This document shows positions 1 to 64,000 of a stretch of 64,000 nt of DNA, in pieces; the first letter of the stretch is position 1, and each line of letters opens with the position of its first letter. The translations under genes and the position numbers were made by a program. The notes below the pieces were generated by a model. That model searched no databases. It was not told the origin of the DNA and saw only the letters and a list, made by a program, of their open reading frames with translations. This DNA comes from Oharaeibacter diazotrophicus (GTDB lineage: Bacteria > Pseudomonadota > Alphaproteobacteria > Rhizobiales > Pleomorphomonadaceae). The stretch is from contig NZ_SNXY01000010.1 in the NCBI RefSeq assembly GCF_004362745.1, forward strand, positions 374,501 through 438,500, given 5' to 3'.

Positions 1-882
1 GCCGGCGAGCCGGGCGCCGTCGAGTTCGACGTCGTCGAGCGTGTCGGTGCCGAACCAGCCGAGCCGCGGCGACCAGCCGGCGAAGACCAGGAGGTGCATG
101 CCGCCGATCTCGCCGCTCTCGATCTCGTAGAGCCGGAACGCGGTCCGGCCGGCCGAGCGGAAGCAGGGCAGGGCGTAGACGGTGGCGGTGTCCGACACCG
201 AGGCGACGATCGGCGCCACGGCGGCGAGGTCGGCCGAGTCCGCCGCCTCGCAGCCGCTCGCCACCGCGTGCCACTCGGCGAGCCGCGGCGGCACGCCGGC
301 GCCGGCCACCAGCGCGCGGCGGTCGACCGCGGGCGCCGGCTCCAACCCCTCGGGTCGGCCGAAGCGGCGGTCGCCGACGACGCGGCGCTGGACGTCGTCG
401 ATGGCGTCGAGCGCGTCGGCGAGGCCGCGCAGGCGGAACACGTCGGTGTGCGGCGCGCCGGCGACGTCGACGTAGGAGAAGCGCAGCGACGCCCCGGTGA
501 AGAGCCGCACCACCAGCCGGTCCAGCGCCGACTGCGACAGCACGTAGAAGTCGGTCGGCGCGACGAAGGGAGCGTAGTCGGCGATGGGCTGCAGCCGGAC
601 GCCGACGCCGTTGTCGACCGTCACCGCCACCGGGCGGTCGCGGTCGGCGAGGGCGCCGAGCGTGGCGATCGACAGCGTCCAGCGCGCCCGCGAGGCCGGG
701 CCGCGAGCGATCCGGAGCACGCTGCCGGGTCCGTCGCCCTCGGCACGGATCGAGGCGGTGCAGGCGCGGGCGTCGTCGCAGCGGATCTCGACGCCGCCGA
801 AGCGCTCGACCACGTCGGCCGCGGCGGGCGGCGCGGCGGCGAGGAGCAGCAGGATGGCGGCGGCCCGGGCGAGGGCGGACAT
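1..882 (-). CDS. DUF1176-type secreted protein (3' end outside window)
   Basis: The reading frame is open from an ATG at 882 to the left edge, so only the first 294 codons are seen. It starts with a clear signal peptide (MSALARAAAILLLLAAAPPAAA, cleavage near residue 22). The rest is soluble and ends in a segment rich in Trp, Gly and Leu around GMHLLVFAGWSPRLGWFGTD. The overall look fits DUF1176 proteins, periplasmic proteins of about 340 residues with no known function. It is the third gene of a minus-strand set, nine bases after the RNase T2 gene, so it is probably co-transcribed with it. The family call is from memory of the pattern and is moderately sure; that it is a real secreted protein is well supported. 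Confidence 0.65.
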   Translation of the reverse strand, partial: MSALARAAAILLLLAAAPPAAADVVERFGGVEIRCDDARACTASIRAEGDGPGSVLRIARGPASRARWTLSIATLGALADRDRPVAVTVDNGVGVRLQPIADYAPFVAPTDFYVLSQSALDRLVVRLFTGASLRFSYVDVAGAPHTDVFRLRGLADALDAIDDVQRRVVGDRRFGRPEGLEPAPAVDRRALVAGAGVPPRLAEWHAVASGCEAADSADLAAVAPIVASVSDTATVYALPCFRSAGRTAFRLYEIESGEIGGMHLLVFAGWSPRLGWFGTDTLDDVELDGARLAG

Positions 883-890
883 GGCGGGCC

Positions 891-1550
891 TCAGCGCACC
901 GGCGGCATCGTGACGGACGCCTTGCGGCAGCCGCGGGCGTCGACCTCGCGGCAGTCGGTGAAGGCGAGGTCGCGCGTCAGGCAGATCCGGACCTCGCGCA
1001 GGCGGCGGCCGTCGCAGGTCACCGCGACGCCGTCGGCGGCGAGCCCCGGGTTGGCGTCGCGGAACGCCCGCTCCACCGCGGCCGGCGCGACGGTGCGGTA
1101 GCGGTCGACCTTGGCGAACTCGGCGGGCACCGTCACCGCCGCGCGGGCCCGGCGCACCAGCGCCAGGTAGTCCGTCGAGGACAGGCCCGAGCAGGTGCCG
1201 TGCTTGGCCCATTCGTGCCGGACGAGGCCCGGGTCCGGCATGATGTCGAGCATCGCCTCGACCGCGTCGCGCGACGGCCGGTCGCGCCGGTCGGCGGCGC
1301 AGAAGTCCGGGTAGCCGCGGTCGTATTGCGGCCACAGGCCGTGGACCACGAAGGCGTAGGGTCGGCCGCCGTCGCATTGCGCCGAGCCCTCGTCGTCGGC
1401 GGCCGCCTCGCAGTAGGACGGCGACCACGACAGCGCCAGGACGTAGAAGTCGAAGTCGCCGGGCTTGCCGTCGGCCCGTGCCGCCGCCGGCGCCAGCACC
1501 GTGGCGGCGAGCGCTGCCGCGGCCACCGCCCGGCGTGCCGCCGAGGTCAT
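891..1550 (-). CDS. Ribonuclease T2 family protein
   Basis: Secreted endoribonuclease of 219 residues that would cleave single-stranded RNA through 2',3'-cyclic phosphates. A signal peptide covers about residues 1-26. Both conserved active-site segments are present: CAS I as FVVHGLWPQY (residues 67-76, His70) and CAS II as HEWAKHGTC (112-120, His112, Glu113, His117). Paired cysteines fit the disulfides of the family. The ATG at 1550 is chosen because it overlaps the stop of the upstream gene as ATGA and directly precedes the signal peptide; a longer frame to 1799 adds only low-complexity shadow sequence. Function in the periplasm or medium is probably RNA scavenging; the specific role is unknown. 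Confidence 0.93.
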   Translation of the reverse strand: MTSAARRAVAAAALAATVLAPAAARADGKPGDFDFYVLALSWSPSYCEAAADDEGSAQCDGGRPYAFVVHGLWPQYDRGYPDFCAADRRDRPSRDAVEAMLDIMPDPGLVRHEWAKHGTCSGLSSTDYLALVRRARAAVTVPAEFAKVDRYRTVAPAAVERAFRDANPGLAADGVAVTCDGRRLREVRICLTRDLAFTDCREVDARGCRKASVTMPPVR

Positions 1551-1969
1551 TTCAGCACCCGGCAGTCGGCGTCGTAGACGCGGTAGTAGTCCTGGCGCGG
1601 CAGGCAGAACTCGACGCCCCAGCCGAGCGAGGCGAAGCCCTGGCGGGCCGAGATCACGTAATAGAGCCGGTCGTGCCGCCGCGGGCCGAGCACGGCGGTC
1701 GCCACGCAGTGGCGGTGGGCGATCGCGCTGACGAAGCGGACGCCCGGATAGCTCTGCCGCGGCGCGTCGACGGCCGCGATGCGGACGCCGTCGTGCCAAG
1801 TGTCGCGCTCGGCGGCGTTCTGGCGGGCGACGATGGTGGAGAGCACACCTGCGTCGTCGCAGGCGGGGATGCCGGCCTCCGCGACGCCGGCGCCCGGCGC
1901 GGCGAGATCGGCCGCGGCGGCGGCCGAGGTCAGGGCGGCGAGGACGGCGAGGGTCGCGGCGGCGCGCAT
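1547..1969 (-). CDS. Small secreted protein of unknown function
   Basis: A 140-residue protein with an N-terminal signal peptide (about residues 1-20, ending in AAAAA). The mature part contains four cysteines (near IPACDDAG, HRHCVA, EFCLPRQ and DADCRV), suggesting two disulfides in the periplasm. I do not recognise a family beyond the look of short periplasmic proteins common in Rhizobiales. Its stop codon overlaps the start of the RNase T2 gene (ATGA), so the two are very likely translationally coupled and may act together. The ATG at 1969 directly precedes the signal peptide. Confidence 0.8.
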   Translation of the reverse strand: MRAAATLAVLAALTSAAAAADLAAPGAGVAEAGIPACDDAGVLSTIVARQNAAERDTWHDGVRIAAVDAPRQSYPGVRFVSAIAHRHCVATAVLGPRRHDRLYYVISARQGFASLGWGVEFCLPRQDYYRVYDADCRVLK

Positions 1970-2134
1970 CGGACGGCTCCGGTCGAAAGGTCGGGCCGAA
2001 CGATGCGTCGGCGGCGCCGACCGGTCAAGGGCCGCCGCCGCAAGCGCCCGCCGCGGCGAGGCTTTCCGGCGCCGGAGAACATCGGCCGCCCGCGCGACGG
2101 TCCGGATCCGGGATGGACCGTCGCGAGGCCGGGA

Positions 2135-3007
2135 TCACGCGTCCGCGGCGGGGCGGCCGTCCTCGTCGACCAGCCAGTCGACCCGGCCGCGGGCGCCGGG
2201 GCCGGCGGCGAGCAGTGCGGCGAGTTCGTCGATCACGCCGGCGATCTCGTCGGCGAGCGGCCAGGGCGGGTTGACCACCAGCATGCCGGCGCCGGCGAGC
2301 GGTCCGTCGACGGTCGGCCGGCGGATCCAGTGGTCGATCCGGAGCACCCGCCGCACCGGTCCGGCCGCGACCGCGGCGTGGAAGTCGGCGACGGCGCCGG
2401 CGCCCTTGGCGGGGTACCACAACAGCTGGACGCCGGTGGCGAAGCGGCGGTGGGCGTCGCGCATGGCGCGGACGAGGCGGTCGAACTCGCCGGCCTCCTC
2501 GAACGGCGGGTCCACCACCAGCACGCCGCGGCGCTCCTCGGGCGGCAGCTGCGCCCGCGGCATGATCCAGCCGTCCTCGGCGGTGACGCGGACGCGGCGG
2601 TCGCGGGCGAAGGTGGCGGCGAGCTGGTCGGCGTCGATCGGATGGAGTTCGTTGAAGACGAAGCGGTCCTGCGGCCGGCCGAGCGCGGTGGCGACGGCGG
2701 GCGAGCCCGGGTAGACCAGCACGTGGTCGCCGCCGTTGACCTCGCGCAGCGCCTGCCGCCACGGCGCCAGGAATTCGGCCAGCGCCGGCGACGGCGTCGC
2801 CTCCAGCACCCGCCCGACCCCGCCGCGCCACTCGCCGGTCTTCAGCGCCTCGTCGGCGGCGAGGTCGTAGAGCCCGACACCGGCATGGGTGTCCAGCACT
2901 CGGTAGGGCGCGTCCTTGCGGCCGAGCCGGTCGAGGATGCGCGCGAGGACGGCGTGCTTCACCACGTCGGCGAAATTGCCCGCATGATAGGCGTGACGAT
3001 AGTTCAT
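2135..3007 (-). CDS. rlmJ: 23S rRNA (adenine(2030)-N6)-methyltransferase RlmJ
   Basis: This 290-residue protein matches RlmJ, which methylates A2030 of 23S rRNA using S-adenosylmethionine. It begins with the family hallmark MNYRHAYHAGNFADVVKH. The SAM-binding motif I is DTHAGVG (residues 39-45) and the catalytic motif IV is DPPF (166-169). The start is set at the ATG at 3007 because the family signature begins exactly there; an upstream extension to 3109 would be translated from the repeat region. It is a single gene with a 165-base gap to its upstream neighbour on the same strand. The repeat block begins about 90 bases upstream of its start. Confidence 0.94.
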   Translation of the reverse strand: MNYRHAYHAGNFADVVKHAVLARILDRLGRKDAPYRVLDTHAGVGLYDLAADEALKTGEWRGGVGRVLEATPSPALAEFLAPWRQALREVNGGDHVLVYPGSPAVATALGRPQDRFVFNELHPIDADQLAATFARDRRVRVTAEDGWIMPRAQLPPEERRGVLVVDPPFEEAGEFDRLVRAMRDAHRRFATGVQLLWYPAKGAGAVADFHAAVAAGPVRRVLRIDHWIRRPTVDGPLAGAGMLVVNPPWPLADEIAGVIDELAALLAAGPGARGRVDWLVDEDGRPAADA

Positions 3008-3099
3008 GCCGCCGATTACGCCGGAGTCGCCGGGACGGCAAGGGGAAGGGGGGCGTCGGCGCGCTGCGGTGCGCCGGCCCGAGCGTCGCGGCGGAGTAC

Positions 3100-3940
3100 G
3101 CCACCCCACCCCGCCGGCCTCTCGGCCGCCGACCTGCCTGCCTCGGAGGCAATGGCCTCCTCGGCGTTCGGCTTCGCCTCACCCCCACGAGGGGGAGGGC
3201 AGTCGCTGTTGCACCGCCGGTTCCACCTTCCGACCCTCCCCTCGCGGGAGGGTCGGCGCGTAGCGCCGGGGAGGGTCGCTTCCGCACGCTCGACGCCGGG
3301 AAGGACGTCGGGGCGGTGGACGCGGACCCCACCCCGCCGGCCTCCGGCCGTCGACCTGCCTGCCTCGGAGTCACGGGCCTCCTCGGCGTTCGGCTTCGCC
3401 TCACCCCCACGAGGGGGCGAGGGTAGTCGCTGTTGCACCGCTGATTCCACCTTCTGACCCTTTCCTCGTGGGAGGGTCGGCGCGTAGCGCCGGGGAGGGT
3501 CGCTTCCGCACGCTCGACGCCGGGAAGGACGTCGGGGCGGTAGATGCCACCCCACCCCGCCGGCCTCCGGCCGTCGACCCTCCCCACGAGGGGGAGGGTA
3601 GTCGCGTTTATGGTGCCGGTTCCACTTTCTGACCCTCCCTTCGTGGGAGGGGCGGCGCGTAGCGCCGGGGAGGGTCGCTTCCGCACGCTCGGCGCCGGGA
3701 AGGACGTCGCGGCGGTGGATGCCACCCCGCCCCGCCGGCCTCCGGCCGTCGACCCTCCCCGCGAGGGGGAGGGTAATGGCGCCGCGCCGTCAGGCCCGAC
3801 CTCGGCCCCTGCCCAAGAGGGGAAGGCAATAGCAGTCGCCGCGCCGGTTCCAACTTCTGACCCTCCCCTCGCGGGAGGGTCGGCGCGTGAGCCCCGGGGA
3901 GCGTCGCTTCCGCGCGCCCGACGCCGGGCCGGACGTCGCG
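3100..3940. repeat. Four head-to-tail imperfect repeats, 175-224 bp each
   Basis: Four copies begin at about 3100, 3320, 3544 and 3719. Each opens with a CCACCCC/GCCGGCCTC segment, then a palindrome around CGAGGGGGAGGG, a 'GTTCCAC..TTCTGACCCT' segment, another palindrome (CCCTCCCCTCGCGGGAGGG in the first and fourth), the short palindrome GGCGCGTAGCGCC, and an end GCTTCCGCACGCTCGACGCC followed by GGGAAGGACGTCG. Copies 1 and 2 share an extra segment (GCCTCCTCGGCGTTCGGC) that copies 3 and 4 lack; copy 4 carries a different insertion. A degraded fifth end may lie at 3020-3095. No credible gene lies in 3008-4036; the open frames here are caused by GC bias. The palindromes look like those of dispersed intergenic elements of rhizobial genomes. 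Confidence 0.88.
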
Positions 3941-4036
3941 CCGACTCCCGGTCGACGCGCCCCTTCCCGTAGGCGGTACCACCGCATTGTGGACCCCGCC
4001 GCTCCGGATTATGGTCCGCGCCGATCGGAGGGGCGG

Positions 4037-4408
4037 ATGACGCCGACGGCGGGCAGGGTGGCGAGGGTGTGGGCGACGATCGTCCTGGTCTGGGCGATCG
4101 TGCTGCAGTCGCTCGTGCCGGTGGTCGCGGCCGCGGTGCCGGACGACGCCGGGCTGCACGTGCTCTGCGCCGGCGCAGCCGACGCCGCGCCCGCCGCCCC
4201 GGTCTCGGACGGCGCCCACCGCGCACTCTGCTGCGTGCTCTGCGCCGGCGCCGCCGCCGTCGCGCCTCCGGCTCCGCCGGTGGCCGCCGCGCGCGTGCCG
4301 GTCGGACGCTCCGTCGTCCCGCCGTCCTCGCCCCGGCATGCCGCCGCCCCGCCGCCGTCGCCGCGCGGCCGGCCGGCCGTTCCGCGCGCACCACCCGTTC
4401 CGGCCTGA
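4037..4408 (+). CDS. DUF2946-like small membrane-anchored protein, copper-linked
   Basis: A 123-residue protein with one N-terminal hydrophobic segment (about residues 10-33, a signal anchor or signal peptide), followed by a Cys/His region with HVLCAG, then HRALCCVLCAG, and a Pro/Ala-rich tail. This spacing of Cys and His resembles DUF2946 proteins, which occur beside copper transport genes. A strong ribosome binding site (GGAGGGG, 4027-4033) sits before the ATG at 4037. It is the first gene of a plus-strand series with ycnI and the CopC-CopD protein, so a role in copper binding or sensing is plausible but not shown. The family assignment is tentative because the protein is short and biased in composition. 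Confidence 0.6.
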   Translation: MTPTAGRVARVWATIVLVWAIVLQSLVPVVAAAVPDDAGLHVLCAGAADAAPAAPVSDGAHRALCCVLCAGAAAVAPPAPPVAAARVPVGRSVVPPSSPRHAAAPPPSPRGRPAVPRAPPVPA

Positions 4409-4613
4409 CGCCGACACCCGCCGCGTCCCCCGCGCCGGGCCGTCGCGACCGCCCCGCCCCGCCCGCGCGGGTGGTGCATTCGGACGACCCGCGGCCGACC
4501 TCCGTCGCCGCCGTCCGCATCCCGACACCCACCGTCACACACCACGGCCCCGCGCCGCGGCGACCGATCGCGTTCGGCGCCCGCCGGAGCCCCACGACCG
4601 GAACGACACCATC

Positions 4614-5147
4614 ATGACCACGATCACCCGTACCCTCGCCCTCGCCGCCGTCCTCGCCGTCGGTGCCACCGGCCTCGCCGAGGCCCACGCCACCCTCGAG
4701 GTCAAGGAGGCCGCCGCCGGCTCGACCTACAAGGCCGTCGTCCGCGTCGGCCACGGCTGCGGTGGCAAGGCGACGCTGAAGCTGCGCGTGCAGATCCCCG
4801 AGGGCCTCTACAACGTCAAGCCGATGCCGAAGGCCGGCTGGACGCTGGACCTCGCCAAGGGCGCCTACGCCAAGGCCTACGACAACCACGGCACCCAGCT
4901 GACCGAGGGCGTTCGCGAGATCACCTGGACCGGCGACCTGCCGGACGCGTACTACGACGAGTTCGTGTTCCGCGGCACGATCGACAAGACGATCGCGCCG
5001 GGCACCGTGCTCTACATCCCCGTGGTGCAGGAGTGCGACGGCGCCGCCGAGCGCTGGATCGAGGTGCCGAAGGACGGCCAGTCGGCCGACGACCTGGAGT
5101 CCCCCGCCCCGGCCCTCACCGTCACCGCCCCCAAGGGCGGTCACTGA
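4614..5147 (+). CDS. YcnI-family copper-binding protein (DUF1775)
   Basis: A 177-residue secreted protein of the YcnI/DUF1775 family, known from Bacillus to bind copper at the mature N-terminus. The signal peptide (residues 1-23) ends in GLAEA, which would leave His as the first residue of the mature protein (HATLEV), as the copper site of the family needs. The single domain runs to about residue 165, with KPMPKAGWTLD and the C-terminal WIEVP typical of the family. In YcnI of other bacteria a C-terminal membrane anchor is common; it is absent here. The gene follows the DUF2946-like gene and precedes the CopC-CopD fusion. A strong terminator-like hairpin follows nine bases after the stop. Confidence 0.88.
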   Translation: MTTITRTLALAAVLAVGATGLAEAHATLEVKEAAAGSTYKAVVRVGHGCGGKATLKLRVQIPEGLYNVKPMPKAGWTLDLAKGAYAKAYDNHGTQLTEGVREITWTGDLPDAYYDEFVFRGTIDKTIAPGTVLYIPVVQECDGAAERWIEVPKDGQSADDLESPAPALTVTAPKGGH

Positions 5148-5155
5148 CGGCGCGT

Positions 5156-5196
5156 CCGCACCGGGGGGCCGGCCGCCGGTCGGCCCCCCGGTGCGG
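5156..5196 (+). terminator. GC-rich 16-bp hairpin after ycnI
   Basis: The arms 5156-5171 and 5181-5196 are perfect inverted complements (CCGCACCGGGGGGCCG and its complement) with a nine-base loop. There is no T-run after it, so it could be an attenuator or mRNA-stabilising hairpin rather than a true intrinsic terminator. It separates ycnI from the copper transporter gene. Confidence 0.55.
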
Positions 5197-5566
5197 GCGG
5201 GGCGTGCCGGCCGAGCGGCCGGTGCCCCGGTCGCCGTCCTGACGGTCGTCCATCGTCGCGGGGCCCGGGCGGGAACGTCTCGGCACCCCCGAAAGTCGAG
5301 GGCTCGCGTGTCCGCCGGTCCCGAGTTCCCCCGCCCGAGCCGCGTCTCGGCGGAGCTTGTCGCGGCGCAACGACGACGGCCGCCCGCCGTCGTAGCAGCG
5401 ATGCGTTCGCCACCGGCCGTTCCCGGCCGGCGGCCGTCCGCCCCCACCGAGGCGGCCGACGCCTCGACCTCGCCCGCCCGGCGATCCGTCGCCGGGCGAC
5501 GCCTGCCCTCCCGGCGATCGCGACGCGCCCGCCGCGATCGCCGCATCCGCCAACCGGACCCCGTGC
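5197..5566. other. Spacer between copper genes, nothing recognised
   Basis: About 370 bases between the hairpin after ycnI and the CopC-CopD gene. Open frames crossing it are shadows with arginine- and proline-rich translations. I see no clear promoter, repeat or RNA gene, although the distance suggests the transporter gene has its own promoter here. Confidence 0.5.
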
Positions 5567-7147
5567 ATGTCGCTCGCCCTTCAACTCCACCGCCTCGCCG
5601 CCGCCGTCCTGCTGCTCGTCGCGCTCGCGACCGCTCCGGCCGCGGCGCACGCCGTGCTGCTGTCGACCGTGCCCGCCGACGGCGGCATGCTCGCCGCCGC
5701 GCCGGACGAACTGGTGCTGACCTTCAACGAGCCGGTCGAACTGCTGTCGGCCCACCTGAACGGCCCCGACGGCGGTTCGGCGGTTCCGCTGGCGAGCGGC
5801 GCCGCCTCGACCCGGCTGGTGCTGAAGGCCGCAGACCTCTGGGGCGAGGGCACCCGGGTGCTGTCCTGGCGCGTCGCCTCCGGCGACGGCCATCCGGTCG
5901 CCGGCACGGTGCTCTACTCGGTCGGACGCGCAAGCGTCGTCGCGCCCGCCGGCGAGGATCCGTCGGATCCGGTCGCGCGCGCCGGGCTGTGGGCGGCCCG
6001 GCTGGTGGTGCACGCCGGCCTGTTCTTCGGCGTCGGCGCCACCTTCTGGGCCGCGGCCGCGGGACGGCGGTCGCGGACGGCCGTGGTGCTGCCGCTCGCC
6101 GGCCTCGCCGCCCTGCCGCTCGCCTTCGGTCTCCACGGCGTCGACGCCCTCGGCGGCGGCGTGGCGCTGCTCGCCTCCGGCCATCCCTGGCTCGCCGCGG
6201 CCGGCACCAGCTTCGCCGCCTTCGCCGCGATCGCCGCGGTGGCATTGACGCACGCCGTCGCCGCCGGACGGATCGGCGGCCGGGCCGCGATCGTCCTCGC
6301 CGTGGCGGCGGTGGTCGCCTCGGGCCTCGCGCTGGCGGCGACCGGACACGCCGCCGCGGCCGAACCGCGGCTGGTCACCCGCACCGCCCTCGTCGTCCAC
6401 GGCGCCGCGCTGGCGCTCTGGCTCGGCGCGCTGCCGCCGCTGTGGACCGCGCTGCGCGCGCCGGGTCCCGGCGGCGCGCACCTGCTCGCCCGCTTCTCCG
6501 CGCTCGCGCCGGTCGCTGTCGCAGGCCTCGCGGTCGGCGGGCTCGCGCTCGCCGCGGTCCAACTGACCGGCCCGGCCGACCTCGTCGCCACCGGCTACGG
6601 CCGCGTGCTCGCGGTCAAGCTGGTGCTGGTGGCGGTCCTGCTGGCGATCGCCGTGGTCAACCGCCGCCGCCACACCGCGCCGGCGCTCGCCGGCGACCCC
6701 GCCGCCCTGCGCCGGCTGCGCCGCAACGTCGCCGCCGAGATCGCGATCGGCCTCGCCGTACTGGCGGTCGTCGGCCTGTTCCGCTTCACCCCGCCGCCGC
6801 GGGCGCTCGCCGCGGCCGAGGCGGCGCCGGTCGCCTTCCACGTCCACACCCTGCCGGTGATGGCCGACGTCGAGATCGCACCGGGCCGGGCCGGACCGGT
6901 CCGCTTCGAGGCGACGTTGATGACCGGCGACTTCGGCCCGCTCGATCCGCGCGAGGTCCGGATCGAGGCGACCAACGCCGGCGCCGGCATCGGCCCGATC
7001 CGGGCGGCGCTGGTGCGCCGCGACGGCCGCTTCGTCGCCGACGGTCTCCTGCTGCCCGCGCCGGGGCGTTGGGCGCTGCGGCTGGTCGTCCTGATCGACG
7101 ACTTCCACCAGGAGAGCCTCGACGCGAGCTTCGACCTCGCGCCCTGA
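5567..7147 (+). CDS. CopC-CopD-YtkA fusion copper transport protein (YcnJ-like)
   Basis: A 526-residue protein joining three parts. Residues 1-27 are a signal peptide ending PAAA, leaving His first in the mature CopC domain (HAVLLSTVPADGG, to about residue 122), the usual copper ligand. Residues about 140-420 hold about eight membrane segments of a CopD domain, including HAGLFFGVGATFW and a loop with HGAALALWLGALPP. The last part (about 430-526) is a periplasmic YtkA-like domain. The same order of domains is found in Bacillus YcnJ, which sits beside ycnI, as here. It likely takes copper from the periplasm and moves it across the inner membrane. The ATG at 5567 is the first that gives the signal peptide; the ribosome binding site is weak. 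Confidence 0.9.
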   Translation: MSLALQLHRLAAAVLLLVALATAPAAAHAVLLSTVPADGGMLAAAPDELVLTFNEPVELLSAHLNGPDGGSAVPLASGAASTRLVLKAADLWGEGTRVLSWRVASGDGHPVAGTVLYSVGRASVVAPAGEDPSDPVARAGLWAARLVVHAGLFFGVGATFWAAAAGRRSRTAVVLPLAGLAALPLAFGLHGVDALGGGVALLASGHPWLAAAGTSFAAFAAIAAVALTHAVAAGRIGGRAAIVLAVAAVVASGLALAATGHAAAAEPRLVTRTALVVHGAALALWLGALPPLWTALRAPGPGGAHLLARFSALAPVAVAGLAVGGLALAAVQLTGPADLVATGYGRVLAVKLVLVAVLLAIAVVNRRRHTAPALAGDPAALRRLRRNVAAEIAIGLAVLAVVGLFRFTPPPRALAAAEAAPVAFHVHTLPVMADVEIAPGRAGPVRFEATLMTGDFGPLDPREVRIEATNAGAGIGPIRAALVRRDGRFVADGLLLPAPGRWALRLVVLIDDFHQESLDASFDLAP

Positions 7148-7386
7148 AGCGGGCGGGAACGCGGGCGGGGCGCGCCGCGTTGAGCGATCACGGATCCTTA
7201 CGTCCTTTCGCCGATGGCGCCGGCCCGCCCGACTCCCGACATCTTCGTCGGCGACCTTGGTCGTCGGCGTCGCCATGGCGATGAACGGCAGGTGAACGCC
7301 CGGTTCAGGGCGTCGTCACGGCCGGCGTGGTTCCATGGTGATCGGTTCCGGAAGACCGCGCGAGGCGGGGATCCGGGGAGGGAATT

Positions 7387-8082
7387 GTGAAGATGCGCAA
7401 GCTGTTCACCCTGTTGGCCGCCGCGCTGGGAACGCTGGCGGTGCCCGCCGCGGCCGAGGCCGCCGAGGGCTTCGTCACCGGCGACGTCAACCTGCGCGCC
7501 GGCCCGAGCACCGACTATCCGCGCATCGCGGTGGTGCCGCGCGGCAGCGAGGTCGAGGTCTACGGTTGTCTGCCCGACTACCGCTGGTGCGACGTCGGCG
7601 TCTACCGCTGGCGCGGCTGGATGTCGTCGCGCTACCTGTCGATCTTCTACGACGGTCCGTCCTACCGCTCGCAGCCGATCTACCGGGTGCCGTCGATCAC
7701 CTTCGGCTTCGGCTATTGGGATCGCTGGTACCGCGACGAGCCGTGGTATCCGGACTATCGCTGGCGGTGGCAGCGTCCGCCGCGGCCGCGGGTCGATCCG
7801 CCGATCTACGGCGGCGGTGGTGGCGGCTGGGTGCCCGGCGGCGAGCCGGGCCGCAACGACCCGCCGCCGCGCCGCAACAACGGCGGCTGGGTGCCGGGCG
7901 GCGAGCCGAACCGCCACGTCGACCGGCCGCGCCGCAACGACGGCGGCGGCTGGGTCGGCGGCGGCGAGCCGCCGCGCCGCAACGAGCGTCCGCAGCGCGA
8001 CTGGGGCGGCGGCGGTGGCGGCTGCGACCCGAGCTCGGGCCAGAAGTGCTTCTTCCAGCCCGGCGGCGGCCGCAACAACTGA
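7387..8082 (+). CDS. Secreted SH3b-domain protein with glycine-rich repeats
   Basis: A 231-residue protein. A signal peptide (about residues 1-26) is followed by a bacterial SH3 domain (FVTGDVNLRAGPSTDYPRI, about 28-80, ending GWMSSRYLS). Then comes a Tyr/Trp/Arg-rich stretch and a low-complexity tail in which GGWVPGGEP occurs twice and GGWVGGGEP once, each followed by Arg/Asn-rich text. Such proteins usually bind peptidoglycan or act at the envelope; no enzyme motif is seen. The GTG at 7387 is chosen because GGGGAGGG lies about six bases upstream; an ATG at 7393 would change the protein by only two residues. A typical terminator follows the gene. Confidence 0.85.
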   Translation: MKMRKLFTLLAAALGTLAVPAAAEAAEGFVTGDVNLRAGPSTDYPRIAVVPRGSEVEVYGCLPDYRWCDVGVYRWRGWMSSRYLSIFYDGPSYRSQPIYRVPSITFGFGYWDRWYRDEPWYPDYRWRWQRPPRPRVDPPIYGGGGGGWVPGGEPGRNDPPPRRNNGGWVPGGEPNRHVDRPRRNDGGGWVGGGEPPRRNERPQRDWGGGGGGCDPSSGQKCFFQPGGGRNN

Positions 8083-8163
8083 CGCGCTCCACGGACGGCG
8101 GCGACGCCGTCCGGCCACCGCCGATCCCGGGAAGGCTTCGGTGCCCTCCCGCTTCGGCCGACC

Positions 8164-8209
8164 GATCGGGCCGCCCGGCCGCCACTGGCGAAGGGCGGCC
8201 CGATCTTTT
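8164..8209 (+). terminator. Rho-independent terminator after the SH3 gene
   Basis: The arms GATCGGGCCGCCC (8164-8176) and GGGCGGCCCGATC (8193-8205) pair perfectly over 13 bases around a 16-base loop and are followed by TTTT. It lies about 80 bases after the SH3 gene and before uvrB. Confidence 0.75.
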
Positions 8210-8298
8210 CCGCCTGCTGTCATCCCCCGTCAGCAACCCGTCGCGCGGCGGCGCTCCGCCCCCTTGCCTTCGGCGGGTCGGCGGCCGACATTGGCGCC

Positions 8299-10991
<2,693 letters not shown>

Positions 10992-10995
<4 letters not shown>

Positions 10996-12221
10996 GAATT
11001 AGCGATACTATCCTCGCGTCTCTTGTCGAGGAAGAGTCTTCGCCCGGGCGGATGTTCCGAATTTTTCGTAATAGCCATGTAGATATTGTGGGACTAAAGA
11101 GTAGTGTAGAATTCTGTGATGCCTACATTGACTCGTTTCTAGAGTTTGAGATTTTCGCAGAAGGAGATGCGGATTCATTTTTTGAAATGAGCGACAGTGA
11201 GTCCATATCAATAAAAATTTCGCCATTTCCAGAGATTATTCAGGCGATTGCTGTCAAGTCTCGCCTGTCAGAGGGTGGTGCTTCATATGTTCTAAAGCTC
11301 GCTAGAGCTCCTTCTATTCTGATGCAGGTAGATAGGGCGAATAAATGGAAGAGCTTAGTTTTTTCAGCGGACGAAATTGCATCTGTCCTTGAGTTCAATG
11401 GAAAGGAATTTAGTTTCGAGAAGTGGGAACATTCACTGCATAAGGGGCAGTGGGGATTTGAGCCTTCGCATTTTTGTACTTTAGCAGATAAATCAGGAGA
11501 AGTGTTTTCTGTTGAAACTGCCCGGAAAGAGTTTCATTTGTTGAGGTGGTTCTATTGCTTTGTGCATGCGCGACGTATAGCATTTGAATCTCTTTATTCT
11601 GAAAACGAAGGTCAATTGGTGCATTTTGAGGTTGGAATATTTGGAGGTGATCGCGACAAGGTGCTTAGAAACTGGTTTCATTACGCGCTGCGGAGCGAGA
11701 TTCAGAATATATACAAGGGGTATCGAGAGGCGCATGCTTTATTCGGCTTGGATCTTATTAAGATAATTGAATTCTACAGAGTTTCTTCAGTTATTCGATC
11801 GAATTCGCAAGAGGTGGCGTATGTTTCTGCGATCTCTGCGTTGGAGCTTCTTTCAAATACAGTACTTTCATTAAAGGCTGGGTGGAGTAGAAATCTAGTA
11901 TCCAGAAGCAATTTGGATGACAAGATTCGGGCAACTTTTGGATTTCTGGGGCTCGGCTCAGATTTTAAGTTGCATGAAAAACTGCGACATTTGGAAAAAG
12001 AAAAGAACTTCGACTCTTTTCAGGTGATTGTCTTTATTCGCAACCAGATTGTTCACTCTATTCCAGGAGACGTTGATACAAGAATTTTGTTTTGCGCGTG
12101 GAGTGTATCTATGTGGCTTATTGAAATTTTCCTTCTATGTTTATTTGGACACAAGGGAGGTTACCAAGATCGACGTCAGTTCGGTGGGTATGCAGGGCTT
12201 CTTACAGCTATAAAAGCATAG
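10992..12221 (+). CDS. AT-rich HEPN-type protein, possible defence or toxin gene
   Basis: A 409-residue protein in a stretch that is strikingly AT-rich compared with the rest of the window, with codons (AAA, ATT, TTT) rare in its neighbours. I do not recognise the N-terminal 230 residues. The C-terminal part is helical, with [13 protein letters not shown] (about 285-300) and the motif RNQIVH (350-355), which fits the R-N-x3-H active site of HEPN ribonuclease domains. That layout, an unknown N-terminal part plus a C-terminal HEPN, resembles the ApeA-type phage defence proteins. Its ATG shares bases with the uvrB stop (ATGA); a weak GGAGG lies about 18 bases upstream. It is followed at once by the palindrome array. 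Function as an RNase is inference; horizontal origin is well supported by composition. Confidence 0.75.
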
Positions 12222-12248
12222 CAGTGTTCAATTGCCGAGGCCTCTCGC

Positions 12249-12366
12249 CGGCTTGGTCCGCGCAGGCGGACCATCCACGGCACTGCCGTACGCGCCGGTC
12301 ATCGCCTTCCGTTCAACCGTCTCCGCCCGCGAGTTTCGTGGATGGTCCGCCTTCGCGGACCAAGTC
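12249..12366. repeat. Palindrome array, left part (copies A and B)
   Basis: Two hairpins with the core TGGTCCGC-N4-GCGGACCA lie at 12254-12273 (loop GCAG) and 12343-12362 (loop CTTC), 89 bases apart. Outside the stem one side reads CGGCT and the other TCCACG, which shows that the two copies point in opposite directions. The left copy begins only about 30 bases after the stop of the AT-rich HEPN gene. The right copy is about 115 bases from the end of the GIY-YIG gene. Confidence 0.92.
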
Positions 12367-12479
12367 GGTCGCGGCCGTGGGCGAGGGGAGGTGTCGGGTT
12401 CGCTCGGGTGCCGCCGTTGTCGACCGCCCATCGCAGTCCAATCCCACCTTCGGCCTCCCGCAGGCTATCCCGCGCTCGC

Positions 12480-12785
12480 TCACCTGCCTTCCACCATCCC
12501 TGCCACTTCCGCATACAAATCCCGCCACTCCGGGTTCAATCCCAAGATCAGTCTCACCTTCCAGGCGCGGTTCCACGTCTTGATCCGGCGCTCCCGCCAG
12601 ATGGCGTCGCCGATCTCCTCGTGGTCCTCGTACCAGACCAGCCGCGTGCAGCCGTAGCGCTTGGTGAAGCCGTCGATCAGGCCTTCGCGATGCTCGAAGA
12701 TGCGGCCGACGAGGTCGCTCGTCACCCCGGTGTAGAGGATGCCGTTGGGCCGGTTGGTCACGATGTAGACGGTGCCCGACTTCAT
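12480..12785 (-). CDS. Stand-alone GIY-YIG endonuclease-family protein
   Basis: A 101-residue protein that is little more than one GIY-YIG nuclease domain, related in fold to the N-terminal domain of UvrC. Key positions are visible: the VYI strand (residues 6-8), LYTGV (17-21, equivalent of YIG), Arg28 in VGRIFEH, Glu65 in WRERRIK (metal ligand) and the C-terminal LNPEWRDL typical of the short YhbQ-like group. Active-site residues look complete, so it is probably an active DNA nuclease. It is on the minus strand inside a regular palindrome array, with arrays on both sides, an arrangement like that of transposase-like genes with REP elements. A biological role is not known. The ATG at 12785 gives the usual family start. 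Confidence 0.9.
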   Translation of the reverse strand: MKSGTVYIVTNRPNGILYTGVTSDLVGRIFEHREGLIDGFTKRYGCTRLVWYEDHEEIGDAIWRERRIKTWNRAWKVRLILGLNPEWRDLYAEVAGMVEGR

Positions 12786-12841
12786 GACGTGCAGGGTGCG
12801 ACAGCGCCGTCATGGTTGCAAGGGTCGAGGCCGGAGACTTT

Positions 12842-13138
12842 CGTGGATGGTCCGCCTGCGCGGACCAAATCGGCTTCGGGGGAGGGGTGGCGACGGAGCG
12901 GTGGCAGTCGATGGGCGGAACCTCTCCACCCGGCTTGGTCCGCGCAGGCGGACCATCCACGGCCCTGCCCTAGGCGCGGCGGTCCCCGCTCTCCGCACGG
13001 TCGCTTCCGCGTGCGACTCTCGTGGATGGTCCGCCTCCGCGGACCAAGTCGGATCAGGGGAGGGAAGGCAACGGGGCGGCGGGCCTCGAGGCACGAACCT
13101 CTCCACCCGGCTTGGTCCGCGCAGGCGGACCATCCACG
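12842..13138. repeat. Palindrome array, right part (copies C to F)
   Basis: Four hairpins with the core TGGTCCGC-N4-GCGGACCA at 12848-12867, 12936-12955, 13027-13046 and 13113-13132. Their loops are CTGC, GCAG, CTCC and GCAG. Their flanks (TCCACG on one side, CGGCT on the other) show strict alternation of direction, and starts are 88, 91 and 86 bases apart. Two kinds of spacer also alternate: one ends in ACCTCTCCACCCGGCT before copies D and F, the other starts GGCCCTGCC after D, like the spacer after copy A. The whole is therefore a tandem array of an about 180-bp inverted unit. Confidence 0.93.
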
Positions 13139-13940
13139 AAACACCCGCGCGCCACCTTTCGCGCCTGGGCCGCGCAGCCCCTCCCCGAAATCCTGTCCCC
13201 GCCCCCGTCCCCCGCCCTTAAACTCCCCCCATCCCCGCCCGTCACGAGGGCGTTCCGGTCGTTCACGGACGCGGGCGGGGGAGCGGAGACCCGGGGGTGC
13301 GGCGTGAACATCCGCTGCCCCGGGCGGGACGAAAGCGTGGGCGCCCGGCCCGTTGGACTACGGGCAGGCATCGCGGGAGGCGCGCGGTGCCGGCTGGAGC
13401 CGAAAAGACCAGTAAATCCTGGGGGCAATCCACGTATAAGCCGAAGCCTCCGCGTCCGGGGCGTCGCGGCCGCCCGTCGGGCGGGAACGGACACCCTCCT
13501 TCTCCCCCGTCGATCGGCGCCCGTCCGTGCGTCGTCGGCGGCGACGCCCCGGGCGCCTCGTCCCCTCCGCCGGCCGCCGCCGCGCGGAGCCGTGGGCGCT
13601 TCCGTGTCCCCGAGCGCCCGCGGACCCGGCGCCGTTCTCCCACCGGTCGCGACCGCGTCCCCGCCCTCGCGCCGACGCCGGAGGACCGCCGCGGCCGGAC
13701 CGCCGCGGCCGTGCGATCGACGCCGGTCCCGCATCGGCACCCGCCCGCCGCATCCGGATCCGCCGACGCCCGCCCGCCGACACCCGCCCACCGGCGCCCC
13801 GCGGGCGCACTCGGGCACCGGCTCCGAACGACACGGGCCCCGGGCCCCGACGACCGGCCCCCGGGGTACGCGCGACCGCGGCCACCCCGAAGCCCGACTG
13901 CCGAAGCCCGACTGCCTGCTGCCGACTGCCTCCCCCCCGA
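13139..13940. other. 800-base gap with no recognised gene
   Basis: Between the palindrome array and the collagen-like gene. Open frames on both strands have biased Arg/Pro/Ala composition and no start signals. A stretch at 13380-13450 (containing AAAAGACCAGTAAATCCTGG and CCACGTATAAGCC) is less GC-rich than its surroundings and could be a remnant or an unrecognised RNA. The last 45 bases hold short direct repeats. Confidence 0.5.
13897..13930. repeat. Short direct repeats beside the collagen-like gene
   Basis: The word GAAGCCCGACTGCC occurs twice in tandem and is followed by TGCTGCCGACTGCC. A closely related cluster lies at 15114-15152, on the other side of the collagen-like gene. Both clusters end in runs of C followed by ATCACC. 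Confidence 0.7.
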
Positions 13941-14864
13941 TCACCGCACCTCGAACGACATCAGCGACGCATGGGCGCCGGCGTTGAAGTCGATCTTGCC
14001 CTCCTGCTCGACGGCGATGCAGGGGCCGACGTCGTAGGTGGTGCCGGGGGCGAGTTCGAGGATGGTGTTGATCGACAGCGAATTGTTCTGGGAGGCGTAG
14101 CCGAACCAGCCGAAGGTGTAATAGGCGAAGTCGGTGTGCAGCACGCCGTCGGCCTGGTCGCGCCAGCAGATGCCCCAGTCGACGCCCCACTGGCCGGAGA
14201 GGGCGCGCGCCGACATGCTGGCGGTGGCGAAGATGCGTTGCTTGGCGCTGGTGACGGGGATCGACACGAAGCCCGGCGAGAAGCCGAAGGTGTAGCCGCC
14301 GCGGCCGGTGTCCTTCGGCAAGCCGGCGACGGTCCAGGTGTCGAGGATGCCGCTCGGGCCCTGCGGGCCGGTGGCGCCGGTCGGGCCGGTGGGACCGGCG
14401 GCACCGGTGTCGCCCTTGGCACCGGCCGGCCCGGCGGCCCCGGTGTCGCCCTTCGCGCCCTTGGCGCCGGCGGGCCCGGCGGGGCCGGCCGCACCGGCCG
14501 GACCGGTGTCGCCCTTGGCGCCGGCGGGGCCGGTGTCGCCCTTGGGTCCCTTCGGACCGGTCGGGCCGCACTTGCCGAGGAACAGGTTGAGCGTGCCCTC
14601 GGCGGTCGAGAGCGCCAGCTTGCAGGTGGCGGGCCGGTAGGCGAGGGTGAAGCGGAAGCTGCCGTCGGCGGCGGCCTTGGTGCTGTAGGCGGTGCCGACG
14701 ATGCGGATGGTCAGGCCGGGTGTGGCGGCCTTGCCGGAGACCACGAGGCGGCCGGCGTCGATCTGGGCGACGGCGACGTCGAGGCCGGCGCCGGAGGTGG
14801 CGGCGGCGGCCGGCGCGGCGATGGCGGCGGCGAGCAGGGCGGCGAGCGGCAAGCGGTACGTCAT
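13941..14864 (-). CDS. Secreted collagen-like (Gly-X-Y repeat) protein
   Basis: A 307-residue protein with a signal peptide (about 1-22), a beta-rich N-terminal part (23-100) with three cysteines overall visible, and a collagen-like stretch of about 25 Gly-X-Y triplets (about 103-175) starting [16 protein letters not shown]. The C-terminal part (about 178-307) is a predicted globular head ([28 protein letters not shown]) which I do not recognise. Bacterial collagen-like proteins form trimers on the surface or outside the cell. The ATG at 14864 follows AGGAG by a suitable gap and gives a clean signal peptide; a longer frame to 15017 has no such support. It is a single gene, flanked by short direct repeats. 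Confidence 0.85.
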
Positions 14865-15264
14865 GACAAAGCTCCTGAGCCGGGGGCTTGGGTCGACCCG
14901 ATGGCTTACGGTCCGCCCGGGCGGGAGGACGCGGTCGCGAAACGGCCGACGGCACGCGGCCGCGGTGGCGGTCGCGCTGAAATCATGGTCGGCACGCCCG
15001 CGAAGGCGCGCCGGCAATCGATCGTGTCAACGCGCACATCCTGCCGGATACGTCCGGAAATGACAATGCGGCCGCCCGCCGCCCGCCTCCACCCCCTCGC
15101 GCCCGCCGGCGGCCCCGAGGCCCGACTGCCGACTGCCGAAGCCCTACTGCCTTCCCCCCCCCCATCACCCCCTCGTGACTTGCCGCCGTGTAACGCCCGC
15201 CTACCCTCCCGCGTATCAGGTGCGAGGCCGTGGACGGCCGGATGGTTTCGACGAGGAGGACGGC
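14865..15264. other. 400-base divergent spacer before msrP
   Basis: The spacer holds the leaders of the divergent collagen-like gene and msrP. The only structure I see is a short repeat cluster at 15114-15152 (CCCGACTGCCGACTGCC and GAAGCCCTACTGCC) matching the one at 13897-13930, followed by a run of ten C. No clear promoter was found by eye. Confidence 0.5.
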
Positions 15265-16227
15265 ATGAACATCCTGCGGCGCCCGGCCTGGGCGATCCCC
15301 GAGCGCGAGGCGACGCCCGAGGGCGTGTTCCTGAACCGGCGCGCGGTGCTGGCGGCGATGGGTCTCGGGGCGGGGCTGGCGGCGACGGCCGGTTTCGGCG
15401 TGCGGTCGGCCCGGGCGGCGACGCCGATCGACGGGCTGTTCCCGGCCAAGCGCAACCCGGCCTTCGTGCTCGACCGAGACATGACGCCGGAGGAGGCCAA
15501 CACGACCTACAACAACTTCTACGAATTCGGCTCGTCCAAGGACGTCGCGGGCGCGGCGCGGGCGCTGAAGCCGCGGCCGTGGACGGTGACGGTCGGCGGG
15601 CTGGTCGAGGCCGAGAAGACGGTCGACGTCGACGACCTGATCAAGGCGATGCCGGTGGAGGAGCGGCTCTACCGCCACCGCTGCGTCGAGGCGTGGTCGA
15701 TGACGGTGCCGTGGACCGGCTTCCCGCTGGCGGCGCTGGTGGCCTGGGCCAAGCCCACGGCGGCGGCGAAATACGTCCGCTTCGAGACCTTCCAGGACGC
15801 CGACGTCGGCGCCGGCTTCGGCCAGTTCTGGTATCCCTGGCCCTATGTCGAGGGCCTGACCATGGCCGAGGCGACCAACGACCTCGCCTTCATGGTGATG
15901 GGCGCCTACGGCAAGCCGCTGCCCAACGTCATGGGCGCGCCGCTCCGGCTGGCGACGCCGTGGAAATACGGCTTCAAGAGCATCAAGTCGATCGTCAAGG
16001 TGACCTTCGTCGAGGAGCGACCGGTGTCGTTCTGGGAGCAGCTGCAGGCGTCGGAATACGGCTTTTGGGCCAACGTCAACCCGGAGGTGCCGCACCCGCG
16101 CTGGAGCCAGGCGAGCGAGCGCGTGCTGCACACCGGCGAACGCGTGCCGACGCTGCTGTTCAACGGCTACGCCGAGCAGGTCGCGGACCTCTACAAGGAC
16201 CTGGGCAAGGAGGCGCTCTACATGTGA
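15265..16227 (+). CDS. msrP: Protein-methionine-sulfoxide reductase catalytic subunit MsrP
   Basis: Periplasmic molybdoenzyme of 320 residues that repairs oxidised methionines in envelope proteins; it takes electrons from the quinone pool through MsrQ. The start has a twin-arginine signal (NRRAVLAAMG, Arg25-Arg26). Cys140 in YRHRCVEAWSM is the molybdenum ligand, and the family features NFYEFGSSK and WYPWPYVEGL are present. ATG at 15265 is preceded by GAGGAGGA; an upstream frame to 15175 lacks support. The gene normally sits next to msrQ, but no such haem membrane protein gene follows here; the next gene is unrelated. Length is usual for the family. Confidence 0.96.
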   Translation: MNILRRPAWAIPEREATPEGVFLNRRAVLAAMGLGAGLAATAGFGVRSARAATPIDGLFPAKRNPAFVLDRDMTPEEANTTYNNFYEFGSSKDVAGAARALKPRPWTVTVGGLVEAEKTVDVDDLIKAMPVEERLYRHRCVEAWSMTVPWTGFPLAALVAWAKPTAAAKYVRFETFQDADVGAGFGQFWYPWPYVEGLTMAEATNDLAFMVMGAYGKPLPNVMGAPLRLATPWKYGFKSIKSIVKVTFVEERPVSFWEQLQASEYGFWANVNPEVPHPRWSQASERVLHTGERVPTLLFNGYAEQVADLYKDLGKEALYM

Positions 16228-16345
16228 CGCTCGCCTCCGACGGGGACTTCGCGAAGTCCCCACTCGTCGGAACCGCGCGCGCCGCGTATGAACGGATCGG
16301 CCGGCCCGATGGGACGCCGGCTCGGTGTTCTCGCGGGTGGCGGCG

Positions 16346-17302
16346 ATGTGGGTGGGCGGTGGTCGGGCGGTCCGGGTGGTCCACGACGGACCGGACGTGC
16401 AGGTTCTCCATCTTCCCGGGCGGGAGGACCTCATGCTGGGGATCTTCTCCCCGAAGGGGACCATCGTCGGCGACGGCCACTTCTGGGGCCGGGCGCCGGC
16501 CGAGAAGCTCGGCTACGCTGCGCTCGGTTTCGTCGCCAAGGGGCCGACCTGGTTCCCGCGCGCCGACATGGCGGCGGCGCTCGCAGCCGCCGCGCCGATC
16601 GCCGCCGGGCACGGCGCCACCCTCGCGATCGGCTCGTCGATGGGCGGCTTCGCGGCGCTGAAATACGGCCGGGCGCTCGGCGCACCGATCGGCCTCGCCT
16701 ACTGCCCGAACGCGACGGTTCCGATGCGGGACCGGGTGCTGCGGGAGGACTACCGCGGAGAGGTCCCCCGGCGCGACGTCGCGGTCATGGCCGACGAGGT
16801 GCCGGACGTCGCCATGTGCATCTACGATCCCGGCGTCGACTTCGACGCGCGCGAGGTCGACGAACTCGCGGCGGTGGCGCCGTGGCTGCGGCGGGTCACC
16901 GTGCCCAACGTCGGCCACGAGGTGATCCGGCCGTTCGCGGCGACGGAGGTGTTCGGGGCCGTCGTCGATCTTGCCCGGCATGGCGACGTCGAGGGGCTGC
17001 GGCGGCTGGCGCAGGTCCGGCGTCGGCTGCCGGGCCAGAGGACGCTGTCGATCGTCCGCCATTCGATCCTCCGGCGCCCGATGCTCGCCTATCATCTGCT
17101 GCTGCGCGAGATCGCCCATTTCCCGCCGCGCGACGCGCGCGAGATCGCCCTCGCGCTCGGCCGGCACTTCCTGCGCCATGCTTCGCCGGGCAAGGCGCGC
17201 ACCGTCTTCCGCGCCGGCATGGACCGTCTTCCGGGCGACGGGGAACTCCGGGCCGCCTGGGAAGAAGCCGGCGCGGTGCTCGCTGGGCCTCCCGCGGCCT
17301 AG
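16346..17302 (+). CDS. Alpha/beta-hydrolase-like protein of unknown role
   Basis: About 318 residues. The motif GSSMGG (Ser of a G-x-S-x-G nucleophile elbow, about residue 95) and a later Asp and His (YDPGVDFD; NVGHEV) are in the order of an alpha/beta hydrolase triad. The first 80 residues, with FWGRAPAEKLGYAALGFVAKG, do not look like a classical esterase; such proteins occur in alphaproteobacteria near polysaccharide genes. The C-terminal 80 residues are helical, with tetratricopeptide-like character. No substrate can be named. The start is uncertain: ATG 16346 is used, and GTG 16325 would add seven residues. It stands alone, about 120 bases after msrP. Confidence 0.7.
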   Translation: MWVGGGRAVRVVHDGPDVQVLHLPGREDLMLGIFSPKGTIVGDGHFWGRAPAEKLGYAALGFVAKGPTWFPRADMAAALAAAAPIAAGHGATLAIGSSMGGFAALKYGRALGAPIGLAYCPNATVPMRDRVLREDYRGEVPRRDVAVMADEVPDVAMCIYDPGVDFDAREVDELAAVAPWLRRVTVPNVGHEVIRPFAATEVFGAVVDLARHGDVEGLRRLAQVRRRLPGQRTLSIVRHSILRRPMLAYHLLLREIAHFPPRDAREIALALGRHFLRHASPGKARTVFRAGMDRLPGDGELRAAWEEAGAVLAGPPAA

Positions 17303-17343
17303 AACGTCCGAACGGCACGACTCCCGTCCCCTGCCGTCCGGGC

Positions 17344-17483
17344 AAAAAAAAGCCGGGCACGAGGGCCCGGCTTGTTCAGTTTGGGGGAGCGCGCCGCAGG
17401 GACGGCGCGCACCTTCCAGAGGGGAACAGCTGAAAGCCCGGACCACCGGGAGGAAGTAGCGGTCCGAACGTCGTCATCAGCTG
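17344..17483 (-). ncRNA. AbcR-like (alpha-r15) regulatory small RNA
   Basis: About 140 nt on the minus strand. From its 5' end: stem-loop 1, closed by CAGCTGA/TCAGCTG (17477-17483 with 17427-17433) and CGGACC/GGTCCG (17461-17466 with 17439-17444), shows the anti-Shine-Dalgarno word TTCCTCCC in its loop (17448-17455). Then a single-stranded GTTCCCCTCT (17418-17427), a perfect 8-bp hairpin (17389-17396 with 17403-17410), CTCCCCC (17383-17389), and an intrinsic terminator (arms 17365-17373 and 17350-17358) with eight T. AbcR1/AbcR2 of Sinorhizobium and Brucella, Hfq-bound repressors of transporter mRNAs, have such CU-rich loops and lie beside lsrB/vtlR, as here. Only one copy is seen; related genomes often have two. 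Identity rests on structure and synteny. Confidence 0.72.
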
Positions 17484-17489
17484 AGAGAG

Positions 17490-17518
17490 GATATGAGCCC
17501 TTCGCGCCTGCGAAACAA
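17490..17518 (-). promoter_or_regulatory. Sigma-70-like promoter of the small RNA
   Basis: Read on the minus strand: -35 TTGTTT (17513-17518), a 17-base spacer, and -10 CATATC (17490-17495). This would start transcription near 17483, exactly at the base of stem-loop 1 of the small RNA. Confidence 0.6.
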
Positions 17519-17528
17519 GCAGGCAGGT

Positions 17529-17545
17529 TGCATGTCAGCTATGCA
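17529..17545. promoter_or_regulatory. Candidate LysR-type binding site (TGCAT-N7-ATGCA)
   Basis: The 17-base inverted repeat TGCATGTCAGCTATGCA contains a T-N11-A motif typical of LysR regulators. Its centre is about 54 bases upstream of the predicted start of the small RNA, a usual position for an activator site. The closest LysR gene is lsrB, 400 bases away, whose homologue VtlR is known to activate AbcR2 in Brucella. Confidence 0.55.
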
Positions 17546-17937
17546 GTTTCGCGGTCGGGTGCCGACAATTCGGGCTTGGCGGTTTTCCGCGGGCTCGCGC
17601 GGCAGAATGGGATGCTCGCGCGGCCCGATACGATGGCAACCGATTTTGCGATCGCGAAGGCAGCCGCGGGCGCGATGCGCGCGGCGCGGCAACGGCGTGG
17701 CGTCGCTTGCTCTAGCGGCGAACGCCGACCATTCCGCCGACGCACCGTCATGGCGGAGCGCTCATGGACAATCTCGAGGGCGGGTCGCGGACGTTCGTCC
17801 GCTTCGCGTCCGCCATTGCGGTGGCAGCCGCCGGCGACGTCGGAATGGTCCGGCACGGGTGCAGGAAAGGATGCGCGGGCGAGGGCGCGTCCGTCCCCGG
17901 GCACACCACCCCGTGCTAGCATGACCTTCGCCCGCCC
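17546..17937. other. Spacer between sRNA promoter and lsrB, nothing recognised
   Basis: About 390 bases in which open frames on both strands are arginine-rich shadows without start signals. A second AbcR copy was searched for here by eye (CU-rich loops plus terminator) and not found. Confidence 0.5.
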
Positions 17938-18828
17938 TCAGAAGCTCCAGCGCTGTGCCTTGGAGACGAGGAAGTCGCGGAAGGCGTGGACGCGGGCGCT
18001 GTTCCGGAGTTCGTCGGGATAGACGAAATAGGTGTCGAAGGAGGGCAGGTCGACCTCCGGGATCAGCTGCGCCAGCCCGCTGTCGGTCTCGATCAGGTAG
18101 TCGGGCAGGAGGGCGATGCCGATGCCGCGCTGCACCGCGCGTTTGATCGCGACGATGTTGTTGACCCGGAGCACCGGCACGCGGGGATTGTCGTAGGCCC
18201 GGCCGGCGCTCTCCAGCCAGTTCATGTCGCGCAGATAGGCCGGCGCCGCCGCGCCGAAGGTGACGATGCGATGGCCCTCGAGCTCCTCGATCGTGCGCGG
18301 CGAGCCGAAGCGCTTGACGTAGTGCGGCGAGGCGTAGAGGTGGAAATGGACGGTGAACAGCTTGCGCTGGATCAGGTCCGGCTGCGTCGGCTGGCGCAGC
18401 CGGATCGCGACGTCGGCCTGACGCATGGCGAGGTCGAGCTCGACGTCGTCGAGGATCAGCTGCAGCTGCACCTCGGGATAGAGGTCGATGAACTCGTGCA
18501 TGCGCGAGGTCAGCCAGGTCGAACCGAGGCCGACCGTGGTGGTTACGCGCAGCGAGCCCGAGGGGCGCTCGCGGCTGTCGGTCAGCCGGCTCTGGACGTC
18601 CTCGAGCTTCATCAGCACGTCGTGGGCGGCCCGGTAGAGCAGTTCGCCCTGTTCGGTGAGGATCAGGCCGCGGGCGTGCCGGTGGAACAGCGGCACGCCG
18701 AGGTCCTGTTCCAGCGCGCCGACCTGCCGGCTGACGGCGGACTGGCTCATCGACAGCACGTCGCCGGCGTGGGTGAAACTGCCCGCCCGAGCCGCGGCGT
18801 GGAAGATCCTGAGCTTGTCCCAGTCCAT
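17938..18828 (-). CDS. lsrB: LysR-family regulator LsrB/VtlR
   Basis: A 296-residue LysR regulator. It starts MDWDKLRIFHAAARAGSFTHAG, with the winged helix-turn-helix in residues 1-60 (SQSAVSRQVGALEQDLGVPLFHR) and the effector domain in 90-290 (SLRVTTTVGLGSTWLT; DTYFVYPDELRNSA). This matches LsrB of Sinorhizobium and VtlR of Brucella, needed for redox balance, lipopolysaccharide synthesis and host infection, and regulators of AbcR sRNAs and transporter genes. The synteny lrp-trxB-lsrB-sRNA is the same as in Sinorhizobium. Two ATG codons lie in tandem (18831 and 18828); the second matches the family start and has GAGAGGGGG upstream. It likely binds the T-N11-A site upstream of the sRNA. Confidence 0.88.
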   Translation of the reverse strand: MDWDKLRIFHAAARAGSFTHAGDVLSMSQSAVSRQVGALEQDLGVPLFHRHARGLILTEQGELLYRAAHDVLMKLEDVQSRLTDSRERPSGSLRVTTTVGLGSTWLTSRMHEFIDLYPEVQLQLILDDVELDLAMRQADVAIRLRQPTQPDLIQRKLFTVHFHLYASPHYVKRFGSPRTIEELEGHRIVTFGAAAPAYLRDMNWLESAGRAYDNPRVPVLRVNNIVAIKRAVQRGIGIALLPDYLIETDSGLAQLIPEVDLPSFDTYFVYPDELRNSARVHAFRDFLVSKAQRWSF

Positions 18829-18954
18829 CATCGGCGCCCCCTCTCGCGGTGCGGGGCCGTGCTTTCCGTCCCCGTCTACCGCGCTCTGCCCGCGAATCCC
18901 GCGTCGTCCCCGGTCCGCGACGCCCCGTTCCCCGGGGGCGTCACGGACGCGTCG

Positions 18955-19920
18955 TCATTCGGCCGCCTCGCGGAAGGCGGTCTCGGCCAGCCAGCGCTCG
19001 GCCTCGAGCGCGGCCATGCAGCCCATGCCGGCGGCGGTGACCGCCTGCCGGAACACCTCGTCGGCGACGTCGCCGGCGGCGAAGACGCCCGGAACCGACG
19101 TCCGGGTGCTGCCCGGCTCGGTCCAGAGGTAGCCCGACGGCTTCAGGCGCAGCTGATCCTTGAACAATTCCACGGCGGGAGCGTGGCCGATCGCGACGAA
19201 GATGCCGTCGACGGCGATCTCGCTCGTCGCGCCGGTGGCGACGTTGCGGAGCCGCGCACCGTTGACCGACGGCGGGAAGCCGCGGGTGCCGAGCACCTCG
19301 TCGAGCGCGGTGTTCCAGATCACCTCGATCTTCGGGTTGTCGAACAGGCGCTGCTGCATCACCCGCTCGGCGCGGAAGTGGTCGCGGCGGTGGATCAGCG
19401 TCACCTTGGCGGCGTGGTGGGTGAGATAGAGCGCCTCCTCGACCGCGGTGTTGCCGCCGCCGACGACCAGTACGTGCTTGCCACGGTAGAAGAAGCCGTC
19501 GCAGGTGGCGCAGGCCGAGACGCCGAACCCCTTGAAGGTCTCCTCCGAGGGCAGGCCGAGCCAGCGCGCCTGGGCACCGGTGGCGACGATCAGCGCGTCG
19601 CCGGCATAGGTGTCGCCGCTGTCGCCGACGAGGCGGAACGGTCCGCCGCCGGCGATCTCGGCCTTGACGACGTGGTCGGCGACGAGGCGCGTGCCCATGT
19701 GCTCGGCCTGGGCGCGCATCTGGTCCATCAGCCAGGGGCCCTGGATCGGCTCGGCGAAGCCCGGGTAGTTCTCGACGTCGGTGGTGATCGTCAGCTGGCC
19801 GCCCTGCTGCAGACCGGAGACCAGGATCGGCTCCAGCATGGCGCGGGCGGCGTAGATCGCGGCGGTGTAGCCCGCCGGACCGGAGCCGACGATCAGGACC
19901 TTGGACCGGTGGTGCGCCAT
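18955..19920 (-). CDS. trxB: Thioredoxin-disulfide reductase
   Basis: A 321-residue flavoenzyme that reduces thioredoxin with NADPH. The FAD-binding GSGPAGYTAAIYAARA (residues 12-27), the redox pair CATC (Cys137, Cys140), the NADPH site VGGGNTAVEEALYLT (about 153-167), the HRRDHFRAE binding site and the C-terminal GVFAAGDV are all present. The ATG at 19920 matches the family start; the long frame upstream of it is a shadow. It lies 126 bases before lsrB on the same strand and may be co-transcribed with it; in Sinorhizobium the two are also adjacent and the LsrB protein reacts to redox state. Confidence 0.96.
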   Translation of the reverse strand: MAHHRSKVLIVGSGPAGYTAAIYAARAMLEPILVSGLQQGGQLTITTDVENYPGFAEPIQGPWLMDQMRAQAEHMGTRLVADHVVKAEIAGGGPFRLVGDSGDTYAGDALIVATGAQARWLGLPSEETFKGFGVSACATCDGFFYRGKHVLVVGGGNTAVEEALYLTHHAAKVTLIHRRDHFRAERVMQQRLFDNPKIEVIWNTALDEVLGTRGFPPSVNGARLRNVATGATSEIAVDGIFVAIGHAPAVELFKDQLRLKPSGYLWTEPGSTRTSVPGVFAAGDVADEVFRQAVTAAGMGCMAALEAERWLAETAFREAAE

Positions 19921-20227
19921 CGCGCGGAAACCTCTCGACTGGAAGCGGGCGCGCGGGCGGCGCCGTGGGCAGACCGTCAGGGTAGGTGTCGCGCGCGGGG
20001 CTTTCAAGGGAGGTCCCGGTCGGCACGGCCGACGGTTCCGGCGCTCCACAGCAATTCTCTCGCGAAAATGATCGACTCCGGCCGCCCCGCCGACGAGGGC
20101 GAGCACCCGGCGCGCAAGATCCTTTCGCGAATCCGTGGGAAGCGTGTAGGTTGGCCGGCGTCCGCCCCCGCGGGCGGCGCCGTCCGCGCGCCGACGGGAT
20201 CGCGCGGCAGATCCGCCGGAGACACCG
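19921..20227. promoter_or_regulatory. Divergent trxB-lrp regulatory spacer
   Basis: 307 bases between divergent genes that must hold both promoters. The AT-richer segment at 20044-20075 (CAATTCTCTCGCGAAAATGA) is the most likely operator area and could be an Lrp site. I could not assign -35 and -10 boxes with confidence. Otherwise the spacer shows nothing notable. Confidence 0.4.
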
Positions 20228-20695
20228 TTGAAAGTCCGCCTCGACGCCATCGACTGGAAGATCCTGAAGGAACTCCAGAGCGACGGGCGCATGACCAACG
20301 TCGAGCTGGCCCGCCGGGTCGGCATTTCGGCGCCGCCGTGCCTGCGCCGGGTCCGGGCGCTCGAGGAAGCCGGCGTCATCACCGGCTACCGGGCGTTGCT
20401 CGACGAGAAGATGGTGGGCTGGGACATCACCATGTTCGCCATGGTCGGGCTCGCCTCCCAGGCCGAGGCCGACCTCGTCGCCTTCGAGGAGCGCGTGCGC
20501 TCTTGGCCGATCGTGCGCGAGTGCTGGATGCTGTCCGGCGACGTCGACTTCATCCTGAAATGCGTCGCGCCCGACCTCAAGACCTTCCAGGCCTTCGTGA
20601 TCGAGGAACTGACCAAGGCGCCGAATGTCGGCGCCGTGCGCACCAGCCTGACGCTGCGCCAGGTCAAGAACGAGCCGGTGGTGCCGATCCCGTGA
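20228..20695 (+). CDS. Lrp/AsnC-family transcriptional regulator
   Basis: A 155-residue regulator with an N-terminal helix-turn-helix (residues 8-60: LDAIDWKILKELQSDGRMTN, VELARRVGISAPPCLRRVRA) and a C-terminal amino-acid-binding RAM domain (about 70-150). Members act as octameric DNA-wrapping proteins that respond to leucine or other amino acids. The start is a TTG at 20228 with GGAG nine bases upstream, as no ATG fits the family start. It is divergent from trxB, as in Sinorhizobium, where lrp, trxB and lsrB lie together. Its 3' end overlaps the end of the convergent ELM1-family gene by 32 bases. Which amino acid it senses is unknown. Confidence 0.92.
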   Translation: MKVRLDAIDWKILKELQSDGRMTNVELARRVGISAPPCLRRVRALEEAGVITGYRALLDEKMVGWDITMFAMVGLASQAEADLVAFEERVRSWPIVRECWMLSGDVDFILKCVAPDLKTFQAFVIEELTKAPNVGAVRTSLTLRQVKNEPVVPIP

Positions 20696-21665
20696 GACCC
20701 ATCCGTAGCGCCGCGAAGCGCGCCCGGATGGCCTCGGCCATCGCGGGCGTGGCGTCGACCGGCGGATAGGACGCGCCGCCGAGCGGACCGGGGAACGGCC
20801 GCAACGTCGCGACCCTGCCGAGCGCCGCGAGGAAGCGGTCGATCCGCGGATGGCCGCCGGGCGGGCGGAACACGTGCAGCGGCGCGCCGGTGGCGGCGGC
20901 CTCGCCGACCATGTTGGTGGAATCGGCGGTGACGACCACCGAGTCGGCGAGCGCCAGATAGGCCGGCAGCGGATTGTCCGGGCCGCCGGTCCACAGCCGC
21001 ACGCCGGGCCGGGCCGAAAGCTCCGTCAGCGCCGCGACGAGGGCCGGCGGCGTCCGCCGCGACGTCGTGATCATCAGACCGGCGCCGCCGTCGGCGAGCG
21101 CGGCGAGGCCGCCGACGAGGGCGGCGGTCGCGGCGGCGTCGAAGCGGTGGTGGCGGCTGTCGCCGCCGACGAGCACGGCGACGCGCGGGCGCGGCAGGCC
21201 GGCGAGGTCGGCGGGCGGATCCGCACGGAGCGCCGCGATCCGCGCCGCCGAGAAGCGGTGCGGCGCCGTGACGGTGACGACGACGTCCGGCCCGCGCGGG
21301 GCGTCGTGCGCCTGCACCACCAGGAGGTCGGCGCCGTGGCGGCGGGTGCGCGGATCCTTGAACACCACGACGAGGCAGTCCGGCGCGGCGCGCTTCAGGG
21401 CGCGGGCGTAGGGCACGGCGCGTCGGCCGGTGGCGAGGCAGACGTCCGGGAAGGGCGGGGCGAGCGGGCTGCCCGGCCAGTCCGGCCGATCGCGGGCCGG
21501 GATCGGGCCATGCGGCGCGAGGAGGGCGCAAAGGCCGGTCGGCCGAACGGTGCGCAGCTCCGGCGCGATCCCGAGCGCCTCGGCGACACCGGCGAGCGGG
21601 CCGACGTCGCCTGCCTTGCCGTCGGTGAGGATCCAGAGGCTGCGTGGCACCGCCGGCGCGGTCAC
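20664..21665 (-). CDS. ELM1-family protein (predicted sugar-nucleotide-type fold)
   Basis: A 333-residue protein of the family named after plant mitochondrial fission factor ELM1 (COG3660). It has a two-lobed GT-B-like layout: LWILTDGKAGDVGPLAGVAE near the start, LATGRRAVPYARALKR and VVFKDPR in the first half, VLVGGDSRHHRFD and VVTADSTNMVGEAAATGAPL in the second. Bacterial members lie in cell-envelope gene sets; the reaction is unknown. Start is a GTG at 21665 overlapping the stop of the upstream glycosyltransferase gene (GTGA), so the two are translationally coupled. The 3' end runs 32 bases into the convergent lrp gene. Confidence 0.85.
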   Translation of the reverse strand: MTAPAVPRSLWILTDGKAGDVGPLAGVAEALGIAPELRTVRPTGLCALLAPHGPIPARDRPDWPGSPLAPPFPDVCLATGRRAVPYARALKRAAPDCLVVVFKDPRTRRHGADLLVVQAHDAPRGPDVVVTVTAPHRFSAARIAALRADPPADLAGLPRPRVAVLVGGDSRHHRFDAAATAALVGGLAALADGGAGLMITTSRRTPPALVAALTELSARPGVRLWTGGPDNPLPAYLALADSVVVTADSTNMVGEAAATGAPLHVFRPPGGHPRIDRFLAALGRVATLRPFPGPLGGASYPPVDATPAMAEAIRARFAALRMGLTGSAPPARS

Positions 21666-22801
21666 CGCGCCGGCTCCGTCAGGCGGCGGTAGACCGCGGC
21701 CTCGCGCTCGACGGTGCGTCTGGTGGTGAACTCGGCGAGCACGAAGGCGCGGCCGGCGGCGCCGAGCGCGGCGGCGCGGGCGGGATCGGCGAGCGCCTCG
21801 TCGACGGCGGCGGCGAGCGCCTCGGGATCGCCCGGCGGCACCAGCCAGCCGGTCCGGCCGGGCAGCACGGTCTCGAGGCTGCCGCCGTGGGCGGCGGCGA
21901 TCACCGGTCGCGCCATCGCGGAGGCTTCGATGGCGGCACGGCCGAAGGCCTCGGGTTCGGTGGAGACCGAGAAGGCGAGGTCGGCGGTGGCGAGGATCGC
22001 CGGCACGTCGCGGCGGCTGCCGGCGAAGACGATGCGCTCGGCGATGCCGTGTTCGGCCGCCGCGGCGGTCAGCTCGCCGCGGAGCGCGCCGCTGGTCTCG
22101 CCGCCGACGAAGACGGCGCGCCACGACCGCGTCGTGCGGAGGGCGGCGAGCGCCCGCACCAGCGTCATGTGCCCTTTCCACCGGCTGAGCCGGCCGACCA
22201 GCACCAGCATCGCGGCACCCTCGGGCACGCCGAGTACCTTGCGCAGCGCCGCCCGGGCGGCGTCGCCGTGGTGGGCGGGATCGAAGCGAGCGGGGTCGAT
22301 GCCGCGCGGGGCGACCACGATGCGTTCGGGCGCGACGCCGTAGACGGAGACGAGGTGGTCGCGGATGAAGCCGGAGTTGGCGATCACCAGCGGACCGCGC
22401 AGCATGCCGGCGTTGTAGGCGCGCTTGAGGGCGCCGCGGTGGCCGTAGACGCCGTGGAAGGTCGAGACGAACGCCGGCCGGCGCCGCGACAGCCGGCGGG
22501 CGGCGAGCGCCACCCAGGCCGGCATCCGGCTGCGGGCGTGCAGGACGTCGACGGCCGCTTCGTCGATCACGCGGGCGAGCCGGACCGCGGCGCCGAGGGC
22601 GGTCAGCGGATTCTTGGCGCCGACCGGCAGGGTGACGTGGCGGGTACCGCTGCGGGCGAGTTCGGCGACGAGGTCGCCGCCGGCGCTCGCGACGAGTCCG
22701 GGCGCGCCGAGGTCGGCGAGATGGTCGGCCATCTCGACGGTGCTGCGTTCGACGCCGCCGTCACCGAGCGCGGGCAGGAGCTGGAGGACACGTGGCGTCA
22801 C
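21662..22801 (-). CDS. Family 4 glycosyltransferase
   Basis: A 379-residue GT-B glycosyltransferase. The N-terminal acceptor domain has LPALGDGGVERSTVEMADHL and HARSRMPAW; the C-terminal donor domain has LVGRLSRWKGHMTLVRALA and the conserved E-x7-E region STEPEAFGRAAIEASAMARP. It probably adds a sugar in lipopolysaccharide or capsule synthesis. The start is taken as GTG 22801 (MTPRVLQLLPA), preceded by GGGGG; GTG 22816 would add five residues. Coupled by GTGA overlap to the ELM1-family gene and divergent from another family 4 enzyme. Sugar specificity cannot be read from sequence. Confidence 0.9.
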   Translation of the reverse strand: MTPRVLQLLPALGDGGVERSTVEMADHLADLGAPGLVASAGGDLVAELARSGTRHVTLPVGAKNPLTALGAAVRLARVIDEAAVDVLHARSRMPAWVALAARRLSRRRPAFVSTFHGVYGHRGALKRAYNAGMLRGPLVIANSGFIRDHLVSVYGVAPERIVVAPRGIDPARFDPAHHGDAARAALRKVLGVPEGAAMLVLVGRLSRWKGHMTLVRALAALRTTRSWRAVFVGGETSGALRGELTAAAAEHGIAERIVFAGSRRDVPAILATADLAFSVSTEPEAFGRAAIEASAMARPVIAAAHGGSLETVLPGRTGWLVPPGDPEALAAAVDEALADPARAAALGAAGRAFVLAEFTTRRTVEREAAVYRRLTEPAR

Positions 22802-22887
22802 GGCCGGCCCCCGCACGCCCGCATGGCGGCACGGACGGCGCCGGTGTAGGGTCGCGCCGCCCCCTGTCGGGGCGGGAGAGACGCCGC

Positions 22888-24024
22888 GTGCTGGTCGTCG
22901 TCACACAGTGCTTTCCGCCAGCGGTCGGCGGCATCGAGGGCCTGATGGGCGGCCTCGCCCGCGAACTCGCGGCGGCGGGCGAGACCGTGGTGGTGCTCGC
23001 CGACGGTCGGCCGGGTGAGGTCGATCGCGCCGGCGCGTTCGCGGTCGAGCGTTTCGCCGGTCCGCGGCCGCTGCGCCGGCTGCTGAAGGCCTGGCGGCTC
23101 CGTCGCCTGCTGGCGACGGGCACCGTCGGCGCCGTCTACGCCGACAGCTGGAAGAGCGTCGAGACCGCCGCGCTGCTCGGCCGGCCGCGGTCCTCCGAGA
23201 TGATTTGTTTCGCGCATGGTTCGGAGTATCCCGCCGCCCCGGGCCCGCGCAAGCGCCGACGCATCGTCGCGGCGCTCGGCCGGACGACCCGCATCCTCGC
23301 CAACTCGCGCTTCACCGCGCGGCGCGTCGCGGCACTCCTCGGCGACGACCCTCGGCTCGAGGTCAGGGCACTGCCGATCGAACCGACGGTGGAGCCGGAC
23401 GCAGCGGACGTAGCGGCCGCGGCGGCGCTGTGGGGCGGGGCCGGACCGCGGATCCTCACGGTGGCCCGGCTCGAACCGCGCAAGGGCATCGACGTCACCA
23501 TCGCGGCCGTCGCCCGACTGGCGGGACGCTTCCCGGACCTCCGCTACGTGGTGGCCGGCGGCGGCGAGGACGGGGCGCGCCTCGAGCGGCTCGCCGCGGA
23601 GGCCGGGCTCGGCGAGCGCGTCGTGTTCGCCGGGCGCATCGGCGACGGGCTCAAGACCGCGCTCTACCGCGGCGCCGATCTGTTCGCGATGCCGAACCGC
23701 ACGGTCGGGGCGTCGGAGGAGGGATTCGGGCTGGTGTTCGTCGAGGCCGGGCTGGCCGGCCTGCCGGCCGTCGGCGGTGTGGCGGGCGGTGCCGCCGACG
23801 CGGTCGAGGACGGCGTCACCGGGCGCCTCGTCGACGGCTCCGACGCGGCGGCGGTCGCGGCCGCGATCGGCGATCTGCTCGGCGATCCGGCCCTGGCGGC
23901 GCGGATGGGCGCGGCGGCACGGGTGAAGGCGGAGGGCCATCTCTGGCCCGCGCTGATCGGGCGCTTTCTCAGCGACGCCGCGGCCCGGGCGGATCGGCCA
24001 TCCGCAGCGCCTCGTACATCTTGA
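22888..24024 (+). CDS. Family 4 glycosyltransferase
   Basis: A 378-residue GT-B enzyme, divergent from the previous one. It starts MLVVVTQCFPPAVGGIEGLM, the standard acceptor-domain opening with the G-G-I-E loop; the donor domain has ILTVARLEPRKGIDVTIAAV, AGGGEDGARLERLA and the E-x7-E region SEEGFGLVFVEAGLAG. The start is a GTG at 22888 with GGGAGAG about ten bases before it; an ATG at 22792 would overlap the divergent gene and add a low-complexity stretch. Its 3' end overlaps the convergent family 2 gene by 56 bases. Likely role is envelope polysaccharide synthesis; the sugar is unknown. Confidence 0.9.
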   Translation: MLVVVTQCFPPAVGGIEGLMGGLARELAAAGETVVVLADGRPGEVDRAGAFAVERFAGPRPLRRLLKAWRLRRLLATGTVGAVYADSWKSVETAALLGRPRSSEMICFAHGSEYPAAPGPRKRRRIVAALGRTTRILANSRFTARRVAALLGDDPRLEVRALPIEPTVEPDAADVAAAAALWGGAGPRILTVARLEPRKGIDVTIAAVARLAGRFPDLRYVVAGGGEDGARLERLAAEAGLGERVVFAGRIGDGLKTALYRGADLFAMPNRTVGASEEGFGLVFVEAGLAGLPAVGGVAGGAADAVEDGVTGRLVDGSDAAAVAAAIGDLLGDPALAARMGAAARVKAEGHLWPALIGRFLSDAAARADRPSAAPRTS

Positions 24025-24793
24025 CGTCGCGCAGCCAGCGGCCGAAGGCCGAGATGCCGGCGAGGGCGACGCCGTAGACACCGGCGCGCCAGAGCTGGCG
24101 CTGCACCAGGTGCTTCAGGAAATAGAACGGCAGGGCGAACAGCACGCGCGCGGCGAGTTCGGCGCGACTGCGCGGTCGGGTCTCGCGGGCGCGGACCGTG
24201 CTGATCCGGTTGAGCTTGGCGACGACGTGCTCGAAGTCGCGGAAGGAGTGGTGGTAGACGGGCCCGCCGAGGCGGCCGACCGCGGCGCCACGGCCGAGTT
24301 CGAGCTGATCCCAGGCGGGATGGTCGGGCATGCGGACGACGCGGCGGTCGTAGAGCTTGCGGCGATGCGCCAGCACGAAGGTCGACCACACCTCGCCGGT
24401 GGGCGGCACGGTGACCAGGGTCAGCTCGTAGACCGGCCGCGCCGGCGGGCCCGCGGCGAACAGGGCACGGATCTCGGCGGCGAGCTCGTCGGAGACGATT
24501 TCGTCGGCGTCGAGGTCGAGCAGCCAGTCGTTGCGGCAGAGCTCCTCGCCGGCGCGCTTCTGGCCGCCGTTGCCGCGCCAGGGCACCGACACCACCCGCG
24601 CTCCGGCCGCCTCGGCGAGCGCCACGGTGTCGTCGGTCGAGCCGCTGTCGACCACCACGACTTCGTCGGCGCAGGCGAGGGCGGCGCGCACGACCTCCCC
24701 GATGCGCCCGGCTTCGTTCTTGGTGCGGATGTAGCAGGACAGCGGCGGCGTCGCCGCGGCGCCGGTGGTCCGGTCGGTCGTCTGGTCGCTCAC
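23969..24793 (-). CDS. Family 2 glycosyltransferase, WaaE/KdtX-like
   Basis: A 274-residue inverting glycosyltransferase. After a short leader it has LSCYIRTKNEAGRIGEVVRA, the nucleotide-binding VVVDSGSTDDT, GGQKRAGEE and the metal-binding DLDADE, in the order of WaaE/KdtX-type lipopolysaccharide core glucosyltransferases. A hydrophobic segment near 220-250 (ARVLFALPFYFLKHLV) would hold it at the membrane. The GTG at 24793 follows GGAG and begins MSDQTTDR; an upstream frame to 24880 is unlikely. It overlaps the convergent gene by 56 bases at its end and is divergent from the next gene. Confidence 0.88.
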   Translation of the reverse strand: MSDQTTDRTTGAAATPPLSCYIRTKNEAGRIGEVVRAALACADEVVVVDSGSTDDTVALAEAAGARVVSVPWRGNGGQKRAGEELCRNDWLLDLDADEIVSDELAAEIRALFAAGPPARPVYELTLVTVPPTGEVWSTFVLAHRRKLYDRRVVRMPDHPAWDQLELGRGAAVGRLGGPVYHHSFRDFEHVVAKLNRISTVRARETRPRSRAELAARVLFALPFYFLKHLVQRQLWRAGVYGVALAGISAFGRWLRDVKMYEALRMADPPGPRRR

Positions 24794-24894
24794 CTGTGCG
24801 CTCCGCAGGGCTGGGCCGGGCGGCAGAAAGCGTCCGCATCCCCCGATCGGCGTGCTATGGGGAGCGCGCCCGCCTGTCAACGCCGAGTGCCGTC

Positions 24895-25644
24895 ATGCCG
24901 TCGCCGAGCCCGTCAGTCGATTTCGAGGTGGTGGTCACCAGCTGCGGCCGCTTCGATCTCTTGCGCGAAAGCCTGGAGTCGCTGATTGCCCATCTCGACG
25001 TGGCGCCGCGCCGGATCCTGGTGATCGAGGATTCCGGCGACGCCGGCGTCCACGCCGCGCTCTCCGGCCTCGACGGTCCGTTCGAGGTGGTGGTCAATCC
25101 GCGCCGGCTCGGCCAGATGGCATCGATCGACAAGGCCTACGCCATGCTGTCGGCGCCCTACGTATTCCACACGGAGGACGACTGGCTGTTCGAGCGCTCG
25201 GGCTTCGTGGCGGAATCGGCGGCGCTGCTGGAGGCGCGGGCCGACTACAGCATGATCGGCCTCCGGCCGCGGTCCGAACTCAACCCGCTGATCCGCGACA
25301 TGCCGGAGGAGACGATCGCCGGCGTCCGCCACTTCGCGCTCGATCCGACCCGGCACCCGGAATACTTCAGCCACTCGTTCAACCCGGGCCTGCGCCGGCT
25401 CGCCGACGCGCGCGCGATCGGTCCGTTCGACCGGCTCGGTGGCGAGGAGGACGTCTCCTACGCCTTCAAGCAGCGCGGCTTCCGCATCGCCAACCTCGCG
25501 GTGCCCGCCTGCCGCCACATCGGCGACGACCGCCACGTCGACGATCCCACCAAGCCCCGCAAGGCCCGCACGCTCGGCGAGCGGCTGGCGCGGTCGTTGC
25601 GGAAGCGGTGGAAGCGGCTGAAGCGCCGGTTCGGCGGGGCTTGA
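24895..25644 (+). CDS. GT-A type glycosyltransferase
   Basis: A 249-residue protein with a GT-A fold: the opening FEVVVTSCGRFDLLRESLES, the nucleotide-binding VIEDSG and the acidic motif HTEDDWLF in the place of the DxD metal site. The middle part holds FSHSFNPGLRR and LGGEEDVSYAFKQRGFRIANL, usual for the acceptor region, and the tail is strongly basic (RKRWKRLKRRF). The function is probably transfer of a sugar to a surface polymer. It lies just before a strong hairpin shared with greA. ATG 24895 is the first fitting start; a longer frame to 24796 has no support. Confidence 0.85.
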   Translation: MPSPSPSVDFEVVVTSCGRFDLLRESLESLIAHLDVAPRRILVIEDSGDAGVHAALSGLDGPFEVVVNPRRLGQMASIDKAYAMLSAPYVFHTEDDWLFERSGFVAESAALLEARADYSMIGLRPRSELNPLIRDMPEETIAGVRHFALDPTRHPEYFSHSFNPGLRRLADARAIGPFDRLGGEEDVSYAFKQRGFRIANLAVPACRHIGDDRHVDDPTKPRKARTLGERLARSLRKRWKRLKRRFGGA

Positions 25645-25677
25645 ACCCGGACGCGCCGGCGCGTCGGGGCCGTGCGG

Positions 25678-25700
25678 CGGGGCGGCGCGACGCCGCCCCG
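25678..25700. terminator. Bidirectional hairpin between glycosyltransferase and greA
   Basis: The arms CGGGGCGGCG (25678-25687) and CGCCGCCCCG (25691-25700) pair perfectly around a three-base loop. It lies in the 72-base space between convergent genes and could end both transcripts; a T-run is missing. A second, smaller palindrome GACGCGCCGGCGCGTC is at 25650-25665. Confidence 0.6.
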
Positions 25701-25716
25701 TCCGGGTCGTCCACGG

Positions 25717-26190
25717 TCAGCGGAAGGCGACCTCGAGGATCTCGTAGGCACGCGCGCCGCCCGGGGCCGCGACCTCGACGCTGTCGCCGACGGTCTTGCC
25801 GATCAGGGCGCGGGCGATCGGCGAGGAGATCGAGATGCGGCCGGCCTTCACGTCGGCCTCGGCGTCGCCGACGATCTGGTAGACCTTCTCCTCCTCGGTG
25901 TCCTCGTCGACGAGCTTCACCGTGGCACCGAACTTGATCGTCTTGCCGGAGAGCTTGGAGACGTCGATGATCTCGGCACGGCCGATCATGTCCTCGAGCT
26001 CGGAGATGCGGCCCTCGTTGTGGCTCTGGGCCTCCTTGGCGGCATGGTATTCGGCGTTCTCGGACAAGTCGCCGTGCGCGCGCGCCTCGGAGATGGCAGC
26101 GATGATCCGGGGCCGCTCCTCGGCCTTGCGGCGGTGCAGCTCACGCTCGAGATCAGCGTAGCCGCCGGCCGTCATCGGGATCTTTTCCAT
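25717..26190 (-). CDS. greA: Transcription elongation factor GreA
   Basis: A 157-residue factor that rescues backtracked RNA polymerase by stimulating transcript cleavage. The N-terminal coiled coil (residues about 10-75) holds the acidic tip motif [15 protein letters not shown] with the essential Asp and Glu; the C-terminal FKBP-like domain (about 82-157) has [18 protein letters not shown]. Start is the ATG at 26190 ([15 protein letters not shown]), which matches the family; a start at 26211 would add seven residues. It follows carB on the same strand with a terminator-like hairpin between them, an order also seen in other Rhizobiales. Confidence 0.97.
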
Positions 26191-26210
26191 CGGACGAAGA
26201 ACCTTTCCCA

Positions 26211-26245
26211 AAAATCAAGGCGCCCGACGTTCCGAAACGCCGGGC
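26211..26245 (-). terminator. Rho-independent terminator between carB and greA
   Basis: Read on the minus strand, GCCCGGCGTT-TCGG-AACGTCGGGC (26245-26222) forms a 10-bp stem with one G-T pair and a four-base loop, followed by GCCTTGATTTTTGGG. It is about 100 bases after the carB stop and 30 bases before the greA start, so it either ends carB or attenuates read-through into greA. Confidence 0.65.
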
Positions 26246-26347
26246 ACACCCATCGTGTTCAAGACCACCGCGCCGCGCCGGCTCCCATCCGGCCGCGGCC
26301 CGCGGCGGAACGCGTTCGATCGCGCCCGGTTCCGGACCCGGAACCGG

Positions 26348-29851
<3,504 letters not shown>

Positions 29852-29941
29852 CGCTCACTCGTGTCCGGGCGCGACCGGCGGGCGGGAGGGCGCCGCCGGA
29901 GCTGGGGAGATCTCGGAGTCTCGGGAACTCGGGTCGCGCGG

Positions 29942-29969
29942 CTTATAGAGGAAAAGTCCCGCCCCGCAA
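29942..29969 (-). promoter_or_regulatory. Likely sigma-70 promoter of carB
   Basis: On the minus strand: TTGCGG (29964-29969), a 16-base spacer and TATAAG (29942-29947), about 90 bases before the carB start. The -10 box is the only such AT-rich hexamer in the spacer. Confidence 0.5.
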
Positions 29970-30069
29970 ACCCCGCGCCGGCGCCGTCCCGGCCGGTCCG
30001 GCTCGCGTCATCGCCGCTTCACGTGCGAACAATAGCGCTGGTCCCGACAGGACCGTCAGGGGGTGGACC

Positions 30070-31026
30070 ATGCGCATCTCGATCATCGTCGCCGCCGCGC
30101 TCGTCGCGGCGCTCTCCGTCTCTCCGGCCGCGGCGGAGACGCGGCTGAAGGTCATGACCTTCAACGTCTACGGCGCCGGTCTGAACGGCACCGGCTCGAT
30201 CGCCGAGGTCGCCGCCGCGATCCGTGCCGCCGGCGCCGACGTGGTCGGCGTCCAGGAGGTCCGGGCCGAGAAGAACCCGTGCACCGCCGACGACTGCCCG
30301 GCCGACGGTCCCAGCGTCGCCGCCGACCTCGCCAAGGCGCTCGGCTGGCACGTCCACGACCAGACCGCCGCCAACGAGGCGCTGTGGGCCAACGCCGTGA
30401 TCTCGCGCTACCCGATCGGCGCGGCGACCGCGCACGACCTCGGCGTGCCGCTCGACGTCGAGGGCCGCAAGGTCTGGCTGTTCAACCTGCACCTCGACGA
30501 TTCGCCCTACCAGCCCTACCAGGCCATGGGCATCGAATACGGTGCCGCGCCCTTCACCAAGGACCCGAAGGAACTCGCCCGCTTCTCCGCCGAGACCCGC
30601 GGCGGCGCGATGAAGCTGTTCGCCGAGGACCTGAAGGCCGCCGACGGCGCCGACGCGGTGTTCGTCACCGGCGACTTCAACGAGCCGTCCCATCTCGACT
30701 GGTCCGAGGCGGCGGTGAAGGCCGGCCTGCAGCCGGTCGCGGTCGACTACGTCGCGTCGACGACGATCCTCGGCCTCGGCTTCACCGACGCGCTGCGCGC
30801 CGTCTTCCCCGACGTCGCGAAGAAGCCGGCCTTCACCTGGACCCCGACCACCGCCGCCGACGACCCGACCGACCACCACGACCGCATCGACTTCGTCTAC
30901 GCCCGCGGCGCGGGCCTCGAGGTGCTGTCCGCCGCGATCGTCGGCGAGAAGGCGCCCGAGGCCGACGTGGTGGTGACGCCCTGGCCGTCCGACCACCGCG
31001 CCGTCGTCGCCGAGGTCGCGTTCTGA
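30070..31026 (+). CDS. Secreted endonuclease/exonuclease/phosphatase-family protein
   Basis: A 318-residue protein with a signal peptide (about 1-22, ending AAAE). The mature part is an EEP fold: LKVMTFNVYGAG (strand with the metal Asn), VVGVQEVRAE (catalytic Glu), FVTGDFNEPSH (Asp and Asn of the GDFN motif) and the C-terminal SDHRAV with the catalytic His. These cover the metal and phosphate binding residues, so it is probably an active phosphodiesterase or phosphatase acting outside the cytoplasm; its substrate (nucleic acid, lipid head group or other) cannot be told. The ATG at 30070 follows AGGGGG. Divergent from carB and not obviously in an operon. Confidence 0.9.
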   Translation: MRISIIVAAALVAALSVSPAAAETRLKVMTFNVYGAGLNGTGSIAEVAAAIRAAGADVVGVQEVRAEKNPCTADDCPADGPSVAADLAKALGWHVHDQTAANEALWANAVISRYPIGAATAHDLGVPLDVEGRKVWLFNLHLDDSPYQPYQAMGIEYGAAPFTKDPKELARFSAETRGGAMKLFAEDLKAADGADAVFVTGDFNEPSHLDWSEAAVKAGLQPVAVDYVASTTILGLGFTDALRAVFPDVAKKPAFTWTPTTAADDPTDHHDRIDFVYARGAGLEVLSAAIVGEKAPEADVVVTPWPSDHRAVVAEVAF

Positions 31027-31165
31027 CCGAAGGGGCCCGAGGGATCGATCCGCCGGCCCGGCGCGTTGTCCGGCGGATCCGCCCGCGGCCGGCCGCGGCG
31101 GGGCGGGACAACGGCGGTGGATTCGTGCGAAACCTCCGCGGAGAGGGACGGGGAGGGCGAGCGCC

Positions 31166-32074
31166 ATGCGCTGGAGAGGCCGCGAGGAGAGCAGCAACGT
31201 CGAGGACCGCCGCAGCGACGGCGGCGGCATCGGCGACGGCGGGGGCGGCTTCCGCATCCCGGTCGGCGGTCTCGGCCGCGGCGGCGGTCCCAGCATCGGC
31301 GTGATCGTCGTGGTGATGGTCGTGCTGTGGTTCCTCGGCATCAACCCGATGGTGCTGCTGCAGGGCGGCTCGATCGACCTCGGCGGCGGGGCTCCCTCGC
31401 CGGTGCGCGAGGCGTCGCGGACCGGCGGCGGCGAGGACGAGATGCGCCAGTTCGTCGGCGTCGTCCTCAAGGAGACCGAGACGACCTGGGACCAGATCTT
31501 CAAGGCGTCGGGCGAAACCTACCCGAAGCCGAAGCTGGTGCTGTTCACCGGCCAGATCCAGTCGGCCTGCGGCTTCGCCAGCGCGGCCAGCGGGCCGTTC
31601 TACTGCCCGGGCGACCGCAAGGTCTACATCGACCTCGCCTTCTATGACGAGTTGAAGCGGCGCTTCAAGGCGCCGGGCGACTTCGCCCAGGCCTACGTGA
31701 TCGCCCACGAGGTCGGCCACCACATCCAGAACCTCACCGGCGTGTTGCCCGACTTCAACGAGAAGCGCCGGTCGATGTCGGAGCGCGACGCCAACGCCAT
31801 GAGCGTGCGCGTCGAGCTCCAGGCCGACTGCTACGCCGGCGTCTGGGCCGCCGACGCCGAGCGGCGCGGGCTGCTCGAGGCCGGCGACGTCGAGGAGGCG
31901 CTCAACGCCGCCACCCAGATCGGCGACGACGCCATCCAGAAGCGGATGCAGGGCTACGTGGTGCCGGAGAGCTTCAACCACGGCACGTCCGAACAGCGCA
32001 AACGCTGGTTCCGCACCGGCTACGAGAACGGCGGGCCGGACGCCTGCGACACCTTCTCGCCGCGCAGCCTGTGA
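31166..32074 (+). CDS. YpfJ-family neutral zinc metallopeptidase
   Basis: A 302-residue membrane-anchored protein. The first 45 residues are charged and Gly-rich, then one membrane segment (IGVIVVVMVVLWFLGINPMV, about 47-66). The large periplasmic part has the zinc-binding HEVGHH (about 182-187) in VIAHEVGHHIQNLTG and the downstream ELQADCYAGVW with the third ligand, as in the YpfJ/KPN_02809 family of predicted neutral zinc metallopeptidases. The biological substrate is unknown. The start ATG at 31166 has GGGGAGG upstream. Same strand as the preceding phosphodiesterase gene, 139 bases apart. Confidence 0.93.
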   Translation: MRWRGREESSNVEDRRSDGGGIGDGGGGFRIPVGGLGRGGGPSIGVIVVVMVVLWFLGINPMVLLQGGSIDLGGGAPSPVREASRTGGGEDEMRQFVGVVLKETETTWDQIFKASGETYPKPKLVLFTGQIQSACGFASAASGPFYCPGDRKVYIDLAFYDELKRRFKAPGDFAQAYVIAHEVGHHIQNLTGVLPDFNEKRRSMSERDANAMSVRVELQADCYAGVWAADAERRGLLEAGDVEEALNAATQIGDDAIQKRMQGYVVPESFNHGTSEQRKRWFRTGYENGGPDACDTFSPRSL

Positions 32075-32175
32075 GCGCGGCGCCGGCGCCGGACCATCCG
32101 CCCCACCATCCGCCCCCTTGACGGGGCGGCGCTCCCGTGCGCCCGTGCCGGCGGACTCCAAGGAGATCGCGCGGC

Positions 32176-33393
32176 ATGGCGGACGGTCGGGCCCGGGGCG
32201 GGCTGCTCTTCGTTTTCCTCACCGTCCTGCTCGACGTGGTCGGGATCGGCATGGTGATCCCGATCCTGCCGAGCCTGATCGGCGAACTCACCGGCGAGAC
32301 GGTGTCGGCCGCCGCCGTCGACGGCGGCTGGCTGATCTTCGTCTACGCCGGCATGCAGTTCCTGTTCGCGCCGGTGATCGGCAACCTGTCCGACCGCTTC
32401 GGCCGGCGGCCGCTGCTGCTCGCCTCCGTCGCCACCTTCGGTCTCGACAACCTGATCTGCGCGCTCGCGCCCAATCTCGCCTGGCTGTTCCTCGGCCGCA
32501 CCCTCGCCGGCATCTCCGGCGGCAGCTACACCACGGCCGGCGCCTACATCGCCGACGTCGCGACGCCGGAGAACCGGGCGAAGAGCTTCGGGCTGATGGG
32601 CGTCGCCTTCGGCGTCGGCTTCGTGCTCGGTCCGGCGCTCGGCGGCCTCGCCGGCGAGCTCGGGCCGCGGGTGCCGTTCTTCGCGGCGGCGGCGCTGTCG
32701 GCGGTCAACTTCGCGATCGGCTGGGTGTTCCTGAAGGAGAGCCTGCCGCCCGAGCGGCGCCGGCCGTTCTCGCTCGCCCGCGCCAATCCGCTCGGGGCGC
32801 TCCGCCAGATGCGCCGGCACCCGACCATCCTCGGCCTCGGCGCGGTGATCGTGATCTACCAGATCGCCCACGACGCCAACCCGTCGGTGTGGGCCTACGC
32901 CGCCAAGCTGCGCTTCGGCTGGAGCGAGGGCGAGATCGGGCTGTCGCTCGCCGCCGTCGGCGTCGCCATGGCGGTGGTGATGGGCGGCCTGATCGGGCCC
33001 GTGGTGAAGCGCTTCGGCGAATGGCGGGCGGCGCTCGCCGGCCTGCTGCTCGCCGCCGTCGGCTTCACCGGCTACGCCTTCGCGACGGCGGGCTGGGTGA
33101 TGTTCGTCTTCGTCGTGCCCTTCGCCTTCATCGGCCTGATCGAGCCCTCGATCCGGGCGATCGCGGTCGGGCGGATGCCCGAGGACGCCCAGGGCGAACT
33201 CCAGGGCGCCATCGCCAGCCTGAAGAGCCTGACCATGGTGCTGTCGCCGATCCTGATGACGCGTCTGTTCGCCTGGTTCACCGGCGCCGACGCGCCGGTC
33301 TACTTTCCCGGCGCGCCGTTCCTGGCGGCGTCCGTGCTGCTCGTGGTCGGCGCGGCGCTGCTGACGCGGGAGAAGGCGCGGGACGCCGGCTGA
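32176..33393 (+). CDS. TetA-like major facilitator drug efflux transporter
   Basis: A 405-residue membrane protein with about 12 transmembrane segments. Motif A between segments 2 and 3 reads GNLSDRFGRRPLLL and motif C in segment 5 reads GVGFVLGPALGG, both typical of proton-driven 12-segment drug antiporters of the TetA/TCR type; SYTTAGAYIADV also fits. It could export tetracycline-like compounds or other small molecules; many chromosomal members are not resistance factors. The ATG at 32176 is preceded by AAGGAGAT at a good distance; a start at 32137 would add 13 charged residues. It is convergent with carA, with 29 bases between. Confidence 0.9.
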   Translation: MADGRARGGLLFVFLTVLLDVVGIGMVIPILPSLIGELTGETVSAAAVDGGWLIFVYAGMQFLFAPVIGNLSDRFGRRPLLLASVATFGLDNLICALAPNLAWLFLGRTLAGISGGSYTTAGAYIADVATPENRAKSFGLMGVAFGVGFVLGPALGGLAGELGPRVPFFAAAALSAVNFAIGWVFLKESLPPERRRPFSLARANPLGALRQMRRHPTILGLGAVIVIYQIAHDANPSVWAYAAKLRFGWSEGEIGLSLAAVGVAMAVVMGGLIGPVVKRFGEWRAALAGLLLAAVGFTGYAFATAGWVMFVFVVPFAFIGLIEPSIRAIAVGRMPEDAQGELQGAIASLKSLTMVLSPILMTRLFAWFTGADAPVYFPGAPFLAASVLLVVGAALLTREKARDAG

Positions 33394-33422
33394 ACCGGCG
33401 CCCCCCCACGGGGCCGAAGAGG

Positions 33423-34622
33423 TCAGGCCCGCTCGGGCACCGGCGCCTCGCCCTTGCGCTCGCGGATCAGGTTGACGAAGCGGCGGAACAGGTAGTGGCT
33501 GTCCTGCGGGCCGGGGCTCGCCTCCGGATGGTACTGCACCGAGAAGGCCGGCTTGTCCTTGAGGCGGATGCCGCAGTTGGAGCCGTCGAACAGCGAGACG
33601 TGGGTCTCCTCGACGCTGTCCGGCAGACTGGTGGTGTCGACCGCGAAGCCGTGGTTCATCGAGGTGATCTCGACCTTGCCGGTGGTGTGGTCCATCACCG
33701 GGTGGTTCGCGCCGTGGTGGCCCTGGTGCATCTTGACGGTGCGCCCGCCGACGGCGAGGCCGAGCATCTGGTGGCCGAGGCAGATGCCGAAGGTCGGAAC
33801 GCCGGTCTCGACCACCGCGCGGATGGTCGGCACGGCGTATTCGCCGGTGGCGGCGGGGTCGCCGGGGCCGTTCGACAGGAAGACGCCGTCCGGCTCGTGG
33901 GCGAGCACGTCCTCGGCGGTCGCGGTCGCCGGCAGCACGGTGACGGCGCAGCCCTGGTCGGCGAGCAGGCGCAGGATGTTGCGCTTGATGCCGAAGTCGA
34001 TGGCGACAACCTTGTACTTCGGCTCGGTCTGCCGGCCGTAGCCCTTGCCGTTCTCCCAGGTGGTCTCGTCCCAGGTGAAGCTCTGGGTGTTGGTGACCTC
34101 CTTGGCGAGGTCGAGCCCGACCAGCCCGCCCCAGGCCGCCGCCTGCGCCTTCAGCGCGGGGAGGTCGAACACGCCGTCGGCGGCGTGGGCGATCACGGCG
34201 TTCGGCATGCCCTTCTCGCGGATCAGCGCGGTGAGGGCGCGGGTGTCGACGCCGGTGATGCCGACGATCCCCCGGGCGGCGAGCCAGGTATCGAAGGCGC
34301 GGGTCGAGCGCCAGTTCGAGGGATCGGTGACGTCGTCGCGCAGCACCACGCCGCGCACGCCCGAGGCCGCCGCCATGTTGACGGTCTCGATGTCCTCGTC
34401 GTTGACGCCGACGTTGCCGACGTGCGGAAAGGTGAAGGTGACGATCTGCCCGGCGTAGGAGGGATCGGTCAGGATCTCCTCGTAGCCGGTCATGGCGGTG
34501 TTGAAGCAGACCTCGCCGACCGCGGCCCCTCGCGCGCCGATGCCGAAGCCCTCGATCACGGTGCCGTCGGCGAGCACCAGCACGGCGGTCGGCGTCGGTT
34601 CTTCCCAGGCGGTGGCGGTCAT
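33423..34622 (-). CDS. carA: Carbamoyl-phosphate synthase small subunit
   Basis: Glutaminase subunit that passes ammonia to CarB. The 399-residue protein has the CarA N-terminal domain (residues 1-150: FNTAMTGYEEILTDPSYAGQ, VTFTFPHVGNVG, GVDTRALT) and a class I glutamine amidotransferase domain (about 200-390) with Cys281 in FGICLGHQML and His364/Glu366 in QYHPEASPGP. The ATG at 34622 matches the family start; a longer frame to 34739 is a shadow over the promoter. It is convergent with the MFS gene and divergent from dnaG, well apart from carB. Confidence 0.97.
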   Translation of the reverse strand: MTATAWEEPTPTAVLVLADGTVIEGFGIGARGAAVGEVCFNTAMTGYEEILTDPSYAGQIVTFTFPHVGNVGVNDEDIETVNMAAASGVRGVVLRDDVTDPSNWRSTRAFDTWLAARGIVGITGVDTRALTALIREKGMPNAVIAHAADGVFDLPALKAQAAAWGGLVGLDLAKEVTNTQSFTWDETTWENGKGYGRQTEPKYKVVAIDFGIKRNILRLLADQGCAVTVLPATATAEDVLAHEPDGVFLSNGPGDPAATGEYAVPTIRAVVETGVPTFGICLGHQMLGLAVGGRTVKMHQGHHGANHPVMDHTTGKVEITSMNHGFAVDTTSLPDSVEETHVSLFDGSNCGIRLKDKPAFSVQYHPEASPGPQDSHYLFRRFVNLIRERKGEAPVPERA

Positions 34623-34748
34623 CGGTCGGTCCCTCCGGGTCGCGGACGGATCGCAGGCCGCGTGCGCGCCCGCACCCGGAACGGGCGGCGAGGGCGACGG
34701 CGCGTGCGAAAAGGCGCGGGCCGACCCGTCGGGTCCCACGCGCGGCGG

Positions 34749-34777
34749 AAAATAGGGGAGCCGGGCGGCGCCGTCAA
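34749..34777 (-). promoter_or_regulatory. Sigma-70 promoter of carA
   Basis: On the minus strand: -35 TTGACG (34772-34777), a 17-base spacer and -10 TATTTT (34749-34754), about 127 bases before the carA start. It is a near-consensus promoter. The rest of the 416-base spacer to dnaG has an AT-richer patch at 34788-34835 that may hold dnaG control signals; no other element was recognised. Confidence 0.65.
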
Positions 34778-35038
34778 CTGCGAGGGAGATGATAAAAAGA
34801 CAAATGAAAACAATGATCTGCTGTTCCGGTGCGAACGCGGTCGGTGCCGCATGGCAGTCGCTCCGCGGGGGCGGGAAGAAAATCGCGCGAGACTCGATCT
34901 CGCGCTGCCCGAGGGTGAAGCGAGTGCCGCCGGCAGATCCCGGTACGCCACGGTCGGCCTGCGCTTCCGCTGGTGACGGTGGATGGCGTGGCGCCGGCGA
35001 TAGTGGCCGCCGGGTCGGCGGGGTAGTAGGATGGCACC

Positions 35039-37009
35039 ATGCGTTTCCCGCCCCACGTCCTCGACGACATCCGCAACCGGCTGCCGATCTCCCAGGTGGT
35101 CGGCCGGCGCGTGACCTTCGACCGCCGCAAGAGCCAGCCCGCCCGCGGCGACTTCTGGGCCTGCTGCCCGTTCCACCAGGAGAAGACGCCGTCGTTCCAC
35201 TGCGACGACCGCCGCGGCATCTACCATTGCTTCGGTTGCGGGGCGACCGGAGACCACTTCAAGTTCGTCACCGAGACCGAGGGGCTCGGCTTCGGCGAGG
35301 CTGTCGAGCGGCTCGCCTCCGAGGCCGGCGTCGCGCTGCCGAAGGCAGATCCGCGCGAGCGCGAGCGCGAGGCGGTCCGCGTCGACCTCTCCGGGGCCTG
35401 CGAGATCGCGGCGAAGTTCTTCGAGCAGCGCCTGCGCGCCCCCGAGGGCCGGCCGGCGCGCGACTACCTGATCCGCCGTGGCCTGACCGAGAAGACCGTG
35501 GCCGAGTTCCGGATCGGCTGGGCGTCCGACGAGCGCGACGCGCTGAAGCGCCACCTCGTCCAGAACGGCGTCGCCGAGGAGGTCGCGGTCACCGCCGGCC
35601 TCCTGATCAAGCCGGAGGACGGCCGCTCGTCCTACGACCGCTTCCGCGGCCGGGTGATGATCCCGATCCACGACGAGCGCGGCCGCGTCGTCGCCTTCGG
35701 CGGCCGCACCCTCGATCCGGACGGCCAGCCGAAGTACCTCAACTCGCCGGAGACGCCGATCTTCCACAAGGGCACGATGCTGTTCAACGTGCACCGGGCC
35801 CGCGAGGCGGCGCACAAGTCGGGCTCGATCGTCGTCACCGAAGGCTATCTCGACGCCATCGCCGTGCACCAGGCCGGCATCCGCAACGTCGTCGCCGCCC
35901 TCGGCACCGCCTTCACCGAGGACCATATCCAGCGGCTCTGGCGCCTCGCGCCCGAACCGGTGATCTGCTTCGACGGCGACCGCGCCGGCATTGCCGCGGC
36001 GCACCGGGCGATCGACCGCATCCTGCCCGTCCTGAAGAGCGGCTTCTCCTTCAACTTCTGCTTCCTGCCCGACGGCAAGGACCCCGACGACGTCGTCCGC
36101 GCCGGCGGCGCCGAGGCCTTCCTGGCCGAGACCGCCAAGGCCCGCCCGCTGTCGGAGGTGCTGTGGGAGCGCGAGGCCGCCGGCGCGCGCATCGACACGC
36201 CCGAGCGCAAGGCGGCGCTGGAGGCGCGCGTCGACGAACTCGTCCGCCTGATCCGCGACGACAGGGTGGCACGGCGCTACCGGCTGGCGCTCCGGGTCAA
36301 GCTGTCCGAACTGTTCTGGGCGCACGACCGCCGGACGCGCTCGGGTTCCGCGCCGGGGACCGGCGAGCGCGGCGCTCCGGCCGCGGCGCCGATGGCCGCG
36401 GGCGTCGACCTCCGGCCGGCCGACGACCCGGAACTCGCCGCGATCGAACGCATCCTGCTCGGGCTCTGCGTCGAGTATCCCGACCTCTACGAGGCCAACA
36501 TCGAGCGGCTGGTGCGCACCGAGTTCCGCGTCAAGGCGCTGGAAGACTTCAAGCGCGCGCTCTACCGCATCGCCGTCGACCTCGACGAGAGTTCGGTGTC
36601 GAGCTTCTACGAGGCGCTCGACGGCCGCTTCTACTTCGTGCTCAACGAGGTCCACGGCGACGAGGCGCGGCGCGAGGGTGCGGTGACCGCGCCGCGCGGC
36701 CACAAGCTGCGCGAACGGCTGCCGATCCTGCGCTTCCACCCGCCGGAGAGCTTCGTCGAGACCTGTTTCGACATCCTGATCGAGCGGTTGTCGCTGCGCG
36801 CGCTCGCCGGCGACATCGAGCACGACATGGCCGCGGTGGGAGAGGCCACCGACGAGGAGCAGGCGACGCGCATCTTCGAACTGGCGCGCGAATTGACCCG
36901 CCGCCGCGAGGAACTCGCCCGCCGCGAGGCCGAACTCGCCGAAGCCGCCAAGGCGATCCGCGCCGCCACCACCGGCGGGCGCGCCTCGGCGGCGGCGCTG
37001 TGGCATTGA
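35039..37009 (+). CDS. dnaG: DNA primase
   Basis: Makes RNA primers for chromosomal replication. The 656-residue protein has an N-terminal CHC2-type zinc ribbon (Cys43-x2-His46 and Cys64-x2-Cys67 in IYHCFGCGATGD), the catalytic core (about 110-250, with GRVMIPIHDERGRVVAFGGR), a TOPRIM domain with the catalytic EGYLD (about 268-272) and FDGDRAG (about 311), and a C-terminal helicase-interaction region that ends in a highly charged helical tail. Upstream of rpoD, as in the macromolecular synthesis operon, but without rpsU. ATG at 35039 is the natural start; GTAGTAGGATGGCACC precedes it. Confidence 0.97.
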   Translation: MRFPPHVLDDIRNRLPISQVVGRRVTFDRRKSQPARGDFWACCPFHQEKTPSFHCDDRRGIYHCFGCGATGDHFKFVTETEGLGFGEAVERLASEAGVALPKADPREREREAVRVDLSGACEIAAKFFEQRLRAPEGRPARDYLIRRGLTEKTVAEFRIGWASDERDALKRHLVQNGVAEEVAVTAGLLIKPEDGRSSYDRFRGRVMIPIHDERGRVVAFGGRTLDPDGQPKYLNSPETPIFHKGTMLFNVHRAREAAHKSGSIVVTEGYLDAIAVHQAGIRNVVAALGTAFTEDHIQRLWRLAPEPVICFDGDRAGIAAAHRAIDRILPVLKSGFSFNFCFLPDGKDPDDVVRAGGAEAFLAETAKARPLSEVLWEREAAGARIDTPERKAALEARVDELVRLIRDDRVARRYRLALRVKLSELFWAHDRRTRSGSAPGTGERGAPAAAPMAAGVDLRPADDPELAAIERILLGLCVEYPDLYEANIERLVRTEFRVKALEDFKRALYRIAVDLDESSVSSFYEALDGRFYFVLNEVHGDEARREGAVTAPRGHKLRERLPILRFHPPESFVETCFDILIERLSLRALAGDIEHDMAAVGEATDEEQATRIFELARELTRRREELARREAELAEAAKAIRAATTGGRASAAALWH

Positions 37010-37050
37010 GGGCGCGTCCGGCCGCCGATTCGCCGGTGCCGCGAATCACC

Positions 37051-37079
37051 CTTGCGGATTCCTCGCCGCTCGCTACATA
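37051..37079 (+). promoter_or_regulatory. Likely promoter of rpoD with a long leader
   Basis: CTTGCG (37051-37056), a 17-base spacer and TACATA (37074-37079). This resembles alphaproteobacterial housekeeping promoters (CTTGAC-N17-CTATAT). Transcription from here would give rpoD a leader of nearly 390 bases. Otherwise the 464-base spacer 37010-37473 shows no gene. Confidence 0.5.
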
Positions 37080-37473
37080 GACGAGTCCGGGAAGGGGTAC
37101 CCCATTCCCGCGCGAAGGATGCGCGCCACGCGTCGCCCGAGGGCGGCCGGCCGACGACGTCGCGGATCGGGGTGCTCGCGGACCGCATCGGGCTTTCCAG
37201 GGCGCGACGAGACGGGACGGGACGAACCATCGCAAGCGGAACGGCGTTGCGAGGGATCGTGGCCGGCCCTCGTTCGGCTTGGCACGGGCCCGTGGCGTGG
37301 TCGGTTTTGCCGGCCGGGCAGAGTTAAAGCGGGTTTAAGGGCTGGACGGGCATTTTCCCGAGTGGTGCGACCGCTCGGGATCGCGGCTTCCGGGCGGAGG
37401 CGGCGGGTCCGGACGGATGGCGGGACAGGCCCGGCGCGGCAGGACGGCGCGACGGCCGACGGCGGAGACGGAC

Positions 37474-39498
<2,025 letters not shown>

Positions 39499-39504
39499 TA
39501 CCGG

Positions 39505-39532
39505 CCCCGCCCGCGTCGCGACGCGGGCGGGG
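39505..39532 (+). terminator. Perfect 28-bp palindrome after rpoD
   Basis: CCCCGCCCGCGTCG followed directly by its complement, seven bases after the rpoD stop. Only a weak T-run (GGTTACGG) follows. It is the first of two strong hairpins here and probably ends the rpoD transcript. Confidence 0.65.
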
Positions 39533-39585
39533 TTACGGCCATTCGGCCTGCGCCCGGTCGGGCGCTCGGCGCGCCATCCCTCGAC

Positions 39586-39618
39586 GAGGCCGCCCGTGCG
39601 AAGAGCCCGGGCGGCCTC
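39586..39618. terminator. Second hairpin between rpoD and DUF2798 gene
   Basis: GAGGCCGCCCG (39586-39596) pairs with CGGGCGGCCTC (39608-39618) around an 11-base loop, followed by GCCGTTTCC. It lies 14 bases from the stop of the convergent gene and could serve both strands. Confidence 0.6.
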
Positions 39619-39632
39619 GCCGTTTCCGGCCG

Positions 39633-39896
39633 TCAGCGGCCGGGGGCGGCGACCAGCAGCCCGACGATCCGCCGCACCAGCGGCAGCACGAGCAGCAGGG
39701 TGGGAAAGGCGACCACCCAGGACAGCGCCCAGGCGGTCGGCCAGACGTGGACGAATTCGGGCACGGGCCCGAGGCTGCGCAGGGTGGAGACGAGCGACAC
39801 CACCAGCGTCATCAGCACCGACAGGATGAAGGGCATGACGACGGGGGCCCAGTGGGCGGGCAGCTTGCGCGAACGCGCGCGGACATCAGTGTTCAT
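39633..39896 (-). CDS. DUF2798-family small membrane protein
   Basis: An 87-residue protein with two membrane segments (about 20-42, VVMPFILSVLMTLVVSLVST, and about 55-78, ALSWVVAFPTLLLVLPLVRR). The pattern matches DUF2798, small inner membrane proteins of unknown function in many proteobacteria. The ATG at 39896 fits the usual length; an upstream start at 39938 would add 14 residues. It is a single gene, convergent with rpoD. Confidence 0.8.
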   Translation of the reverse strand: MNTDVRARSRKLPAHWAPVVMPFILSVLMTLVVSLVSTLRSLGPVPEFVHVWPTAWALSWVVAFPTLLLVLPLVRRIVGLLVAAPGR

Positions 39897-40163
39897 GGGA
39901 AGATCCGGGACATCTGCCCGGCAACGGGAGCGATCCATACGTCGACGCCTCCGGCCGGGCCGGTTGATGCGTTGCCTGACGTCGGACGCTTACGGCGCCC
40001 GCCATCTCTGTCGATGGATCGGCGCGAGCGGGAGAAGACCACCGCGGCGGCAGCGAGTCAAGGCAGTGGTCGTGGACGACTGCGCCACCCCCGCCCTTGA
40101 CGGGCGGCGCCGGCGCGGGTTTACCGGAACGAGGCGGCGTCGTGCCGCGTGGAGCTGGTGGCG

Positions 40164-40445
40164 ATGTCGTTCCTGAAGAAGCTGTTCGGTCTCGGCGGCG
40201 GCGCCGCCACGCCGGCCGGGCCGGCGCCGGCCTTCGAGTACAAGGGCTTCCTGATCCGGGCGACCCCGGTCGCCGAGGGCGGCGAGTGGCGGGTTTCCGG
40301 CGTCGTGGTCGAACTCGGCGAGGGCGGGCGCGAACTGCCGTTCCAGCGCGCCGACCGGATGTCGTCGAAGGACGAATGCGTCGAGATCACCTTCCAGAAG
40401 GGCCGGCAGATCATCGACGACCACCGCGGGCGCCCGTTCGGCTGA
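40164..40445 (+). CDS. HlyU-family protein
   Basis: A 93-residue protein starting MSFLKKLFGLGGG, with a central beta-rich domain (FEYKGFLIRATPVAEGGEWR to about ITFQKGRQIIDD). This matches HlyU-family proteins, named after the Vibrio haemolysin activator but mostly uncharacterised in alphaproteobacteria; this group has no helix-turn-helix visible here, so the name may mislead. Start ATG 40164 gives the conserved N-terminus; the frame upstream is a shadow. Followed 62 bases later by a Uma2-type gene on the same strand. Confidence 0.8.
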   Translation: MSFLKKLFGLGGGAATPAGPAPAFEYKGFLIRATPVAEGGEWRVSGVVVELGEGGRELPFQRADRMSSKDECVEITFQKGRQIIDDHRGRPFG

Positions 40446-40507
40446 ACGCTTCGGCGTGCACGGGTCTACGCTTTGGCGTGCACCGCGGGCGTGGTAGCAT
40501 CCGCTCC

Positions 40508-41080
40508 ATGAACAAGCCGGTCGTGATCGCCCAGGACGGACTGCCCCGCCGCCTCTTCTCGGTGGCCGACGTCGACCGCATGGTCGAGGCCGGGATCATC
40601 GGCCACGACGAGCGCGTCGAGATCGTCGACGGGGAGATCCTGCCGATGTCGCCGAAGGGCCCGCTGCACGAGACCTTCAAGCAGCATCTCACCATCCACT
40701 TCGCCCGCAACCTGCCGGCGGGGACGACCTTCATCCAGGAAGCCGGCTGGCGGCTCGGCGAGATGCTCTATCTCGAGCCGGACTACCTGTTCTTCCCCGA
40801 CCGTCTCGGCATCGCCACCGTCGGCGGCCCGGACGCGCTGCTGGTCGTCGAGGTCGCCGACACCTCGCTCGGCTACGACGCCGGCCGCAAGGTCGAGCTC
40901 TACGCCCGGCTCGGCGTGCGCGAATACTGGGTCGTCGAGGCCCGCACCCGCGAGACCCGCGTCCACCGCGAGCCCGACGGCGGCCATTTCGGCCGCCGCT
41001 TCGTCGCCGGTCCCGACGACGTGCTGGCGCCGCATCTCCTCGCCGGCCTGACGCTGCGCCTTTCCGACCTGCCGCTCTGA
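40508..41080 (+). CDS. Uma2-family (DUF820) endonuclease-like protein
   Basis: A 190-residue protein of the Uma2/DUF820 family, which has a PD-(D/E)xK nuclease fold. Visible residues: EIVDGEILPMSPKG near the start, the acidic LEPDYLFF (about 92-99), VVEVADTSLGYD (E-x-A/K region, about 115-126) and the conserved KVELYARLGVREYWVVE. The first catalytic Asp and the Glu are in place. Family function is unknown; most are predicted nucleases, abundant in some bacteria. A second, related gene lies 710 bases downstream. No signal peptide. ATG 40508 matches its paralogue in spacing. Confidence 0.9.
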   Translation: MNKPVVIAQDGLPRRLFSVADVDRMVEAGIIGHDERVEIVDGEILPMSPKGPLHETFKQHLTIHFARNLPAGTTFIQEAGWRLGEMLYLEPDYLFFPDRLGIATVGGPDALLVVEVADTSLGYDAGRKVELYARLGVREYWVVEARTRETRVHREPDGGHFGRRFVAGPDDVLAPHLLAGLTLRLSDLPL

Positions 41081-41129
41081 CCACGTGCGGCGCGGACCGG
41101 GAGGTCCGCACCGCCGTCCGCGTCCAGCC

Positions 41130-41657
41130 TCAGACGAACTCGAGCCCCGGCACCGCGCCGAGGAAGTCCGGCTTGCCGATCTCGACGCCGTTGGCGCGCA
41201 GGATCCCGTAGGCGGTGGCGAGGTGGAAGTGGAAGTTCGGCAGCGCGTAGTGGAGGAGATAGGCCGTCGCCTCCATGCGGCCGCGCTTGGTCGGGCCCAT
41301 CGGGAACTCGATCGTGCGGCCGGGCGCGGCGGCGACCAGCGCCGGGTCGATGCCGCCGAGGACGGCGAGGGTGCGCTCGATGCGGGCGCGCAGGTCGGCG
41401 AGGGTGGCCTCGTCGTCGGCGAAGGCCGGAGCCTCGACGCCGGCGGCGCGGGCGGTGGCGTTCTTGGCGAAGTCGCAGGCGATCTGGACCTGACGGGCCA
41501 GCGGGTACATGTCGGCGATCAGCCGGCAGCCCGGCAGAACGGCGGGGCCGACCCGCCGGGCCTCGGACCAGGCCTCGGCCTTGCCGAGCACGGCCGAGAG
41601 CGCGCCGAGCGAGCGCACGAACACGGGAACGGTGATGGTGTAGGCGTCGATCGTCAT
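41130..41657 (-). CDS. DUF1993-family protein
   Basis: A 175-residue soluble protein of the DUF1993 family, related in fold to DinB-like four-helix bundles. Typical parts are MTIDAYTITVPVFVRSLGAL at the start, LIADMYPLARQVQIACDFAK in the middle and YLLHYALPNFHFHLATAYGI near the end, with His residues that could bind a metal. It lies on the minus strand between two Uma2-type genes. Family function is not known. Start ATG at 41657. Confidence 0.88.
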   Translation of the reverse strand: MTIDAYTITVPVFVRSLGALSAVLGKAEAWSEARRVGPAVLPGCRLIADMYPLARQVQIACDFAKNATARAAGVEAPAFADDEATLADLRARIERTLAVLGGIDPALVAAAPGRTIEFPMGPTKRGRMEATAYLLHYALPNFHFHLATAYGILRANGVEIGKPDFLGAVPGLEFV

Positions 41658-41790
41658 CCGGTGGTCTCCTCGTGGCGGCCGTGCCGCGGCACCCGCGCCG
41701 CGCCGGGATAGCGGTTCGGCACCGCCGCGGAAAGAGGGTGCCGGCCCGACGGCGCTTGCCGGCCGGCCGGCCGGTGCTATCCTCCCGGGC

Positions 41791-42408
41791 ATGAACCACG
41801 TTCTCCCCCTTCGGCCAGAACCGGCCCGGACCCAGGCGGCCGACGGCATGCCGCGCCGGGCCTTCACCGTCGCGGAGGTCGAGGCGATGGTGCGCGCCGG
41901 CATCGTCGGCGCCGACGAGCGCTTCGAGATGATCGGCGGGGAGATCGTGCCGATGTCGCCCAAGGGCGCCCGCCACGAGTGGGTGAAGATCGAGCTGAAC
42001 CAGCATTTCCAGACGGTCAGGCCGAACGACTTGACGATCGCGCAGGAGACGACCCTGCGCCTCGACGAGCGCTGCTTCCTCGAGCCCGATTTCTGCGTGT
42101 TCCGCCGCCAGGGCGGGCCGCCGGAGATCGACGGCTCGCTGGTGCTGCTGGCGGTCGAGGTCGCCGACAGCTCGCTGCGCTACGATCTCGGCCGCAAGAT
42201 CGCGGTCTACGCCGCCTACGGCGTGCGCGAGGTCTGGGTGGTGAACGCCCTGACGCTGGTCACCCGCATCCATCGCCGCCTCGGCGTCGCCGGCTACGGC
42301 GAGGTCGTGGACCTCGGCGCGGCCGAGCGCCTGGAGCCGATGCTGGTGCCGGCCCTCGCCGTCACGCTCTCCGACCTCGGGCTCGCCCCGTCGACCGACC
42401 CGACCTGA
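41791..42408 (+). CDS. Uma2-family (DUF820) endonuclease-like protein, second copy
   Basis: A 205-residue paralogue of the gene at 40508, with the same motif order: FEMIGGEIVPMSPKGARHEW, FLEPDFCVF, LLAVEVADSSLRYD and KIAVYAAYGVREVWVVNA. The PD-(D/E)xK core residues are present. Compared with the first copy it has about 15 extra residues at the N-terminus and a different C-terminus. It is 16 bases upstream of the thioesterase gene, so the two may be co-transcribed. The two Uma2 genes flank a DUF1993 gene on the other strand, which suggests local duplication followed by divergence. Confidence 0.9.
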   Translation: MNHVLPLRPEPARTQAADGMPRRAFTVAEVEAMVRAGIVGADERFEMIGGEIVPMSPKGARHEWVKIELNQHFQTVRPNDLTIAQETTLRLDERCFLEPDFCVFRRQGGPPEIDGSLVLLAVEVADSSLRYDLGRKIAVYAAYGVREVWVVNALTLVTRIHRRLGVAGYGEVVDLGAAERLEPMLVPALAVTLSDLGLAPSTDPT

Positions 42409-42424
42409 AGAGGACCTCGACCCC

Positions 42425-42826
42425 ATGGCCGACACCACCCAGGCGGCGACCGAGCAGCCGCGCGGCGACCTCACGGTGCGCCAGATCGCGATGCCCGCCG
42501 ACACCAACGCCAACGGCGACATCTTCGGCGGCTGGGTGATGAGCCAGATGGACCAGGCCGGCGGCATCGCCGGTGTCGAGCGGGCGCGCGGCCGTGTCGT
42601 CACCGTGGCGGTCGACGGCATGATCTTCCACCGGCCGGTCAAGGTCGGCGACGTGCTCTGCGTCTACACCGAGGTGACGGCGGTCGGGCGGACCTCGATG
42701 AAGATCCGCATCGAGGCCTGGGCCCGGCGCTTCCGCACCGAGGGGCGCGAGAAGGTCACCGAGGCGGTGTTCACCTTCGTCGCGATCGACGACGAGGGCC
42801 GTCCGCGGCCGGTGCCGACGCTCTGA
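42425..42826 (+). CDS. Acyl-CoA thioesterase (hotdog fold, YciA-like)
   Basis: A 133-residue hotdog thioesterase, cleaving acyl-CoA to fatty acid and CoA. The hallmark sequence is MPADTNANGDIFGGWVMSQM, with the catalytic Asp/Asn in the NANGDIFGGW loop (about 33-42), followed by VGDVLCVYTEVTAVGRTSM and the C-terminal FTFVAIDDEGRPRPVP. This matches YciA, a broad-specificity acyl-CoA thioesterase acting as a hexamer in the cytoplasm. Start ATG 42425 follows GAGGA by nine bases. Downstream of the second Uma2 gene. Confidence 0.93.
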   Translation: MADTTQAATEQPRGDLTVRQIAMPADTNANGDIFGGWVMSQMDQAGGIAGVERARGRVVTVAVDGMIFHRPVKVGDVLCVYTEVTAVGRTSMKIRIEAWARRFRTEGREKVTEAVFTFVAIDDEGRPRPVPTL

Positions 42827-42969
42827 TCCGGGCGGCGCGGTGGCGGTGTCGCGCCGCGGCGGGTCCGGACCGTACCCTCGCCCGTCCGGCGCGAGGGAAC
42901 CGCGACGGGGGCGCTCGCCGTTTCCCGTCGCACGCCGCGGCGACGGCGGCGCGGCAGGGAGGAAGGGCC

Positions 42970-43383
42970 ATGGCCGCTGACGAGACCATCGCGCTGGTCC
43001 GGCGCTATTTCGAGGCGCTCGACGCCCGCTCCATCGCCGGCGTGCTGGCGACGCTCGACCCGGAGGTGGTCCACGACGTCAATCAGGGCGGCCGGCGGAT
43101 CGGCCGCGAGGCCTTCGAGAGCTTCCTGATCCACATGGCGCGGTGCTACCGCGAGACCTGTGCCGACCTCGTCGTGTTCGCCAGCGACGACGGTGGCCGC
43201 GCCGCCGCGGAATACACCCTGCGCGGCACCTACGAGGCCACCGAGGACGGCCTGCCCGAGGCGCGCGGGCAGCGCTATTCGATCGCTGGCGGCTCGTTCT
43301 TCGCGATCGAGGACGGTCTGATCGTCCGCGTCACCAGTTACTACAACCTCGAGGACTGGCTCGCCCGGATCGCCGAGGGCTGA
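42970..43383 (+). CDS. SnoaL/NTF2-like protein
   Basis: A 137-residue protein with the alpha+beta cone of the SnoaL/ketosteroid-isomerase-like group: ALVRRYFEALDARSIAGVLA (helix), DVNQGGRRIGREAFESFL, AAEYTLRGTYEA and FFAIEDGLIVRVTSYYNLED at the end. Such proteins may be enzymes or only binding proteins; nothing shows the ligand. The next gene, 60 bases downstream on the same strand, is a carbon-nitrogen hydrolase, so the two probably form an operon. The ATG at 42970 has GGGAGGAAGGG upstream. Confidence 0.88.
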   Translation: MAADETIALVRRYFEALDARSIAGVLATLDPEVVHDVNQGGRRIGREAFESFLIHMARCYRETCADLVVFASDDGGRAAAEYTLRGTYEATEDGLPEARGQRYSIAGGSFFAIEDGLIVRVTSYYNLEDWLARIAEG

Positions 43384-43443
43384 CGGGGGCGGCGGGTCGG
43401 TTTCCGCCGCCGGGAGGGGTGGCGGCCGCAACGGAGAGACGAG

Positions 43444-44334
43444 ATGCGCGAAGTCCGCGTGGCCGCGGCCCAATACCCGATCGACCGCTTCGACGGCCTC
43501 GACGCCTACGAGGCCAAGCTCGCCGGCTGGATCACCCGTGCCGCCGAGGCAGGCGCGCAGCTGCTGGTGTTCCCCGAATATGCCGCGATGGAACTCGGCG
43601 CGCTCGCGCCCGATCCCGGCGACCTCGCCGGCTCGACCGACGTGGTGGCCCGGCTCCTGCCGGAGATCGACGCGCTGCACCGGACGCTGGCGCGCCGCCA
43701 CGGCGTCCACGTCCTCGCCGGCTCGGCGCCGGTGAAGGGCGGCGACGGCCTGTTCCGCAACGTCGCCCGGCTGTTCACGCCCGGCGGCGCGGTCGGGCGG
43801 CAGGAGAAGGTGATGATGACGCGCTTCGAGCGCGAGCCCTGGGGCGTCGTCGGCGGCGGGCCGATCACGGTCTTCCGCACCGCGCTCGGCATCGTCGGCG
43901 TCTCGATCTGCTACGACGTCGAGTTCCCGCTGATCGCGCGGGCGCAGGCCGAGGCCGGCGCCGAGATCATCCTCGCCCCGTCGACGACCGAGACGCTGCA
44001 CGGTTACTGGCGCGTCCGCCACGGCGGGCAGGCGCGCGCGCTCGAGAACCAGTGCTACGTCGTCCACGCCCCGACCGTCGGCGAGGCGCCGTGGTCGCCG
44101 GTGGTGGCGGCCAACCGCGGCGCGGCCGGCGTCTACGGCCCGCCCGACGGCGACTTCCCCGACGACGGCGTCGTCGCCCTCGGCGAGCGCGACGTGCCCG
44201 GCTGGGTCCACGCCCGCCTCGACCTCGACCGCGTCGCCGCGCTCCGGGCCGACGGCGGCGTGCTCAACTTCGCGCACTGGCCGGAGCAGGGCGTGGTGAC
44301 CGCCCCGTCGGCCGAGGTGGTCGACCTGCGCTGA
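43444..44334 (+). CDS. Carbon-nitrogen hydrolase (nitrilase superfamily)
   Basis: A 296-residue amidase or nitrilase-type enzyme. The catalytic triad is visible: Glu45 in LLVFPEYAAMELG, Lys122 in GRQEKVMMTRFER and Cys156 in GVSICYDVEFP. The rest follows the family, with ILAPSTTETLHGYWRVRHGG and ENQCYVVHAP. It most resembles the group of hydrolases found next to acetyltransferases, often with a substrate not known; it is not a biotin or NAD-synthase type enzyme. It lies in a likely operon with the SnoaL-like gene. ATG at 43444 follows GGAGAGACGAG. Confidence 0.94.
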   Translation: MREVRVAAAQYPIDRFDGLDAYEAKLAGWITRAAEAGAQLLVFPEYAAMELGALAPDPGDLAGSTDVVARLLPEIDALHRTLARRHGVHVLAGSAPVKGGDGLFRNVARLFTPGGAVGRQEKVMMTRFEREPWGVVGGGPITVFRTALGIVGVSICYDVEFPLIARAQAEAGAEIILAPSTTETLHGYWRVRHGGQARALENQCYVVHAPTVGEAPWSPVVAANRGAAGVYGPPDGDFPDDGVVALGERDVPGWVHARLDLDRVAALRADGGVLNFAHWPEQGVVTAPSAEVVDLR

Positions 44335-44465
44335 GGTCGCATCCCGAGCGACGGTTCGCCGGCTCCGGCGGGACGATGAGCCGGCTCATCATTGAAGCGG
44401 CAACCGTCCCGCCCGTCGCCCGTGCGATGCCCCGGCCGGGGGGGCCGGACATCGTCGTCCCGTCG

Positions 44466-45182
44466 TCACGGCTTCGGGCGGATCTCCCAGGAGACGTTGA
44501 CGGTGACCTGGAGTTCCTGCTCGCCGGCGGCGATCGGCACGTCCTCGGCGGCGCGCTTGGCCATCATCGCGGGGGCGGCGTAGGGCATCGCCCCGCCGCT
44601 CTCGGAGACCGAGAGGATGCGGACCAGCTCGAAGCCGCCGGCCTCGGCGTAGATCTTCGCCTTGGCGGCGGCGGCGCGCATCGCGTCGGCGCGGGCGCGG
44701 TCGAGCAGGGCGTCCTCGTCGGCGCGGCCGAAAGCGATGCCCTGGACCTGGTTGGCGCCGACGCGCACGACCTTGTCGAGCAGGCCGCCAGTCTGGGTGA
44801 CGTCGCGGATCTTGACGGTGACGAGGTTGGAGACGCGGTAGCCGACCACGCGCGGCGGGTCCTGGGTGCCGTCGTCGCGGGCCTGCGGGTAGACCGTGAC
44901 CGGCTCGATCGAGAAGTTCGACGTCGCCATGTCGCGGTCGGCGATGCCGGCGGCCTCAAGGCTCTCGAAGGTCTTGCGCATGGCGGCGTTGTTGGCCTCG
45001 AGGGCCGCACCCGCGGTCTCCGCCTGCTCGACGACGCCGAGCGTGACCGTCGCAGTGTCCGGGACCGCCGTGACGCTGCCCTCGGCCGAAAGGTTCAGCG
45101 TCGGCACCGGCGGCTCGGCGCGCGCGGCCACCGGCACGGCGGCGAGGGCGGCGATCAGGGCGGCGCGTGTCACGATCCTCAT
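44466..45182 (-). CDS. Secreted SIMPL-domain (DUF541) protein
   Basis: A 238-residue periplasmic protein with a signal peptide (residues 1-20, ending ARA) and one SIMPL/DUF541 domain, seen in LNLSAEGSVTAVPDTATVTL, IEPVTVYPQ, VVGYRVSNLVTVKIRDV and ARADAMRAAAAKAKIYAEAG. Members form oligomeric channels or act in envelope stress responses; the function is mostly unknown. The ATG at 45182 gives a clean signal peptide. It is on the strand opposite to the tRNA gene 178 bases away, and is convergent with the carbon-nitrogen hydrolase. Confidence 0.9.
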   Translation of the reverse strand: MRIVTRAALIAALAAVPVAARAEPPVPTLNLSAEGSVTAVPDTATVTLGVVEQAETAGAALEANNAAMRKTFESLEAAGIADRDMATSNFSIEPVTVYPQARDDGTQDPPRVVGYRVSNLVTVKIRDVTQTGGLLDKVVRVGANQVQGIAFGRADEDALLDRARADAMRAAAAKAKIYAEAGGFELVRILSVSESGGAMPYAAPAMMAKRAAEDVPIAAGEQELQVTVNVSWEIRPKP

Positions 45183-45360
45183 GGCGTCGAGATCCTCCCG
45201 TTGGTCGCGGCCGGCCACGGCGGGGCCGGTCCATGGCCGATCGGGTCGCATCCGATTACGGCCGATTCAAGAGCCTCCCGCCCGCCACCCGCCATCCGAG
45301 CACGAACCGCCCGCACCCGGGTGGACAGCGCGCCCGCAAATCACTACCAAGTCCGTTCGG

Positions 45361-45436
45361 GGGCCTGTAGCTCAATGGTCAGAGCCGACCGCTCATAACG
45401 GTTTGGTTGCAGGTTCGAGTCCTGCCGGGCCCACCA
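45361..45436 (+). tRNA. tRNA-Ile2 (CAT anticodon, lysidine type)
   Basis: A 76-base tRNA with encoded CCA. The acceptor stem is GGGCCTG paired with CGGGCCC, the D arm starts TAGCTCAATGGTCAGAGC, the anticodon stem is GACCG/CGGTT with loop CTCATAA (anticodon CAT), and the T loop is GGTTCGAGTCC. The C4-G69 and C5-G68 pairs are the signals that TilS uses to change the C34 to lysidine, so the tRNA would read AUA as isoleucine and is not methionine tRNA. Downstream is a 140-base space before the sensor kinase gene on the other strand. Confidence 0.9.
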
Positions 45437-45584
45437 TCTCGCTTCGTGGCGGCTGGTCGTTCAGCCCGCGTCCCGCATCTCTTCCGCCGGTCGAACCGCC
45501 CTCCGAGGCCGCCGTCTTTTCGAAGAGGCGGGGAGAGGACCGGGATCGGCGTTCGTCGTTCGGTCGGCGTCCGCGCGACGCCGC

Positions 45585-46889
45585 TCACGCACCGGCGAGC
45601 GGCAGGTCGAGCGTTGCGCGGAAGCGTCCGTCCGCCCGCGCGTAGACGACCTCGCCGCCGTGGAGGCGGGCGATCTCGTCGACGATGGCGAGGCCGAGGC
45701 CGGTGCCGGTGCCGTCGGCCGAGCGGGCGGCGTCGCCGCGGACGAAGGGCTGGCGCAGGCGGTCGACCTCGTCCGGCGCGATGCCCTCGCCGGCGTCGGA
45801 GACGACGAAGCGGATCCGGTCGTCCCGGACGTCCGCCTCGAGCCCGACGGGCGCGGCGCCGTAGCGCAGCGCGTTGTCGACGAGGTTGGCGAGCGCCCGG
45901 CGCAGCGCCTCGGGGCGCCCCTGCAGCGTCGCGTCCGCATCCGGCGGCGCGACGACGACGCCCTCGGCGCCGTAGCGGGCGTCGAACGCGTCGAGGAGGT
46001 CGCGGACGGAGATCGCGGCCGGCGGCTCCGCCGCGAAGCCGCGGGCGAAGGTGAGGAACTGCGACAGGATCCGTTCCATGGCGTCGATCTGGCGCTCGGC
46101 GGCGTCCATCAGCGCACGGTCCTCCGCGTGCATCATCGACAGGGCGAGGCGCAGCTTGGTCAGCGGGGTGCGGACGTCGTGCGAGATGCCGGCGAGCACC
46201 ATGCGGCGCTCGTTGTCGGCGTCCTGTAGGCGCCGCATCATGCCGTTGAAGCTGCGCGTGACCTCGGCGAGGTCGCGCGGGCCCGCCTCCGGCAGGGCCT
46301 CGGGCAGGTCGACCAGCGTCGCCCGCTCGCTGGCGACCCTGAGGTCGGTCAGCGGCTTCAGGAGCCGGCGCGTGAAGTTGGTGGCGACCACGGCGGAGAT
46401 CGCGGCCGAGGCCAGCGCGCAGATCGCGAAAAGGCCGAGGATGCCGAGGCGTGGCAGCGTGCGCACCGACACCCAGTAACCGTCCGGCCCGATGGTGATG
46501 TGGACCCAGAGCCGGCCGAGCACGTCGGTGCGCCAGTGGAGGTCGCCGCGCGGGCCGAGCGCGTCGGAGAGCGCGTTCATGAACACCCGTTCGACCAGCA
46601 GCGGCGCCCCGCCGCCGTCGTCCGGGACGTCGGTGTCGTCGCGCAGGTCCAGCCAGCCGGACCGCTCCAGGTGCCCGATCAGCCGCGCCCGTCCCTCCGG
46701 GCCGACCTCCGACGCCGCGTCCGCCACCGCCACCACGCTCTCCGCCGTGGCGCGGGCGATGCGACGCATCTCGGGCACCAGCACCGCGACGGTGAACGAG
46801 GCGATCGTCAGGACCTGCGCCGCCAGCACCGCGGCGACGGTGGAGGCGAGCACGCGGCCCCACAGCGTGCGCGGCCAGCGTGCCCTCAC
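45585..46889 (-). CDS. EnvZ-like sensor histidine kinase
   Basis: A 434-residue membrane kinase. Two membrane segments (about 11-38 and 146-170) enclose a periplasmic sensor domain of about 105 residues. A HAMP domain (about 171-225) leads to the phospho-acceptor His237 in AGISHDVRTPLTKLRLAL, then N (NLVDNALRYG), G1 (VSDAGEGI) and G2 (GTGTGLGLAIVDEIARLHGG) boxes. The layout is that of EnvZ, which senses osmolarity in enterics; the signal here is unknown. Start is a GTG at 46889 sharing GTGA with the stop of the response regulator gene, so the pair is translationally coupled. Confidence 0.94.
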   Translation of the reverse strand: MRARWPRTLWGRVLASTVAAVLAAQVLTIASFTVAVLVPEMRRIARATAESVVAVADAASEVGPEGRARLIGHLERSGWLDLRDDTDVPDDGGGAPLLVERVFMNALSDALGPRGDLHWRTDVLGRLWVHITIGPDGYWVSVRTLPRLGILGLFAICALASAAISAVVATNFTRRLLKPLTDLRVASERATLVDLPEALPEAGPRDLAEVTRSFNGMMRRLQDADNERRMVLAGISHDVRTPLTKLRLALSMMHAEDRALMDAAERQIDAMERILSQFLTFARGFAAEPPAAISVRDLLDAFDARYGAEGVVVAPPDADATLQGRPEALRRALANLVDNALRYGAAPVGLEADVRDDRIRFVVSDAGEGIAPDEVDRLRQPFVRGDAARSADGTGTGLGLAIVDEIARLHGGEVVYARADGRFRATLDLPLAGA

Positions 46890-47599
46890 GGCCCGTCCCC
46901 CGGCTTGGCGAAGACGTAGCCGTGGCCCCAGACGGTGCGGATCCAGACCGGGGCGTCGGGGTCGTCGCCGATCGCCTTGCGCAGGCGCGCGATCTGGACG
47001 TCGACGGCGCGGTCGGTCACCTCCGCGTCGCGCCCGATCGCCAGTTCGATCAACTGCGCCCGCGACAGCGGGCGGCCGGCATGCGCGACCAGCGTCTTCA
47101 GGAACACGAACTCGCGGGTGGTGAGGTCGACGCGCTCGCCGTCGCGGGTCAGTGCGAGGCGGTCGAAGTCGAGCACGAAGGGCCCGAAGGCGACCGATCC
47201 GGCCATTGGCAGTCCGAGCGGCGAGGCCTGCCGGCGCCGCATCAGCGCGCCGATCCGGGCGAGCAGCTCGCGCGGCAGGAAGGGTTTGGCGAGATAGTCG
47301 TCGGCGCCCATCTCGAGCCCGAGGACCCGGTCGACCGGATCGCCGCGCGCCGTCAGCATGATGATCGGCGTCTGGTCGCCGGCTGCGCGCAGGCGGCGGC
47401 ACACCGCCAGCCCGTCCTCGCCCGGCATCATCAGGTCGAGGACGACGACGTCGGCGGGTTCGCGGGCGAGCGCACGCGTGAGCGATGCGCCGTCCGGCAC
47501 GGCGCGCACGGACAGACCGTTCTCACCGAGATAGCGCTGGATCAACGCCCGCATTTCGGCGTCGTCGTCGACCACGATCACACGGCCCTGTGCCGCCAT
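46886..47599 (-). CDS. OmpR-family response regulator
   Basis: A 237-residue regulator with a receiver domain (residues 1-120; acidic pocket DDD at 11-13, phospho-acceptor Asp55 in VVVLDLMMPG, Lys in YLAKPF) and a C-terminal winged helix (about 135-235; LTTREFVFLKTLVAHAGRPL, DVQIARLRKAIGDD, VWGHGYVF). It is the partner of the downstream kinase. The start ATG at 47599 is followed directly by the receiver domain; a frame to 47785 has no support. The operon is divergent from a secreted protein gene at 47803, with a 203-base spacer that may hold binding sites. Confidence 0.95.
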   Translation of the reverse strand: MAAQGRVIVVDDDAEMRALIQRYLGENGLSVRAVPDGASLTRALAREPADVVVLDLMMPGEDGLAVCRRLRAAGDQTPIIMLTARGDPVDRVLGLEMGADDYLAKPFLPRELLARIGALMRRRQASPLGLPMAGSVAFGPFVLDFDRLALTRDGERVDLTTREFVFLKTLVAHAGRPLSRAQLIELAIGRDAEVTDRAVDVQIARLRKAIGDDPDAPVWIRTVWGHGYVFAKPGDGP

Positions 47600-47802
47600 G
47601 CCTTCACCTCCGATCCGCTCCGACGACCTTAGGCGCCCGTCGCGCGCCGTCGCGACGGTCGAGTTGTTACAGGATGCTACGAATCGGCCGCCCTGCATCA
47701 CCTTGCAACGCATCGGCGGTTTCCCGGCACGACGACGCAACATCCCCGGCCCATCGTCCTCCCATCGCAGACGCGATCGGAACACCGAACCGGGAGAAAG
47801 CC

Positions 47803-48309
47803 ATGAAGAAGACCCTCGCCACCCTCGCCGCCGCCCTCGCCGTCGCGGTTGCCTTCGCCTCGGTCGCCGAAGCGGCCTCGGGCCGGATCGTCCGGCGCGG
47901 CCAGAACGGCGCGTTCGCCGCCGGATCGGTCAAAGGCAACGCCTATGCCCGCGGCTGGGGCGTGCGCAAGAACGCCGACGGCTCCACCTCGGCGGCGAGC
48001 GGCGGCGCCTTTCGTCTCGACAACGGCGCCGTCGGCGGGCGCGCTTCCACCACGACCGTGAACCCCGACGGCAGCGTGGCGCACCGCGGCGGCTTCGCGG
48101 CGAGCGGGGCCAGGGGCAGCGTGAACAGCCAGGGCGGCTTCACCCGCAATGCCGACGGCACCGTCTCCGGCGGCCGCGACACCAACGTCACCGCGGCCAA
48201 CGGCAACGGGTACTCCGGTTCGACCACCTACGACAGCACCAACGGTCTCAGCCACAGCGGCAGCTGCCACGACGCCTCCGGCGCCGCGATCGCCTGCCCG
48301 ACCCGCTGA
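47803..48309 (+). CDS. Small secreted Gly/Ser/Asn-rich protein of unknown function
   Basis: A 168-residue protein with a clear signal peptide (residues 1-25, ending AEA). The mature part is a low-complexity series of short imperfect repeats rich in Gly, Ser, Asn and Thr, with N-A-D-G-S/T (KNADGSTS, RNADGTVS) and N-P-D-G-S (TVNPDGSVAHRGGF) recurring, ending with a pair of cysteines. Such repeats suggest a beta-structured surface or matrix protein, but I do not recognise a family. GGGAG precedes the ATG at 47803. It is divergent from the two-component genes and could be one of their targets. Confidence 0.75.
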   Translation: MKKTLATLAAALAVAVAFASVAEAASGRIVRRGQNGAFAAGSVKGNAYARGWGVRKNADGSTSAASGGAFRLDNGAVGGRASTTTVNPDGSVAHRGGFAASGARGSVNSQGGFTRNADGTVSGGRDTNVTAANGNGYSGSTTYDSTNGLSHSGSCHDASGAAIACPTR

Positions 48310-48389
48310 CCCGGCCGCGGGCTTCGCCGGCCGGAACCGGCGGAGCCCCTTCCCGACGTCCGTCCCCGCTTCCGAAGAGAACCGCCCCG

Positions 48390-48779
48390 ATGTCCTACCG
48401 CTTCCCGATCGCCGCGCTCGCGACCCTGGTCGCGACCCTCGCGCTCGCACCGACGGCGGCCGTCGCCGCCGACGGCCGCTTCGCGCGGATGTTCCGCGCC
48501 GCCGACACCGACGGTGACGGCCGCGTCACCCGCGCCGAGTTCCTGACCGCCCGCGCCGCCGGTTTCGATCGGCTGGACCGCGACGGCGACGGCATCGTCG
48601 ACCGCGGCGGGGCAACCGGTCGCCTCGTCGCCCGTCGGGTCGCCGCCATGGACGCCGACGGCGACGGTCTGGTCACCCGCGCCGAATTCGAAGCCGCCCC
48701 GACGCCCGGCTTCGACCGCGCGGACGGCAACGGCGACGGCGCCGTCGACGCCGCCGAACTCGCCCGGCTGCGGGAGTGA
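48390..48779 (+). CDS. Secreted EF-hand calcium-binding protein
   Basis: A 129-residue protein with a signal peptide (residues 1-27) and four EF-hand-like loops: DTDGDGRVTRAEF, DRDGDGIVDRGG, DADGDGLVTRAEF and DGNGDGAVDAAEL. Each keeps the Asp-x-Asp/Asn-Gly-Asp-Gly calcium ligands. Probable calcium binding in the periplasm or outside the cell. Its stop overlaps the start of the next gene (GTGA), so they are coupled. It lies 80 bases after the Gly-rich protein gene. Confidence 0.92.
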   Translation: MSYRFPIAALATLVATLALAPTAAVAADGRFARMFRAADTDGDGRVTRAEFLTARAAGFDRLDRDGDGIVDRGGATGRLVARRVAAMDADGDGLVTRAEFEAAPTPGFDRADGNGDGAVDAAELARLRE

Positions 48780-49621
48780 GCGCCGTGCCGGCCGCATTCT
48801 CCCAGCATCCCGCCGCCTTCGGCATCCTCGCCGTGCTGGCCGCGGGGCTGATCGTGGCCGAGGCGGTCGCGACCATCCGGCTCGCCCGGCGCGGCTTCGA
48901 TCTCCGCGACACCCTGCTGTCATTGGGCGTCGCGCTCGGCCACGTCCTCGTCCGTCCGCTCGACGTCGCGGTGTTCGCCGCGGTGTTCCCGGTGGCCGCG
49001 GCGGCGGCACCCTGGCAACTGCCGATCGAGCGGCCGGCGACCTGGATCGCCGGCTTCCTCGTCACCGAGTTCTCCTATTACTGGATGCACCGGGCCAGCC
49101 ACCGCGTGCGCTGGCTCTGGGCCTCGCATTCGGTGCACCACTCGTCGACCACCTTCACGCTCGCCTCGGCGCTCCGCCTCGCCTGGACGGGTGTCCTCTC
49201 GGGCGAGTGGCTGTTCTTCGTGCCGGCGGTCCTGCTCGGCTTTCCGCCCACGATGGTGGCCGCCCTGCTGGCGGCGAACCTCGTCTATCAGTTCGTGTTG
49301 CACACCGAACTGTCGCCGCGCTGGGGGCCGCTCGAGCGTGTGCTCAACACCCCGTCCCACCACCGCGTCCACCACGCCGCCGACGGCGTCTACCTCGACC
49401 GCAACTACGGCGGCGTCCTGATCGTGTTCGACCGCCTGTTCGGCACCTTCGCCGCCGAGCGCCCGGACGTGCCGCCGACCTACGGCATCGCCGGCGTCGC
49501 GCCGGACCGCGATCCGGTCTCGATCGCCTTCGGCGAGTGGCGGCGCATGGCGGCCGACCTCGGCCGGGCCGGCTCGTGGCGCGCCGCCGCGGCGATCCTG
49601 TTCGGCCCGCCGGGGGGCTGA
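48776..49621 (+). CDS. Sterol desaturase/fatty acid hydroxylase family membrane protein
   Basis: A 281-residue membrane protein with about four hydrophobic segments (about 10-30, 50-80, 88-100, 150-180). It carries the di-iron His clusters of the family: HRASH (about 103-107), HSVHHS (about 117-122) and HRVHHA (about 197-202), and a further His in HTELS. It would hydroxylate or desaturate a lipid using O2. The substrate is not known; members act on hopanoids, carotenoids or fatty acids. The start is a GTG at 48776 that overlaps the stop of the EF-hand gene (GTGA). Confidence 0.92.
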   Translation: MSAVPAAFSQHPAAFGILAVLAAGLIVAEAVATIRLARRGFDLRDTLLSLGVALGHVLVRPLDVAVFAAVFPVAAAAAPWQLPIERPATWIAGFLVTEFSYYWMHRASHRVRWLWASHSVHHSSTTFTLASALRLAWTGVLSGEWLFFVPAVLLGFPPTMVAALLAANLVYQFVLHTELSPRWGPLERVLNTPSHHRVHHAADGVYLDRNYGGVLIVFDRLFGTFAAERPDVPPTYGIAGVAPDRDPVSIAFGEWRRMAADLGRAGSWRAAAAILFGPPGG

Positions 49622-49702
49622 CCGGTCGCCCGGGCCGCGGCCGAGCGGCGCCGGCGTGGCCGATGGCCGGAACGGACGATGGTCGAGGCGGCGCGACGGG
49701 AC

Positions 49703-50599
49703 TCAGAGGCCGGGCCGGCGCGCCAGCACGGCCTCGGCACCCTCGGCGACGGCGGCGAACATGGCGTCGAAGAAGGCGGCGAAGGCCGCGCCGAAGCGCG
49801 GCGTCAGCGTGACGGTGGCGCCGGTGCGGCCGACGATCGCCAACAGGCCGGCGGCCTCGGCGGTGCGCAGGATCTCGAGCACGTGTCCGCGCGAGACCAG
49901 GAAGCGGCGGGCGAGGTCGGTGACGACGATGCGGTGTTCGCCGACCGCGCCGCCGGTCTGCTCGAGGATCGAGAGCAGGACGACGAGGCCCGAGGCGTGC
50001 TCGACGACGTCGGTGATGGCCGGCGCGGCGTCGACCACGCGGAAGCCGGCCTCGAAGCGGGCGGCCATGGTGCGGACCAGCACCGCGAGGCCGGCGTCGT
50101 CGGCGATCGCCGCGATCACCGCCGGCGCCTCGGGTAGGAGCGGCTCCAGCATCGCCAGCATCTCGCTCCAGCGCTCGCGGTGCAGGGCCACGAAGGCGGG
50201 CGTCGGCACGAGCGCGCGCAGGCGCCGGTCGGCGCTCTCGCTCGGCTCGAGCAGCCGCATCACCCGGAACACGGCCAGCATGGCGCGGGCGCGGCCGCGG
50301 CTGCAGATGCCGTGGCGCTGGCAGAAGTCCTGCAGGCGGGTCGCCGTCAGCGGGGCGCCGTCGGCGCCGCCGAAGCCGAGGTCGAGCACGACGAGACCGG
50401 TGATGAAGCGGCCGCGGTCGTTGAGGACGCGGTTGAGGATGCGGTGGCCCTCGAAGCGGGCGACGATCGACCGCCCGGTCCGCGCCGCCACCGCCGCGAA
50501 GGCAGGGTGCGCGGCGAGCGTGCCGAGCAGGGGCGGCGGCGCCTTCGGCCCGGCCGCGATACTGTCAAGAATCGACGTTGAGCCGATCGCGCCGTCCAA
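49703..50599 (-). CDS. Winged-helix-like protein of unknown function
   Basis: A 298-residue soluble protein with two helix-turn-helix-like parts: one at about 80-115 (LTATRLQDFCQRHGICSRGR) and one at about 232-262 (HRIVVTDLARRFLVSRGHVL, ILRTAEAAGLL). The middle part is helical and Ala/Leu-rich. I do not know the family; it looks like a transcription regulator. The start is a TTG at 50599 with a perfect GGAGG eight bases upstream and no in-frame ATG in reach, which decides it. It is alone on the minus strand between two plus-strand genes. Confidence 0.7.
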   Translation of the reverse strand: MDGAIGSTSILDSIAAGPKAPPPLLGTLAAHPAFAAVAARTGRSIVARFEGHRILNRVLNDRGRFITGLVVLDLGFGGADGAPLTATRLQDFCQRHGICSRGRARAMLAVFRVMRLLEPSESADRRLRALVPTPAFVALHRERWSEMLAMLEPLLPEAPAVIAAIADDAGLAVLVRTMAARFEAGFRVVDAAPAITDVVEHASGLVVLLSILEQTGGAVGEHRIVVTDLARRFLVSRGHVLEILRTAEAAGLLAIVGRTGATVTLTPRFGAAFAAFFDAMFAAVAEGAEAVLARRPGL

Positions 50600-50731
50600 G
50601 CACCATCCTCCCGCGACGAGACGTGATTTTCCACTTTCGACAGACTAGCAGCGCCGGTCGCCGCGGTCATGGCGGGCGCTTGCGCGATTTCTGGTCGGAT
50701 TTGGCGACACGGCGACGAGGAGGGTGACACG

Positions 50732-51001
50732 GTGGGATTTCGGACGATGGTTTTCCTGGCGGCCACGGCCGTCGCGACGCCGGTGTGGGCCGACGGCGCG
50801 GCTGCGGACGCCTGTGCGAGCAAGCTCGGCGCCGAGGCCGGCGCGATCTATGCGGCGGCGCGGCCGGGTGTCGCCGCCGGCGGCGACCTGAAGGCGACGA
50901 TCACCGACGCGACCAAGGCGCTGGTGAAGGCCGGCAAGATCGCCCGTGCCGACGCCAGGTCCAACGCTCAGGCGGCCGGGGCCTGCCTGAAACTCATCTG
51001 A
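50732..51001 (+). CDS. Small secreted protein of unknown function
   Basis: An 89-residue protein. A signal peptide (residues 1-21, ending WADG) leads to a 65-residue helical mature part with two cysteines (DACASKLG and AGACLKLI), probably joined. I know no family. The GTG at 50732 follows GAGGAGGGTGAC, a strong ribosome binding site. A perfect hairpin lies 87 bases after the stop. Confidence 0.75.
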   Translation: MGFRTMVFLAATAVATPVWADGAAADACASKLGAEAGAIYAAARPGVAAGGDLKATITDATKALVKAGKIARADARSNAQAAGACLKLI

Positions 51002-51087
51002 CACCGGGCTCGAGAGATCCCGACCTCCGGTCGGAGCGTCGCTAGCGGGGAGCGCCCGACCGGGCGGCGGCCGGATGGCCGAAACCC

Positions 51088-51117
51088 CGCGACGTCCCGA
51101 GGAGTCGGGACGTCGCG
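51088..51117 (+). terminator. Perfect 13-bp hairpin before the sulfatase gene
   Basis: CGCGACGTCCCGA (51088-51100) and TCGGGACGTCGCG (51105-51117) pair fully around a four-base loop. It could end the small gene at 50732 or fold in the leader of the sulfatase gene, 50 bases upstream of its start. No T-run follows. Confidence 0.55.
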
Positions 51118-51167
51118 AGGGCAGGTACGAGAACCGATCCGGGGCACCGGGAACGAGGAGGGACGTC

Positions 51168-53561
51168 GTGAAGACCACGGGGAACAAGCTCGCGGCCGTC
51201 GTCGCCGCCGCGCTGGCCGCGACGGTGCCGGCGGAGGGCGGCGCGGGCGCCGCGCCGGCGGGGCCGCCGAACATCCTGTTCGTGATCCTGGACGACGTCG
51301 GCGTCGACCAGATGGCGAGCTTCGGTTTCGGCGGCGTCTCGCCGCCGAAGACCGTCAACATGGACCTGATCGCCGCCGCCGGCGTCAAGTTCACCAACGT
51401 CTGGGGCATGCCGGAGTGTTCGTCGAGCCGGGCGGCCTATTTCACCGGCCGCTATCCCTCGCACACCGGCGTCGGGCAGGCGATCCTCGGCAACCACCTG
51501 CCGCAGAGCTACGTCTCGCCCTTCGAGACCACGCTGCCGCGCGTGCTGGCCAAGGCCGGCTACAAGAGCGCCATGGTCGGCAAGTACCACCTCGGTGACG
51601 AGCTCGACCCGGCCGGCGCCTGCGCCCCCGCGAGCCGCGGCTTCGACGCCTTCATCGGCGCCATGAGCGCCGGCCCGCCCTCGATCGACCGGACCGCCGG
51701 CGGCGTCGACCCGTCGGGCGCACAGGCCTGCGGCTACTTCCAGACCGACGCCGCCGGCGCCTGCTACACCAAGGCGGCCGACGGCACGGTCGGCTGCACC
51801 GAGATCGACTCCGGCAACGCCCTGCGCGGCACCAGCCCCTCGCGCAGCTGCCTGCAGAGCGGCGGCGTGTTCGCGCCGAACCTGACCTGCTCGGACGCCC
51901 GGCCGACCGGCCTGACCTTCGACAACGAGAACGCCTACTACGTCTGGACCCGGACCACCGTCAGCGGTCCGAAGTCGCCCTATTTCGCCGCCGAGAGTTG
52001 CGGTCGCGACCGGCTCGACCGCCGCTTCATGACGGGCGCACAGGGCAACGACGGCGTGTCGTGGTGGCGCGCCCAGTCCGGCCCGCGGATGATGACGCTG
52101 AGCTTCAACGCGATGCACACGCCGTTCCAGAAGGCGGGCACCGGCTTCGTGCCCGACCCGGCCGATCCGGACAGTGCCTGCAACAGCCTCGCGCCGGAGC
52201 GGTTCCTCATCAACAGCGTGCTCGAAGGCGCCGACGCCGCGCTCGGGCGGGCGATGGGGCAGATGGGGCTGGCGAAGCTGAAGCCCGACGGCCGGACCAT
52301 CGACCACCTCACCCTCGGCAACACCATGGTGGTGATCGTCGGCGACAACGGCAGCTTCGGCCCGACCGTGCGCGCCACCGACGGCTTCAGCGTCACCCGC
52401 TCCAAGGGCACGGTCTACCAGACCGGTGTCTGGGTGCCGCTGATCGTGGCCGGCGCCAAGGTCGCCGCGCCGGGCCGCTCGGTCGACGCCCTGGTCAACA
52501 TCACCGACCTCTACCGCCTGTTCGCCGAGGCCGCCGGCGTCGACGCCGACGTCGCGGTGCCGCCGAGCCACCGCATCGACGGCAAGCCGATGCTCGCCTA
52601 CCTCACCGATCCCGGCACGCGGGCGATCCGCGAGATGAACTTCACCGAGCTCGATCCCGGCACCTATTCGCCGGATCCGGACGAGCGCAGCTGGCCCTGC
52701 GCGGTCGGCGGCGCCTGCTCGGACACGCTGTTCACCGGCGAGAGCTTCTGCCACGACAACGGCGGCACCTGGTACGGCCCCGGCGCGGAGAAGCAGTACG
52801 GCTCCTGCTGCGCGGTGCAGCTCGACAACCCCGACGCCGGCATCACCCTGACGCCGCTGAAGCAGATGGCCGCCCGCGTCGGGCGCTACAAGATGGTGCG
52901 CTCGACGAGCTTCGACTGCGCCACGCCGCTGGCCGGCTCCGGCCAGGAGGCCGCGCTGCCCTGGGCCGACTACGCCACCAAGACCGCCGACGAGTTCTAC
53001 GACGTCGCCCGCACCACGGCGAACCCGACCGGCATGGACGTCGCCGGCCGCGACATGCTGGCGGACTGCGCCGCCGACGATCCGGCCGACTGCCTGCCGG
53101 CCGCCGCCCGCACCAGCTACCGTCGGCTGTCGGCGCTGATCGCCAAGGTCTCGCGCACCGCCGAGATCGACGCTTCATGCCGCGCCAAGGGCGACGGCGA
53201 CATGGACATGCGGATCGGCCAATCCGACATCGCCGGCTGGCGAGCCTTCGACGGCAAGGGCCCGAGCCGCTACGACATCGACGTCGACGGCGAGACCGAC
53301 GCCGACGACCTCGCGATCATCGAGGCCAACCTCGGCACCGACTGCATGTCGCTCTGCCGGCGCGCCGACCTCGACCGCAACGGCAAGCTCGAGGCCCGTG
53401 ACGCTTCGCTGATCCTCGCCCAGTCCGGCCGCTGCGACGTGGTGACCTGCTCGGGCGACCTCGACGGCGACCGCATGGTCGACGCCACCGACCGCGCCCT
53501 CTTCAAGAAGGCGCAGGCGAGCTGTGGCGGCGGTGTCGTCGCCGCGGTCGAAGAGGACTGA
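51168..53561 (+). CDS. Secreted sulfatase with dockerin-like C-terminus
   Basis: A 797-residue sulfatase that would hydrolyse sulfate esters. A signal peptide is followed by NILFVILDDVGVDQM (metal Asp42-Asp43) and the active-site region MPECSSSRAAYFTGRYP (Cys84). The usual signature is C-x-P-S/A-R; here the third position is Ser, not Pro, which may affect conversion to formylglycine. Other parts fit: VGKYHLG, MTLSFNAMHTPF and VVIVGDNGSFG. About 150 residues in the middle and the last 120 are cysteine-rich; the last 120 contain two or three dockerin-like calcium loops (DVDGETDADDLAIIEANLG, DLDRNGKLEARDASLI, DLDGDRMVDATDRAL). The GTG at 51168 has GAGGAGGG upstream. Next to an FGE gene. Confidence 0.93.
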   Translation: MKTTGNKLAAVVAAALAATVPAEGGAGAAPAGPPNILFVILDDVGVDQMASFGFGGVSPPKTVNMDLIAAAGVKFTNVWGMPECSSSRAAYFTGRYPSHTGVGQAILGNHLPQSYVSPFETTLPRVLAKAGYKSAMVGKYHLGDELDPAGACAPASRGFDAFIGAMSAGPPSIDRTAGGVDPSGAQACGYFQTDAAGACYTKAADGTVGCTEIDSGNALRGTSPSRSCLQSGGVFAPNLTCSDARPTGLTFDNENAYYVWTRTTVSGPKSPYFAAESCGRDRLDRRFMTGAQGNDGVSWWRAQSGPRMMTLSFNAMHTPFQKAGTGFVPDPADPDSACNSLAPERFLINSVLEGADAALGRAMGQMGLAKLKPDGRTIDHLTLGNTMVVIVGDNGSFGPTVRATDGFSVTRSKGTVYQTGVWVPLIVAGAKVAAPGRSVDALVNITDLYRLFAEAAGVDADVAVPPSHRIDGKPMLAYLTDPGTRAIREMNFTELDPGTYSPDPDERSWPCAVGGACSDTLFTGESFCHDNGGTWYGPGAEKQYGSCCAVQLDNPDAGITLTPLKQMAARVGRYKMVRSTSFDCATPLAGSGQEAALPWADYATKTADEFYDVARTTANPTGMDVAGRDMLADCAADDPADCLPAAARTSYRRLSALIAKVSRTAEIDASCRAKGDGDMDMRIGQSDIAGWRAFDGKGPSRYDIDVDGETDADDLAIIEANLGTDCMSLCRRADLDRNGKLEARDASLILAQSGRCDVVTCSGDLDGDRMVDATDRALFKKAQASCGGGVVAAVEED

Positions 53562-53743
53562 CCCGGATTTCCCCGCGCGGATGCCGGCCCGGCGTGGCCG
53601 GCCCGCGCGGGGCGAGGGCATCGTCCCCACGCGCCGACGGCTCCGTCCCGCAGCGGGGTCCGGCGGTCGCGCCCGGACGGGCACGACGCGGGCGGCGCCG
53701 GCGACGGCGCCGCCCGCGCGGCTCTTTGCGGGATCGGCAGCGC

Positions 53744-54781
53744 TCAGCCGCCGCGCAGGATGGTGCGGAAGCCGACGTGGGAGGAGCCGAGATCGACCTC
53801 GTGCGGCTGGCGAGCCGCCGGGCGGTAGCGGCCGCAGAAGGTGTCCGAGCAGAGCCAGGAGCCGCCCTTGATCACGGCGGTGGCGAAGGGCGCCGCCGCT
53901 TCGCCGGCGAGCACCGGCCCGGTGGTGTCCGGCGCCGGGTCGACGTGGTCGGCGGTCCAGGGGTCGACCGTCCATTCCCAGACGTTGCCGATCATGTCGA
54001 ACAGCCCGAACGGATTCGGCCGGTAGCAGCCGACCGCTGCCAGCCCGTGCGCGCCATCCGCCGCCTCGTCGTAGACCGGGAACACGCCCTGCCAGGCGTT
54101 GGCGCGGTGCTCGCCGTCCGGCACCGCCACGTCGCCCCAGGCGTAGCGCTTGCCGACGAGGCCGCCGCGGGCGGCATATTCCCACTCCGCCTCGGTCGGC
54201 AGGTCGCGGCCGAGCCAGGCGGCGTAGGCGCGGGCGTCCGCGAGGGCGACGTGGACGACCGGGCGGTTGTCGGCGCCGTCTATGGTGCTGCCGGGGCCGG
54301 TCGGGTGACGCCAGTCGGCGCCCGGCGTGTAGACCCACCAGCTGCCCGGACGGATCCGCGTCTCCGGCGACGTCGGCATGGTGAACACCATGCTGCCCGG
54401 TACCAGCATCTCCTCCGGCAGGTCCGGATAGCGGCTGCGGTCGATGCCGCGTTCGGCGACGGTGCGGTAGCCGGTGGCGGCGACGAAGGCGGCGAATTCG
54501 GCGTTGGTGACCTCGTGGCGGTCGATCCGGAACGGTCCGACCGTCGCCTCGCGAACCGGCGCCTCCTCCGGATAGAAATCCTCCGCGCCGATCCGCACCG
54601 TGCCGCCGGGGAGTTCGGCCATGCCGGCGGTCGCCGCCTTCGGCCCGGAACCGGGCGGGCCGAAGCCCTTGGGCAGGCCGCGATAGGCGTCGCACAGCCG
54701 GGCGAGCGGATCCTCGGCCCGGGCGGGGCCGGCGATGCCGAAGGCGAGCAGCGCGGCGAGGGCGGTGGCGAGACGGGACAT
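53744..54781 (-). CDS. Formylglycine-generating enzyme (SUMF1/FGE)
   Basis: A secreted 345-residue protein of the FGE family, which converts the active-site cysteine of sulfatases to formylglycine. Signal peptide at residues 1-22. The hallmark segments are RIDRHEVTNAEFAAFVAATG, RPVVHVALADARAYAAWLG, LPTEAEWEYAARGG, RYAWGD, NVWEWTVD and, at the end, GGSWLCSDTFCGRYRPAAR and GFRTILRGG. Cys311 and Cys316 have the spacing of the catalytic pair of human FGE, so it is probably a true FGE rather than a paralogue without the cysteines. A periplasmic location is unusual; bacterial FGE is often cytoplasmic. Convergent with the sulfatase gene. Confidence 0.9.
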   Translation of the reverse strand: MSRLATALAALLAFGIAGPARAEDPLARLCDAYRGLPKGFGPPGSGPKAATAGMAELPGGTVRIGAEDFYPEEAPVREATVGPFRIDRHEVTNAEFAAFVAATGYRTVAERGIDRSRYPDLPEEMLVPGSMVFTMPTSPETRIRPGSWWVYTPGADWRHPTGPGSTIDGADNRPVVHVALADARAYAAWLGRDLPTEAEWEYAARGGLVGKRYAWGDVAVPDGEHRANAWQGVFPVYDEAADGAHGLAAVGCYRPNPFGLFDMIGNVWEWTVDPWTADHVDPAPDTTGPVLAGEAAAPFATAVIKGGSWLCSDTFCGRYRPAARQPHEVDLGSSHVGFRTILRGG

Positions 54782-54935
54782 GGCCGCTCCGGTGGGATGG
54801 TCGGAACGGCAGTTCAGGCGGGCGGAACGGCCGGGCGCAACGTCGAAGTTTGGCCGGGCCGGCGCGCCCTCGGCGAAAGCACGTGTTCCCCGGGCGCGCC
54901 GACGTGCTAGTTTCCGGAACGTCCGGAGATCCGCC

Positions 54936-55466
54936 ATGACCTCGAGCCTGCCCCTCGCCGCCATCTTCTTCGCCCGCGGCGAGACCGTCGACGACGTGCT
55001 CGCCGCCGCCGCCGAGACGCTCGCGGCCGAGGGCCTCGTCGTCGCCGGCACGGTGCAGGCGGTCGGCGCGGCGGAGGAGGGCTGCTGCGGTCCGATGCTG
55101 GTGCGCGACCTCTCCGACGGCACCGTCACGGTGATCTCCCAGGACCTCGGCAAACTGGCGACCGGCTGCCGGCTCGACGGCGGTGCGCTGGCCGAGGTCG
55201 CGGTCCGGCTCGACGCCGCGCTCGACCGCGGCGCCGACGTGCTCGTCGTCAACCGCTTCGGCAAGGCCGAAGGCGAGGGCGGCGGCCTGCGCAGCGTGAT
55301 CGAGCGCGCGGTCGCCGACGGGCTGCCGGTGGTGCTCGCCGTGCGCGCCGACCACGCGGCGGTCTGGGACGCCTTCCACGCCGGCACCGCGACCACCCTG
55401 CCGGCCGACGCCGCCGCCGTGGTGCGCTGGTGCCGCGAGGCGATGGCCGCGCCCCGGGCGGCCTGA
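54936..55466 (+). CDS. DUF2478-family protein
   Basis: A 176-residue soluble protein of the DUF2478 family. Visible conserved parts are the opening LAAIFFARGETVDDVLAAAA, CCGPMLVRDLSDG with a Cys-Cys pair, DVLVVNRFGKAEGEGGGLRS and VVLAVRADHAAVWDAFHAG. Members are distantly like P-loop NTPases of the THEP1 type and lie near molybdate transport genes in other bacteria; no such genes are near here. Function unknown. ATG 54936 follows CCGGAGATC. Divergent from the FGE gene with 154 bases between. Confidence 0.85.
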   Translation: MTSSLPLAAIFFARGETVDDVLAAAAETLAAEGLVVAGTVQAVGAAEEGCCGPMLVRDLSDGTVTVISQDLGKLATGCRLDGGALAEVAVRLDAALDRGADVLVVNRFGKAEGEGGGLRSVIERAVADGLPVVLAVRADHAAVWDAFHAGTATTLPADAAAVVRWCREAMAAPRAA

Positions 55467-55620
55467 CCGCTCCCCATCCTCGACGCCCGACCACGCCCGA
55501 AAATCCGACCCTTTGCGCCCTGATCGCCGCGGCGCGGGATCGGTGGATTCCCTCATGTGCACGTGGCATATTGTGGGCATTGCCGGGCCATGGTCCGAAA
55601 CGACATCGGGGGGAGTGACG

Positions 55621-57570
55621 ATGCGGGCGTTCGTTCTGTCGGCTTGGCTCGTCGTCGCGGCCATCCTGTGCGCGGCACCGGCGGCCCTGGCGGCCGACGT
55701 CGCCTTCGCGACGGCGGTGGCGGATGGCCGGATGTCGGCGGCGGACGCGGCCCGTTTCGAGGACGCGGACGTTTCCTATCACAGGGTGATGGTCCGCACG
55801 GCGGCCGGGCGGGCGGTGCTCGGTGGTGTCGACCACGACGCGCGCCGGGTGGCGCTCGCGCGCCGGGTCGGCGTGGTCGAGGCGCTGTTCGGCAGCGTCG
55901 AACGTGCCGCAGCCGACGCCGGCCTCCTGATGTTCGACCGCCAGGAGACCTTCTCGGCGACGCTGTCCACGGAGGAGATCCGCCGCCTGCTCGCCCATCC
56001 GGACGTCCGCCGGGTGCACCGCGTGCCGACCGCGCCGCTCGAGGCCGTGCTGCGCGGGGCGGCGGCCGGGGCGGACGCCGGCGCGGTGCAGAAGCTCGCC
56101 TTCGCCACCCTCGGCATCGACGAGATGAAGAAGGCCAAGCTCAACGGCGCCGGCCGCTCCGTCGCGATCATCGACAGCGGCATCGACATGACGCTACGGC
56201 AGATGAAGACCGCGGTGATCGACGGCTTCTGCTTCTCCCGCAACGACGCCCGCCTCGGCCTGAAGGGGACGTGCCCGATCGGCATCCGCTACGGCGCCCG
56301 TGGCCTCAAGGCGGGGGCGCAGACCTGCCGGGCTCTCGGCTGCGACCACGGCACCGCCGTCGCCTCGGTGATCGTCGGGGCGAAGACGTCGTCGGGCGGA
56401 ATGGTCGTGCAGGGCGTCGCGCCGGCGGCCAAGATCGTCGCCGTCAACGCCGCGCGCTTCGACACGCGGACGAACATGATGATCGTCGCCTACGACGACA
56501 TCCTCAGGGCCTACGAGACACTGTTCCCGGAAGTGGTGGCGCCGACCGGCCGGATCGCGAATTACCCGATCGCCGCGGTCAACGTCAGCGCCTCGGTCCC
56601 CTGCGATCTCGACGTCTACCAGGACGGCGACGATCAGGCCTACGCCATGCAGTCCTACGGCGTCGCGACCGTCGCGGCGGCCGGCAACGAGGGGCTGTGG
56701 TCGAAGACCGAGCAGGGATGGCCGGCCTGCAACTCGAGCGTCCACGGCGTCGGGGAACTCGATACCGCTTACAAGCCGACCGACATCACCAACTGGTCCG
56801 GCTATTACGCGGTCAGCCAGGGCTATCCGGTGGTCGACTCCGACATGGCCAAGGGCGGCTTCGCGGTGGCCGAGGGTAGTGGCACGTCGTTTTCCGCGCC
56901 GCTGGTGACCGGTGCGCACCTGCTCGGGCGGCAGGTCAACGGCCGGGGGCTGCTCGGCGCACCCAACGTCGACCTCTATTTCGATCCGGACCACGACAGC
57001 AACTACCGCCTCTACCACGGCCGGATTCCGCGCGTCGACGGCAAGGTCGCCTGGGACGGGCGCTTCGTCACCTTCGTGCCGAGCAAGATCAAGACCTATC
57101 AGCTGGATGCGCCGGATGAAGACGGCAAGCAGGAAGGCGACGTCTACTGCCGGGACTACGAGTACTATTCGTTCAATACGGCTTTCGATGAGTGGCACAA
57201 GTCGACGACCCTCGACTGCCAGTCCACCAATGATTTCACGGCCTACATGTACCCGTTCCTGCCGACCAACTACAAGGTCAGGCTGCTGGGACAGAATTTC
57301 CTGGCGCCGGTCGACCTGAAGGACGAGTACATCCACGGCTACAACGTCAGTGCGACGTCCGGCGCCGAGATGGACGACGACAAGTTCCGGGCCTGGACGA
57401 AGCCGCTGTTCGAGACCGAGGTGGTCATCACCAACGCCCGCGGCCAAGTCGTCGAACGCATGCCGGTCATGGTGACCAAGAGCAAGCGCATCTGCACGGG
57501 GCCGGATAAGAGCAAGACAAACCCCTCCAAGACCTGCGGCAAGTGCGTCTACGGCTGCAAGTATCGCTGA
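55621..57570 (+). CDS. Secreted S8 (subtilisin-like) serine protease
   Basis: A 649-residue protease with a signal peptide (about 1-25) and an inhibitor-like propeptide region (about 50-140). The catalytic domain holds the triad Asp185 (VAIIDSGIDM), His243 (CDHGTAVASV) and Ser423 (GSGTSFSAPL), with the oxyanion Asn356 in AAAGNEG. The last 190 residues have no protease motif; they are Tyr- and Lys-rich, with several cysteines at the end (SKTCGKCVYGCKYR) and a lower GC content than the rest. This part may bind a substrate or an envelope partner. The start ATG at 55621 follows GGGGGGAGTGACG. It stands in the row of extracellular enzymes with the sulfatase and FGE genes. Confidence 0.93.
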   Translation: MRAFVLSAWLVVAAILCAAPAALAADVAFATAVADGRMSAADAARFEDADVSYHRVMVRTAAGRAVLGGVDHDARRVALARRVGVVEALFGSVERAAADAGLLMFDRQETFSATLSTEEIRRLLAHPDVRRVHRVPTAPLEAVLRGAAAGADAGAVQKLAFATLGIDEMKKAKLNGAGRSVAIIDSGIDMTLRQMKTAVIDGFCFSRNDARLGLKGTCPIGIRYGARGLKAGAQTCRALGCDHGTAVASVIVGAKTSSGGMVVQGVAPAAKIVAVNAARFDTRTNMMIVAYDDILRAYETLFPEVVAPTGRIANYPIAAVNVSASVPCDLDVYQDGDDQAYAMQSYGVATVAAAGNEGLWSKTEQGWPACNSSVHGVGELDTAYKPTDITNWSGYYAVSQGYPVVDSDMAKGGFAVAEGSGTSFSAPLVTGAHLLGRQVNGRGLLGAPNVDLYFDPDHDSNYRLYHGRIPRVDGKVAWDGRFVTFVPSKIKTYQLDAPDEDGKQEGDVYCRDYEYYSFNTAFDEWHKSTTLDCQSTNDFTAYMYPFLPTNYKVRLLGQNFLAPVDLKDEYIHGYNVSATSGAEMDDDKFRAWTKPLFETEVVITNARGQVVERMPVMVTKSKRICTGPDKSKTNPSKTCGKCVYGCKYR

Positions 57571-57710
57571 AGAGAGCCGCTCGACCGGACGCCGGGAACG
57601 AGGATTGATTCACGTCGTTATTGTTCTGGATCAATGCGCCGGCTCAGCGTCGGCGCGACACTCCGGTCGTACCGAAACGAGGCGGCCCGAGGCCGGAGGA
57701 GAGCCAGACG

Positions 57711-58751
57711 ATGCAGGATCGCGAAGCCGTCGAGACCGGGGCCGCCGCGGCGGCCGGTGCCGTCGCCGCGGACGGGGCGCGCTCGATCATGGGCGCGGCC
57801 GCCGCCCTGGCGACCCCGCCGGCGCCGCCGAGCGAAGAGCCGCCGGCGACGCGCAAGGGCATGAGGACCGAGCGCCGCGAGGCGATCGAGCGGGTCAAGG
57901 CCGACCCGGAGGTGGTGCGGCGCGCCTTCGAGACCGGCGTCTACCCCTATGCCGACCGCCTGACCGAGGGCGTCTACATCAAGGAGATGATGAAGCTCCA
58001 GGTCGAGCTCCTGAAGGTGCAGAACTGGGTGCGCCAGACCGGCGAGCGCATCGTGGTGCTGTTCGAGGGCCGCGATGCCGCCGGCAAGGGCGGCACGATC
58101 AAGCGCTTCATGGAGCACCTCAACCCGCGCGGGGCGCGGATCGTGGCACTCGAAAAGCCGACCGACCGCGAGCGGACCCAGTGGTATTTCCAGCGTTACG
58201 TCGAGCATCTGCCGTCGGGCGGCGAGATCGTGTTCTTCGACCGCTCCTGGTACAATCGCGCCGGTGTCGAGCGGGTGATGGGCTTCTGCTCGCCGACCGA
58301 CTATCTCGAATTCATGCGGCAGTGCCCGACGCTCGAGCAGATGCTGGTCCGCTCCGGGATCCGTCTCTACAAATACTGGTTCTCGGTGACCCAGGCCGAG
58401 CAGGCGCGCCGCTTCAAGGCCCGTCAGGTCGACCCGCTGAAGCAGTGGAAGCTGTCGCCGATCGACCTCGCCTCGCTCGACAAGTGGGACGAGTACACCG
58501 AGGCCAAGGAGGCGATGTTCTTCTACACCGACACAGCCGACGCACCCTGGGTGATCATCAAGTCCGACGACAAGAAGCGCGGCCGGCTGAACTGCATGCA
58601 GCACTTCCTGTCGACGCTACCCTACCCGAACAAGGACCCCGCGGTCGTCGTCGGGCCGGACCCGCTGATCGTCGGCAACACCGCCCACGTCATCGGGCAC
58701 GACATGCACATCCTGGGCAAGACGCTGCATCCGGAGCAGCAGCGCGGCTGA
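57711..58751 (+). CDS. ppk2: Polyphosphate kinase 2
   Basis: A 346-residue PPK2 that moves phosphate between polyphosphate and nucleotides. After a 60-residue Ala/Pro-rich leader come the P-loop FEGRDAAGKGGTIKRF (about 118-133), the EKPTDRERTQWYFQRYVEHL region, Walker B FFDRSWYNRAGVERVMGF and the lid DPLKQWKLSPID. The sequence is closest in look to the class I PPK2s that make GTP or ATP from NDP. GGAGGAGA precedes the ATG at 57711. Its 3' end overlaps a convergent membrane-protein gene by 135 bases. Confidence 0.96.
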   Translation: MQDREAVETGAAAAAGAVAADGARSIMGAAAALATPPAPPSEEPPATRKGMRTERREAIERVKADPEVVRRAFETGVYPYADRLTEGVYIKEMMKLQVELLKVQNWVRQTGERIVVLFEGRDAAGKGGTIKRFMEHLNPRGARIVALEKPTDRERTQWYFQRYVEHLPSGGEIVFFDRSWYNRAGVERVMGFCSPTDYLEFMRQCPTLEQMLVRSGIRLYKYWFSVTQAEQARRFKARQVDPLKQWKLSPIDLASLDKWDEYTEAKEAMFFYTDTADAPWVIIKSDDKKRGRLNCMQHFLSTLPYPNKDPAVVVGPDPLIVGNTAHVIGHDMHILGKTLHPEQQRG

Positions 58752-59681
58752 ACCGTCCGGCTTCGGCGCCCGGACCACGGGTGCCGGGGCCGGCCGTGTC
58801 GGGGCGGATTCCGTCCGGGCGCGGCGGGCGGCGCGCCAGCGCCAGGCGAGTTCCGCCGCCGCCCAGGCGAAGAGCACCGCGGCGAACCAGAGCGCCAGCA
58901 GCCGCGCCGCCGGCACCGCGCCGTTGAGTTCGCGGAAGGTGCCGAGGGCGAAGGCGGCGTACCAGGAGACGCCGGAGAGCGCGCCGGCCGCGAACAGCAT
59001 CGAGCGGCGACGCGGCGGGTAGTCCTGGAACAACGGGCCGCCGATGTCGGAGATCAGCACCGGCAGGACGTGCCGGTGCACGAAGATGCCGTTGGCCGTC
59101 AGGACGACGACGATCACCGTCTTGGCCCAGAGCTTGGGATTGACGAGAAGATCCGGCATCGCGACCTGGTAGAGCGCGACGAAACCGATGCCGCTCGCCC
59201 ACAACACCGCGAGGGCGACGCCGATCGCCTTCGAGACGAACTGGAATGTGCGGACGATGTCGGCGGTCACCGGCCAGCCGCGCATCCAGCGCAGGATCCA
59301 GAAGTCCAGCATGGTGACGCCGCCGAGGCCGATCGCGAATCCGACGAGGTGCAGCGCGATCAGGATCGTGCGCAGCTTCAACGGCGGCAGGCCGAGAAAA
59401 CCGGGCAGCGCGAGCGCATAGGCCGCGTCCGGCGCCGGCGCCGGTTTCGCCGTGGCGGTGGGGGCGGCGACGGGGGGCGGAGCGGTCGTCGGCGCCGCTT
59501 CGGACGGGATGGCGACGGGAGCTGGGGGACCGGGCTCGGCCCCCGGAGCACCCGCGGAAGCGGACGGACCGTCGAGGCTGCCGCGGAGCGCGAGGCCGTC
59601 GTCGGCCGCCGCTGGCAGGGCCGCCGCGACGCCGGCGACCGCGGCGAGGACGAGGATCGTGCGGCGAAGGGCGGCGAGCAT
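58617..59681 (-). CDS. Multi-pass membrane protein of unknown function
   Basis: A 354-residue protein. Residues 1-26 are a signal peptide, followed by a Pro/Ala-rich linker (about 30-100), then six predicted membrane segments (about 105-285) including ILIALHLVGFAIGLGGVTML and FVSKAIGVALAVLWASGIGF, with charged motifs DFWILRWMRG, NPKLWAKT and DYPPRRRSMLF. I do not know the family; histidines in segments (IALHLVGF, VHRHVL) could bind haem. The frame runs 135 bases into the end of the ppk2 gene, so its last 45 residues (after about MQRLAQD) are the antisense of ppk2 and may not be a folded part. Start ATG at 59681. Confidence 0.7.
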   Translation of the reverse strand: MLAALRRTILVLAAVAGVAAALPAAADDGLALRGSLDGPSASAGAPGAEPGPPAPVAIPSEAAPTTAPPPVAAPTATAKPAPAPDAAYALALPGFLGLPPLKLRTILIALHLVGFAIGLGGVTMLDFWILRWMRGWPVTADIVRTFQFVSKAIGVALAVLWASGIGFVALYQVAMPDLLVNPKLWAKTVIVVVLTANGIFVHRHVLPVLISDIGGPLFQDYPPRRRSMLFAAGALSGVSWYAAFALGTFRELNGAVPAARLLALWFAAVLFAWAAAELAWRWRAARRARTESAPTRPAPAPVVRAPKPDGSAALLLRMQRLAQDVHVVPDDVGGVADDQRVRPDDDRGVLVRVG

Positions 59682-59824
59682 CGACGGCGGGTCCGGTTAC
59701 GCGGGACGGGGGACCGGTCGATCCTGACAACCAAGGGCCAACGAAGTGTAAACCGTCCGACTACCGGCCACGGACGAGGGGTGGCCCGACTGCTTCTACC
59801 TTGCGGCCGCGGCGGCCGGCGGCG

Positions 59825-60460
59825 ATGCTCGGAGGCCGACATCCGGAGCCCGCCACCTTGTCCCCACCCCCGACCCTCCGCCTCGCGACGGCGACCCTCG
59901 TGCTTCTCCTCGGGGCCGCACCGGCCGCGGCGACCACCTACCGCACCGGTGAACATCGCCTGACCGACCGCGACGTCGCCCGTCTCGACGCCTTCGAGCG
60001 GATGCGCGCCGCCGCCCTGGCGGGGGCGCGGGCCGGCGGCGAGGCGGCGGACCTCGAGGTGCTGGAAGCGGTGCTCGGTCCGGCCCGGGGCGTGCCCGGC
60101 GACCTCGAACTGGTCGGGCGCTACCGCTGCCGCTCGATCCAGATGGACGAGGGCCTGCCGCTGGTGGTCTACGGCTGGTTCAAGTGCGCGATCGACAACC
60201 AATATGCGGGTCCCCATCTCGTCAAGACGACGGGGTCGCAGATGTTCGACGGCCATCTCGGCACCACCGACGAGGACTGGCGGGTGTTCTGGGGTACCGC
60301 CTCTGTCTCCGGCGACGCGGCGGTCGCCTACGGCCGCGATCCCGAGCGCGACCGCGTCGGCCGCTTCACCCGGATCGGCGACGGGCATTATCGCCTGGAG
60401 TTCCCGGCGCCGATCGGCGGGACCAGCTTCGAGATCGTAGAGATCGAGAAGACGCGCTGA
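59825..60460 (+). CDS. DUF4893-family secreted protein
   Basis: A 211-residue protein with a hydrophobic signal sequence at about residues 17-36. The mature part has the DUF4893 features RLTDRDVARLDAFERMRAAA, LVGRYRCRSIQM, VVYGWFKCAID and TTDEDWRVFWGTASVSGDAA. Members are periplasmic proteins of unknown function. The start is uncertain: ATG 59825 is used, but TTG 59858 would place the signal peptide at the very N-terminus and is as likely. It is convergent with the enoyl-CoA hydratase gene, seven bases apart. Confidence 0.75.
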   Translation: MLGGRHPEPATLSPPPTLRLATATLVLLLGAAPAAATTYRTGEHRLTDRDVARLDAFERMRAAALAGARAGGEAADLEVLEAVLGPARGVPGDLELVGRYRCRSIQMDEGLPLVVYGWFKCAIDNQYAGPHLVKTTGSQMFDGHLGTTDEDWRVFWGTASVSGDAAVAYGRDPERDRVGRFTRIGDGHYRLEFPAPIGGTSFEIVEIEKTR

Positions 60461-60467
60461 AAAGGTC

Positions 60468-61229
60468 TCACCGCTTGGCGACGAAGGCGTCGATCAGCAC
60501 CTTGGTGTCGGGATCGCCGAGGTTGGCGGCCATGCGCTCGCCGGCGAGGGCGTAAGCCTCGTCGAGGTCGCATTCCAGCTGGCGGTAGAACAGGTCCTTG
60601 CCGAGGCCGATCGCGGCGGGGAGCTTGGCGGCGATCGCGGCCGCGGCCTCGGCGACGACGGCGTCGAGCCGATCGGCCGGGACGGCGGCGTTGACGAGGC
60701 CGATCTCGGCGGCCCGGGTCGCCGGGATCAGCCGGCCGGTCAGGAGCAGTTCGAGCGCCCGCTTCGGCGCCACCGCCCGCGACAGCGCCACCGACGGGGT
60801 CGAGCAGAACAGCCCGAGGTCGATGCCGTTGACGCCGAATTTCGCACCCTCGACCGCATAGGCGAGGTCGGCGGTCGCGACCAGCTGGCAGCCGGCGGCG
60901 ACGGCGGCGCCCTGGACGCGGGCGATCACCGGCTTGACCCGGCGCACCGTCGCCATCATCCGCGAGCAGCGCGCGAACAGGGCGGCGTAGCGGGCCTCGT
61001 CGTCGTGGGCGCGCATCTCGGCGAGGTCGTGGCCGGCACAGAAGATCCGGCCGCGGGCGGCGAGCACGATCACCCGCACGTCGGGATCGGCGTCGGCGGC
61101 GAGCAGGGCGTCCTCGAGGGCGTCCATCATCGCCGCCGACAGCACGTTGGCCTTGTCGGGCCGGTTCAGCGTCAGCGTGGCGACGCCGTCGGCGGCGCTC
61201 GCCAGCACGAGGGCGTCGTCACCCGTCAT
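60468..61229 (-). CDS. Enoyl-CoA hydratase/isomerase family protein
   Basis: A 253-residue crotonase-fold enzyme. Typical segments are ATLTLNRPDKANVLSAAMMD, GRIFCAGHDLAEMRAHD (oxyanion loop), GAAVAAGCQLVATADLAYA (second oxyanion Gly) and FCSTPSVALSRAVA. One catalytic Glu of classical hydratases is not evident in the FGVNGIDLGLF region, so the reaction may differ; it is closest in look to ECHDC3-type proteins. Lies 24 bases after an acyl-CoA synthetase gene and is probably translated from the same mRNA. GGGAGACGAGAGCC precedes the ATG at 61229. Confidence 0.88.
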   Translation of the reverse strand: MTGDDALVLASAADGVATLTLNRPDKANVLSAAMMDALEDALLAADADPDVRVIVLAARGRIFCAGHDLAEMRAHDDEARYAALFARCSRMMATVRRVKPVIARVQGAAVAAGCQLVATADLAYAVEGAKFGVNGIDLGLFCSTPSVALSRAVAPKRALELLLTGRLIPATRAAEIGLVNAAVPADRLDAVVAEAAAAIAAKLPAAIGLGKDLFYRQLECDLDEAYALAGERMAANLGDPDTKVLIDAFVAKR

Positions 61230-61253
61230 GGCTCTCGTCTCCCGAGCTCGGCG

Positions 61254-62879
61254 TCAGCCCTTGAACTGGTCGCGCAGGCGGAACTTCTGGATCTTGCCGG
61301 TCGAGGTGCGCGGCAGCTCCGAGAAGACGACGTGGCGCGGCGCCTTGTAGTGGGCGAGGTGCTGGCGGCACCACGCGATCAGCTCCTCGGCGGTCGCTTC
61401 CGCGCCGGGGCGCAGTTCGACGAAGGCGCAGGGCGTCTCGCCCCACTTCTCGTCGGGCTTGGCGACCACGGCGGCGTTGGCGACGGCGGGGTGCTTGTAG
61501 AGCACGTCCTCGACCTCGATCGAGGAGATGTTCTCGCCGCCGGAGATGATGATGTCCTTGGAACGGTCCTTGAGCTGGACGTAGCCGTCGGGGTGCATGA
61601 CGCCGAGGTCGCCCGAGTGGAACCAGCCTCCGGCGAAGGCCTCGGCGGTCGCCTTGGGGTTCTTGAGATAGCCGCGCATCACCACGTTGCCGCGGAACAT
61701 CACCTCGCCGATGGTGGCGCCGTCGCGCGGGACCGGCTGCATCGTCTCGGGATCGATGACGTCGAGGCCGGCGAGCACGGTGTAGCGCACGCCCTGGCGC
61801 GCCTTCTTGGCCGCCCATTCGGCGGCGCCGAGCGCGTCCCAGTCGGCCTGCCACTCGTTGACCACGGCCGGGCCGTAGGTCTCGGTCAGGCCGTAGAGGT
61901 GGGTGACGGCGAAGCCGGCGGCCTTCATGGCGGCGAGCACCGCCTCCGGCGGCGGCGCGGCGGCGGTGAAGAAGGTGATCGCCCGCTCGACCGGCCGCTT
62001 CTCGCTCTCCTTGGCGTTGAGGATGATCGACATCACGATCGGCGCGCCGGACATGTGGGTGACGCCGTGGTCTGCGATGGCGTCGTAGATCGGCGCGGCG
62101 CGGACCTGGCGCAGGCAGACGTGGGTGCCGGCCACCACCGACACCGACCATGGGAAGCACCAGCCGTTGCAGTGGAACATCGGCAGGGTCCAGAGATAGA
62201 CCGCGCCGTTCTGCATGCCCGAGGTCAGCACGTTGCCCATCGCGAGCAGGTAGGCGCCGCGGTGGTGGTAGACGACGCCCTTCGGGTTCGAGGTGGTGCC
62301 GGAAGTGTAGTTCAGGCTGATCGCGTCCCACTCGTCGAGCGGGAACTCGGACGTGTAGGCCTCGTCGCCCTCGGCGATCAGGGCCTCGTAGTCGAGGGTG
62401 CCGAGGCTGTCGCCGGTCTGAGGGAATTCGGGATCGTCGTAGTCGATCACCAGCGGACGGACGCGGGAAAGGGCGAGGGCGTCGGCCATCACCTTGGAGA
62501 ACTCGCGGTCGGTGATCAGCACCTTCGCCTCGCCGTGGTCGAGGATGAAGGCGAGGGTGGCGGCGTCGAGGCGGGTGTTGAGCGTGTTGAGCACCGCCCC
62601 GCACATCGGCACGCCGTAGTGCGCCTCGATCATCGCGGGGGTGTTGGCGAGCATGACGGCGACGGTGTCGCCGCGGCCGATGCCGCGGGCGGCGAGCGCC
62701 GAGCCGAGCCGGTGCGAACGGGCGCGCAGCTCGGCATAGGTCTCGCGGGCGTTGCCGTGCACGATGGCGACGCGGTCGGGGAAGACGTCGGCGGCGCGCT
62801 CCAGGAAGGCGAGCGGGGTCAGCTGCTGGAAGTTGGCCGGGTTCTTGTCGAGATCGACGTCGTAGATCGTGCTTGCCAT
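61254..62879 (-). CDS. Acyl-CoA synthetase (AMP-forming)
   Basis: A 541-residue enzyme that activates fatty acids as acyl-AMP and acyl-CoA. The AMP-binding core motif is SLNYTSGTTSNPKGVVYHHR (about 180-200), followed by HLYGLTETYGPAVVNEW, GWFHSGDLGVMHPDGYVQLK (hinge Asp) and the C-terminal lysine in RTSTGKIQKFRLR. The size and the opening TPLAFLERAADVFPDRVAIV resemble medium-chain and DmdB/AlkK-type ligases. It is first in an operon with the enoyl-CoA hydratase family gene. The substrate chain length is not known. Confidence 0.93.
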   Translation of the reverse strand: MASTIYDVDLDKNPANFQQLTPLAFLERAADVFPDRVAIVHGNARETYAELRARSHRLGSALAARGIGRGDTVAVMLANTPAMIEAHYGVPMCGAVLNTLNTRLDAATLAFILDHGEAKVLITDREFSKVMADALALSRVRPLVIDYDDPEFPQTGDSLGTLDYEALIAEGDEAYTSEFPLDEWDAISLNYTSGTTSNPKGVVYHHRGAYLLAMGNVLTSGMQNGAVYLWTLPMFHCNGWCFPWSVSVVAGTHVCLRQVRAAPIYDAIADHGVTHMSGAPIVMSIILNAKESEKRPVERAITFFTAAAPPPEAVLAAMKAAGFAVTHLYGLTETYGPAVVNEWQADWDALGAAEWAAKKARQGVRYTVLAGLDVIDPETMQPVPRDGATIGEVMFRGNVVMRGYLKNPKATAEAFAGGWFHSGDLGVMHPDGYVQLKDRSKDIIISGGENISSIEVEDVLYKHPAVANAAVVAKPDEKWGETPCAFVELRPGAEATAEELIAWCRQHLAHYKAPRHVVFSELPRTSTGKIQKFRLRDQFKG

Positions 62880-63031
62880 CGAAGGGGTCTCCCGCGGGCG
62901 TTTCCCGCCCGTCCTCGACCGGAGATTTGCCGACCGGGCGCCCCGGTGTCCAGCGCGACTTCCGTCGCCCGGAAACGGAAACCCCGCCGACCCGGGAGGG
63001 CGCGACGGGGTCGGGTTCTGTCAGGGATCAT

Positions 63032-63058
63032 CCGGGCCGCCGTCTCGCGGTGGCCCGG
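63032..63058 (-). terminator. Hairpin after the RND pump gene
   Basis: CCGGGCCGCC (63032-63041) pairs with GGTGGCCCGG (63049-63058) with one G-T pair and a seven-base loop, eight bases after the stop of the pump gene. No T-run follows on that strand. Confidence 0.5.
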
Positions 63059-63066
63059 ACGCGGGA

Positions 63067-64000
63067 TCATTCGGCGGCCATCGGCAGCTCGCGCGGGTCG
63101 CTGCGCTCGTCGCCGGCGCGGCGCGGGCCGATCGGCACCACGACGGCCGGGGTCGGCACGGCGGCGGCCGCGGGGGGCGCGGCGGCCGGAGCGGGCTCCG
63201 CTTCCGCCTGCCGGACCTCTGCGGCGGGCGGAGCGGCCGGGGCCTCCTCGTCGTCGTCGGGGTCCGCGTGGTGCGGCGGGGCGTCGGCGAGGATGACCGC
63301 GTCGTGATTCGGCGCGACGCCCTCCTCGTCGCGGACGTTCGGCCGGGCGACGAGGCGGAACAGCCAGGCCACGAAGCGGCTCATGTAGTCCATGATCACG
63401 TAGACCGACGGGATGAACACCAGCGACAGCACGGTCGAGACCAGGAGGCCGCCGATCACCGCGATCGCCATCGGCGCGCGGAACTCGCCGCCCTGGCCGA
63501 CGCCGTAGGCGGCCGGCAGCATGCCGGCGGCCATGGCGATCGTGGTCATCACGATCGGCCGGGCGCGCTTGCGGCCGGCGTCGACCATGGCCTCGATCTG
63601 GTCGAGGCCGTGGCGCTCGCGCTCGACCGCGAAGTCGACCAGCATGATCGCGTTCTTTGTGACGATGCCCATCAGCATCAGGATGCCGATGATCACCGGC
63701 ATCGACAGCGCGTTGTCGGTGATCAGCAGCGCCGCCACCACGCCGCCGACCGAGAGCGGCAGCGAGGCGAGGATTGTGAGCGGCTGGAACACGCTGTTGA
63801 ACAGCAGGATCAGCACCACGAACACCATCATGATGCCCGACGCCATGGCGACGGCGAAGCCGGAGAACACCTCGGCCTGGATCTCGGCGTCGCCGGTCTC
63901 CTGCAGGCGGACGCCGGCGGGCAGGTTCTTCACCGCCGGCAGCGCCATGATCTTCTCGATGCCCTGGCCGGTGGTCCAGCCCGGCGCCATGTCGGTGCCG
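63067..64000 (-). CDS. RND efflux transporter permease, C-terminal part
   Basis: The frame stays open to the right edge, so only the last 311 codons or so are seen. It has the final periplasmic segment (KNLPAGVRLQETGDAEIQAE) and five or six membrane segments of an AcrB/MexB-like pump, including LASLPLSVGGVVAALLITDN, GILMLMGIVTKNAIMLVDFA, RKRARPIVMTTIAMAAGMLP and VIGGLLVSTVLSLVFIPSVY. The last 90 residues are a cytoplasmic tail rich in Ala, Pro, Glu and Asp, longer than in AcrB. It would export drugs or other small molecules with a membrane fusion protein and outer-membrane channel encoded elsewhere. Confidence 0.92.
   Translation of the reverse strand, partial: GTDMAPGWTTGQGIEKIMALPAVKNLPAGVRLQETGDAEIQAEVFSGFAVAMASGIMMVFVVLILLFNSVFQPLTILASLPLSVGGVVAALLITDNALSMPVIIGILMLMGIVTKNAIMLVDFAVERERHGLDQIEAMVDAGRKRARPIVMTTIAMAAGMLPAAYGVGQGGEFRAPMAIAVIGGLLVSTVLSLVFIPSVYVIMDYMSRFVAWLFRLVARPNVRDEEGVAPNHDAVILADAPPHHADPDDDEEAPAAPPAAEVRQAEAEPAPAAAPPAAAAVPTPAVVVPIGPRRAGDERSDPRELPMAAE

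Follow-up and report, generated by a model that had tools for sequence, protein, structure and literature searches.

A small GIY-YIG nuclease gene embedded in REP-type palindromes recurs across bacterial phyla and is a candidate partner for CGTC-tagged repeats

The 64-kb stretch of Oharaeibacter diazotrophicus DNA analysed here as a whole (the window) carries a stand-alone GIY-YIG nuclease gene inside an array of six palindromes, and it is one member of an association between REP-type repeats and GIY-YIG genes that spans phyla and is larger than a preliminary description of this DNA had supposed. The anatomy of these loci, the specificity of the association for one clade of GIY-YIG genes, the link between paralogue and repeat, and the occurrence, in one genus, of gene plus repeats on one replicon but not on its sisters are established by the observations reported below. 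In the reading that we favour and hold to be rather probable, a GIY-YIG nuclease dedicated to this REP/REPIN family stands where a RAYT would otherwise be, and this Slx1-like nuclease would act on the hairpins and either mobilise or maintain them. The gene is, in any case, a strong candidate partner for repeats that have so far been without one.

The 20-bp palindrome TGGTCCGC-N4-GCGGACCA is present in the six exact copies previously claimed, at window positions 12254, 12343, 12848, 12936, 13027 and 13113. A search allowing up to three mismatches located no further site in the 64-kb window, and none of 100 shuffles of the window reached six palindromes. The flanks of the units are asymmetric, with CGGCT, CGACT or CGATT on one side and TCCACG on the other, so that each unit can be given a direction (F or R) with the TCCACG side as reference. 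As also described before, the single gap of 505 bases between the 12343 and 12848 copies is the site of a minus-strand gene for a GIY-YIG protein of 101 residues. The features of the array are as follows.

12248 to 12279, plus strand: REP unit 1 (F), hairpin 12254-12273, TCCACG tail on the right; single-stranded DNA fold z -3.5
12337 to 12368, minus strand: REP unit 2 (R), hairpin 12343-12362; lies downstream of the GIY-YIG gene
12248 to 12368, no strand: units 1 and 2 as a REPIN-like inverted pair with inward-facing tails; long hairpin predicted at -45.4 kcal/mol, z -7.4
12480 to 12785, minus strand: GIY-YIG nuclease gene, 101 aa, ATG start
12842 to 12873, minus strand: REP unit 3 (R), hairpin 12848-12867; lies upstream of the GIY-YIG gene
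12930 to 12961, plus strand: REP unit 4 (F), hairpin 12936-12955
13021 to 13052, minus strand: REP unit 5 (R), hairpin 13027-13046
12930 to 13052, no strand: units 4 and 5 as a REPIN-like inverted pair with inward-facing tails; predicted fold of -51.9 kcal/mol, z -8.7
13107 to 13138, plus strand: REP unit 6 (F), hairpin 13113-13132

The order of the units is F R, gene, R F R F. The direction had been described as strictly alternating, a claim that we reject because the two units adjoining the GIY-YIG gene point the same way, which breaks the alternation across the gene. The array consists of two inverted pairs (12254/12343 and 12936/13027) and of single units at 12848 and 13113. Predicted folds of single units were better than those of shuffled DNA (z -3.5 to -4.0), and those of the pairs much more so (z -7.4 and -8.7). 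Among the neighbours of the array are an 898-aa ORF (8299-10995), which presumably encodes a UvrB-like protein and ends ∼1.3 kb before the first unit, and a minus-strand ORF of 358 aa (13941-15017) with collagen-like GPxG repeats.

Across the whole genome (4.99 Mb), 38 palindrome sites were found at up to two mismatches, 27 of them exact, against 0 sites for a control in which the pattern was reversed. Six of these 38 sites fall within the ∼900 bp of the array, a concentration that is far from random. The 32 sites outside the window, all of which were read, lie in 18 stretches, and 26 of them form 13 inverted pairs. All 13 isolated pairs run F..R with their TCCACG sides facing each other, 57-93 bp apart. 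Of the other stretches, one holds three units (one of them at three mismatches and hence outside the 38) and two hold single units, while two sites lacking the asymmetric flanks look like chance matches. Taken together, 16 stretches beyond the window contain the asymmetric unit, in most cases as a fixed inverted pair, and this fixed arrangement of dispersed palindromes is the REPIN plan. The likeness extends to the enzyme gene, since in REP/REPIN-RAYT systems dispersed palindromes also occur in inverted pairs and the enzyme gene is flanked by the same units. The enzyme itself differs, being a Y1 (IS200/IS605-like) transposase in RAYT systems and a GIY-YIG nuclease here. A search for Y1_Tnp (RAYT-type) genes gave 0 matches in the Oharaeibacter genome, and none either in 18 of the 22 genomes searched; a RAYT is therefore ruled out as the mobiliser in this genome.

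The only Pfam match of the 101-aa protein is GIY-YIG PF01541 (E 2.1e-13, residues 4-76), and when the protein was searched against its own genome the only match was itself. Residues Y7, Y18, R28, H32, E65 and N84 are invariant in an alignment of 32 sequences; we take these to be the usual GIY-YIG active-site positions, all of which had been claimed to be present. The AlphaFold model is confident (pLDDT 93.9), and among known structures it most resembles those of Slx1 (Z 6.4-7.4) and of a plant Slx1-like domain (7.0), followed by BH0048 (Z 6.5) and the I-TevI domain (Z 5.5). Domain, invariant residues and fold place the protein in the GIY-YIG nuclease superfamily. A Z of ∼7 at the Slx1 level is modest and counts against the reading that we favour. 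To judge from the model, the window enzyme would be a minimal Slx1-like nuclease of ∼100 aa with little beyond the GIY-YIG fold, and such a fold suggests a protein that cuts branched or hairpin DNA.

The fold is common to the UPF0213 or Slx1-type nucleases (E. coli YhbQ, B. halodurans BH0048 and eukaryotic Slx1). YhbQ is 28% identical to the window protein over 75 aa and, unlike the window gene, E. coli yhbQ lies among ordinary genes with no tagged hairpin within 450 bp. GIY-YIG homing endonucleases of the I-TevI type also have the catalytic domain in common with the window protein, which differs from them in having no extra (NUMOD-type) domain by Pfam and a gene of its own. A defence-system or phage origin was rejected, the protein belonging to no PADLOC or PHROGs family. 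No NCBIfam family was found for it, and weak PDB sequence matches to a WD-40 protein and to replication-associated proteins were judged to be due to chance.

The repeats can be compared with the CGTC REP superfamily defined by Di Nocera, De Gregorio and Rocco in 2013, which includes Neisseria dRS3 and Rickettsia conorii RPE-4 and RPE-6 and was found in all orders of alphaproteobacteria then examined and in five phyla (PMC3733652). According to the parts of that paper drawn on here, no transposase seems to be dedicated to these repeats, the species that carry them have no RAYT or IS200 gene with such repeats at its flanks, and the CGTC-1 type is equated with dRS3 (PMC3733652). The same parts depict CGTC REPs as having a stem of 8-9 bp, a loop of 4-5 nt, a one-sided unpaired tag and a CCA tail, arranged mostly in inverted dimers and occurring mainly in alphaproteobacteria. 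All six window units have an 8-bp stem with a 4-nt loop and the CCA tail (...GGACCAT-CCACG), and the inverted dimer is found in 13 of 13 isolated pairs of the genome. The tag differs: it is CGGC, CGAC or CGAT in the window, where a strict search for unpaired CGTC, TGTC or CCTC returned 0 hits, and across the genome as a whole most copies have CGAC or CGGC in place of CGTC, with one CGTCA and one CGTCT (L039 and L041). Nor are the first two stem positions AT, the window units having a T-T mismatch at the first of them; three other genomes (G004, G006 and G007) have ATGGTCCGC, and their same-stem repeats carry CGTCA. Because the tag departs from CGTC, we filed the window repeats as a derivative of the superfamily and not as a strict member; they look like derivatives of CGTC-tagged REPs.

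Hairpins that bear the marks of the superfamily were seen in relatives. Most of 60 homologue loci from relatives are flanked by hairpins of other sequences, for example TCCTGCGC, ATTCCCGC, ATCCTCGGG and TTGCCGGG, in which CGTC or TGTC stands unpaired at one side, opposite a CCA or CCA-like tail. Among 372 units collected at 132 of 153 loci, the tag was CGTC in 276 and TGTC in 69, a share that is partly built in because the search demanded a tag-like word, and the CCA tail, whose share is not built in, was present in 259. In Neisseria gonorrhoeae, ten ATTCCC-type hairpins lie within 700 bp of the gene, eight of them with ATTCCCGC; they are of the CGTC-1 type. The CGTC REP paper, in the parts drawn on here, gives no enzyme along with the repeats, whereas in the loci described here a GIY-YIG gene is flanked by them.

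To quantify the association, we used three sets of loci, in which loci from related genomes are not independent. A GIY-YIG homologue was found in 39 of 60 genomes searched (the Oharaeibacter genome included), with 80 matches in all, and the relatives' set comprises the best 60 of the 79 non-window matches, a few rows being fragments of one gene. The plasmid-collection set comprises 12 of 33 plasmid records. The named-genome set comprises 80 of 574 candidate loci and leans to one repeat type because its query was built from proteins of repeat-bearing loci; one of its entries, L155, is the same locus as L094 and was counted in the 80 and dropped from the covariation, layout and wobble-pair counts. 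The same 8-bp hairpin was present on both sides of the gene within 400 bp at 23/60 relatives' loci, 32/80 named-genome loci and 8/12 plasmid-collection loci, compared with 0/380 control placements in twenty 20-kb stretches and 0/137 placements in the flanks of named loci. When a tag, a hairpin and a tail were required within 450 bp of the gene, the counts were 44/60, 69/80 and 6/12, respectively, and the controls gave 17/380 and 12/250. With one wobble pair allowed in the stem they became 49/60, 68/79 and 7/12 (controls, 29/380 and 19/249). A looser hairpin definition was discarded on account of its background (114/380 and 56/250). An even spread of palindromes, unconnected with GIY-YIG genes, which the preliminary description had named as counter-evidence, is not what these loci show.

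Matching hairpins on both sides were found, among others, in Sphingomonas, Rhodanobacter, Xanthomonas, Neisseria gonorrhoeae, Dechloromonas and Endozoicomonas, and also in records titled Nitrospira, Planctomycetes, Deltaproteobacteria, Desulfobacteraceae and Ignavibacteria, several of which are MAGs. The association recurs in alpha-, beta- and gammaproteobacteria.

A fresh sample was drawn from 299 Pseudomonadota genomes. Its best loci numbered 26, four of 30 having been dropped as coming from genomes used before, and 20 weaker loci of the clade and 18 loci of other GIY-YIG genes were hand-picked before their flanks were seen; one of the latter, the borderline L327, has no repeat and was counted apart from the remaining 17. 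Tagged hairpins were present at 23/26 best loci when long loops were allowed (21/26 without) and at 11/20 weaker loci (6/20 without), as against 0/17 other GIY-YIG genes with long loops allowed and 29/380 control placements scored in the same way. In a tag-free long-loop test that asked for the same hairpin on both sides, the counts were 15/26 best loci, 7/20 weaker loci and 2/17 other GIY-YIG genes, with controls at 0/380. Locus-level association and clade specificity together support the REP/REPIN-like plan, with a GIY-YIG nuclease where the RAYT would be, that had been put forward for the window. The flanks of some of the misses were read by eye (14 plus nine), and most had similar repeats with differing tags or loops; repeats recognised in this way, with wobble-pair stems, long loops or other tags, stand outside the strict counts. 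The preliminary description had named array-free homologues as evidence against the link. Such genes do exist, namely homologues in Planktothrix and Spirosoma, whose loci have no such repeats, L342, in whose flanks no repeat was visible by eye, the 17 genes outside the clade and E. coli yhbQ; most clade loci that were read, on the other hand, have repeats. The Planktothrix plasmid copy (L115:2684-3600) has a type IIL restriction enzyme on one side and DISARM drmA on the other, and belongs to no PADLOC family.

These data bear on two simpler explanations. Palindromes that flank a gene and fold well could serve the GIY-YIG gene and its neighbours as ordinary terminators or as hairpins for mRNA stability. 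We regard this as highly improbable given that 16 further stretches of the genome hold the asymmetric unit, for the most part in the fixed inverted pair, and that no tagged hairpin accompanies any of the 17 other GIY-YIG genes. A RAYT or another transposase might instead act on the repeats in trans, with the GIY-YIG link being secondary; mobilisation of CGTC REPs by RAYTs or other transposases is left open in the parts of the superfamily paper drawn on here (PMC3733652). This is very unlikely in our view, as the GIY-YIG clade sits inside the repeats and Y1_Tnp, the one transposase family covered by our search, is missing from the Oharaeibacter genome and from most of the genomes searched.

At the level of whole genomes the link was present and weaker than at loci. 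At least three exact CGTC-1 repeats were found in 18/72 gene-positive genomes (homologue E below 1e-20) and in 17/227 gene-negative genomes of the 299 Pseudomonadota, that is, an odds ratio of 4.1 (P = 2e-4, uncorrected for kinship). Gene-positive genomes with other repeat families score as negative in this count, because CGTC-1 was the sole family counted. Conversely, 17 of the 35 genomes with at least three exact CGTC-1 repeats were without the gene, including one with 69 copies (G095). The same was seen for other repeats: 116 exact window-type palindromes in G005 and 11 in G009, 26 and 19 TCCTNCGC palindromes in G018 and G019, and 13 ATTCCNGC repeats in G032 were all found in genomes with no homologue, and G002, with 34 window-type palindromes, has as its sole homologue a protein 47% identical that has other repeats beside it. 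A diverged GIY-YIG gene as the explanation for G005 was rejected, the other small GIY-YIG gene of that genome (L147) having no such repeats in a 3.3-kb stretch. Persistence of the repeats, then, does not require the gene. Loss of the gene, or its location in an assembly gap (drafts may break at such repeats), may explain the repeat-rich genomes without it.

Among the 126 of 153 loci with an assigned repeat, protein and repeat distances were correlated (Mantel rho 0.535), and 0/999 permutations were as high (highest, 0.188). Paralogues within one genome mostly sit in different repeat families, which match those of their nearest foreign homologues. Within-genome comparisons were counted only when the foreign protein was clearly closer than the paralogue; the repeat resembled that of the closest foreign homologue more than that of the paralogue in 19 of them, with 2 ties and 2 going the other way. 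These comparisons are not independent. The covariation is non-monotonic, with a repeat distance of 2.44 at protein distances below 0.2 against 1.38 at 0.3-0.4; as repeats vary more at short than at middle protein distances, their turnover inside one genus seems to be fast. This covariation supports the idea that the repeat family follows the paralogue.

At 47 of 71 loci where the nearest tagged repeats lie on both sides of the gene the tags face outward, as is to be expected at the termini of a compact element. In Azospirillum lipoferum, sufB and sufC are separated by the gene together with four repeats; three Azospirillum relatives ∼94% identical have sufB and sufC and lack the gene-plus-repeat locus, and in the match listing eight more Azospirillum records match in two pieces with the middle left out. 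The A. lipoferum plasmid holds seven exact repeats and the three sister plasmids 0, and in the 50-kb Azospirillum stretches compared the only repeats are the four at the A. lipoferum gene. Three further A. lipoferum REPIN sites were read, and at two of them the relatives (three in one case, one in the other) have no room for repeats. No base-exact empty site or target duplication was seen, Azospirillum intergenic DNA being too diverged to resolve the boundaries. On plasmids of Sphingobium, strain TomTYG46 has the gene between two REPs in a unit of 382 bp end to end, whereas TomTYG64 and TomTYG74 have at the same place a single hairpin that carries two CGTC tags, one per side, and TomTYG72 has other, unrelated DNA (L258-L260 versus L124). 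The doubly tagged hairpin could be the scar of a deleted element. Annotation of the gene at two Sphingobium plasmid loci (L261 and L124) is inconsistent, reading 'excinuclease ABC subunit C' in one and 'hypothetical protein' in the other. Elsewhere, a broken GIY-YIG copy is flanked by two intact CGTC repeats (G021:C84:6375-6585).

A different view of this layout is that the gene is a selfish, homing-like passenger, for which a REP or the spacer of a REPIN is a safe harbour to insert into, while something else moves the repeats. Tags facing outward and tails facing the gene would also result from insertion into a REPIN spacer, and the repeat-rich genomes without the gene fit such a passenger. 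GIY-YIG domains are known from homing endonucleases, as the parts drawn on here of a phylogenomic study state (PMC1564403), and REPs have been reported as insertion targets of some IS, according to the parts used here of a further paper (PMC1525189). We nevertheless consider a passenger unlikely, in view of paralogues whose different repeat families match those of their nearest foreign homologues, of an Oharaeibacter genome in which Y1_Tnp is absent, and of Azospirillum stretches in which the repeats occur only at the gene. Another proposal is that the enzyme trims or resolves REP hairpins or cruciforms, so that REP-rich genomes tolerate them, and moves no REPs. An Slx1-like fold would suit this role, and in a section of a review on structure-selective nucleases, where Slx1-Slx4 is among the enzymes treated, YhbQ and YazA are named as Slx1 family members (PMC7017083). 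Such a maintenance function would leave unexplained both the flanking of the gene by its own repeat family and the presence or absence of the gene-plus-repeat locus between sister replicons, and some repeat-rich genomes do without the gene; we hold it to be quite unlikely.

Under the reading that we favour, that of a REP/REPIN family with its own GIY-YIG nuclease, a REP or REPIN would extrude as a hairpin or cruciform, as its predicted fold suggests, most likely when single-stranded during replication. The nuclease would recognise its own hairpin and tag and nick at or near the tag or the loop. Host replication and repair might then help to copy the freed REPIN, or the longer REP-gene-REP unit, to another place or to join it there; we propose such help because GIY-YIG enzymes are not known to stay covalently linked to DNA. 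Each paralogue would serve its own repeat family, in keeping with the covariation. Against this reading weigh the repeat-rich genomes in which the gene is missing, the failure to find a base-exact insertion, the non-monotonic covariation, the 9/20 weaker fresh loci that show no tagged hairpin even when long loops are allowed, and the departure of the window repeats from the CGTC tag. A bolder version, to which we give about an even chance, is that these loci represent a new class of mobile element, made of a compact REP-GIY-REP unit and derived REPIN mini-elements and moved by a stand-alone GIY-YIG hairpin nuclease of ∼100 aa. If that were true, the nuclease would supply the CGTC REP superfamily with the enzyme it has been missing, dRS3 included (the Rickettsia elements lay outside the comparison), and its chemistry would be unlike that of Y1 transposases. 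With the gene embedded in CGTC REPs across phyla, the lack of a known transposase for these repeats turns into a direct test of hairpin cutting. Should the protein cut its own hairpin, REP-type repeats would have found unrelated enzymes as partners on at least two occasions, and an Slx1-like domain of ∼100 aa would be unusually small for an enzyme that mobilises DNA.

Among the titles and abstracts listed in searches of the open-access literature, none linked GIY-YIG to REP or CGTC repeats. The main text of a 2025 REP survey contains no word beginning with transposase, nuclease or RAYT (PMC12306157), and the parts drawn on here of the GIY-YIG phylogenomics paper do not contain 'palindrom' (PMC1564403). 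In the flanks of GIY-YIG genes at three loci of one genus (L063, L070 and L072, genus g4), some REPs are split near the hairpin loop by a second palindrome of the GCTTGAATTCGCG...CGCGAATTCAAG kind, so that small palindromic elements are nested within one another.
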